The translations under genes and the position numbers were made by a program. Shown here piece after piece: positions 1 through 32,876 of a stretch of 32,876 nt of DNA (position 1 is its first letter; each line of letters starts with the position of its first letter). The stretch is from Chloroflexota bacterium (lineage in GTDB: Bacteria > Chloroflexota > Dehalococcoidia > CAUJGQ01), in assembly GCA_963170165.1 (NCBI GenBank), contig CAUJGQ010000068.1, forward strand, positions 1 to 32,876. The letters run 5' to 3'. The notes beneath the pieces were generated by a model that was not told the DNA's origin, did no database searches, and saw nothing but the letters and a program-made list of their open reading frames with translations.

Positions 1-1100
1 GCGGAGTTCTCGACCAGCCCTTCCCGCTCCAGGATCTCGACGTTCGCCAGCGCCACGGCACAAGAGACCGGGTGAGTGCCGAAGGTGATGCCGTGGGTGA
101 AGGTGTGCTTCTTATCCGTCGCGAACGCCTCGGCGACCTGAAGCGTGGTCATCGTGCAGGCGATCGGCGCATAGCCGGACGACAGGCCCTTGGCCGTCGT
201 CATGATGTCGGGAGTGATGCCGTAATGGTCGATGCCGAACCAGCGCCCTGTGCGGCCGAACCCGTTGATCACCTCGTCGGCGATCAGCAGGATGCCGTAC
301 TTGTCGCACAGTGCCCGCAGCGTCTGCCAGTACTCCTGCCAGGGGACGAAGGCGCCGTTGGCCGTCGAAATCGGCTCGGCGATGATTGCTGCGATGGAAT
401 CCGGCTTCTCGAACTCGATCAACTGTTCGTAGGCGCGGGCGCAAAACACATTGCAGTCTGGGTAGGTCTTCTCATACGGGCAGTGGTAGCAGTTGATTCC
501 GGGAATGTGGCGCGCGTTTGGCGATAGGGGCTCGTAGGGTACCCGGCTGGCATAGGTCGAGCCATTGACGGACAGCGCACCGAGCGTAACACCGTGATAG
601 GAGCCGCGGCGGGCGATGATCTTGGTGCGCTTTTTGTCACCGCGGGCGTGGTGATATGCCTGTGCCATCTTGATCGCCGTCTCCACCGCCTCCGAGCCGG
701 AGTTGACGAAGAAGAAGCGCTCGATGCCGTCGGGTGTGATCGTCGCCAGTTTGCTGGCCAGGTCAATCGCCGGTGGCGAGGCATAGGCGAACGTGTTGAC
801 ATACGCCAAGCGCGCCATCTGGTCGGCGGCGACCTCTGCCAGCTCGCGGCGTCCATGCCCGGAGTTCACCACCCACAGCCCGGACATGGCATCGATATAA
901 CGCTTGCCGTTGATGTCGGTCAGCCGGATGCCATCGCCCTCGGCGATGACAATCATGCCGCCAGGCTTGGAGAGATCCAGCCAGTTCTGGTTATGCACCC
1001 ATAGGTGATCAACCCCACGCTGCACGTAGTCCGCAGCGTCTTCGGGGTTCAGCGGCAGTGTCAGCCGCTGCCGTGCCCGCCCGGAAAGCGCTCCCGCCAT
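1..1100 (-). CDS. Class III (omega) aminotransferase, C-terminus cut by window edge
   Basis: PLP-dependent transaminase of fold type I, moving an amino group between an amine or omega-amino acid and a keto acid in the cytoplasm. The frame is open from an ATG at 1098-1100 to the window edge (366 codons; the family is usually about 450, so roughly the last 80-90 residues are missing). The start is preceded by GGGAGGT a few bases upstream. Visible family marks: NSGSEAVETAIK (phosphate-binding region), IADEVINGFGRTG with the Asp that contacts the pyridine nitrogen, and TTAKGLSSGYAP with the Schiff-base Lys at residue 304. An unusual four-cysteine stretch (C204-x2-C207-x8-C216-x3-C220) lies between the cofactor segments. 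It diverges from the FAD oxidase at 1416. The substrate cannot be assigned. The family call is firm. Confidence 0.93.
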   Translation of the reverse strand, partial: MAGALSGRARQRLTLPLNPEDAADYVQRGVDHLWVHNQNWLDLSKPGGMIVIAEGDGIRLTDINGKRYIDAMSGLWVVNSGHGRRELAEVAADQMARLAYVNTFAYASPPAIDLASKLATITPDGIERFFFVNSGSEAVETAIKMAQAYHHARGDKKRTKIIARRGSYHGVTLGALSVNGSTYASRVPYEPLSPNARHIPGINCYHCPYEKTYPDCNVFCARAYEQLIEFEKPDSIAAIIAEPISTANGAFVPWQEYWQTLRALCDKYGILLIADEVINGFGRTGRWFGIDHYGITPDIMTTAKGLSSGYAPIACTMTTLQVAEAFATDKKHTFTHGITFGTHPVSCAVALANVEILEREGLVENS

Positions 1101-1415
1101 GACTGACCTCCCTATTCCGGGACAGTTCGGGACTGCCCGCGGTCGGCGCCAGTATAGCCCAGCCCGGAGCAGTAAGCGCGCCACCGTGCGTTGCCGGTAT
1201 CGCACTTCGTGCCTGCCGTTGCGGCGCGTTGGGCGCGGAACCGGCCGCCGTCCGGGGTGCTGCCTGGTCCCTTCGTCCCGGTGTGCCCCGCCGGGCGGCC
1301 GGCTGTCAGGCACGGCCAACGAGCGGTCACGAACGGTCCCGGGGACGGCGCAGCATGACCGCGGACGCGGTTAATTGTTGATGGGACAACGAACACCAGG
1401 GAAGGGGAGCACATC
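1101..1415. promoter_or_regulatory. Divergent intergenic region (315 bp)
   Basis: Control region between the aminotransferase (leftward) and the FAD oxidase (rightward); no gene is visible. On the minus strand a -10-like TATACT lies at 1151-1156 in the context GGCTATACTGG, with no good -35. A perfect 7-bp inverted repeat GCGGTCA / TGACCGC (1323-1329 and 1356-1362) brackets a GTCCC/GGGAC core and is a candidate operator or hairpin upstream of the oxidase. A tandem CGGGAC repeat with 10-bp period sits at about 1118-1133 in the aminotransferase leader. The assignments are inferences from pattern only. Confidence 0.4.
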
Positions 1416-2822
1416 ATGGTGGCAGAGTTTGTTGGTCAGCGACCGGCGGGGATGGAGCAGGCGCTCAGCGAGCTGCGGGCGCGGCTACGTGGCTCACTCA
1501 CCACGCCGGGGGACGCCGGCTACGACGCCGCGCGCACGGTGTACTGGAGCACGTTTGACCGCCGGCCGGCGCTGGTCGTGCGCGCCGCCGACGAGATTGA
1601 CGTGATGGCGGCGGTGGACTACGCCCGCGAGACGGGCACGCCGCTGGCGGTGCGCAGCGGTGGCCATGGCTTCGCTGGTCACGGACTGGTCGATGGCGGC
1701 ATCGTCGTGGACCTGTCCGGCCTCAAGGCGCTGCGGATTGACCCGGTGCGGCGGACGGCGCGCGTGCAGCCCGGTGTCACCTGGCTCGAATATGCGGAGC
1801 AGGCGCAGGTACACGGGCTGGCCACCACCTCGGGCGACGTCGGCTCCGTCGGGGTCGGTGGGCTGACGGTCGGTGGCGGCGTGGGCTGGATGGTGCGCAA
1901 GTACGGCCTGACGATTGACCATCTGCTGTCGGTTGACATCGTCACTGCTGATGGTAACTTGCGGCGCGCCAGCGAGACCGAGCACCCCGATTTGTTTTGG
2001 GCGGTGCGCGGCGGCGGCGGCAACTTCGGCATCATCACGGCATTGGAGTTCCGGCTGGAGCCGGCCGGGCTGGTGCTGGGTGGTGGCATCTTCTACGAAG
2101 CCACCAACGCGCCGGAGATCATCCGCACCGCCGCCAACTATGCGGCGCAGGCGCCGGATGAGTTGACGGTGATGGTGATGGTGATGCGTGCTCCAGCGTT
2201 GCCGTTCATCCCGGCAGAACGCGTCGACGAGCTGGTGGTGCTGGTGGCGCTGTGCTATGCAGGGGACCTTGCCGAGGGTGAGCGGGTGGTGGCGCCGCTC
2301 CGCGACCTGGGCACCCCGGTGGCAGAGCTGATCGGCCCGATGCCGTACCCCGGCATGTTCGCCCTGACCGCGGATATCGCCAAGCCCGGTCATCGCCTGG
2401 CCGTGCGATCGATGTATCTCAACGACGTCGATAGCGAGGTGGCAGAGACGATCGCGGCGCACTGTGAGCAGATGCGGGCGCCGTTTGCGATGGCGCAATT
2501 GCGGGTGCTGGGCGGAGCGATGGCGCGGGTGCCCGCCGGATCCACCGCCTTTGGTCACCGCGACAAGCCGTTCATGCTGTCGGCGATCACCGAGTGGGAT
2601 GATCCCGCCGAGGATGAGCGGCAGCAGGCGTGGGCGCAGCAATTCTTCGACGCGCTCCGCGATCGGGCAGCCGGAGTGTACGTCAACTTCCTGCAGGACG
2701 AGGGCGAAGCGCGCGTTCGTGAGGCGTATCGCGCCGGTGTGTTCCAGCGGCTGGCGGCGGTCAAGGCGCAGTATGACCCGGCCAACCTCTTCCGCTCGAA
2801 CCAGAACATCAAGCCCGCTTGA
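1416..2822 (+). CDS. FAD-binding oxidase, berberine-bridge (BBE/6-HDNO-like) family
   Basis: Flavoprotein oxidase of the PCMH/VAO fold, 468 aa, that would oxidise an alcohol, amine or sugar-like substrate with O2. The N-terminal FAD-binding domain covers about residues 45-215: AVRSGGHGFAGHG (79-91) carries His84, the usual 8-alpha-histidyl FAD link, followed by VGVGGLTVGGGVGW (145-158) and WAVRGGGGNFGI. The C-terminal BBE segment YDPANLFRSNQNI (453-465) is typical. In bicovalent members a Cys stands three residues before the VGVGG motif; here it is Val142, so FAD is probably attached only through His, as in 6-hydroxynicotine oxidase. ATG is preceded by a GGGGAG ribosome site. No signal peptide is seen. 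It converges on the CoA-transferase at 2889. Confidence 0.92.
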   Translation: MVAEFVGQRPAGMEQALSELRARLRGSLTTPGDAGYDAARTVYWSTFDRRPALVVRAADEIDVMAAVDYARETGTPLAVRSGGHGFAGHGLVDGGIVVDLSGLKALRIDPVRRTARVQPGVTWLEYAEQAQVHGLATTSGDVGSVGVGGLTVGGGVGWMVRKYGLTIDHLLSVDIVTADGNLRRASETEHPDLFWAVRGGGGNFGIITALEFRLEPAGLVLGGGIFYEATNAPEIIRTAANYAAQAPDELTVMVMVMRAPALPFIPAERVDELVVLVALCYAGDLAEGERVVAPLRDLGTPVAELIGPMPYPGMFALTADIAKPGHRLAVRSMYLNDVDSEVAETIAAHCEQMRAPFAMAQLRVLGGAMARVPAGSTAFGHRDKPFMLSAITEWDDPAEDERQQAWAQQFFDALRDRAAGVYVNFLQDEGEARVREAYRAGVFQRLAAVKAQYDPANLFRSNQNIKPA

Positions 2823-2888
2823 GGGGCGCCCGCGTTCACGTCCCGGGCCGGCGACCGTCGGTGCCGGTCTGGGGCGTGGCTCCAGCGC

Positions 2889-4115
2889 TCAGCCGATAGC
2901 GCCGGACTCCTTCAGCGCCGCAATCTCTTCCCAGCTGTAGCCTTCCTCCAGGAGCAGCATCTCGGTATGCTGGCCCAGTTCCGGCGCCGGGCCCGCCGGT
3001 GCGGCACCGGTCTCGGAGAAGCCGGCCGGCGGCGCCACCATCCGCAGCGTCCCACCCACACCGTCTGGCACCTCAACCCAGGCACCGGCCGCGGCCGCCT
3101 GCGGGTCCGCCGTTACTTCTTCCACGGTCTGCACCTTTGCCCACACGATGCCCTCGGCGTCAAAGGCCTGGCCCCAAACATCCCGTGGATGGCCGGCAAT
3201 GATGCGGTCCAGTTCGGCGATGAGCGGGGCGGCATATTCGCGGCGGCGGCGCAGATCGACAAAGCGTGGATCACCGCGCAGCCGTATTCCCTGCTCGGCG
3301 CCCGCCACCCGCTCAATGGCACGCAGAAATCCCGGCCAGTAGCGGTCGGCTTGGAGATTGACCAAGTAGAACCAGCGGCCGTCTCCGGCGCGATAGGGGT
3401 TCGTCAGCGGGTTGTTGACGGCGCGCCGGCCGGACTGCGGTACTACCTGGCCGGTGCGGAGCTGCATCGAGAAGTCCCAGGCCATCGTGTAAATGCCGGT
3501 GCGGTACAGCGACGCATCAACGATCTGGCCGCGGCCGGTGCGCGTCCGTGCCAGCAGCGCCGCACACACACCAGCGGCCGCGGCCACCGCGGTGCTGTGG
3601 TCGCCGACGCCACCGCGCGGGTTCGGCGGATCGCAGGTGGATCCCTCCTCCTGGAGCGAGGCCATGATGCCGGACCGCGACCAGTAGGCCGCAGCATCAA
3701 ACGACGGCCGGTCGCGGTCCTCCCCTGCCGGGCCGTAGCCCGTCACCCGGCAGTACACCAGCCCCGGATTCGCGTCGCGCAGGTCAGCATCGGTCAGGCG
3801 CAGCCGTTCGACGGCGCGGGGGATCAGGTTGGTGACAAACACGTCAGCGCGGTCGATCAACCGCCGGGCGGCGCGGTAACCATCCGGATGCGCGAGGTCG
3901 ATGGCGACGCTGCGCTTGCCCCGGTTGTCAAACTCGAACGGCGGGTTGATGCCGGGGATGCGTGCCGGGTTGGACATGCCGCGCAGCGGGTCACCCGCCG
4001 GCGGCTCAATCTTGATGACGCTCGCCCCCCAGTCGGCGAGGATGGCGGCGGCGGCCGGCCCGGCGACCCACACGCCGGCCTCCACCACCCGCAGCCCCTC
4101 CAGCGGTCCCGGCAT
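2889..4115 (-). CDS. Family III CoA-transferase (CaiB/BaiF)
   Basis: Transfers CoA between acyl-CoA and a free carboxylic acid; 408 aa, normal for the family. The N-terminal GLRVVEAGVWVAGP and the LADWGASVIKIEPPAGDPLR segment form the CoA-binding Rossmann part. The likely catalytic Asp is D172 in GVGDHSTA, matching the active-site Asp of formyl-CoA transferase. TRTGRGQIVDASLY follows, as expected. The ATG lies 2 bp after the stop of the LysR gene, so the two are almost certainly cotranscribed and the regulator may control this enzyme. A second member of the family is at 8148. The substrate is unknown: CaiB/BaiF proteins act on oxalate, carnitine, succinate, mesaconate, aromatic acids and others. 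Confidence 0.93.
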   Translation of the reverse strand: MPGPLEGLRVVEAGVWVAGPAAAAILADWGASVIKIEPPAGDPLRGMSNPARIPGINPPFEFDNRGKRSVAIDLAHPDGYRAARRLIDRADVFVTNLIPRAVERLRLTDADLRDANPGLVYCRVTGYGPAGEDRDRPSFDAAAYWSRSGIMASLQEEGSTCDPPNPRGGVGDHSTAVAAAAGVCAALLARTRTGRGQIVDASLYRTGIYTMAWDFSMQLRTGQVVPQSGRRAVNNPLTNPYRAGDGRWFYLVNLQADRYWPGFLRAIERVAGAEQGIRLRGDPRFVDLRRRREYAAPLIAELDRIIAGHPRDVWGQAFDAEGIVWAKVQTVEEVTADPQAAAAGAWVEVPDGVGGTLRMVAPPAGFSETGAAPAGPAPELGQHTEMLLLEEGYSWEEIAALKESGAIG

Positions 4116-4117
4116 CG

Positions 4118-5077
4118 CTACTCTCTCCGCGGACGCTCGGCCGGCTTCCGGCGCTCGCCGGTGCTCGTAATGCGGCGAGGCCGGCCGCGCTGTGGCAGCA
4201 CGGTTCGCAGTACGTCCAGTAATGCCCGGGCAGAAGCCGCCGGTGGCGCCCCTTCTCGGTGAATGGCGGCAATCGCGCGCGAGGGCAGTGGCGGACCGTC
4301 AACCTCGATCACGGCCAGGCGGTTGGCAGCGATGTCATCAAACAATGACAGTTCCGGCGCCAGCGCGATACCGATCCCCGCCGCCGCCATGCGCTTGAGC
4401 GTCTCGGTGCTTTCAGCGCGCACCACCACACGCGGCGTCACCGCGCAGCCGGCAAAGTACGCTGCGGTCAGTTCCCACGAGGAGGCGCTAGCCGTACGTG
4501 CTAGTAGTCCGGCACGACCCAGCTCCTCCGGTGTCACCTTGCCACCGGCCGCCAGCGGGTGATCGATGGCCGCAACCGCGATCAGCGGCTCCTGGTACAG
4601 GGGGATCGTGACGATGTCACGCAACGCCAACGGCCGGTTGACGAGGGCGATATCGACCTGATCGTCGATGACCATCGCCGCCACTGCGGCGGCGGCGCCG
4701 GTGTGAATCTCCAGCTCAACCCCGGCATGAGCGCGCATGAACCGGCTAAGCGCCATGGGCAGGATGTAGGTCGCGATATCGGTCGTGGCGGCGGTGGCCA
4801 GCCGTCCGGCCTCCACGGCTTCCATCGCCTTCAACTCGGTGGCCGCGTTGCGAAGCGTGCGCAGCGCCGCCTCGGCTTTTGGCAGGAAGCGCGCCCCCGC
4901 CGCGGTCAGCCGTACCCCCCTGCCCGCCCGCACCAGCAGTTGTTGCCCAAGGTCCAGCTCCAGGGCGCGGACCCGCTGGGTGAGCGATGGTTGCGTGAGA
5001 TACAGCGTCCGAGCTGCGCGGGAAATGGAGCCGCTGCGCGCCGCCTCGACGAACGCCTCTAGTTGCCGCAACTCCAT
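4118..5077 (-). CDS. LysR-family transcriptional regulator
   Basis: DNA-binding regulator of the LysR type, 319 aa from the chosen start. Residues 1-60 hold the winged helix-turn-helix: MELRQLEAFVEAARSGSIS, AARTLYLTQPSLTQRV and RALELDLGQQLLVR. From about residue 88 onward is the periplasmic-binding-protein-like effector domain (GRLATAATTDIATYILP onward). An upstream in-frame GTG at 5107 exists, but it has no ribosome site and overlaps the expected start point of a TATACT -10 at 5113-5118, whereas the ATG at 5077 has GAGAG upstream and begins with the canonical family N-terminus. A basic tail (RGRPRR to RPRRE) ends the protein. It is 2 bp upstream of the CoA-transferase. The effector is unknown. 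Confidence 0.93.
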   Translation of the reverse strand: MELRQLEAFVEAARSGSISRAARTLYLTQPSLTQRVRALELDLGQQLLVRAGRGVRLTAAGARFLPKAEAALRTLRNAATELKAMEAVEAGRLATAATTDIATYILPMALSRFMRAHAGVELEIHTGAAAAVAAMVIDDQVDIALVNRPLALRDIVTIPLYQEPLIAVAAIDHPLAAGGKVTPEELGRAGLLARTASASSWELTAAYFAGCAVTPRVVVRAESTETLKRMAAAGIGIALAPELSLFDDIAANRLAVIEVDGPPLPSRAIAAIHREGAPPAASARALLDVLRTVLPQRGRPRRITSTGERRKPAERPRRE

Positions 5078-5112
5078 TGGCTGGGCTCTCGGAAGTGCAG
5101 GGTGCACGGGGC

Positions 5113-5118
5113 AGTATA
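5113..5118 (-). promoter_or_regulatory. -10 element of a likely lysR promoter
   Basis: TATACT on the minus strand in the context GGTTATACTGCC, 36 bp upstream of the chosen lysR start. No convincing -35 hexamer lies 16-18 bp further up. The same context (GGYTATACTGSC) occurs in front of the aminotransferase at 1151-1156, which strengthens it. It would let lysR and the CoA-transferase be expressed apart from rarA. Confidence 0.45.
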
Positions 5119-5131
5119 ACCGGTCATCCGG

Positions 5132-6598
5132 CTATCGTGCGCGGCCATCTTCGCGCTTGGCATCCGGGTTGCGACGGGAAGCGGCAGTGTCAGGCGGCGG
5201 GCTCCCGCTTTGGTCCTCGGTCGCCCGCCGCTGCTCCAGCCAGCGCCGCACCCGCACCTCATCCCCATAGCGTCCAGGCTGGTAATACCGGCGTCCGGCC
5301 AGTGGCGCCGGCAGGTTCTGCCCCTGGCGGACCGGCGGCGGGACGCGCGACTCCTCAACGGTGCGCGGAACGTAGTCGGCTATATAGTCGTGGGCATAGC
5401 GATAGTCGCGCCCATAGCCGAGCGCCTTCATCAGCCCGGTGACGGCGTTGCGCAGGTGCAGCGGCACCGGCTCCTGCATCGTACGTTCGACATCGGCGCG
5501 AGCGGCGCTGTAGGCCGTGCCGGCCGAGTTGCTCTTGGGCGCGCTGGCCAGGAAGAGTGTGGCATGGGCGAGCGGATACATTGCCTCGGGCAGCCCCAGC
5601 AAATGAACGGCCTGCTGGGCAGCAACGGCCACCGTCAACCCGCGCGGGTCGGCCATGCCGATGTCCTCGGAGGCGGCAATCACGAGCCGGCGCGCGACAA
5701 ATAGCGGATCTTCGCCCGCCGCCAGCATGCGCGCCAGCCAGTACACTGCCGCATCGGGGTCGGAGTCGCGGATTGACTTGATGAACGCAGAGATCGTGTC
5801 GTAGTGGGACTCCCCTGCCTTGTCATAGCGTGGGGCGCGGTGCTGAACTGCCTCGCGCACGGCCTCCACCGCAATGGCCGTGCCGCGGGCAGTCTGGGCG
5901 GCGGCGATCTCCAGCGTGTTGAGCGCGGCACGAGCATCACCACCGGCGGCGGCTGCCAGCAGCTCGACCGCCTCGTCAGTGATACTCAACTCCAGGTCTG
6001 CCAGACCGCGCTCACGGTCCGCCAGCGCACGGCGGGTAAGCGTCGCGATCTCCTCCTCTGTCAGCGCACGCAGCACGATCACCCGGCAGCGCGAGAGCAG
6101 GGGCGCGTTCACCTCAAACGACGGGTTCTCGGTGGTAGCGCCGATCAGGGCAAATGTGCCGTCCTCTACGTGTGGCAGGATCACGTCTTGCTGAGCCTTG
6201 TTGAACCGGTGGATCTCGTCGATGAACACAATCGTGCGGCGGCCCGTGTCGCGGCGGCGCAGGCGCGCCTCCTGGACCACCCGCCGCAGGTCTGCCACTC
6301 CGGCACTGACGGCTGATAGCGCCTCTACATGCGCGTTGGCGCCGGCTGCCACCAGATGCGCAAGGGTGGTCTTACCTGAGCCGGGCGGGCCCCAGAGGAT
6401 CAGCGAAGGGATGGCGTCGCGCTCCATCACCCGGCGCAGCATCCGGCCCGCGCCGACGACGTGCTCCTGGCCGAGGAATTCATCGAGGGTGCGCGGGCGC
6501 ATGCGGGCCGCCAGCGGTGCATGGCGCAGCGCTTGCTCTCGCTCCTGAGCGGCAAACAGGCCACCGTCCGGTTCGGGCAGGCGCCTCGCTCCCGGCAT
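5132..6598 (-). CDS. rarA: Replication-associated recombination protein A (RarA/MgsA AAA+ ATPase)
   Basis: Clamp-loader-like AAA+ ATPase acting at stalled replication forks; 488 aa against about 440-450 in most bacteria. Walker A is GPPGSGKTT (residues 70-78) and Walker B is IVFIDEIHRF (from 123). Sensor 1 is in IGATTENPSFEVN and the arginine finger in LLSRCRV. The C-terminal part (HYDTISAFIKSIRDSDPDAA, LVIAASEDIGMADP, PKSNSAGTAY) is the MgsA tetramerisation domain. The extra length is a charged, probably disordered tail after about residue 450. ATG is preceded by GGAG at 6 bp spacing. It lies 15 bp downstream of the hydrolase-GNAT gene in the same direction; such housekeeping/catabolic mixing suggests readthrough rather than shared function. 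Confidence 0.96.
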   Translation of the reverse strand: MPGARRLPEPDGGLFAAQEREQALRHAPLAARMRPRTLDEFLGQEHVVGAGRMLRRVMERDAIPSLILWGPPGSGKTTLAHLVAAGANAHVEALSAVSAGVADLRRVVQEARLRRRDTGRRTIVFIDEIHRFNKAQQDVILPHVEDGTFALIGATTENPSFEVNAPLLSRCRVIVLRALTEEEIATLTRRALADRERGLADLELSITDEAVELLAAAAGGDARAALNTLEIAAAQTARGTAIAVEAVREAVQHRAPRYDKAGESHYDTISAFIKSIRDSDPDAAVYWLARMLAAGEDPLFVARRLVIAASEDIGMADPRGLTVAVAAQQAVHLLGLPEAMYPLAHATLFLASAPKSNSAGTAYSAARADVERTMQEPVPLHLRNAVTGLMKALGYGRDYRYAHDYIADYVPRTVEESRVPPPVRQGQNLPAPLAGRRYYQPGRYGDEVRVRRWLEQRRATEDQSGSPPPDTAASRRNPDAKREDGRAR

Positions 6599-6613
6599 CT
6601 CGCGCTCCTGGCG

Positions 6614-8032
6614 CTAGGTTATCCTGTCACCCTCCATCCGAGGCTCCACCGGCCGGGTGAAGAACAGTGTGACCGGTGTGTCCGTCTCCGCCGCGACGGG
6701 CGTGCCACCGGCATGCATCTGGTCGTCGAAACCGGAGAAACGAAAGCCGCAGGCGAGCAGAAAGCGCACGGCGCCGAGGTTGTCGTTGGTGACCTCCGTA
6801 CGCAGCAGCTGCCGGCCGGCCGTCTGCGCCTCGATTGCCGCCGACTCGATGAGCAGCCGGCCGAGGCCGTGGCGCCTGGCCTCAACATCCACGCGCAGGT
6901 CGGCGATCCAGCAGGCGCCGGCGTGCTCCCAGTCCTGTAGGGTGATGGAGCCGGCAACGTCACCGTCTACCGTGGCGACGAGCACCAGATCTCCATCTTG
7001 GAGCCGCTCCTGCCACCACACCGGAAGACGCTGGTATCCGGCGCCGCCGGTTCGCTCCGCTGCGGTCGCGCGCTCGGCGAAGTCGAACGTCAGCTCCGGC
7101 GCGGCCCCCCGGCGTTCAAGCCGCAGCGACATGCCCGCATCATAGGCGGCGTTCAGCTCCGCCATCGCCCCTATGTCCATGCTCGTTGCCTGGCGCACGG
7201 TGATGTCGGCGGGGGCCGGGGCGGTGGCGGCTTGGGGGTCCATCAGGAATGCCAGCAATCGCCGGTTGGTCTCCTCCGGCCGCTCCAGCGGGAGCATGTG
7301 GCCGGCGTCAGGAACGATCTCCAGCCGGGCATGGGGTGCGTTCGCGGCCACGACCTGCGCCGCAAGCAGGAAGTCATCGAGATCCTCCGCGCCGACCATC
7401 ACCAGCACGGGCGGGCGCAACGTATGGAGCCGGTCTACAACCTCAGGGCCCGCGGGCTCGGGCTGGTCCGTCTGATAGTCGCGGGCCGGGTAGGCGAGCA
7501 CCAGCTCCTGGACCACATCAAACATCGCCGGGTGGCGGCGCAACCCGGCAAACATCGGGTGTGTGAGCCACAGCCGCTGGGCAGCACTGCGCCAGCCTTC
7601 AGCGCGCACCGCGCGGACCAGCGCCTCAATCGTCGTGGCAAAGGCGTCGGAGTAGACGAAGCCCGGGACGGCCGCATCCATGAGAGCCAGCGACAGCACC
7701 CGGCCGGGGTTATCCAGCGCAAACTGCAACGCAATGCCGCCGCCCATGGAGAAACCGGCCACATGCGCCCGGGCAACGTCCAGGTGATCGAGCAGCGCAC
7801 GTAGATCGGCGCTGTACTCCGGCCAGGTGTAACCTGCTGCCGGGGCGGAGGACCGGCCATGGCCACGGACGTCGTACCGGATGACGCGGTATCCAGCCTC
7901 GCGCAGTGCCAGGTACTGGCGGGGCCACATGCGCAGGTCGACGCTGTGACCGTGGATCAGCACCACCGGCGTGCCCGTACCGCCGGAGTCCTCGTAGGCC
8001 ACGGAGATGCCGTTGACGGCCGCCACGGGCAT
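6614..8032 (-). CDS. Fusion protein: alpha/beta hydrolase + GNAT acetyltransferase
   Basis: Single 473-aa frame joining two enzymes. Residues 1-265 are an alpha/beta hydrolase: oxyanion-hole LIHGHS, nucleophile Ser95 in GFSMGG, acid probably Asp217 in GAEDLDD, and His245 in DAGHMLP. A short Ala/Pro linker (266-277) leads to a GNAT N-acetyltransferase (about 277-465), with the acetyl-CoA pyrophosphate loop RRHGLGRLL (386-394) and the strand LRTEVTNDNLGAVRFLLACG. The ATG at 8032 starts the classic hydrolase N-terminus; reading further upstream would only run antisense into the divergent CoA-transferase. The ribosome site is weak. rarA follows 15 bp later. The substrates of both halves are unknown; the order is consistent with an ester or amide product being handled by the acetyltransferase, but that is speculation. 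Confidence 0.88.
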   Translation of the reverse strand: MPVAAVNGISVAYEDSGGTGTPVVLIHGHSVDLRMWPRQYLALREAGYRVIRYDVRGHGRSSAPAAGYTWPEYSADLRALLDHLDVARAHVAGFSMGGGIALQFALDNPGRVLSLALMDAAVPGFVYSDAFATTIEALVRAVRAEGWRSAAQRLWLTHPMFAGLRRHPAMFDVVQELVLAYPARDYQTDQPEPAGPEVVDRLHTLRPPVLVMVGAEDLDDFLLAAQVVAANAPHARLEIVPDAGHMLPLERPEETNRRLLAFLMDPQAATAPAPADITVRQATSMDIGAMAELNAAYDAGMSLRLERRGAAPELTFDFAERATAAERTGGAGYQRLPVWWQERLQDGDLVLVATVDGDVAGSITLQDWEHAGACWIADLRVDVEARRHGLGRLLIESAAIEAQTAGRQLLRTEVTNDNLGAVRFLLACGFRFSGFDDQMHAGGTPVAAETDTPVTLFFTRPVEPRMEGDRIT

Positions 8033-8056
8033 TCGCGTCAGATCCCGCGTGTAGCC

Positions 8057-8062
8057 TATGCT
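8057..8062 (+). promoter_or_regulatory. Possible -10 for the CoA-transferase/hydratase/FAH operon
   Basis: TATGCT in the context GCCTATGCTGG inside the 115-bp divergent spacer (8033-8147), about 80 bp ahead of the operon. No clear -35 is visible. It resembles other -10-like sites in the window (TATRCTGG). Weak evidence. Confidence 0.3.
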
Positions 8063-8147
8063 GGCTAGGCCGCGTGAGGCGAGTGTATCCAAGGCCCGGA
8101 CGGTCCGGCTACGCCGCTGCGGCGCTTGATTGGTGGGAAGGTGCCTG

Positions 8148-9326
8148 ATGTCGATGGGTGCGCTGGCAGGCCTGCGCGTGCTGGATGCCGGACAGATCAT
8201 CGCCGGTCCGTTCGCCGCCACCCTCCTGGGCGAGTTTGGCGCAGAGGTGATCAAAGTCGAGCAACCGCGGATCGGTGACCAGGGCCGTGGCAGTGCGCTG
8301 GAGTTCGCCCAGAACGCGCGCGGCAAGCAGTCGATTACGCTCGACCTGCGCCGCCCGGAAGGACAGGAGCTGTTCCGGTCGTTGGTGGCCCGCTCCGATA
8401 TCGTGGTCGAGAACTTCTTGCCGGGGACAATGGAGCGCTGGGGACTCGGATACGACGCGCTCGCCGCAGTCAATCCTGGCATCGTCATGCTGCGCATTTC
8501 CGGCTACGGACAGACCGGCCCGTATGCCCACAAGTACAGCTTTGACCGCATTGGCATGGCATTCGCGGGGCTGACATACGTCACGGGCTTCCCAGACTCG
8601 CCGCCCGTGCGGCCCGGCTTCTTCATCGCGGACTACGTCACCGGCCTGTGGGGCGCTTTCGGCGTGCTGGCGGCAATTCACAGTCGCGATGTGGCGGGCA
8701 CGGGCCGCGGCCAGATGATTGACATGTCACTGTATGAGTCGGTGTGGCGGCTGTCTGGCCCGCTGGCAGCTAGCTACGCCAAGCATGGTGTCCGGCGGGA
8801 ACGTCAGGGGAACACCATGCCTGGCGTGTCCCCTGCTGACCAGTTCCTGACTGCTGACGGCCATTACCTGGTACTCCACGCCGGCACCGACCGCGTCTTT
8901 GCCCGGCTGATGGAGACGATCGGCCGGCAGGACCTGGTGAGCGACCCACGCTTTGCCACCCGCACCCAACGCAACGCCAGCATGGACGAACTGCACGCGG
9001 TGGTAGGTGCCTGGATCGGCCAAAAGACGCTGGCAGAGGGATTGGCCACGCTGGAGCAGGGCGGCGTACCCGCCAGCCCCGTGAATAGCATTGCCGATAT
9101 CTTCGCAGACCCGCACTTCGCGGCACGGGATAACCTGCTGCGCGTCACCGATCAGGCGCTGGGTGAACTCGTCCAGCCTGGGATCACGCCCCGGCTGAGC
9201 GGCACGCCGGGCCGGGTGACCGGCGGCGCACCGCTGCTCGGAGAGCACAACGACGCGATCTACCTCGGTCTGCTGGAGCTGCCGCCTGAGCGCTATCGCC
9301 ACCTGATGGACACCGGCGTGATATAG
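8148..9326 (+). CDS. Family III CoA-transferase (CaiB/BaiF), second copy
   Basis: 392-aa CoA-transferase, first gene of a three-gene operon. N-terminal GLRVLDAGQIIAGPFAATLL and EFGAEVIKVEQP, RISGYGQTGPY in the middle, catalytic Asp162 in FIADYVTG, then GTGRGQMIDMSLYE. ATG at 8148 was chosen over TTG at 8130 because GGGAAGG lies 6 bp ahead of it; ATG 8154 is a close alternative. It is only family-level similar to the one at 2889 (different active-site context, ADY against GDH), so it is not a recent duplicate. The following hydratase and FAH-type hydrolase suggest that the CoA ester formed here is degraded. The acid substrate is unknown. Confidence 0.93.
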   Translation: MSMGALAGLRVLDAGQIIAGPFAATLLGEFGAEVIKVEQPRIGDQGRGSALEFAQNARGKQSITLDLRRPEGQELFRSLVARSDIVVENFLPGTMERWGLGYDALAAVNPGIVMLRISGYGQTGPYAHKYSFDRIGMAFAGLTYVTGFPDSPPVRPGFFIADYVTGLWGAFGVLAAIHSRDVAGTGRGQMIDMSLYESVWRLSGPLAASYAKHGVRRERQGNTMPGVSPADQFLTADGHYLVLHAGTDRVFARLMETIGRQDLVSDPRFATRTQRNASMDELHAVVGAWIGQKTLAEGLATLEQGGVPASPVNSIADIFADPHFAARDNLLRVTDQALGELVQPGITPRLSGTPGRVTGGAPLLGEHNDAIYLGLLELPPERYRHLMDTGVI

Positions 9327-9340
9327 GGAAGGATACGGCC

Positions 9341-10129
9341 ATGCTGGATTCGCCCGTCCTCTACGAAGTCAAAGACCGTGTTGCCTATCTGACACTCAAC
9401 CGCCCCGAGCGGCTCAACGCGATGAGCGGAGAGATGAGCGCCGCGCTGCGTGAGAGCTGGCATCGCTTCCGCGACGACCCGGAGGCATGGGTGGCGATCA
9501 TCACGGGGAAGGGCGATCGGGCGTTTTGCGCCGGCGCCGACATGAAAGAGCTGGCGGCACGCCAATCCGGCGCCGGGGCGGCTCCGCCATTTGTGGCGGC
9601 TGATATGGATCCTTCGCTCGAATCCGGGTTTGACGTGTTCAAGCCGGTGATCGCGGCGATCAACGGGCATTGCCTGGGCATTGGCCTCACCGTCGCGTTG
9701 GCGGCGGACTTTCGAATCGCTGCCGAGCACGCCATGTTCGGCTTTCCCGAGGTCAAGCGTGGCGTGCCCACCATCATCGGTGCCATTCGTACTCCGTGGG
9801 TAGTGGGCCAGCAGGTGGCATTGGAGATGCTACTCACCGGCGAACTGTATGACACCGGCTACGCGCAGCGGGTTGGCCTGGTCAACCGTGTGGTGCCGGC
9901 GGCCCGGCTCGAGGAGGAGGCGCAGGCGCTGGCTGCCCGGCTGTGCGAGAACGGTCCGCTGGCGATGAAGGTGACCAAGGAGGTGCTCGTACGAGGCCAG
10001 CGGATGCCGTTGGGCGAGGCGTGGCGAATGGGTGAAGCGCTGCGGGCGCACGCGCGCATGACCGAGGACGCGCGCGAGGGGCCGCGGGCGTTCGTGGAGA
10101 AGCGCCGCCCCGACTTCAAGGGCCGCTAA
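9341..10129 (+). CDS. Enoyl-CoA hydratase/isomerase family protein
   Basis: Crotonase-fold enzyme, 262 aa, acting on an acyl-CoA in the cytoplasm. Oxyanion-hole segments are AFCAGADMKEL (61-71) and INGHCLGIGL (107-116). By alignment with rat enoyl-CoA hydratase, the first catalytic Glu (Glu144) is replaced by Thr117, while the second (Glu164) is kept as Glu137 in FGFPE. It may therefore be an isomerase, hydrolase or lyase rather than a standard hydratase. GGGAAGGA precedes the ATG, and the gene lies 14 bp after the CoA-transferase, consistent with translational coupling and use of that enzyme's product. Confidence 0.92.
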   Translation: MLDSPVLYEVKDRVAYLTLNRPERLNAMSGEMSAALRESWHRFRDDPEAWVAIITGKGDRAFCAGADMKELAARQSGAGAAPPFVAADMDPSLESGFDVFKPVIAAINGHCLGIGLTVALAADFRIAAEHAMFGFPEVKRGVPTIIGAIRTPWVVGQQVALEMLLTGELYDTGYAQRVGLVNRVVPAARLEEEAQALAARLCENGPLAMKVTKEVLVRGQRMPLGEAWRMGEALRAHARMTEDAREGPRAFVEKRRPDFKGR

Positions 10130-10154
10130 GGTCAGGGAGAGGAGTAGAACGCTC

Positions 10155-10910
10155 GTGACCGTGTACGCGCGCTTTCGGCATGACGGCCAGGTGGCCTGCG
10201 GCATTGTGGAAGGCGATTCGGTGTACCCGATCCTGGGGGACATGCTCGGGACGCACGAGCGCACGGGCGCCCGGCTGGCGCTGGCGGATGTGAAGTTGCT
10301 GGCGCCCATTGTCCCGACCAAGGTGCACGCTGTGGCGCTCAACTATCGCAGCCACCTGGGCGAGCGGCCACCGCTCACGGTTCCGGGCATGTTCCTCAAG
10401 CCGGGCTCGTGCATTGTCGGGCCGGACGACGCGATCGTGCTGCCCGCTGACGCCGGAAGGGTAGACTACGAGGGTGAGCTGGTAGCGGTCATCGGCCGGA
10501 CCTGCCGTAAGGTATCGGTGGCGGAGGCGCTGGACTACGTCTTTGGTTACACCTGCGGCAATGACGTCTCTGCGCGGGACTGGCAGCGAGAGGACCGTCA
10601 GTGGTGGCGGGCCAAGGGAGCGGATACCTTTGGGCCCATTGGCCCGTGGATCGTGACCGGTTTGGATCCGGCGGCGCTACACCTGGTCACCCGTGTCAAC
10701 GGTGAGGTGAAGCAGGAAACCGGCACCGACCTGCTCATCTTCAGCGTGGCGCAGGTGGTGAGTTTCGCCAGCCAGGCGATGACGCTGGAAGCGGGCGACA
10801 TCATCTTTACCGGCACACCCGGCACGACCGCCACGGCGCGCGATGGCGACGTCTGCGAGGTGGAGGTATCCGGTATTGGTGTGCTGCGCAACCCCGTGCG
10901 CGCTGAGTAG
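10155..10910 (+). CDS. Fumarylacetoacetate hydrolase (FAH) family protein
   Basis: 251-aa enzyme of the FAH fold, which splits or isomerises C-C bonds in acylpyruvates and 2-oxo-ene dioates, or decarboxylates oxaloacetate-like acids. The N-terminal KVHAVALNYRSHLGE and FLKPGSCIVGP are typical. The metal-binding acids are E106 and E108 in VDYEGELVAVIG and D137 in CGNDVSARDWQ. FTGTPGTTATARDGD is the conserved late loop. The start is a GTG with GGGAGAGGAG upstream. Last gene of the CoA-transferase/hydratase operon, 25 bp after the hydratase. It ends 8 bp from the oppositely oriented histidine kinase, with no room for a separate terminator. The exact substrate is not decidable. Confidence 0.92.
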   Translation: MTVYARFRHDGQVACGIVEGDSVYPILGDMLGTHERTGARLALADVKLLAPIVPTKVHAVALNYRSHLGERPPLTVPGMFLKPGSCIVGPDDAIVLPADAGRVDYEGELVAVIGRTCRKVSVAEALDYVFGYTCGNDVSARDWQREDRQWWRAKGADTFGPIGPWIVTGLDPAALHLVTRVNGEVKQETGTDLLIFSVAQVVSFASQAMTLEAGDIIFTGTPGTTATARDGDVCEVEVSGIGVLRNPVRAE

Positions 10911-10918
10911 CCGCCGGT

Positions 10919-13402
10919 TCAGGCTGACTGCTCCGTGACGGCCCGCACAAGGTCGCGCACCTCGCGCAGCTTGAACGGCTTGGAGAAGAACGGCGCGCCC
11001 AGCGTATCGATGAACGCGCGGGTGTCAGGGCTGACGGTGTCACCCGAGGTAAAGATCACCTTGCCCTGCAGTTGCGGAAAGCGCTGCAGAAGCTGATCGT
11101 AGAACACCATCCCGTCCATCTCTGGCATGCGGATATCCGTAATGATCGCATCAAAGGAGCGCTCGGTCAGCCGGGCCAGCGCTTCGGCGCCGGTGCGCAC
11201 GGTCTCCACCTGATGGCCATCGGCCAGCAGCAGGCCGGCCAGCAACTCGCGGATTGATGGCTCGTCGTCCACGACCAGGATGGCGCGCCGGGGCGCCGGT
11301 GGCTCCGGTGCGGGCGGCTCGGCCTCGGGCGCCCCGGCCAGGCGCTGTATGGCGGGCAAATCGATGGTGAAGACGGCGCCGCCATCCGCGGTGTTGTCCG
11401 CCTCGATTCTGCCGCCGTGCTCTTCGATAATGCCGTAGCTGATGGTCAGGCCCAGCCCCGTTCCCTCACCCACCGGCTTGGTCGTGAAGAACGGGTCAAA
11501 CAGGCGGCGGCGGTGTTCATCAGCGATGCCGGTGCCGTTGTCGGCGATGACCACACGGACGCGATCGCCGGATGCCATTGTGGCGATTTGCAGCAACCCG
11601 GGACGTCCTCCCGCGCGGATGGCGTGCTCGGCATTTGTGATGACATTCAGTAGCACCTGCTGAATCTGGTGCGGGTCTGCCAGGCAGGCAGGCAGCGGCT
11701 CGGTGAAGGACCGCTGCACCTCGATGTCGTGCACACGTAGGTCATAGTCGCGCAGCTCCAGCACGCGCTGAATCAGAACGTTAAGGTCGACCTCGCTCTT
11801 CGCCGGCGGGCGGCGGCGGGCAAACGATAGCAGGTTCTGCACGATCTTGGAGGCGCGCTCGGCTTCCTCGTAGATGGTCGTGACGTGGCGCTCCCGCTCT
11901 GGGTCGAGCCCGCGGGCCAGCAGCAGCTGCGCAAAGCCGCTAATGCCGGTGAGCGGGTTGTTCAACTCATGTGCGACCCCGGATACGAGCTGCCCGACGG
12001 ATGCCATCTTCTCGGACTGGAACAGCCGCTCGCGGATGAGTGTTTCCTCCGTCGCGTCATGGAGCGCAAGTGCCGCCGCAGGCTGACCAGTGTCATCGAC
12101 GATCGGTGCGGCGCTGATGGCGATATGGCGGGTGCGATCGCCTGGCGCGGTCAATTCCAGTGCCGACGGCTCGCCCCGGTCCAGCGCCTGGTGGACGGTA
12201 GTGAGCACGGCCCGCAGCTCGGCCGGCTCCAGCGTATCCAGCAGCGCGCGCCCGGCGGGATTGCCTGCCAGCACATTGCCTTCACGATCCAGCAGCACGA
12301 CGCCGTCACGCAGCCCGTCGATGAGCGCGGACAGGCGCTCGCGCTCGGCGGAGCGGGCGCCGCGCAGGCGCTCCACCGCGATGCCCAGTTGATTCGCGAA
12401 CGTTTGGAGCAGCCGTAGTTGTTCAGCGCTGTAGGCGGCTGTGCGCAGGCCGGCCAGCAACACCAGCCCGACGGCGCCGTCACCACTGGTGACCGGGCTG
12501 CTGATCAAGGTGGCTGGTGTGCCATCGAGTGCGATACCGGGACGCGTCTGAGGGTGGCCGGCGTGCACCGGCTCCGCCAGACGGCACGTGTCGTGCGAGA
12601 ACACCGTGAGGGACGCCAGCTCAGCCTCAATCTTGGCCAGCATAGCTTCTCGGAAACGTGGCGCCACAATCCCGCGCGCCGCTACCGTGAGGGTGTGCCA
12701 GCCGTCGGCGCAGAGGAGCGTGGCGGCGGCGTCGCATGGCAGGTGCCGCGCCGCGGCCATGGTCGTGAGTTGCGCCGCGACGCGATCGGTGGCGGCGGTA
12801 CAAAGCGCGCTGGACAGCTCGTAGACCGAGGTGAGCTCTTCGGTACGGGCACGAACCCGCTGCTCCAGCCTGGTATTGACTTCTCGCAGGCGCGCTTCCA
12901 TTTCCACGCGTATCGTGGTGGCGCCGAGCAGCGCCGCGAACACCTCGACTGCCGGAAGATGTGCATCTGACAGACCAGCAGCGAGCAGGCACACGGTTGC
13001 CACCGGGCGGCCGCCGGCATCGCACACCGCCACATCTACAGCCGGGACCGCTGGTATCCCCCCCGCCGGGGCAAGACGGAAGATGGGATGCTCCCCAGCG
13101 CTGTATGCGCGGGCGCCGCCGGCCGGCGCCATCACAGCCGGTGACAGCGGCCGGCGGAGGGCGATGTCTCCCAGCCGATGCGCGACCAGTGCCAGGCTAC
13201 CGCCACGGGTGCCAAACACTGAAGCGATGATGCCGTGCTCCGACAGAGCGCGGCACAGGCCCTCGAAGACGTCGGAGGGTGTCTGCGACTGAGCGACCGA
13301 TGCGACCGCCGCAGTAAAGGTGCGAAGCAGTTCAACCGGGTCACGCGGCTCGCCGGGAATTGAGCCGTGGGCGGTGATGCGCCGGTCCGGCCAAGAGGTC
13401 AC
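10919..13402 (-). CDS. Soluble hybrid sensor histidine kinase (GAF-GAF-PAS-HisKA-HATPase-REC)
   Basis: 827-aa sensor kinase with a fused receiver. Order: GAF-like domain (about 25-165), short coiled coil (165-192), second GAF-like domain (about 195-345), PAS (about 352-455, GLRDGVVLLDREGNVLAGNPA), HisKA with phospho-acceptor His478 in GVAHELNNPLTG, and HATPase (N box around N586-N590; DNGTGIAD; FFTTKPVGEGTGLGLTI). An Ala/Glu/Pro linker (686-705) then joins a receiver domain with acids D712/D713, phospho-acceptor Asp756 in IITDIRMPEMDG, and Lys808. No membrane segment is visible, so it should sense a cytoplasmic signal. GTG start with GGAG 6 bp ahead. No DNA-binding output domain is attached; a separate partner is needed. 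The cysteine-rich small gene lies 115 bp upstream on the same strand. Confidence 0.94.
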   Translation of the reverse strand: MTSWPDRRITAHGSIPGEPRDPVELLRTFTAAVASVAQSQTPSDVFEGLCRALSEHGIIASVFGTRGGSLALVAHRLGDIALRRPLSPAVMAPAGGARAYSAGEHPIFRLAPAGGIPAVPAVDVAVCDAGGRPVATVCLLAAGLSDAHLPAVEVFAALLGATTIRVEMEARLREVNTRLEQRVRARTEELTSVYELSSALCTAATDRVAAQLTTMAAARHLPCDAAATLLCADGWHTLTVAARGIVAPRFREAMLAKIEAELASLTVFSHDTCRLAEPVHAGHPQTRPGIALDGTPATLISSPVTSGDGAVGLVLLAGLRTAAYSAEQLRLLQTFANQLGIAVERLRGARSAERERLSALIDGLRDGVVLLDREGNVLAGNPAGRALLDTLEPAELRAVLTTVHQALDRGEPSALELTAPGDRTRHIAISAAPIVDDTGQPAAALALHDATEETLIRERLFQSEKMASVGQLVSGVAHELNNPLTGISGFAQLLLARGLDPERERHVTTIYEEAERASKIVQNLLSFARRRPPAKSEVDLNVLIQRVLELRDYDLRVHDIEVQRSFTEPLPACLADPHQIQQVLLNVITNAEHAIRAGGRPGLLQIATMASGDRVRVVIADNGTGIADEHRRRLFDPFFTTKPVGEGTGLGLTISYGIIEEHGGRIEADNTADGGAVFTIDLPAIQRLAGAPEAEPPAPEPPAPRRAILVVDDEPSIRELLAGLLLADGHQVETVRTGAEALARLTERSFDAIITDIRMPEMDGMVFYDQLLQRFPQLQGKVIFTSGDTVSPDTRAFIDTLGAPFFSKPFKLREVRDLVRAVTEQSA

Positions 13403-13517
13403 GCGCGGCTCCGTGGCGGCGGCTGCGGGGAGGTCGCACTGGCAGCCGCCGTCTGCAGCAACATGCTAGCAGCCCGTTCGGCGGCCGGTCGATAGAGGTC
13501 TGTCCGCATTGGCGGCG

Positions 13518-13922
13518 CTAGGACTGGCTCCACAGGCGGTTGCGGGCGGCGCAGTGATCGCACATGGAGGCCGGGCGGGACAGGACAAAGGTACCGCTGC
13601 GGACGCGCTCATCGCGGTCTTGGAGGTGGCGCTCGCAGAAGATGGCATGACATTTGGAGCATTGCCCCCAGCGTTCACCGTCGCAGCCTTCCATGCCACA
13701 GAAGCCGCGATTAGAGCGATCAACGGCCCGGGCGCGCCACTCCAGGTGAAGGGCGAGGTCTGCGTGCTTGTCCTGACAGACCGAGCGTGTGCAGACCTCG
13801 CTGCCGTCTTCCCGGCGGCTACCATGCATGGCGCAGAAGGCACGCCCGCAGTACTGGCAGACGCCGGTGGCCGTCAGCCGGCACCGTGAAAACCGTCTGC
13901 GGGTCTGGCAGATACGTGACAT
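13518..13922 (-). CDS. Small cysteine/histidine-rich protein, probable double zinc-binding module
   Basis: Unrecognised 134-aa protein with 14 Cys and several His. The same spacing C-x2-C-x4-C-x2-H occurs twice: C22/C25/C30/H33 and C88/C91/C96/H99. Each is flanked by further pairs (C44-x4-C49-x3-H53 after the first; C75-x4-C80 before and C121-x2-C124 after the second). This looks like two zinc-binding, cross-brace-type modules from an internal duplication. The bacterial function is unknown; a protein or nucleic-acid binding adaptor is possible. ATG at 13922 is preferred because an upstream start at 14003 would add 27 residues of low-complexity sequence and run closer to the divergent gene; neither has a strong ribosome site. 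It sits upstream of the hybrid kinase in the same direction. Confidence 0.75.
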   Translation of the reverse strand: MSRICQTRRRFSRCRLTATGVCQYCGRAFCAMHGSRREDGSEVCTRSVCQDKHADLALHLEWRARAVDRSNRGFCGMEGCDGERWGQCSKCHAIFCERHLQDRDERVRSGTFVLSRPASMCDHCAARNRLWSQS

Positions 13923-14021
13923 CGGCAACCCGGCAGATGCGCGTTGCGCTCGGTGCCCGCTATGGTAACGCAGGAGCGGATGACTGTCGCCCGCGCCCAG
14001 CATGACCGGCGGAGGGACACC

Positions 14022-14438
14022 ATGGCCAGCATGACCGAGGCTCAGCGAGACGCCTTCCTCGCCGTCGCCCGCATTACCACCCTGGTGACCCTCTACCGAG
14101 ATGGCTCACCAGCAGCGGTGCCGGTGTGGCTGGACTGGGATGGCGCGGCTGCGCGATTCTTCACCGGCAGAGACAGCGAGAAGGTGAGGCGCATCCGTCG
14201 CGAGCCGCGCGTAACCCTGCTCATGGCCGAACCTGCGGGCGTGCCCGAGGCGTGGGTGTCCATTGAAGGTGACGCGATCGTCACTGACGAGGACCCGGTG
14301 CCGGTGTTCTCGGCGCTGGCGCGACGCTACTACTCTTCGGAGCAGGCCGAGCGGGCCATCGCCGGGTGGACCGCGATGGCCGGGCGGCTAACGGTGGTGA
14401 AGGTCACACCGCGGCGCATCCGCTCCAGCGTGGGTTGA
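14022..14438 (+). CDS. Pyridoxamine 5'-phosphate oxidase-like flavin protein
   Basis: 138-aa split-barrel protein of the PPOX family, which binds FMN (or F420) and often acts as a small oxidoreductase. Marks: the ARITTLVTLYRDGSPAAVPVW N-terminal strand region (15-35), FFTGRDSEKVRRIRREPRVTLL (start at 47), and WVSIEGDAIV (78-87). ATG at 14022 has GGAGGG 5 bp ahead, so longer readings from 13944 are discarded. It diverges from the cysteine-rich gene and is followed by rpsO. The substrate and whether the cofactor is FMN or F420 cannot be told. Confidence 0.88.
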   Translation: MASMTEAQRDAFLAVARITTLVTLYRDGSPAAVPVWLDWDGAAARFFTGRDSEKVRRIRREPRVTLLMAEPAGVPEAWVSIEGDAIVTDEDPVPVFSALARRYYSSEQAERAIAGWTAMAGRLTVVKVTPRRIRSSVG

Positions 14439-14446
14439 TTCTGTCC

Positions 14447-14476
14447 TTGCTCTCGCCGCCACCGTGACGGTAGGAT
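14447..14476 (+). promoter_or_regulatory. Likely rpsO promoter
   Basis: TTGCTC (14447-14452) and TAGGAT (14471-14476) separated by 18 bp, directly upstream of rpsO; transcription would start near 14483, about 25 nt before the ATG. Reasonable match to a sigma-70 type promoter in a GC-rich context. Confidence 0.45.
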
Positions 14477-14507
14477 GGACGTAAGTCTAACCGAGATCAA
14501 AGGACAC

Positions 14508-14774
14508 ATGCTCACAAAGGAACAGAAAGAAGGCGTCATCGGGGACTATAAGGTCCACGAAGGCGACACCGGCTCGGCCGAAGTCCAGGTAGCGATGCTC
14601 ACGCGGCGGATCAACGATCTGACCGGTCACCTGCGTGAACACAAGCATGACCATGCTTCCCGTCGCGGCCTGTTGAAGCTGGTGGGTCAGCGGCGGCGGC
14701 TGCTCGCCTACCTGAATAAGACCGACGTCGAGCGGTATCGCACCCTGATCGCGCGGCTGGGCCTCCGCAAGTAG
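14508..14774 (+). CDS. rpsO: 30S ribosomal protein S15
   Basis: Small-subunit protein that binds 16S rRNA early in assembly. 88 aa, the usual length. Family marks: [45 protein letters not shown] and the C-terminal [12 protein letters not shown] at 14508 with AAAGGA just ahead; an upstream in-frame ATG at 14475 would add 11 residues absent from the family. It is followed by pnp, the arrangement conserved in many bacteria, with a 421-bp spacer that holds a long hairpin. Confidence 0.97.
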
Positions 14775-14802
14775 CGGGGGCCTTGCCCTTTCCGGACGGT
14801 GA

Positions 14803-14885
14803 AGGAGGGGGTACGGGAATAGGGAAACCAGCACATGCCCCGCCGCGGCGTATGCGCCTGTTTCCGTATTTCCGTGTTCCCCCCT
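14803..14885 (+). promoter_or_regulatory. Long imperfect hairpin in the rpsO-pnp spacer (possible RNase III site)
   Basis: Bases 14803-14828 pair with 14860-14885: 24 of 26 positions pair (four of them G-U), with mismatches only at 14806/14882 and 14822/14866. The 31-nt interior can pair further (CATGCC against GTATG around a CGCCGCGGCG core). No U-tract follows, so it is not a classical intrinsic terminator. In E. coli the pnp leader carries an RNase III-cleaved stem through which PNPase controls its own mRNA; position and shape here suggest the same role or an rpsO 3' stabiliser. The pairing is seen in the sequence; the role is inference. Confidence 0.6.
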
Positions 14886-15195
14886 GTGCCCCGCAGCCGG
14901 GGCCTCGTCCGGAGCCCGTACCCGACAGCGTACGGATCGGCGGCTGACAGCTTGCAGCCCGGCCGCGGCCTAGTGCCATTGCAGCTTCACCAGCGCAGCG
15001 GCGCGGCGGCCATACCGGCCACGAAGCGCACGGCCACGACAAAGACACATTGCAGCCTACCGGGGAATTCTGCCATGGCGCGGCCCAGGACCGGGGCGCC
15101 ACGGCCAGGGATGCGTTGCGCTTGGACCACGCAAGAGCAGCGTACGCACAGTGAGCGCCCGCGCATGTCGCGGCGGGCCGTGAGGAAGGACAGGA
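14886..15195 (+). other. Untranslated pnp leader
   Basis: No convincing gene. It holds two short hairpins: GCCCC/GGGGC (14888-14903) and CCGTAC/GTACGG (14916-14935). The heptamer TTGCAGC appears three times (14952, 14979, 15050). The last bases carry the pnp ribosome site GAGGAAGGA. With the long hairpin just upstream, the whole rpsO-pnp spacer is about 420 bp, long for a bacterial operon, and points to RNA-level control. Confidence 0.45.
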
Positions 15196-17679
15196 ATGAC
15201 CGTACAGACCGTAACGACAGAGCTGGCGGGACGCACGCTCACGCTGGAGACCGGCCGGATCGCTGGGCAGGCAAACGGAGCAGTCACCATCCGCTTCGGT
15301 GATACCGTGCTGCTCGCCACCGCCACTAGCACCGGCCGGCCGCGGGAAGGAATTGACTTCTTCCCGCTCACCGTTGACTACGAGGAGCGGCTGTACGCTG
15401 TCGGCCGGATTCCAGGCAGCTTCTTCCGGCGCGAGGGCCGTCCGGGCACGGAGGCGATTCTTGATGCCCGCCTGACCGACCGGCCGCTGCGTCCGTTGTT
15501 TCCCAAAGGATTCCGTAATGAGGTGCAGGTGATTATCACCGTGCTCTCGGCGGACCAGGAGAATGACCCGGACACCTTCGGTACCGTCGCGGCCTCGGCC
15601 GCGCTTGCCATCTCTGATATCCCATTTGATGGGCCGGTCAGCTCGGTGCGGATCGGCTACCTCGATGGCGCCTATATCATCAGCCCGACGTTCGAGCAGC
15701 GATCCCGCAGCGAGCTGGACCTGGTGGTCGCTAGCACTCGCGACGCGGTGGTGATGGTGGAGGCGGGCGCCAACCAACTGTCTGAAGCGACGATCTTGGG
15801 CGGGATCCTCAAGGCGCACGAGGTCAACGGCCAGGTGATCGCGCTTCAGCAGGAGCTGGTGGCGCTGGCCGGGCAGCCCAAGCGAGCCTGGCAGGCGCCG
15901 GCCGCCGCTGCCGCTGAGCCGGCCGCCGAGGCCGCCACCAAGGGCCGCAGCCGTAAGAAGGCGGACGGTGACGGCGCCACGCCGCCGGCGGCCGCGCTCA
16001 GCATCGTCGACGCCGTGGCTGCCCAGATGGCCGGCAAGATGGATGACCTGCTAGCGGTGGCGAAGGACGAGCGCTCCGAGTTGCTGTACCAGCGCCAGCA
16101 GGAACTGGCCACCGCGCTTGGCGACCAGTATGAGCCGAAAGCGCTGAACGCGGCGCTGGACGCGCTGATGAAGAAGGCCGTGCGCAAGGCGATCCTCGAG
16201 GAGGACCGCCGCCCGGATGGCCGCCGGATGGACGAGATCCGGCCGATCACCTGCGAGGCCGGCATCCTGCCGCGCACCCACGGCACCGGGCTGTTCACCC
16301 GCGGCATGACGCAGGTGCTGACCATTGCGACCCTCGGCTCGGCGTCGATGGAGCAGAAGCTCGATACGCTCTCTCCGGAGGATACCAAGCGCTACATTCA
16401 TCACTACAACTTCCCGCCGTTCTCGGTCGGCGAAGTGCGGCGGATCGGCTCCCCCGGGCGTCGTGACATCGGCCACGGGGCGCTGGCTGAGCGCGCCTTG
16501 GAGCCGGTGATTCCCCCGTCGGAGGAGTTCCCTTATACCCTGCGGCTCGTCTCCGAGACGCTTTCCTCCAACGGCTCCTCATCGATGGCCAGTGTCTGCG
16601 GTAGCACGCTGGCGCTGATGGATGCGGGGGTGCCGATCAAGGCGCCGGTGGCGGGTGTGGCGATGGGCCTGGTGATGGGCGACGACGGCAACTTCAAGGT
16701 GCTGACGGATATCGCCGGCCTGGAGGACGCCTTCGGTGATATGGATTTCAAGGTGGCGGGCACACGCGAAGGCGTCACCGCCATCCAGATGGACATTAAG
16801 ATCAAAGGGCTGAGCGAGGATGTGCTGCGCACCGCGCTGGAACAGGCGCGCGTTGGGCGGCTGTTCATCCTCGACCGAATGGCAGAGACGCTGGCCGAGC
16901 CGCGTGGCGAGCTCTCCAAGTACGCGCCTCGCATGTTCCGTATTACCATCCCGGTGGAGAAGATCGGCACGGTCATCGGCTCCAAGGGGGCCACGATCCG
17001 CTCAATCATCGATGAGACCGGGGCGACCATCGATATCGAAGATGACGGCTCGGTGTTCATCGGCGCCAGCAGCGAGGAATCGGCGCGCAAGGCGATCGCG
17101 ATCATCGAGGGCCTGACCAAGGAGGTCGAGGTCGGCCAGGTCTATACCGGAAAGGTGTCGCGCATCCTGCCGTTCGGCGCCTTCATCGAGATCCTGCCTG
17201 GCAAGGATGGCCTGGTGCACATCTCTGAGCTGGCGTCGGAGCGCGTCGAGCGGGTCGAGGATGTCGTTCGTATCGGTGATGAGGTGATGGTGGTGGTGAC
17301 AGAGATTGACAATCTCGGCCGCATCAACCTCTCGCGCCGGGCGCTGCTCGATGGCGGCGACGGCACACCGCGTCCCCGACGCGAGGATGAGGAGTTCTTC
17401 CCCTCGCGGGATCGCGGCCCGCGTGGCGGCGGCGGCCCTGGCCGCGGTCGGGGTGGCTACGGTGGCGGTGGCGACCGTGGCCCGCGCGGAGGCGGCGACC
17501 GTGGGCCGCGGCCGGGTGGCCCTGGTGGTGATCGCGGCCCGCGGCCGGGTGGCCCCGGCGGCGATCGCGGTCCGCGGCCGGCTCCGCCGCCGAGCGGTGG
17601 TGACCGGGCGCCGCGGCCGGCGCCGCCGTCACCGGATCGCCCCGCTCCGCGTCCACCGTTCGGCGGCCCGCGCCGGTAA
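15196..17679 (+). CDS. pnp: Polyribonucleotide nucleotidyltransferase (PNPase) with extended C-terminal tail
   Basis: 3'-to-5' phosphorolytic exoribonuclease of the RNA degradosome; 827 aa against about 700-750 usually. Order: RNase PH domain 1 (about 1-215), helical linker domain, RNase PH domain 2 (about 335-560), KH domain (IPVEKIGTVIGSKGATI) and S1 domain (GQVYTGKVSRILPFGAFIE). Catalytic residues by alignment with E. coli D486/D492/K494 are D511, D517 and K519 (FGDMDFKVAG). Two additions: an Ala/Lys-rich insert at about 231-267 before the helical domain, and a 100-residue tail from about 724 made of repeated GDRGPRPGGPG-type units rich in Arg, Gly and Pro. The tail resembles RGG-type RNA-binding or disordered regions. 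Ribosome site GAGGAAGGA. Downstream of rpsO. Confidence 0.97.
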   Translation: MTVQTVTTELAGRTLTLETGRIAGQANGAVTIRFGDTVLLATATSTGRPREGIDFFPLTVDYEERLYAVGRIPGSFFRREGRPGTEAILDARLTDRPLRPLFPKGFRNEVQVIITVLSADQENDPDTFGTVAASAALAISDIPFDGPVSSVRIGYLDGAYIISPTFEQRSRSELDLVVASTRDAVVMVEAGANQLSEATILGGILKAHEVNGQVIALQQELVALAGQPKRAWQAPAAAAAEPAAEAATKGRSRKKADGDGATPPAAALSIVDAVAAQMAGKMDDLLAVAKDERSELLYQRQQELATALGDQYEPKALNAALDALMKKAVRKAILEEDRRPDGRRMDEIRPITCEAGILPRTHGTGLFTRGMTQVLTIATLGSASMEQKLDTLSPEDTKRYIHHYNFPPFSVGEVRRIGSPGRRDIGHGALAERALEPVIPPSEEFPYTLRLVSETLSSNGSSSMASVCGSTLALMDAGVPIKAPVAGVAMGLVMGDDGNFKVLTDIAGLEDAFGDMDFKVAGTREGVTAIQMDIKIKGLSEDVLRTALEQARVGRLFILDRMAETLAEPRGELSKYAPRMFRITIPVEKIGTVIGSKGATIRSIIDETGATIDIEDDGSVFIGASSEESARKAIAIIEGLTKEVEVGQVYTGKVSRILPFGAFIEILPGKDGLVHISELASERVERVEDVVRIGDEVMVVVTEIDNLGRINLSRRALLDGGDGTPRPRREDEEFFPSRDRGPRGGGGPGRGRGGYGGGGDRGPRGGGDRGPRPGGPGGDRGPRPGGPGGDRGPRPAPPPSGGDRAPRPAPPSPDRPAPRPPFGGPRR

Positions 17680-17744
17680 GATCTGGCGCCGCAAGTGGTG
17701 GCGGCCATGACCTCACCGGCACGGCTGTCACGCGGGTCAACAGC

Positions 17745-17778
17745 GATGCCCTCTCCCGCGCAGCGGGACGAGGGCATC
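17745..17778. terminator. Bidirectional hairpin terminator after pnp
   Basis: Outer stem GATGCCCTC / GAGGGCATC and inner stem TCCCGC / GCGGGA with a GCA loop and one extra C: a 15-bp hairpin between the convergent pnp and the membrane-protein gene. It has no long T-tract on either side (TCGTTCT on the right), so it may act with other factors. Confidence 0.6.
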
Positions 17779-17804
17779 GATCGTTCTGGGGTCAGGGACA
17801 GGCG

Positions 17805-18245
17805 CTACCCCTCGCGCTGGGCGCGCATCGCCATCGAGATGTTGGCCATGGCGATGCCGAAGATCAGCACGCCGAGGGGAATATGGAGCGCAGCTGCGAT
17901 GCCGTCGCGGTCACGGCCGGAGTAGCCGAGGCCCAGTTGGGCGGTGGTGAGCACGACCAGCGTGATCGCCATCGACAGCAGCCCGGAGCGCAGCCGCCCG
18001 GTCAGGCCGGAGACAACGATCAGCGCCGCCTGGGCGATGGCGAACAAGAAGACGGCATTGCCGATATAGCCGTGAATCTTCTGCAGGTCACCGTTGGTGT
18101 TGTCCACCCGTAGGAACTGCCCGGCAAGCGCCGCCTGTGCCAGCACCAGCACGCCGGTTAGGGCAGCCGCTGCCATCATGGCGGTGACCATGCCAGGCTT
18201 GACTGCCGACGCGGGCAGGCTTGGCTGCCGTTCGGTCTGTCGCAT
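17805..18245 (-). CDS. Small four-helix integral membrane protein
   Basis: 146-aa protein, not firmly recognised; it resembles small DUF6220-type membrane proteins. Four hydrophobic helices at about 20-43, 58-81, 87-108 and 115-138. His58 (KIHGYIG) and His121 (ALHIPLG) begin helices 2 and 4 in similar settings, a layout seen in heme-binding four-helix proteins such as the CtaA/COX15 and cytochrome b561 groups, so heme ligation is possible but unproven. ATG at 18245 has a G-rich site (GGGGGGAAT) upstream; a longer reading to 18374 would only add low-complexity sequence overlapping dapA. Downstream of dapA by 139 bp on the same strand, so it may be cotranscribed. Confidence 0.75.
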   Translation of the reverse strand: MRQTERQPSLPASAVKPGMVTAMMAAAALTGVLVLAQAALAGQFLRVDNTNGDLQKIHGYIGNAVFLFAIAQAALIVVSGLTGRLRSGLLSMAITLVVLTTAQLGLGYSGRDRDGIAAALHIPLGVLIFGIAMANISMAMRAQREG

Positions 18246-18384
18246 CGTATGATTCCCCCCCGTGCGGCCTCTGTGGGGAGCTGCCGCGTGCCTGTTCAGT
18301 GTATCAGGCGAAGTTGGGCGCGACGCCCCGGCGCTGCCCGCGGTGCAAGGCGGCAGTGCGGCTTCGGTATCCAACAGCCGGGGG

Positions 18385-19284
18385 CTACACCGCGATCGGC
18401 AGGTCTACGCGCTGGCGGGCAAGCTCTGTGCGGATCTGCTCGGCGATGGCCTCGTCCGGCTCCACCAGCGGCAGGCGTGGCGCCCCGACGGAGAAGCCGA
18501 TGTGGTTGAGCGCAAACTTAAGTGGAGACGGGCTGCCAATCAGGAACAGCGCCTTGACCAGAGGCAACAGCCGCCGATGGATGGTGGCCGCCTCATCGGT
18601 GCGGCCATTGATGAAGGCCGCGATCATCGCCTGGATCTGCATCCCCACCAGGTGCGATGCGACAGAGACCACGCCATATCCGCCCAGCGCAAGCAGCGGC
18701 AGGGTGTCTTCGTCGTTGCCGCTCCACAGACGGAAACTCTCGCGCGTGCTCTGAATGATCCGTGCCGACTGCGCCAGATCTCCCGATGCCTCTTTGATGC
18801 CGATGATGTTGGGGATGTGGGAGAGGCGGATTGTGGTCTCGGCTGTCATGTTTGTTCCCGTCCGAGACGGGACGTTGTACAACATGCACGGCAACGAGGT
18901 AGAGCGAGCGATGGCCTCGAAGTGCCGGAAGAGGCCTTCCTGAGACGGCTTGTTGTAGTAAGGAACTACCAGTAGCGCACCGTCGACACCGAGCTTCTCC
19001 GCTTCCTGTGTCAGCTCGATGCTCTCGTGAGTGCTGTAATTGCCGGTGCCGGCGATGACGGCGCCTCGCCCGCCAACGGCCTTCTTTATGGTGGCGAAGA
19101 GCTGCCACTTCTCCTTGAGCGTGAGTGTGGGCGATTCACCGGTGGTGCCTGAGACGATCACGCCGTCGGATCCGGAGTCCAGCAGCGCCCGCGCCAGGCG
19201 GCCGGCCTGGGCGTAGTCAACCTGCCCATCACGATCAAACGGGGTGGCCATGGCGGTCAGCAGGCGGCCAATGTCTGTCGTCAT
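18385..19284 (-). CDS. dapA: 4-hydroxy-tetrahydrodipicolinate synthase
   Basis: First committed step of the diaminopimelate/lysine branch: condenses pyruvate with aspartate semialdehyde through a Schiff base. 299 aa TIM barrel. Catalytic residues by alignment with the E. coli enzyme: Lys164 in GIKEASGD, Tyr136 in LYNVPSRTG, Tyr110 in VPYYNKP, Thr47/Thr48 in SGTTGES, and Arg141. ATG with GGGAGGA upstream. It follows asd by 111 bp on the same strand and the two act in consecutive steps. Some family members are not true DapA, but all key residues and the asd neighbour support this call. Confidence 0.95.
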   Translation of the reverse strand: MTTDIGRLLTAMATPFDRDGQVDYAQAGRLARALLDSGSDGVIVSGTTGESPTLTLKEKWQLFATIKKAVGGRGAVIAGTGNYSTHESIELTQEAEKLGVDGALLVVPYYNKPSQEGLFRHFEAIARSTSLPCMLYNVPSRTGTNMTAETTIRLSHIPNIIGIKEASGDLAQSARIIQSTRESFRLWSGNDEDTLPLLALGGYGVVSVASHLVGMQIQAMIAAFINGRTDEAATIHRRLLPLVKALFLIGSPSPLKFALNHIGFSVGAPRLPLVEPDEAIAEQIRTELARQRVDLPIAV

Positions 19285-19395
19285 CTCGTCCTCCCAGGGG
19301 GCACCACACCGCGCCTTTTGCCCAATCTACCATAAGCCGTAGCAGGCCCCCGTACACACCAAGGCACGTGCCTGTTCCGGGCTGCCCTCGTGAGA

Positions 19396-20430
19396 CTAGA
19401 CCTGCTTGCGCTCGATCATCGCTTCTGCGATCTGGATGGCGTTCAGCGCCGCGCCTTTGCGCAGGTTGTCTGAGACCAGCCACATGGCGAGGCCGTTGGG
19501 GTGCGACAGATCACGGCGAATGCGGCCGGCGTAAACAGGATCCGCGCCGGCTGTCTGCACCGGATGGGGGTAGCCCGCGACGGCCGGGTCATCAATCACG
19601 GCCATGCCCGGGAACGCCGCCAGCAGGGCGCGCGCCTGTTCCGGCGCCACCGGTTCCGCCAGCACGACATTGACGCTCTCGGAGTGGGAGACGTAGACCG
19701 GCACCCGCACCGTGGTGGCCGCCATCTGCAGATCAGGCAGGTGCATGATCTTGCGCGTCTCCCGCACCATCTTCCACTCCTCGGAGGTGTACCCTTCCTC
19801 TTTGAAGGAACCGATGTGCGGCAGCAGGTTGAAGGCGATCTGGTGCGGGTAGACTTCACCGGGGATGTTCGTGGCGCCATCGAGCGCCTGGCGCGATTGG
19901 TCCGTCAGCTCGCGCATGGCGGCCGCACCGGTGCCGGAGACCGATTGGTAGGTGGAGACGACCACCCGCCGCACCGGGCTGACCGGGTGGAGCGCCGCCA
20001 GTGCCATCACCAGCGGCGTGGTGGAGCAGTTCGGAATGGCGACGATCCGCCTGCCGGCGTCCAGGTCGGCTGCGTTGACCTCAGGAACAATCAGCGGGAC
20101 ATCTGGGTCCATCCGCCAGACGCCGGAGTCATCAATTGCCACCGCTCCTTCTCGGGCGGCAATGGGTGCGTACTCCTGCGAGATCTCGTCAGTGGCGGAG
20201 ATGAAGACAAAGTCGGCGCCCCGGATTGCCTGTGGGGTTGTCTCTTCAACGGTCAGGTCGTCACCGCGCACGCGAATGCGCGACCCAGCCGACCGCGCAG
20301 ACGCCAGCAGCTTCAGCGATTTGAGCGGAAACGGACGCTTTTCGATGATGTCTAGAAAGACCTTGCCCACTGCGCCGGTAGCGCCGATCACGGCGATGTT
20401 GTAGAGGCGTCCGTTTCCATTCGTATCCAT
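19396..20430 (-). CDS. asd: Aspartate-semialdehyde dehydrogenase
   Basis: Makes aspartate semialdehyde from aspartyl phosphate with NADPH, feeding lysine/DAP, threonine and methionine synthesis. 344 aa. N-terminal nucleotide-binding GATGAVG, catalytic Cys135 in IPNCSTTPL, acid/base His249 in RVPVYVSHSE, and substrate segment NIPGEVYPHQIAFN. The start is the ATG at 20430; no Shine-Dalgarno sequence is visible just upstream, so the message may be leaderless or poorly initiated. It lies 111 bp upstream of dapA on the same strand. dapB, on the same strand, is about 6.8 kb upstream, beyond two opposite-strand secreted-protein genes. Confidence 0.96.
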   Translation of the reverse strand: MDTNGNGRLYNIAVIGATGAVGKVFLDIIEKRPFPLKSLKLLASARSAGSRIRVRGDDLTVEETTPQAIRGADFVFISATDEISQEYAPIAAREGAVAIDDSGVWRMDPDVPLIVPEVNAADLDAGRRIVAIPNCSTTPLVMALAALHPVSPVRRVVVSTYQSVSGTGAAAMRELTDQSRQALDGATNIPGEVYPHQIAFNLLPHIGSFKEEGYTSEEWKMVRETRKIMHLPDLQMAATTVRVPVYVSHSESVNVVLAEPVAPEQARALLAAFPGMAVIDDPAVAGYPHPVQTAGADPVYAGRIRRDLSHPNGLAMWLVSDNLRKGAALNAIQIAEAMIERKQV

Positions 20431-20742
20431 GACGGCATGGTATCGTGAGGCGGGCGGGCGGGCAACGCGCGCGGCTCATGGGCCGCTGGCAAACGTCCTC
20501 CGCGCGGCGCCAGGTGCTCACCAGACTGCGCCTGATGCCCGAGCACTCGCTGCCCCAACACTCGGTGCTCCTCCCGCGGAGGGCATGGCGGACAGCGCGC
20601 ATCGGGGTGGCGCGCTGGCTGGTAGACCAGCTGGTCGGTACGCGCTGGCACGTACCAGTGACGAACCCTATACTTTGCACGCGCCCCAGGTTTCGGTTCG
20701 GTGACGCTGCACGCGCCGTGGCGTTGCCCCGGAGGAACCTGG
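20431..20742. promoter_or_regulatory. Divergent region between asd and the first secreted-protein gene (312 bp)
   Basis: No gene is seen. On the plus strand TATACT at 20669-20674 is a likely -10 for the secreted-protein gene, about 70 bp ahead of its ATG; the -35 is poor. Upstream of it are a perfect palindrome GCTGGT-AG-ACCAGC (20618-20631) and an inverted repeat GGTACG / CGTACC immediately after it, which could be operators. A GAGCAC / GTGCTC inverted repeat lies further left. I could not recognise a lysine riboswitch or T-box ahead of asd. Confidence 0.4.
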
Positions 20743-23700
20743 ATGATCCCCATATCCCGGTGGTCGAAACGCCTGCTGTTGCCGGCGCTGCTGCTCACTG
20801 TGCTCGGCGTGTTGCCTGCACGGCAGGCACTGGCTCAATCCGGCGGAAGCGCGTCGCTCACCGCGCGGAGCGAGCGGCTAACGGCGGTGCCCGCTGGTCG
20901 CACGCCGCCGATGCGAACGCTGTCCGGCGCCGAGCGGGAAGCCCTGCTAGCCCGCGTCGATGCGCGGCGAGAGGCAGAGGCCCAGCGGTGGGGCGCGGTC
21001 CAGCCGCGGCAGACCGTTCCCGCCAGACGCGCCGATGGATTAGTGCCGCAGCCAACACGGCTCCAGACCGTGGAGGCAGCCGGCGACCTCGTCACCGTGC
21101 GTAACGTGGCGAACCCCGTGGCGGCCGGCGCATCCGGTCAGACGCTGGCCGAGCCGGCCGCGGCCCATCGCGGCGACGACGTCTTCTACACCGGTAACAC
21201 GTACGCCTCATATTCGGTCGATGGTGGGACGGCATTCACCGAGGTCACCATTCCAGCGGGACCCGCGGATGCGCCGTCGCTGTGCTGCGACCTGGATGTG
21301 ATGTACGACCCGGTCACGGACAAGTTCTACTGGATCGGGCTGTACATCAACGGTGCGGCGACGAACGGCGTGGTGCGGATCTTCGTGCAGACGCTGGTAA
21401 ACCAGCCGTACGACTGCTTCTTTGACGTGGATCCGGGCGGTTCTGCTGACAACATCTTGCCGGACTACCCGCATCTCGGCCTGACGAACACCTATCTCTA
21501 TCTCACGACGAATAACAATGATGAGTGGCAGGTACGGCGGATGCCGCTGACCGAGCTCGTGGGATGCAGCTCCGCCAGCGTGCAGATCGTGTCTGTGCCA
21601 CATACCACCTACGGCCAGCGGGTGGTGGTGCCCGCCCGTGGGACCGTGACGACCATGTACTGGGCGCTGCTGGAAGCGGTGAGCGGCTCGCCCACGCAGG
21701 CCGCGGGACTGCGGGTATTCTCCTGGCCGGACAGCTCCGGCGTTGTCAACCACAGCTCGCAGCCGATCCAGACCTCAGAGCATACCAACCCGGACTGTCG
21801 CGGTGGCACCGGGAATTATGACTGGATCGAACGCACCACGGCATGGGGGATGACCGGTTTCCGCCTGCGCGGCGCCGTGGGCGGCGGCAAGCTGTTCTTT
21901 GCGTGGAACTCCGCGCCAACCGGTGGCTTCCCCAACGCGCACATCCGCGCGGCGTTGCTCGATGAGGCGACGCTGGCGGTGCAGGATCAGCCGCACCTGT
22001 GGAGCGCAGATTGGTGTGCGGGATTCCCGCAGGTGGCCTTCAACAGTAGCGGCCACCTCGGCATCACCGGCGCGTTCGGTGGGAAGCATGGTGGCAGCGG
22101 TCTGGCAGCACAAGGCTTCGTCTCGGTCAACGATGACCTGACGACCGGCAACGCCTACGCGCCGCTGATGACGGTTGCCACCGGCACGCACAACCGTACG
22201 GACAGCCGCTATGGCGACTACACCACAATCGTCCGCCACCAGGTCTGCCCGGACCTGTGGACGGCGACGGCCTACGCGCTCAACGGCGGCGCTGCAGTGA
22301 CCAATGTCAATGCCCGCTACGTGGAGTTTGGCCGCGAGCGCGACACTTGCGCCAGCGTTCCGGCCGCTCCGGGCAATCTCCGGTCTACCGGCGCGACCAG
22401 TTCCACGATCGCGCTGGCCTGGGATGACGTCTCGAATGAGACCGAGTACTTCGGCTCCTATCTGAAGTATGGCACCGGCGACTATATCCCCTTCGCCCCC
22501 GCGGCCAACGCCACGAGCTTCACGCTTACCGGTCTTGAGTCCGGGACGATCTACTACGTATACCTGCAGGCGTGCAACACCGGGGGGTGCAGCCCCTATG
22601 CACCGACGCTCAACGCCGCCACAGCGCCGTTGCTGCCGTCCAACTTCCGGTCTACGTCCACTAGTTCGAGTGGCATCGCACTGGCGTGGAACGACACCGG
22701 CGGCGAGGCACGCTATGAGGTGCTGTGGGTGATCAGCACGGCGCCCACGACCTACACCACCGTCACCCTCACGTCGAACGTCACCAGCTGGACGCACAGC
22801 ACAGTGACGCCCGGCGCCACCTATTACTACTGGCTGCGGGCGTGCCTTGGTCAGGCATGTTCGGGGTACACCGGCGCGGTCGTGGCGACGGCGTCAGAGC
22901 CGCCACCCACACCGGGCAACTTCCGCAAGACGAGCACCGGCGCAACCTGGATTGACCTCGCTTGGAACGATGTCGTTGGTGAATCCAGTTATCAACTGGC
23001 ATGGGTGCTCTCTACGGCGCCATCGAACTTCACCTATTACAATTTCAGCGTCAATCAGACGAGCTACAGTCACACGGTGTCGCCCAACCTGACCTACTAC
23101 TACTGGCTGCGCGCCTGCAATGGCAGTGTCTGTTCAGGGTGGGCGCCAGCAGTGACGGCCACGGCCGCGCCCACGCCAAGCGTGCCGGCCGGCCTGCGCG
23201 TGACGTCCTCGTCCTCGTCGGCAATCAACCTCGCATGGAACGATGTCAGCGGAGAGACACGATACCTGATCGCGTGGACGGCCTCGGCCCCGATCAGCTA
23301 CAACTTCCCGGAGTTCGCGGCGAATACCACGAGCTTCAATCACGCCACCGTCGCGGCGGGGTCGAGCTACTACTACCACGTCGCCGCGTGCGCAGGGGTG
23401 AACTGCTCGAACTGGTCTGGTGGCATTGCCGCCACCGCGGCCACGGCGCCACCCATTCCCTCGAACTTCCGTGTGACGGCGGTGACCGGCGGGTCACTGA
23501 CGCTGGAATGGGATGATGTGACCGGCGAGACGGCCTATCAGATCGCCTACACGAAGACCAGCCCGATTACCTATCTGTACCAGAGCACACCGCCCAACAT
23601 GACGGTGGTGGTATTGAGCGGATTGCAGGCGGCAACGAGCTATTACCTGCATATCCGTGCCTGCACCGGCTTCACCTGCTCCAACTTCCATGGTGGTATC

Positions 23701-23949
23701 GTCGGAACGACCGCCGGCGCGCGCCCGGATGGCGGCAGCCGCGTGACGGCGTTGCCGCCGCCGGACGCGCCACCACCGGGCCTGCGGCGGATCGAAATCA
23801 GCGGCCTTCCCGCACCGGGTGCGGTGCTGAGAGAGATGGCGCCGGTTGACGGGCCGCCGGCAAATGCGCCGGCGCCGGGCAGCGAACGTCATCAGCCGGG
23901 GTTGCCACCGGCAGCCAGCCCGGGAGCGTCCGGCGGTAGCCGGCGGTAG
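20743..23949 (+). CDS. Secreted propeller-like protein with five FN3 repeats
   Basis: 1068 aa. Signal peptide MIPISRWSKRLLLPALLL and on, cleaved probably after Ala31 (ALA-QS). Next comes a short charged, maybe pro-region with ARVDARREAEAQ. Residues about 95-535 form a beta-rich domain with CCDLDVMYDP (181-190) and a late DSRYGDY (487-493), the kind of motif seen in secreted sialidase/BNR-like propellers. Five fibronectin type III repeats (about 539-992) follow, then a 76-residue Pro/Gly-rich tail. No LPXTG, lipobox or C-terminal membrane helix is visible. ATG at 20743 with GGAGGA 6 bp ahead is preferred over GTG 20701. It is a paralogue of the next gene. Likely released or loosely wall-bound, perhaps binding or cutting a polysaccharide or protein; no enzyme activity can be claimed. 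Confidence 0.9.
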   Translation: MIPISRWSKRLLLPALLLTVLGVLPARQALAQSGGSASLTARSERLTAVPAGRTPPMRTLSGAEREALLARVDARREAEAQRWGAVQPRQTVPARRADGLVPQPTRLQTVEAAGDLVTVRNVANPVAAGASGQTLAEPAAAHRGDDVFYTGNTYASYSVDGGTAFTEVTIPAGPADAPSLCCDLDVMYDPVTDKFYWIGLYINGAATNGVVRIFVQTLVNQPYDCFFDVDPGGSADNILPDYPHLGLTNTYLYLTTNNNDEWQVRRMPLTELVGCSSASVQIVSVPHTTYGQRVVVPARGTVTTMYWALLEAVSGSPTQAAGLRVFSWPDSSGVVNHSSQPIQTSEHTNPDCRGGTGNYDWIERTTAWGMTGFRLRGAVGGGKLFFAWNSAPTGGFPNAHIRAALLDEATLAVQDQPHLWSADWCAGFPQVAFNSSGHLGITGAFGGKHGGSGLAAQGFVSVNDDLTTGNAYAPLMTVATGTHNRTDSRYGDYTTIVRHQVCPDLWTATAYALNGGAAVTNVNARYVEFGRERDTCASVPAAPGNLRSTGATSSTIALAWDDVSNETEYFGSYLKYGTGDYIPFAPAANATSFTLTGLESGTIYYVYLQACNTGGCSPYAPTLNAATAPLLPSNFRSTSTSSSGIALAWNDTGGEARYEVLWVISTAPTTYTTVTLTSNVTSWTHSTVTPGATYYYWLRACLGQACSGYTGAVVATASEPPPTPGNFRKTSTGATWIDLAWNDVVGESSYQLAWVLSTAPSNFTYYNFSVNQTSYSHTVSPNLTYYYWLRACNGSVCSGWAPAVTATAAPTPSVPAGLRVTSSSSSAINLAWNDVSGETRYLIAWTASAPISYNFPEFAANTTSFNHATVAAGSSYYYHVAACAGVNCSNWSGGIAATAATAPPIPSNFRVTAVTGGSLTLEWDDVTGETAYQIAYTKTSPITYLYQSTPPNMTVVVLSGLQAATSYYLHIRACTGFTCSNFHGGIVGTTAGARPDGGSRVTALPPPDAPPPGLRRIEISGLPAPGAVLREMAPVDGPPANAPAPGSERHQPGLPPAASPGASGGSRR
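22357..23718 (+). repeat. Five tandem FN3 units with a conserved Cys pair
   Basis: Units of about 90 residues beginning near 22357, 22630, 22900, 23170 and 23446. Each has P-x-N/G-F/L-R near its start, a LAWNDV-like strand, a TYYYWL-like strand and an AC-x4-CS pair (QACNTGGCS, RACLGQACS, RACNGSVCS, AACAGVNCS, RACTGFTCS). The Cys pair would make a tight disulfide, consistent with an extracellular location. Confidence 0.9.
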
Positions 23950-23963
23950 CCGGCCGTTGCATC

Positions 23964-23999
23964 GAGGGGCCGGGCTGCCAAGCAGGCGCCCGGCCCCTC
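23964..23999. terminator. Strong hairpin after the first FN3 gene
   Basis: Perfect 12-bp inverted repeat GAGGGGCCGGGC / GCCCGGCCCCTC with further GCC/GGC pairing inside the loop, 15 bp after the stop. No T-tract follows. It should separate the two secreted-protein genes into distinct transcripts. Confidence 0.65.
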
Positions 24000-24113
24000 T
24001 GCGCTCCCGCCCCCGAGGTACACATCAGAGCGCCGCGAAGTCACCGAGCCGTCACTTCGGGACGGCCGCGCGCCTGCGAACATTCCCACTACCGTTAATG
24101 GTTGCAACATGGT

Positions 24114-24119
24114 TATAAT
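24114..24119 (+). promoter_or_regulatory. -10 of the second FN3 gene promoter
   Basis: Perfect TATAAT in a locally AT-richer patch (24095-24119), with transcription expected near 24126 and a leader of about 60 nt. No good -35 at the usual distance. Just upstream lies the palindrome GTTGCAAC and a doubled ATGGTT, which could be an activator or repressor site. The gene therefore probably has its own promoter. Confidence 0.6.
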
Positions 24120-24186
24120 CCGCGAGCGCCCGGCAGGCCGGGAGGGAACCGGCCACCACGGATAACCGCTGTCAGGGAGGAATCGT

Positions 24187-27108
24187 ATGCATCCTCGATG
24201 GTCATGGAGCCGTGCGGCGGCGGCTATGTTCGTCCTGGCACTCGCGATGGTTCCCACGCGTGACCTGTCTGCGCAGCCGGCCCGCCCGGATGGTGGCCGC
24301 GTCGCGGATGTGGAACTGGTGCGGCCTGACAACCCACACGATCTGCGGCCGGCGCCGGTGATGAGCGCCGCACAGCGGCTGGACCTTCAGTCCAGGCTGG
24401 CGGCTCGGCGCGAGGCGCAGGCCGGCGGAGGCAGTCCGGCGGCGGCATCGGTCGGGCGCGCGCCGAGCCTGCCGGTGGCCGGCCCGACCTCAGCGCCTGT
24501 AGCAGAGTTGCCTGATGACCTGGTGCAGCCGGTCAACCGGCAGAACCCACTGTCGGCAGGCGGCAGCGGCTCGACGCTGACGGAGCCCGCCACCGCTCAC
24601 AAGGGCGACTACGTCATCTACACCGGCAATACATACGCGTCGTACTCCACCAACCGCGGTGTGAGCTTCACCCAGATGACGATCCCGGCCGGCCCGACCG
24701 GCGCTGAGTTCGAGTGCTGCGACCTGGACGTGATGTACGACCCGGGTACGGACAAGTTCTACTGGATCGTCTTGTACACGGATGGCAGCGTGACGCAAGG
24801 CGCTGTGCGCATCTTCGTTCAGAACCCAGGAGCGACCGGCGCGACGCCGTGGTCTTGCTCGTATACCTACCAGCCTGGCGCGGGTATCATCCCGGACTAT
24901 CCGCACCTGGGTCTGTCCGCGAACTACCTCTACTTCAACACCAACGAGTCCAGCGACTGGAAGATGCGGCGCTACGCGCTGGCGCAGCTGTCGACGTGCG
25001 CGGCTACGCCGGTCTCCACCTTCACGGAGTCGCACAGCACGTATGGCCACCGTGTCACGGTGCCCGCGCGGGTACCGAACGGCGGCACGGCGATGTACTG
25101 GGCGATCATGGATTCGATCTCTGGCAACAGCGCCACCGCGCTCCGCATCTACACCTGGGCCGAGGCGGTAACCGCCACCGGCGTTACCAGTGTGCAGCGC
25201 GCAATCACACCATCTAACCAGGTGAACCCGGATTGCCGTGGCGGCACGGGCAACTTCGACTGGATCGAGCGCACCACCGCCTGGAGCACCAGCGGCTTCC
25301 GCCTGCGCGCGGCCGTCAGCAGCAACCAGATGACGATCGTGTGGAATTCGGCCGCAACCAGCACACTGACGCCGGCTCAGTCGCAGACGCAGGCGCACAT
25401 CCGTGCGGCCCAGTTCGCGCTGAGCGGGTTAGCGTTGACGGCCGAGCCGCACGTCTTCAACAACGACTATTGCTGGGGCTTCCCGCAGATCGCCTACAAC
25501 CAGAGCGACTACCTGGGCATCACGGGCTTCTACGGTGGCCAGGCAGGCGGCGGCGGCACGGCAGCGCAGGGCTTTGTTGGCGTCGACGACGATCTTACCA
25601 GCGGCAACTCATACTCCGTGGCAGCGGCGGTTGCCGGCACTCATAACCGCAGTGACAGCCGGTGGGGCGACTACACCACGGTGGTCCGCAACCAGTCTTG
25701 CCCGAACCTGTGGACGGCATCGACCTTTGCGCTGAACGGCGGCAATGCCACGAGCAATGTCGATGCCCGCTACGTGGAGTTCGGCCGCTCCCGCGACAAC
25801 TGCGTGAGCACGCTGGCTGTCCCCGGCAACTTCCGTCTGGGCACGATCAGCTCATCATCGGTCCAGGTCCTGTGGAACAACACCGCCGAGGAGACGTACT
25901 TCCGGGTGGTGCGCTGGAACAGCGGCGGCTCGTACGTGTACTCTAGCCCGCACCCCGGCCAGGATGTGCTGAGCTACACCTTCGGCGGCCTCACGCCGGG
26001 TGTGCTCTATCACTTCTGGGTGCAGGCCTGCAACGCGGCCCTCTGCAGCGACTGGTCGCCGTCGATCAGCAGCTACGTGCAGCCGACCGCCCCCGGCAAT
26101 TTCCGCAACACCAATGCCACCACATCGCAGATTGACCTGGCGTGGAACGACGCCACCGGCGAGACCGGCTATCAGGTTGTGTGGACGCCTGCGGCCGGCG
26201 GCGCATACACCTACGTGAATCTCGGCGCCGGCGTGACGGGGTGGACGCACACACCGGTGACCGCAAACGCGACGTATTACTACTGGCTGCGCTCGTGCGC
26301 CGGGGCGCTGTGCTCAGCCTGGATGGGCGCGCTGGTGGTGACGGCAGCCGCAACTCCGTCGCTGCCCAGCGGTTTCGGCGTGACCAGCTCCTCGACGTCC
26401 CAGATCGTGCTGGGCTGGGGCGATGTCAGCGGCGAAACCGGATATCAGATCGCCTGGACGGCCGCCAGCCCGATCAGCTACAACTTCGTGAATCTGGCTC
26501 CGAACACGACCTCTTGGACGCACACGCCGGTGACCTCCGGCCAGACCTACTACTACCACATCAAGGCCTGCGCTGGGGCGAACTGCTCTCCGTGGTCAGG
26601 TGGCGTGGTGGGCACAGCTGCAGCGGCGCCGTCCGCTCCGACGGGCTTTACCCGGACCGGCGGCACCAGCACCTCCGCGACGCTGGCCTGGAACGACGTA
26701 TCTGGAGAGACCGGTTACCGTATCGCCTACTGGCGGTCGGGCGCCAGCACCCTGTACTGGAACGTGTCCGCCAACAACACAGGCACTACGGTGACCGGGC
26801 TCACGCCTGGCTACACCTATTACTTCTGGATCCAGGCGTGCACCGGCGCCGCCTGCTCCGGTTGGTCCGGCCCGGTCAGTGGCAGCACCGGCCCGCTGGT
26901 TGGCCGCCCAGATAGTGGTGTGGCGCCGGCCCTACCGCCGGGTGGGAGCCCGCCGCTGCGTGATGCGTCGGGCATCCCGGATGATGTGGATGACCGTGAA
27001 GCCGGCGGTCCGGCCGCGCCACCCGATGATGCGCCACCGCCGCCGCTCCGCCCCGGTTCCCCTCCACCACCGCCGCCGAACGGTGGCCCTGGAGGTGGCC
27101 ATCGCTGA
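24187..27108 (+). CDS. Secreted propeller-like protein with four FN3 repeats (paralogue)
   Basis: 973 aa with the same layout as its left neighbour. Signal peptide to about Ala29 (LSA-Q), then a charged stretch with LQSRLAARREAQAG. A propeller-like domain (about 110-540) has YTGNTYASYS, CCDLDVMYDP (177-186), DYPHLGLS, CRGGTGNFDWIERTTAW and DSRWGDYTTVVR (from 490). Four FN3 repeats (about 545-901) and a 72-residue tail with runs of Pro, Gly and acidic residues follow. ATG has GGGAGGA 5 bp ahead. Long segments are nearly identical to the first protein while others differ, so it is an older tandem duplication with one repeat gained or lost. No anchor is seen; the role is unknown beyond a likely extracellular binding or hydrolytic one. 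Confidence 0.9.
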   Translation: MHPRWSWSRAAAAMFVLALAMVPTRDLSAQPARPDGGRVADVELVRPDNPHDLRPAPVMSAAQRLDLQSRLAARREAQAGGGSPAAASVGRAPSLPVAGPTSAPVAELPDDLVQPVNRQNPLSAGGSGSTLTEPATAHKGDYVIYTGNTYASYSTNRGVSFTQMTIPAGPTGAEFECCDLDVMYDPGTDKFYWIVLYTDGSVTQGAVRIFVQNPGATGATPWSCSYTYQPGAGIIPDYPHLGLSANYLYFNTNESSDWKMRRYALAQLSTCAATPVSTFTESHSTYGHRVTVPARVPNGGTAMYWAIMDSISGNSATALRIYTWAEAVTATGVTSVQRAITPSNQVNPDCRGGTGNFDWIERTTAWSTSGFRLRAAVSSNQMTIVWNSAATSTLTPAQSQTQAHIRAAQFALSGLALTAEPHVFNNDYCWGFPQIAYNQSDYLGITGFYGGQAGGGGTAAQGFVGVDDDLTSGNSYSVAAAVAGTHNRSDSRWGDYTTVVRNQSCPNLWTASTFALNGGNATSNVDARYVEFGRSRDNCVSTLAVPGNFRLGTISSSSVQVLWNNTAEETYFRVVRWNSGGSYVYSSPHPGQDVLSYTFGGLTPGVLYHFWVQACNAALCSDWSPSISSYVQPTAPGNFRNTNATTSQIDLAWNDATGETGYQVVWTPAAGGAYTYVNLGAGVTGWTHTPVTANATYYYWLRSCAGALCSAWMGALVVTAAATPSLPSGFGVTSSSTSQIVLGWGDVSGETGYQIAWTAASPISYNFVNLAPNTTSWTHTPVTSGQTYYYHIKACAGANCSPWSGGVVGTAAAAPSAPTGFTRTGGTSTSATLAWNDVSGETGYRIAYWRSGASTLYWNVSANNTGTTVTGLTPGYTYYFWIQACTGAACSGWSGPVSGSTGPLVGRPDSGVAPALPPGGSPPLRDASGIPDDVDDREAGGPAAPPDDAPPPPLRPGSPPPPPPNGGPGGGHR
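25819..26889 (+). repeat. Four tandem FN3 units with a conserved Cys pair
   Basis: Units begin near 25819, 26086, 26353 and 26626. The Cys pairs are QACNAALCS, RSCAGALCS, KACAGANCS and QACTGAACS. The third unit (PISYNF, YYYHIKACAGANCS) is most like unit 4 of the other protein, which suggests unit-by-unit descent and not independent expansion. Confidence 0.9.
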
Positions 27109-27140
27109 CACCAGGATTGGCCGCGTCTGGTACCGCAGTC

Positions 27141-27175
27141 ACCGGCCCGGAGCGCGTCACACGCTCCGGGCCGGT
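27141..27175. terminator. Bidirectional hairpin between the second FN3 gene and dapB
   Basis: Perfect 14-bp inverted repeat ACCGGCCCGGAGCG / CGCTCCGGGCCGGT with a 7-nt loop, in the 91-bp convergent spacer. It would end transcripts from both sides. Confidence 0.7.
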
Positions 27176-27199
27176 CCACGAGCAGGGGGGAGTGCCGGC

Positions 27200-27994
27200 T
27201 TACGCGAGCCCCATTAGCCGTTCCAGGCCGATGACCAACCCCGGACGTTGCATGACGGCGTGTACCGCCAGAATGACGCCGGGAAGGAACGAGTCACGGC
27301 TTGTGCTGTCGTGACGGATAGTGAGCGTCTGCCCCTGTCCGCCGAACAGCACCTCCTGATGCGCCACCAGGCCAGGCAGGCGCACCGAGTGGATTGTGAT
27401 CCCCTGCTGCTGGCCGCCGCGGGTACCTGGAACTGTCTCCTTCTCGGTGGGTGGGGTGGTGAAGTTGTGACCGTGGGCAGCGGCCATGCCCCGGGCCGTC
27501 GCCAGGGCCGTGCCAGAGGGGGCGTCAATCTTCCTGTCATGATGGAGCTCGATGATTTCCGCGACCTCGAAGAAAGGCGCCGCTACCGCCGCGAAGTGCA
27601 TCATCAGCACTGCGCCCACGGCGAAGTTGGCAGCGATGACCCCCCCGATGCGGTGCTCGTCGCACTGGTCGCCAAGCTGCTGCACAAAGTGCTCCGTCAG
27701 GCCGGTCGTCCCAATCACCGGGCGGACGCCCGCGCGGACGGCGACCGGCGCGATCTGCTGTGTCCACTCGTGGTGGCTGAAGTCCACCATCACATCTGGG
27801 CGCGTAGCGGCGATGATGCCGTTTGCGTCGGCCGAAAGCGGTACCGAGCCGCCGCCCGGCAGCGGCAGCGCGGTCCCCTGAGCGAACTTCTCCAGTACAC
27901 CGACGGGCTGCAGGCCGGATGTGGCGGCGATTCCGCCCAGCATCTCGGTCCCCATCCGGCCGGAGCCCGCGATCAGTACCCGGATGTCAGTCAT
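27200..27994 (-). CDS. dapB: 4-hydroxy-tetrahydrodipicolinate reductase
   Basis: Second step of the DAP/lysine branch, reducing the DapA product with NAD(P)H. 264 aa. Nucleotide-binding GSGRMG (10-15), IGTTGLT near 95-100, and the catalytic ELHHDRKIDAPSGTAL with His151/His152 and Lys155. The ATG at 27994 has a strong GGGAGGGAGG upstream; an earlier in-frame start at 28015 would add 7 residues across that site. It is on the same strand as asd and dapA, but about 6.8 kb away behind two opposite-strand secreted-protein genes, and must use its own promoter. Confidence 0.95.
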   Translation of the reverse strand: MTDIRVLIAGSGRMGTEMLGGIAATSGLQPVGVLEKFAQGTALPLPGGGSVPLSADANGIIAATRPDVMVDFSHHEWTQQIAPVAVRAGVRPVIGTTGLTEHFVQQLGDQCDEHRIGGVIAANFAVGAVLMMHFAAVAAPFFEVAEIIELHHDRKIDAPSGTALATARGMAAAHGHNFTTPPTEKETVPGTRGGQQQGITIHSVRLPGLVAHQEVLFGGQGQTLTIRHDSTSRDSFLPGVILAVHAVMQRPGLVIGLERLMGLA

Positions 27995-28083
27995 GCCCTC
28001 CCTCCCGGCGGCCACGTGTGATGCGAACGGGCACAGCGTAGCATGCCCCCTGGCCCAAGGCTGCGCGCCGCCGCCGGACCGGG

Positions 28084-28089
28084 TATGCT
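28084..28089 (+). promoter_or_regulatory. Possible -10 of the ABM-domain gene
   Basis: TATGCT in the context GGGTATGCTGG, 75 bp upstream of the ATG at 28164, in the 169-bp spacer divergent from dapB. No clear -35. Similar to other TATRCTGG sites in the window. Confidence 0.3.
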
Positions 28090-28163
28090 GGAAGCATCCC
28101 CGCGACGATCCCCGCTACTTCAGCGCGTTCCCGGCCGTGAGCGCCGAGGCGAGAGGGTGAAGC

Positions 28164-28481
28164 ATGGTCATCGCAGTGGGCAGCCGCTCCATTCTTCCTG
28201 GCAAAGAACCGGAGTGGGAGGCGCTGTGGGCGCGGATGCACGCGCTGGCGCGGACCCAGCCGGGCTTTCGTTCTGCCCGGCTGCTGCGCTCCAAGGAGCA
28301 TGGTGGCAAGTACACCATGCTCACGGAGTGGGACACCGAGCACACCTGGGACCGCTTCTATGACCTACCCGAGATGCAGGAGCTGACGCAGCAATCGTTC
28401 AACCTGTTCAAGGGCGCACCGGTTCAGGAGTGGCATCTGACGATCGCCGAGGTAGTGGCGGAGCGCGTTCAGTCGCGTTAG
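28164..28481 (+). CDS. ABM (antibiotic biosynthesis monooxygenase)-like small protein
   Basis: 105-aa ferredoxin-like dimeric alpha/beta-barrel type protein. The pattern SRSILPGKEPEWEALWARMH, then AR-x-QPGF-x-SARLLRS, YTMLTEWDTEHTWDRFY, and a closing beta strand, fits the ABM family, whose members oxidise quinols, degrade heme or have no known reaction. No diagnostic catalytic residue lets me choose. GAGAGGG lies ahead of the ATG. Its stop overlaps the stop of the opposite-strand gene by 4 bp. Confidence 0.8.
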   Translation: MVIAVGSRSILPGKEPEWEALWARMHALARTQPGFRSARLLRSKEHGGKYTMLTEWDTEHTWDRFYDLPEMQELTQQSFNLFKGAPVQEWHLTIAEVVAERVQSR

Positions 28482-29836
28482 GCGGGCTCCGGCGTGGCCG
28501 GCTCTGCGCTGCCATCCTCCGGCGGAGGGAGCACCAGCAGACCGGTGCTGTCGAGTATCAGGTCACGCAGCCGGCGGTGCTCGTTCAGCAGTTCCGACGC
28601 CAGTGCCCGTTGGGATAGCTCGAACAATTGCGGCCCCGTGACAATCGCGTAGCCGGCGTGTTCGCACGCCACCCGCAAGGCGCGGGTCATCTGGTCGTCG
28701 CGCCGCTCCGGGCTGGTGCGGCGGTGACCATTGATGAAGACGATGCCCTTCTTCGGCTCGCCGGTCTCGATCAGGTCTGCTTCCTGCCGCCGCTGCAGCC
28801 GCACGTAGACGTCTTCGTTGACCTGCTCCTCGGCGGCATCGACCTCGAAGAAGGCGGTGCGGCCGTCGGCGTACAGCGTGCCTGGCTTGTCCACATCGTC
28901 ATCGAGCATGAACCGGAGCGTGCGCAAGGCGTTCCTGACGGCCGGCTCGAAGTCCGCCTTGCCCTCGGTCCAGAGCAAGCGACGCATGCCCGCCAGTTCC
29001 GCGGTTTGCTCCTGGGCGCGCGACAGCCGTTGTTGCGCCGCATCGAGCGCCGCGCGGGCATCGCGCTCCTCCTGTTCGCGCTCCTCCAATCCGGGTAGGG
29101 TGAAGCCGCTGGTCCAGCGCGGCGCGTCGGTTTCGCTGTCACCATGGCGGGCGCGCTTGACCGCTTGGACGATGTGCGCTGCCAGCTCGAAGCGGGGCTC
29201 GCCCTGCGGCACATCCTCTAACGCAGGTAGCAGCACCAGCCGGCCGGGGCCAATGCGGAACTCGGCAGCGATTGCGGCGCCGCCATCGCTGCGCATCAAC
29301 ACCTTGCCGTGCTCCGGGAACGCCGGAGAGCGGTCGGAGATGTATGCCCGGTAGGTGAACCAGCTCTTGAAGCGGTCTACCAGCCTGGTCAGCGCGTGCG
29401 TATGCTCTACCGGCGCCACCACGCGGCCGTCGGCCGGCATGATCTGGGGCGGGCGGTAACTGACGCCCGGCGGCGCCGGCAGCCAGGAGTAGCGATCATA
29501 GCCGGGCTCACCCAGGACGTGCGGGTGGGGCACATTTGGGCGCAGCAGGACCACCAGCAGCTTACCTGCCGCCAGCAGCCGCTCGGCCTCATCCCGTCGC
29601 CGGCGCAGGTGGTCTGCCAGGCCGGTAACGAACGGCCCGGAGGGCTCATTCAGCACGGGCTGGCCGGCGGCGGTGTGGTGGTCGGCTGTCCGCGCCAGCA
29701 CCTCTTCAACGACGGCCGAAACGGCGGCAGACTCCACCACGACGGCGTCGTAGTCGAAGAAGGACGGGGCGCTGATGAAGCTGTAGTTGTCGATTTGCGG
29801 ATTGGGCAGGGGAAAGCCGATGACGAGCACACGCAT
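28478..29836 (-). CDS. Unrecognised protein with coiled coil and possible nuclease-like domain
   Basis: 452 aa, not recognised. The N-terminal part (1-230) is alpha/beta with MRVLVIGFPL, KLLVVLLRP and RLVLLPALEDV strands, a little like class I amidotransferase-like folds but without a Cys-His pair I can see. Residues 248-286 are a Glu/Arg/Gln-rich coiled coil. Residues 293-410 (FEPAVRNALRTLRF, LYADGRTAFFEVDA, KKGIVFINGHR, GPQLFELSQRAL) have the helix-strand layout of restriction-endonuclease-like domains, with E297, D324 and E331, but the usual Lys after E-x is Asp333, so it may be inactive. The acidic Pro-rich C-terminus is probably disordered. No membrane segment. It follows the nucleotidyltransferase gene by 42 bp on the same strand. 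Confidence 0.7.
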   Translation of the reverse strand: MRVLVIGFPLPNPQIDNYSFISAPSFFDYDAVVVESAAVSAVVEEVLARTADHHTAAGQPVLNEPSGPFVTGLADHLRRRRDEAERLLAAGKLLVVLLRPNVPHPHVLGEPGYDRYSWLPAPPGVSYRPPQIMPADGRVVAPVEHTHALTRLVDRFKSWFTYRAYISDRSPAFPEHGKVLMRSDGGAAIAAEFRIGPGRLVLLPALEDVPQGEPRFELAAHIVQAVKRARHGDSETDAPRWTSGFTLPGLEEREQEERDARAALDAAQQRLSRAQEQTAELAGMRRLLWTEGKADFEPAVRNALRTLRFMLDDDVDKPGTLYADGRTAFFEVDAAEEQVNEDVYVRLQRRQEADLIETGEPKKGIVFINGHRRTSPERRDDQMTRALRVACEHAGYAIVTGPQLFELSQRALASELLNEHRRLRDLILDSTGLLVLPPPEDGSAEPATPEPA

Positions 29837-29878
29837 ACCGGTAGGGTGAAACGCCTCCCGGTTTCGGTCAAGGGCTGC

Positions 29879-30883
29879 TCAGGCCGTGACGGATGAATGA
29901 TCGCTGATGTTGAGTTCGCTCGCCTTGCCTGTCGCCGTCGCTTCATCGCCGACGAGGCTGTTGGCCAGGTGCAGCCCGTCGATGAGTGCGTTGCGGCCGA
30001 CGATGGATTGGCGCACGACGCTACGGCGAATGACCGCCCCCTCACCGATGCTGACATACGGCCCGATGATACTCTCGGTGACGGTCGCGGTAGCGGGCAG
30101 ATACACTGGCGGGATGATCACGCTGTGATCCTGCGCCCCTTCCACCAGCGCGTTGCGGTCGAGCAGGTAGTTCAGTGCCTGGAAGGGCGGGCCGGCGCTG
30201 CCGAGGATCGCCTCGATGGTGCCGGTGTCCTGCCACACCGTCGCCTCCTGGGCGTGCAGCTCGGCGCCGTCATCCACCATCACCTGGGCGGCATCGGCCA
30301 GGTAGAATTCGCCACCCTTGGACAGGTTGCGTTCCATCAGGGAGCGAATGGCGCCGAACAGCTTTGCCGGCTGATTGATGACATAAATGCCGGCGATTGC
30401 GTCGTGTGACACCGCTTCCTTCGGTTTCTCCACGAACCTGCTGATGCGTCCTGCTTCCGAGACCACAACGCCGAAGCGTTCCGGGTCCTCCACATAATGC
30501 GTGAGAATCACGCCGTCGCCCGGCGCCTGTCGCAGAGTCTCGAGATCCGCCTCAAACAACGTATCGATGAACATGATCAGCAGCGGTCCGTGCACGTGTG
30601 GCTCAGCCAGCGCCACCGCGTGCGCCTGGCCGCGAGCCTGCTCCTGGACCAGGTAGACCGACTTGAGTCCGGGATAGGTCTGCTCGACGAATTCACGCAC
30701 CTGCTGGCCGTGAGCGCCCGGGTTGGTGATGAAGATGAACTCCTCCGGCTCCAGCGGCATCAGGTAATCCATGATGTGCTGGAGCACCGGCCGGCCCGCG
30801 ACGGTCATCAATGGCTTTGGGCGGACGTGTGTGTGTGGCCGGACGCGTGTGCCGCGGCCGCCCATCGGAAACAGGATCTGCAT
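29879..30883 (-). CDS. Sugar-phosphate nucleotidyltransferase with beta-helix C-terminus
   Basis: 334-aa enzyme that makes NDP-sugars, close to the glucose-1-phosphate thymidylyltransferase/GlmU-like group. Signature GGRGTRVRPHT (8-18) followed by RPKPL with Lys23; metal Asp107 in MFIDTLF; FVEKPKE with Lys153. From about 252 onward hexapeptide-type repeats (VIIPPVYLP, SIIGPYVSIGEGAVI, SIVGRNALI) form a left-handed beta-helix, as in long bacterial nucleotidyltransferases. ATG at 30883 has GGGAGC upstream; the reading from 30931 is too long. The nucleotide and sugar are undetermined. It follows the permease genes by 78 bp in the same direction; a direct link to them is not obvious. Confidence 0.9.
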   Translation of the reverse strand: MQILFPMGGRGTRVRPHTHVRPKPLMTVAGRPVLQHIMDYLMPLEPEEFIFITNPGAHGQQVREFVEQTYPGLKSVYLVQEQARGQAHAVALAEPHVHGPLLIMFIDTLFEADLETLRQAPGDGVILTHYVEDPERFGVVVSEAGRISRFVEKPKEAVSHDAIAGIYVINQPAKLFGAIRSLMERNLSKGGEFYLADAAQVMVDDGAELHAQEATVWQDTGTIEAILGSAGPPFQALNYLLDRNALVEGAQDHSVIIPPVYLPATATVTESIIGPYVSIGEGAVIRRSVVRQSIVGRNALIDGLHLANSLVGDEATATGKASELNISDHSSVTA

Positions 30884-30961
30884 CAGAAGCTCCCAGCGCG
30901 TGGCCTGGTTGGTGATGGCTGTGATCACCATACGGTTCCGTACCGAAGGCAGGCAACGCGC

Positions 30962-31885
30962 TTAGCGCATCCGTCCCATCCCACCGCGCAGGCGCGGGTC
31001 GAGCCGGTCGCGCAGCGCGTCGCCAAACATGTTGATGGAGAACACCACCAGGCTCAGGGCGGCGGCGGGCGCTAGCAAGATCCACGGCGCCGCGATCATG
31101 TACACCCGGCCCTCGGCACTCATCATTCCGCCCCATGTTGGCGTGGTTGGCGGGACGCCGTAGCCCAAGAACGACAGCGCCGCCTCGGCCAGAATCGCCC
31201 CGCCGAACTGCACGGTGGCGACGATAATCACCGGTGGGATGATGTTGGGGACCACATGGCGCAGCATCACCCGCAGATCGACGGCGCCCAGCACCTTGGC
31301 CGCCTCGATGAAGGGGTTGGCCAGCACGCCGAGCGTCGCGCTGCGGACGACCCGAGAAGTCGTGATTGATGAGCGAAAGGCCAGCGCCAGCACGACGTTG
31401 GTGATTGATGGACCGAGGATCACCATCACCGAGATCAGCAGGATGAGCGATGGCACGGCCTGAATCGTATCCACTACCCGTTGAATGAGGTAGTCGACCC
31501 AGCTGCCGAAGTAGGCGCTGACCACACCGATGATAGTGGCAAGCAGAATCGCGGCCACAGTGGCGCCGATGCCGACATACAGCGAGATGCGCGTGCCGTA
31601 GATCACCCGTGAGAAGACGTCCCGGCCGAACTGGTCAGTGCCGAGCAGGTGCCCATCTTCACCCGGCGAACGGAGCGCCTCGCGCTGATTGGTGGCGACG
31701 GGGTCATATGGAGCGATCAGCGGCGCAAAGATGGCCAGCAGGATAGCAAGTAATAGCACCGCTGCGCCTGCCGCCCCCAACGGCTTGGCACGGGCGAAGG
31801 CGATGACGTCGCCACCCATCCGGCGCATCCCGCTGCCGGCGGCGGGGAAGCCGCTGGGAGCGATGATCGTCTGACCTGCTGCCAT
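30962..31885 (-). CDS. Peptide/nickel-type ABC transporter permease (DppC-like)
   Basis: Inner-membrane permease of a dipeptide/oligopeptide ABC importer, 307 aa. The N-terminal cytoplasmic part and first helix (AAGAAVLLLAILLAIFAPLIAPYDP) are followed by LLGTDQFGRDVFSRVIYGTRIS, the signature of DppC proteins. Five further hydrophobic helices include a loop EAAKVLGAVDLRVMLRHVVPN that docks on the ATPase. GGAG lies ahead of the ATG. It is 42 bp downstream of the DppB-like partner. The substrate-binding and ATPase genes are not in the window, probably to the right. Confidence 0.94.
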   Translation of the reverse strand: MAAGQTIIAPSGFPAAGSGMRRMGGDVIAFARAKPLGAAGAAVLLLAILLAIFAPLIAPYDPVATNQREALRSPGEDGHLLGTDQFGRDVFSRVIYGTRISLYVGIGATVAAILLATIIGVVSAYFGSWVDYLIQRVVDTIQAVPSLILLISVMVILGPSITNVVLALAFRSSITTSRVVRSATLGVLANPFIEAAKVLGAVDLRVMLRHVVPNIIPPVIIVATVQFGGAILAEAALSFLGYGVPPTTPTWGGMMSAEGRVYMIAAPWILLAPAAALSLVVFSINMFGDALRDRLDPRLRGGMGRMR

Positions 31886-31927
31886 GGCCCGGCTCCTTCA
31901 GCTACAGGGCGCGCCGCCGGCCACCTG

Positions 31928-32876
31928 CTAACGGCTGCCAAGCCGCACTCGCGGGTCGAGCACGGCGTACGAGAGGTCAACCAGCAGATTGACCAGGATC
32001 ACCATGGCGCCGATCACCAGCGTGATGCCCTGGATCATCGGGTAGTCGCGCGAGGCGATCGACTCAATCAGCAGCCGGCCGATGCCAGGGATGGCAAAGA
32101 TGCTCTCCATGATGACAATGCCACTGATCAGGGCCGCGAGTTCCAAGCCCAGCAACGTCACCACGGGAATGAGCGCGTTCTTGAGGGCGTGGCGCAGCAC
32201 TACGGAGCGTTCGTTTAGCCCCTTCGCCCAGGCGGTGCGCGTGTAGTCCTGACGCAGCACCTCCAGCATCATCGTGCGCGTCAGCCGCATGACCGAGGCG
32301 GACAAGCGGATCCCCACCACCAATACCGGGATCATCAACTGCATCAGATGCTTGACCGGGTCCTCGCTGAACGAGTGCCAGATCAGCGGTGGGCTCCAGC
32401 GCCACCACACCGCCGGTAACACCAGTGCCAGGGTTCCCAGTGCGAAGTCAGGAATGCTTAGAAAGAACACGGCGACGGAGCGCGGTGCATAGTCCGCGAG
32501 CGAGTCCTGCCGGATGGCGGCCAGCACGCCAAAGCTGATGGCCAGGACGATGGAGATACAGATGGCGAAGAAGGCAATTTCCAGCGTTGTCGGTAGCCGC
32601 TGGAAGATGCGCGGTGCCACCGGGCGTTGATCCCACAGAGAGCGCCCGAGATCACCGGTGAGGAAACCTCGTGCGTACTGGAGATACTGCAACGGCAGCG
32701 GATCATCGATGCCTAGGCGCTTTTCGACCGCCTGACGGTCCACGTTGCGGGCACCGCCCTGCTCCGACAGCATGATGTCCACAATGTCACCGGGGATGAT
32801 GCGCACCATCACCACCACCAGCATGAGCAGCAGCAGCAGGGTGGGGATGACGCCGAGCAGCCGTTGCGCCAGGTAT
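31928..32876 (-). CDS. Peptide/nickel-type ABC transporter permease (DppB-like), N-terminus cut by window edge
   Basis: Partner permease of the DppC-like protein. The frame stays open through the right edge: the bases 32825-32875 read YLAQRLLGVIPTLLLLL, which continues into MLVVVMVRIIPGD, the normal first helix of DppB. The ATG at 32824 is therefore internal and only a few N-terminal residues are missing. Marks: RLGIDDPLPLQYLQYARG, the EAA-like loop RTAWAKGLNERSVVLRHALKN, ESIFAIPGIGRLL and the C-terminal VDLSYAVLDPRVRLG. About six membrane helices. Its product would be coexpressed with DppC. Confidence 0.94.
   Translation of the reverse strand, partial: YLAQRLLGVIPTLLLLLMLVVVMVRIIPGDIVDIMLSEQGGARNVDRQAVEKRLGIDDPLPLQYLQYARGFLTGDLGRSLWDQRPVAPRIFQRLPTTLEIAFFAICISIVLAISFGVLAAIRQDSLADYAPRSVAVFFLSIPDFALGTLALVLPAVWWRWSPPLIWHSFSEDPVKHLMQLMIPVLVVGIRLSASVMRLTRTMMLEVLRQDYTRTAWAKGLNERSVVLRHALKNALIPVVTLLGLELAALISGIVIMESIFAIPGIGRLLIESIASRDYPMIQGITLVIGAMVILVNLLVDLSYAVLDPRVRLGSR

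Follow-up and report, generated by a model that had tools for sequence, protein, structure and literature searches.

A long, lineage-private hairpin between rpsO and pnp in a Chloroflexota genome, tentatively read as a boundary stem cut by RNase III

Introduction

What does an exceptionally long hairpin do in the spacer between rpsO and pnp of a Chloroflexota bacterium? Stems in this spacer are a classic case of a gene product controlling its own messenger RNA; in E. coli, the autoregulatory step is PNPase acting on the stem. Passages in two papers describe the rpsO-pnp spacers of E. coli and Streptomyces coelicolor as holding a terminator followed by a hairpin that is cut by RNase III (PMC5872136, PMC10126417). 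An initial annotation, made from the sequence, had likened the Chloroflexota hairpin to the E. coli stem. We analyzed its pairing, its position, and its distribution among related genomes.

Results

The rpsO-pnp locus

The window, meaning the whole stretch of DNA analyzed (32,876 nt), is one entire contig of a genome assembly of 4.41 Mb in 213 contigs. The named relatives of its pnp belong mostly to Chloroflexota and Dehalococcoidia metagenome genomes, and also to Bacillota; we take the window's class to be Dehalococcoidia. The gene names given initially are correct: the rpsO product matches PF00312 (E 5e-36), and the pnp product carries two RNase_PH domains together with KH, S1, and PNPase domains. 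The rpsO reading frame is open from 14475, relatives align from codon 12 of that frame, and homology begins at 14508. Between the end of rpsO (14774) and the start of pnp (15196) lies a spacer of 421 nt. The same genome encodes RNase III (PF14622, 120 bits, G000:C32). The features of the locus are as follows.

14508 to 14774, + strand: rpsO, ribosomal protein S15
14755 to 14787, + strand: stop-codon-spanning stem, 14755-14768 with 14774-14787, loop AAGTA
14791 to 14913, + strand: outer closing stem (14791-14799/14905-14913) with a small hairpin (14888-14893/14898-14903), both predicted from minimum free energy (MFE) only
14798 to 14890, + strand: long hairpin, stem 14798-14842/14846-14890, 45 positions ungapped, 3-nt loop
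14891 to 15195, + strand: remaining spacer (pnp leader), no structure above chance
15196 to 17679, + strand: pnp, polynucleotide phosphorylase

The long hairpin is real and far beyond chance

The hairpin is real, unusually long, and far beyond what chance produces. Its arms as first annotated, 14803-14828 and 14860-14885, do form pairs at 24 of their 26 positions; 20 of these pairs are Watson-Crick and 4 are G-U, and the two mismatches are an A-C and a G-G. The additional interior pairing that had been claimed also holds, and 14803-14885 is the main part of an ungapped 45-position stem comprising 31 Watson-Crick pairs, 7 G-U pairs, 3 A-C oppositions, and 4 others, so that 38 of 45 positions are paired when G-U is included. 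Within it, runs of 15 bp (14807-14821/14867-14881) and 6 bp (14823-14828/14860-14865) are separated by one G-G mismatch. With scores of +2 for a Watson-Crick pair, +1 for G-U, and -3 for a mismatch, the stem reaches 48, a value equaled by none of 1,000 dinucleotide shuffles of the 421-nt spacer (maximum 40) and by none of 60 shuffles of the window (maximum 39). This is the best stem score both in the window and in a 266,558-base sample of its genome, where the runner-up scores 43. Across 29 rpsO-pnp spacers from the window's genome and class relatives, the best stems in the other 28 score at most 24. Folding of 14775-14920 yields an MFE of -81.2 kcal/mol (z = -3.86), which none of 200 shuffles matched. 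The hairpin escaped the automatic repeat finder, presumably because of its G-U pairs.

The second-strongest stem in the window (score 36; 20313-20432, arms of 26 nt, 68 nt apart) overlaps the 5' end of a - strand ORF.

The hairpin folds more stably as the + strand, which is the sense strand of rpsO and pnp (-51.7 versus -44.7 kcal/mol). G-U outnumber A-C oppositions 7:3 on this strand, a ratio that is not significant (7 of 10), and the pairing bias is weakly in keeping with what constraint at the RNA level would produce. In the predicted fold, the outer closing stem and the small hairpin form a junction around the long hairpin. The initial annotation was right that no T-tract follows, the tail being GTGCCCCGCAGCC; the hairpin thus lacks the form of a canonical intrinsic terminator, a GC-rich stem and then a T-tract, and a search of 14400-15260 returned no terminator-like or sigma-70-like site. 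Folding of 14895-15195 gave nothing above chance (MFE z = +0.74), and neither of the two covariance models described below (R1 and R2) matched there.

A stem spans the rpsO stop codon

The stop-codon-spanning stem has its 5' arm in the last rpsO codons (...G-L-R) and its 3' arm just behind the stop codon, and its weakly T-rich tail, CTTTCC, makes it terminator-like. Its score of 32 is the maximum among 215 gene ends in the genome sample, as delimited by crude gene calls (ORF length and codon-position GC). Stop-spanning stems recur in class relatives, where 12 of 30 rpsO genes score at least 20, against 12% with shuffled downstream sequence, a recurrence that rests on enrichment and not on covariation. 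The relatives' stems often have a better T-tail than that of the window, and in nine loci (L010, L021, L114, L210, L215, L217, L227, L228, and L232) the coding arm again encodes G-L-R. The long hairpin starts 10 nt after this stem, and both are present in the joint MFE structure (z = -4.60). We read the stop-spanning stem as a putative rpsO terminator or attenuator, in which case the long hairpin would occur only in read-through RNA.

At the other end of rpsO, a sub-threshold match to RF00114, the S15 leader (28.7 bits; gathering score 39.5), sits around the rpsO start in another Chloroflexota genome (L173:1878-1997, - strand). S15 autoregulation may, on this sequence match, reach the Chloroflexota.

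The hairpin is single-copy and lacks a counterpart in the sister genome

Within the order, the comparison comprised one other genome, G001, whose pnp is 64% identical. Its rpsO-pnp spacer has no counterpart of the long hairpin and no homologous stem. Between about 20 and 107 nt past rpsO lies an unrelated palindromic element of about 80 nt (L009:3935-4022) that is dispersed over 44 places in that genome. Judged by gene calls of the same crude kind, 13 of 20 copies (e.g., L152-L170) lie directly 3' of a gene in the sense orientation, and none of the 20 is clearly antisense within 60 nt. The element is perhaps a spreading terminator or 3'-end element.

We did not find the G001 element in the window's genome (best E 0.05). 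The long hairpin likewise has no second copy there: the best BLAST match elsewhere covers 16 nt (E 0.39), and a 21-nt arm with up to three mismatches allowed matches nowhere else, which rules out a repeat family in its own genome. The slot behind rpsO therefore holds different palindromes in the two genomes. In the 392 other class genomes, we found just short GC-rich matches, the best of 24 nt (E 1.1e-4); both the class set (393 genomes) and the phylum set (400) are samples from larger groups. As far as seen in these sequences, the hairpin appears to be private to its lineage. Searched against Rfam, it gave only matches of microRNA type and to RsmV, all scoring far under the gathering cut-offs. 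The 7-nt sequence GGGGCCT is directly repeated on its two sides (14777-14783 and 14899-14905); we considered a target duplication and set it aside because 7 nt is too short in such GC-rich DNA.

Elsewhere in the same genome, a 68-nt repeat occurs in two copies that are 90% identical (L132:57-123 and L132:11120-11187), the former overlapping a long palindrome that adjoins a gene 3' end.

A different, covarying stem precedes pnp elsewhere in the phylum

Scanning the spacers of relatives (7 of 111 loci were dropped for want of rpsO) revealed a different, conserved stem between rpsO and pnp in Thermomicrobia-type genomes. Six initial members, chosen by a plain stem scan of spacers and a shared motif (L054:2800-2866, L065:2817-2876, L071:2801-2859, L074:2842-2901, L092:2886-2951, and L093:401-460), have 27 predicted pairs, 15 of them with two-sided changes. 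The covariance model R1 matched 43 of 400 phylum genomes at E <=0.01, and 21 of the 30 loci fetched (L171-L200) have the match directly upstream of pnp. Nine of these 30 matches, with no pnp or rpsO in the fetched stretch, were left out of alignment A4 (L172, L176, L177, L189, L191, L193, L195, L197, and L198); the members of A4 used for the second model, R2, have R1 scores of 31.7 to 78.4. A 27-member alignment has 24 pairs, with 91.9% of cells paired and 17 pairs showing two-sided changes, counts that lean towards the model, since a model of this same structure served to find the 21 added members. Its covariation score is 0.520, compared with 0.185 for shuffled and 0.056 to 0.105 for slid alignments. 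The core, GG-ATTG...CAGT-CC, is nearly invariant, and the stem recurs across many Chloroflexota families outside the window's class. It lies a median of 51 nt before pnp over all members measured (range 26 to 248, usually 26 to 138), and 28 to 248 nt before pnp in the 26 members for which both spacer distances were measurable.

Rfam 15 gave no match to this stem at gathering scores in six loci and no pnp family at E 1 in five, and R2 matched none of 62 other pnp loci, mostly from Bacillota or class relatives and including E. coli. No description of a Chloroflexota rpsO/pnp hairpin appeared in the titles and abstract openings of the literature searched. Actino-pnp is an RNA located upstream of pnp. 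A passage of PMC2864571 lists it among the cis-regulatory RNA families of Actinomycetales, under a name taken from pnp, and the window has no match to it (RF01688), either at the gathering score or with E allowed up to 1. On comparative sequence grounds, the Chloroflexota pnp-leader stem is a candidate for a new family of cis-regulatory RNAs, comparable in kind to Actino-pnp. It is also the more solid and testable result compared with the window's hairpin.

The window is without this pnp-leader stem. Scored on the + strand with filters off, the long hairpin gets 7.0 bits from R1 and 3.4 from R2; like the pnp-leader stem, it occupies the rpsO-pnp spacer of a member of this phylum, and it has neither the core of that stem nor its position near pnp. 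In the window's class, R2 matched 5 of 393 genomes, and no fetched locus had rpsO or pnp. The segment GGGGAATT at about 15061 was considered as a relic of the pnp-leader stem and dropped for lack of model support.

The hairpin adjoins rpsO rather than pnp

The long hairpin begins 24 nt past the rpsO stop codon and leaves 305 nt to pnp; for the stem of E. coli K-12, the corresponding distances are 112 and 67 nt (L136). With these distances, the hairpin occupies a different place from the E. coli stem, contrary to the initial suggestion of a similar stem in the same place, and the two have no sequence similarity. What the loci share is a long spacer stem behind an rpsO terminator (a putative one in the window) in a genome with RNase III and PNPase genes. 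The S. coelicolor locus is likewise from a high-GC genome and has a spacer with a terminator and a hairpin; in the pertinent passages, that hairpin is drawn immediately before pnp, and RNase III cuts it at a 4/4 internal loop, which the window's hairpin lacks (PMC5872136, PMC10126417). As regards the size of the duplex, a passage of PMC5371410 gives 22 nt as the minimum target of RNase III, and the 15 + 1 + 6 positions around the single G-G mismatch, inside the 45-position stem, make up exactly 22.

Discussion

We tentatively interpret the long hairpin as a lineage-specific stem at the boundary of rpsO and pnp, probably cut by RNase III in read-through RNA, and give this reading a probability of roughly 0.4. 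In the scheme that we propose, the majority of rpsO transcripts would end at the stop-spanning stem (14755-14787) or be trimmed to it. RNA polymerase that reads through would place the 14798-14890 stem within a joint rpsO-pnp RNA, RNase III would cut that duplex and so part the two messages, and the pnp message would be left with a 5' end, made by processing, some 300 nt ahead of the pnp start. We infer the co-transcription, the cleavage, and any effect on the amount of PNPase; we observe the stem and where it lies, how improbable it is, the terminator-like stem ahead of it, and the RNase III gene. If polymerase does read through rpsO, cleavage by RNase III is likely on biochemical grounds, whether the stem was selected for it or not, and for that reason we put the RNase III-cut boundary stem first. 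The improbability of the stem, its + strand bias, a duplex of at least 22 positions, the RNase III gene, and the terminator-like stem all argue for it, as do the E. coli and S. coelicolor precedents, in the passages cited above, of a terminator with an RNase III-cut hairpin. Weighing against it are the hairpin's place beside rpsO, its absence from the sole other genome of the order compared, and the nonsignificant 7:3 bias of G-U. The distance to pnp is 305 nt, compared with 67 nt in E. coli and a median of 51 nt for the Chloroflexota pnp-leader stem.

Its closeness to rpsO (24 nt past the stop codon and 10 nt past the stop-spanning stem) would also suit a part of the rpsO 3' end, either a backup factor-independent terminator without a U-tract or a block to 3' exonucleases, acting in tandem with the stop-spanning stem and with no role for RNase III. 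The G001 element occupies the same slot and, by crude gene calls, is directly 3' of a gene and in sense in 13 of 20 copies, and several gene ends in the window's own genome, from calls of the same crude kind, have GC-rich hairpins lacking T-tails. A passage of PMC8355165 also proposes clustered hairpins, and hairpins that no U trail follows, as terminators. Yet the hairpin has no T-tract, the stems of usual terminators are far shorter, and in the genome sample, again with crude gene calls, the excess of hairpins behind genes is no more than a trend (p = 0.35 in the cleaner test, convergent versus divergent gaps); we regard a pure 3'-end role as possible but doubtful. We are similarly doubtful, by a shade more, that the hairpin is a remnant of a palindromic mobile or duplicated sequence, REP- or MITE-like, that inserted behind rpsO and serves no dedicated purpose. 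An ungapped 45-position palindrome with no homologue in the sister genome, whose corresponding slot is filled by a palindrome dispersed over 44 places, is what an insertion might leave, and REP/BIME-type dispersed palindromes are likewise intergenic and lie behind genes. Such sequences are multi-copy, however, whereas this one is single-copy in its own genome, and has no copy in 392 other class genomes beyond short GC-rich matches; nor did we find the G001 element in the window's genome.

A more direct link to pnp fares worse. The hairpin shares the spacer and a similar length with the Chloroflexota pnp-leader stem, and its arm GGGAATAGGGA is superficially like the conserved GGGAATTGGAG, but descent from that stem, with direct control of pnp, is highly improbable: scores of 7.0 (R1) and 3.4 (R2) bits, against R1 scores of 31.7 to 78.4 for members, largely refute membership, no fetched R2 match among the 393 class genomes lies near rpsO or pnp, and the hairpin is at the wrong end of the spacer. 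It is improbable, too, though less so, that the window's lineage lost or never had the pnp-leader stem and independently grew an unrelated long RNase III stem in this spacer, re-inventing the control of PNPase through a cleavable duplex with a new sequence in a new position.

For the initial interpretation, these results mean a division. A combined rpsO 3'-end and pnp processing site is plausible, given a long spacer stem and an RNase III gene, and its supposed E. coli-like place was wrong. The idea of an ancient, autoregulatory pnp control stem finds no support, as nothing corresponds to the hairpin in the sister genome and it fails Rfam and both pnp-leader models, and PNPase-linked autoregulation, with PNPase itself acting on the stem as in E. 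coli, is likewise unsupported.

The hairpin is new and lineage-private, and stems in the rpsO-pnp spacer are already a known kind. A stem in this spacer need not be ancient: here it is private as far as the genomes compared show, and the phylum at large has a different, strongly covarying one. Should RNase III indeed cut the boundary stem, the locus would offer a clear example of a regulatory structure that was replaced and not inherited.

Follow-up and report, generated by a model that had tools for sequence, protein, structure and literature searches.

Among the described systems that come closest to the proteins analysed here, there are CylK, the sialidase/BNR propellers (GH33 and relatives) and the FN3 proteins (PF00041). 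In CylK, catalysis takes place at the top face of the propeller and relies on Tyr473 and Asp440, besides an arginine, Arg105, supplied by an extra Ca-binding N-terminal domain (PMC8916777). Nearer by sequence, and uncharacterised, are secreted proteins consisting of a propeller only, from Micromonosporaceae (Virgisporangium, Micromonospora, Rhizocola) and from a Methylomirabilota MAG.

The window analysed here is a stretch of 32,876 nucleotides (contig CAUJGQ010000068.1) from a Chloroflexota bacterium, in which two plus-strand ORFs, P1 and P2, occupy the asd-dapB gap of 6.77 kb (Table 1). ORF coordinates and Pfam assignments bear out the first-pass annotation, which had placed two large genes there on the strand opposite to the leftward dap genes.

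Table 1. Positions of the P1/P2 pair, its domains and the neighbouring genes in the window
Feature	Position	Strand	Remarks
pnp (PNPase)	15196..17679	+	convergent with dapA; in relatives immediately upstream of dapB, same strand
dapA	18385..19284	-	Pfam
asd	19396..20430	-	Pfam; divergent from P1
P1	20743..23949	+	secreted propeller-FN3x5-tail protein, 1068 aa
P1 signal peptide	20743..20838	+	Sec type, ..RQALA|Q; hydropathy, no lipobox; cleavage site by eye
P1 seven-bladed propeller domain	21052..22371	+	alignments; homology to modelled P2 domain
P1 FN3 array	22366..23728	+	five domains, ~91 aa each
P1 Pro/Ala/Gly/Arg tail	23729..23946	+	PPPDAPPP 23755-23777; PPANAPAP 23854-23876
Hairpin 3' of P1	23964..24000	+	without T-tract
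P2	24187..27108	+	secreted propeller-FN3x4-tail protein, 973 aa
P2 signal peptide	24187..24273	+	Sec type, ..DLSA|Q; cleavage site by eye
P2 seven-bladed propeller domain	24487..25830	+	AlphaFold2 model, pLDDT 84.3, pTM 0.87
P2 FN3 array	25822..26908	+	four domains
P2 Pro/Gly tail	26909..27105	+	PPDDAPPP 27019-27041
Hairpin between convergent P2 and dapB ends	27141..27175	+	without T-tract
dapB	27200..28015	-	Pfam; separated from asd by the P1/P2 pair

Gene signals and history of the dap cluster

Both genes start with ATG (20743 and 24187) and have GGAGG-type ribosome sites. The strong hairpin reported after each gene is a real inverted repeat (-42 kcal/mol, z -2.9 for P1; z -1.7 for P2), but neither hairpin has a T-tract and no intrinsic terminator was scored after P1 or P2. 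A promoter-like site had also been proposed for each gene, but a match was found at P1 only (9/12, 20645-20674), with the number of such matches being about that expected by chance. The view of the two genes as self-contained units is therefore weak.

Among relatives, dapB and asd are less than 300 bp apart in 27 of the 33 that have both genes (in 29 the two are on one contig), pnp immediately precedes dapB in 30 out of 36, and the full pnp-dapB-asd-dapA order is present in one of them (G036). The ancestral order, as reconstructed from these arrangements, is pnp-dapB-asd-dapA. Given that the window reads pnp> <dapA <asd P1> P2> <dapB, both an inversion of the dap block and a gain of the P1/P2 pair are needed. 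Of 393 genomes of the class only 4, the source genome among them, have a full-length propeller match, and the pair is accessory, not core. Thus, the proposed insertion into a dap operon is right in that pnp-dapB-asd adjacency is usual in relatives and the pair is not a core one, but it was not a clean insertion, since the dap block was inverted too. In this comparison of the dapB-asd interval dapB was not regularly apart from asd, nor were the two genes present everywhere.

The GC content, GC3 and codon use of the pair are like those of its neighbours, indicating that the gain was not recent or that the donor genome had a similar composition. Searches for signs of mobile-element cargo found no integrase or transposase, no further gene in the block and no convincing boundary repeat. 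An inverted repeat (17645-17667 / 27072-27094, 87%) was considered as the inversion endpoint and rejected, because the ancestral order is not recovered when the segment between its arms is flipped, and the region contains several other GC-rich matches of this kind. In our view, the pair came to lie between asd and dapB as a side effect of rearrangement and is not functionally linked to lysine synthesis. The locus clearly illustrates how lineage-specific genes can break up a conserved pnp-dapB-asd-dapA cluster.

In the only relative of the same family, pnp, dapB and asd are on three contigs, and the dap cluster may thus already have been loosening. This genome (G001) has a different secreted WD40/PD40-like propeller gene (L063:6047-7342) divergent upstream of asd, at P1's place, and its dapB (L062:7612-8408) is matched in two frames that overlap, which may reflect a frameshift or an error of assembly.

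Architecture of P1 and P2

P1 and P2 have the same order of parts, a Sec-type signal peptide, an N-terminal linker, the propeller, an FN3 array and a Pro/Gly/Arg tail, and their sequences point to export through Sec. The FN3 model (PF00041) scores 79.7 bits in P1 and 93.6 bits in P2, above the gathering cut-off of 25, whereas a lipobox, an LPxTG motif and a transmembrane segment in the tail are absent from both. Hydropathy, Pfam and motif checks thus agree with the earlier description of two proteins with signal peptide, propeller, FN3 repeats and Pro/Gly tail and with no recognisable anchor. The string CCDLDVMYDP is indeed common to both, letter for letter, but the propeller domains, described as near-identical, are only 56% identical.

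No Pfam or NCBIfam model covers the propeller domain, and the PDB sequence search gave no related solved structure of note; with the family profile, CylK was not matched at E up to 10. The AlphaFold2 model of the P2 domain, a confident one, was built from 22 sequences and supersedes a weak one from four sequences (pLDDT 58.5). It has seven blades closed by the N-terminal strand, as counted from the strand list of the model and not from its coordinates. Foldseek matches propellers of many kinds, among them sialidases, GH43 and DAIP, at a TM of about 0.36-0.45 and an identity of about 10%. The VIA ranking has the CylK propeller first (Z 25.7, rmsd 3.9, 348 residues), YncE next (Z 24.5, 299 residues) and then WD40 folds.

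The propeller family and its conserved residues

A scan of named genomes retrieved 19 propeller relatives from Actinomycetota, Methylomirabilota, Planctomycetota, Acidobacteriota, Binatota, Pseudomonadota, other Chloroflexota and one archaeal genome. Distant relatives are also present in plasmid records, annotated as hypothetical protein, and no viral ones were found. A literature search on such proteins in Chloroflexota, or on vicinal-disulfide propellers, returned nothing relevant. Together, these proteins represent a broad unnamed family of extracellular propellers with seven blades, marked by an invariant pair of vicinal cysteines (CCD), for which a new Pfam entry could be created.

In the alignment of 22 members, numbered as in the P2 domain, Y45, G47, A51, S54, G58, C77, C78, D79, D137, P139, N338, G394, D395 and F432 are invariant and E33, R108 and R162 nearly so, E33 being conserved in 21 members and replaced by Asp in the remaining one. 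According to the model, the invariant motifs CCD, DxP and GDY and a conserved EP are located before or at the start of inner strands, with E33, D79, D137 and D395 at or just before those of blades 1, 2, 3 and 7. Propeller active sites are usually at inner-strand starts and, by the usual propeller geometry, these four acidic residues would lie near the channel mouth. No catalytic residue set of a characterised enzyme could be matched in the P1/P2 propellers, and the structure matches are generic to propellers. The first-pass statement that there is no recognisable catalytic site has to be set against motifs that are invariant across phyla and sit at inner-strand starts.

In relatives from other phyla, the same propeller is followed by other surface-type modules (CARDB, FlgD_ig, Calx-beta/BACON/PPC, Ig plus dockerin), as would suit an extracellular head whose stalk varies between lineages. 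There are also propeller-only members, of 534-594 aa in Micromonosporaceae and of 539 aa on another contig of the source genome (C126). In each of the three genera of Micromonosporaceae, the propeller gene is immediately followed by a convergent gene for a small Ig-like lipoprotein (L043:7277-7846, L044:7305-7859, L045:7314-7811; mutual identity 39-44%).

Duplication and ancestry of the pair

In a maximum-likelihood tree the P1 and P2 propellers are sisters (100/100), within a subfamily (100/100) that also includes the contig C126 copy, the Methylomirabilota MAG and the three Micromonosporaceae. The remaining Chloroflexota members, of which three are of the same class, fall outside it. This pattern suggests transfer between phyla, although unsampled paralogy could be an alternative source of it. 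The copy on contig C126 (L013:3564-5180) is a third propeller of the same genome, secreted and without FN3 or tail. It groups with the Methylomirabilota protein (94/87) and not with P1/P2, and the propeller-only form, found here and in Micromonosporaceae, is probably ancestral within the subfamily.

Across the two genes, P1_4 groups with P2_3 (89/81), and P1_2 and P1_3 with P2_2 (98/89). Because the FN3 units pair in order, the tandem duplication most likely covered the complete gene, FN3 array included, and either P1 gained one unit or P2 lost one. Sister propellers and paired FN3 units support the earlier view of P1 and P2 as paralogous secreted propeller-FN3 proteins.

An FN3-plus-tail module in the genome

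FN3 arrays of the P1/P2 kind were found in eight genes on six contigs of the source genome, and only weak FN3 matches were obtained when relatives were searched for the FN3-plus-tail module. The six other exported FN3-plus-tail proteins (L014, L015, L016, L017, L018, L019) differ in their N-terminal domains. Pfam identifies a GSDH propeller and a reprolysin-like metalloprotease; C16 carries what is, from its motifs alone, a distant sister propeller, and inspection by eye suggests PQQ/YncE-like repeats for C18 and C159 and Ig-like repeats for C161. FN3 plus Pro/Arg tail is a putative display module, used across the genome, that unites different propellers and a protease.

All eight tails are Pro-rich, and Arg is the last or second-last residue in seven. 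The motif PP[ASPD][ND]APxP is present in six (shuffle probability 0.0002 to 0.003 each), and the tail motif PPx[ND]APxP was selected after inspection of the tails. Its DNA pattern has 10 matches genome-wide, seven of them in FN3-protein tails, compared with seven matches in total for a control pattern; the tails may be similar through common descent. The three further matches lie in a kinase linker, in a spurious ORF and at the Pro-rich end of a PPIase of the parvulin type, and were set aside. This PPIase (L092, contig C102, 419-aa ORF) is membrane-anchored and has PPPDNAPVP in its Pro-rich C-terminal tail, a sharing of the motif that may be due to chance.

The genome encodes three sortases, and one of the sortase genes neighbours that of a small protein with a classic LPRTG-TM-RRSR terminus (L112:353-1962), indicating that sortase anchoring is present in this Chloroflexota genome. 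P1 and P2, with neither LPxTG nor a hydrophobic tail segment, do not appear to be substrates despite these sortases. We consider it doubtful that the eight exported FN3 proteins of this Chloroflexota lineage use their Arg-ended, PPx[ND]APxP-bearing tails as a novel C-terminal signal for sorting or envelope attachment, one that needs no membrane helix and operates alongside ordinary sortase.

Proposed function and alternatives

Taken together, we slightly favour a reading in which P1 and P2 are tandem-duplicated exported modular proteins, with a glycan-directed propeller head, an FN3 stalk and a display tail, whose site among the dap genes is incidental. The propeller would be the N-terminal head, from an uncharacterised extracellular family, and its invariant motifs at the inner-strand starts most likely make up a site for ligand binding or catalysis at the mouth of the channel. 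It is reasonable to suppose that the ligand is most likely a polysaccharide or glycoconjugate, given the sialidase/GH-like Foldseek neighbours and the one Asp-box-like hairpin per protein, though this is the least supported part. The FN3 array presumably serves as a stalk keeping the propeller away from the attachment point, and the disordered Pro/Arg tail would be a lineage-specific module for display or retention at the envelope, independent of sortase. P1 and P2 are thus most likely surface-displayed propellers that act on or bind glycans. Of the surface adhesins and polymer-acting exoproteins suggested earlier, the sequence cannot choose between adhesin and exoenzyme.

A possible but less probable alternative is that the two are pure adhesins or matrix proteins, in which the propeller merely binds protein or glycan, the FN3 array is adhesive and no chemistry is performed. 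FN3, CARDB and Ig companions are frequent in adhesive proteins and no catalytic set was matched, but it is the propeller that holds the most highly conserved residues, and these are retained in propeller-only members, which argues that the propeller works without FN3 units. It is distinctly unlikely that the propeller catalyses a non-glycosidic reaction, CylK-like or lyase-type for instance, even though CylK, which employs the top face of its propeller (PMC8916777), ranks above the next unrelated entry in VIA; there is no sequence relation between them, and the Ca-binding domain that supplies Arg105 in CylK has no recognisable counterpart in P1/P2.

We regard as highly improbable a cell-wall programme tied to diaminopimelate synthesis, with P1 and P2 as peptidoglycan-acting exoproteins and a functional site beside asd and dapB. 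Adjacency to the dap genes, export, the divergent placement beside asd and the different secreted propeller (L063) in the same position in the same-family relative would agree with it, but dapB-asd-dapA is kept in relatives without such genes, and in G008 the propeller homolog and the dap cluster are on different contigs.

Comparison with known systems

The C-terminal propeller of CylK (7RON/7ROO) shares with P1/P2 the seven-bladed fold and gives the longest structural alignment (348-352 residues), but at 8-9% identity there is no detectable sequence relation. No Pfam hit was obtained in the ~100 residues that precede the propeller, where a CylK-type Ca-binding beta-roll with a catalytic Arg was sought. 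The resemblance to CylK is one of fold, not membership. With the sialidase/BNR propellers P1/P2 have in common an Asp-box-like SxDxGxxF/W hairpin in blade 1, and sialidases are among the Foldseek matches. The GH33 propeller has six blades, whereas the P2 model has seven and each protein carries a single Asp-box-like hairpin; the [FY]RIP motif of GH33 is absent from P1 and P2 and found in one distant family member only, and Pfam sialidase/BNR models do not hit P1/P2 (best BNR E 0.042, in 2 of 22 members).

The propeller-only proteins of Micromonosporaceae and Methylomirabilota belong to the P1/P2 subfamily and are 41-44% identical to P2 over the domain, differing from it by the lack of FN3 and tail. 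Finally, P1 and P2 resemble the FN3 proteins (PF00041) in their nine FN3 units, with whole-protein Pfam scores far over the cut-off, but each unit carries a Cys pair (RAC..xxCS), and arrays of this type are specific to the source genome, where they are followed by Pro/Arg tails of a common type.
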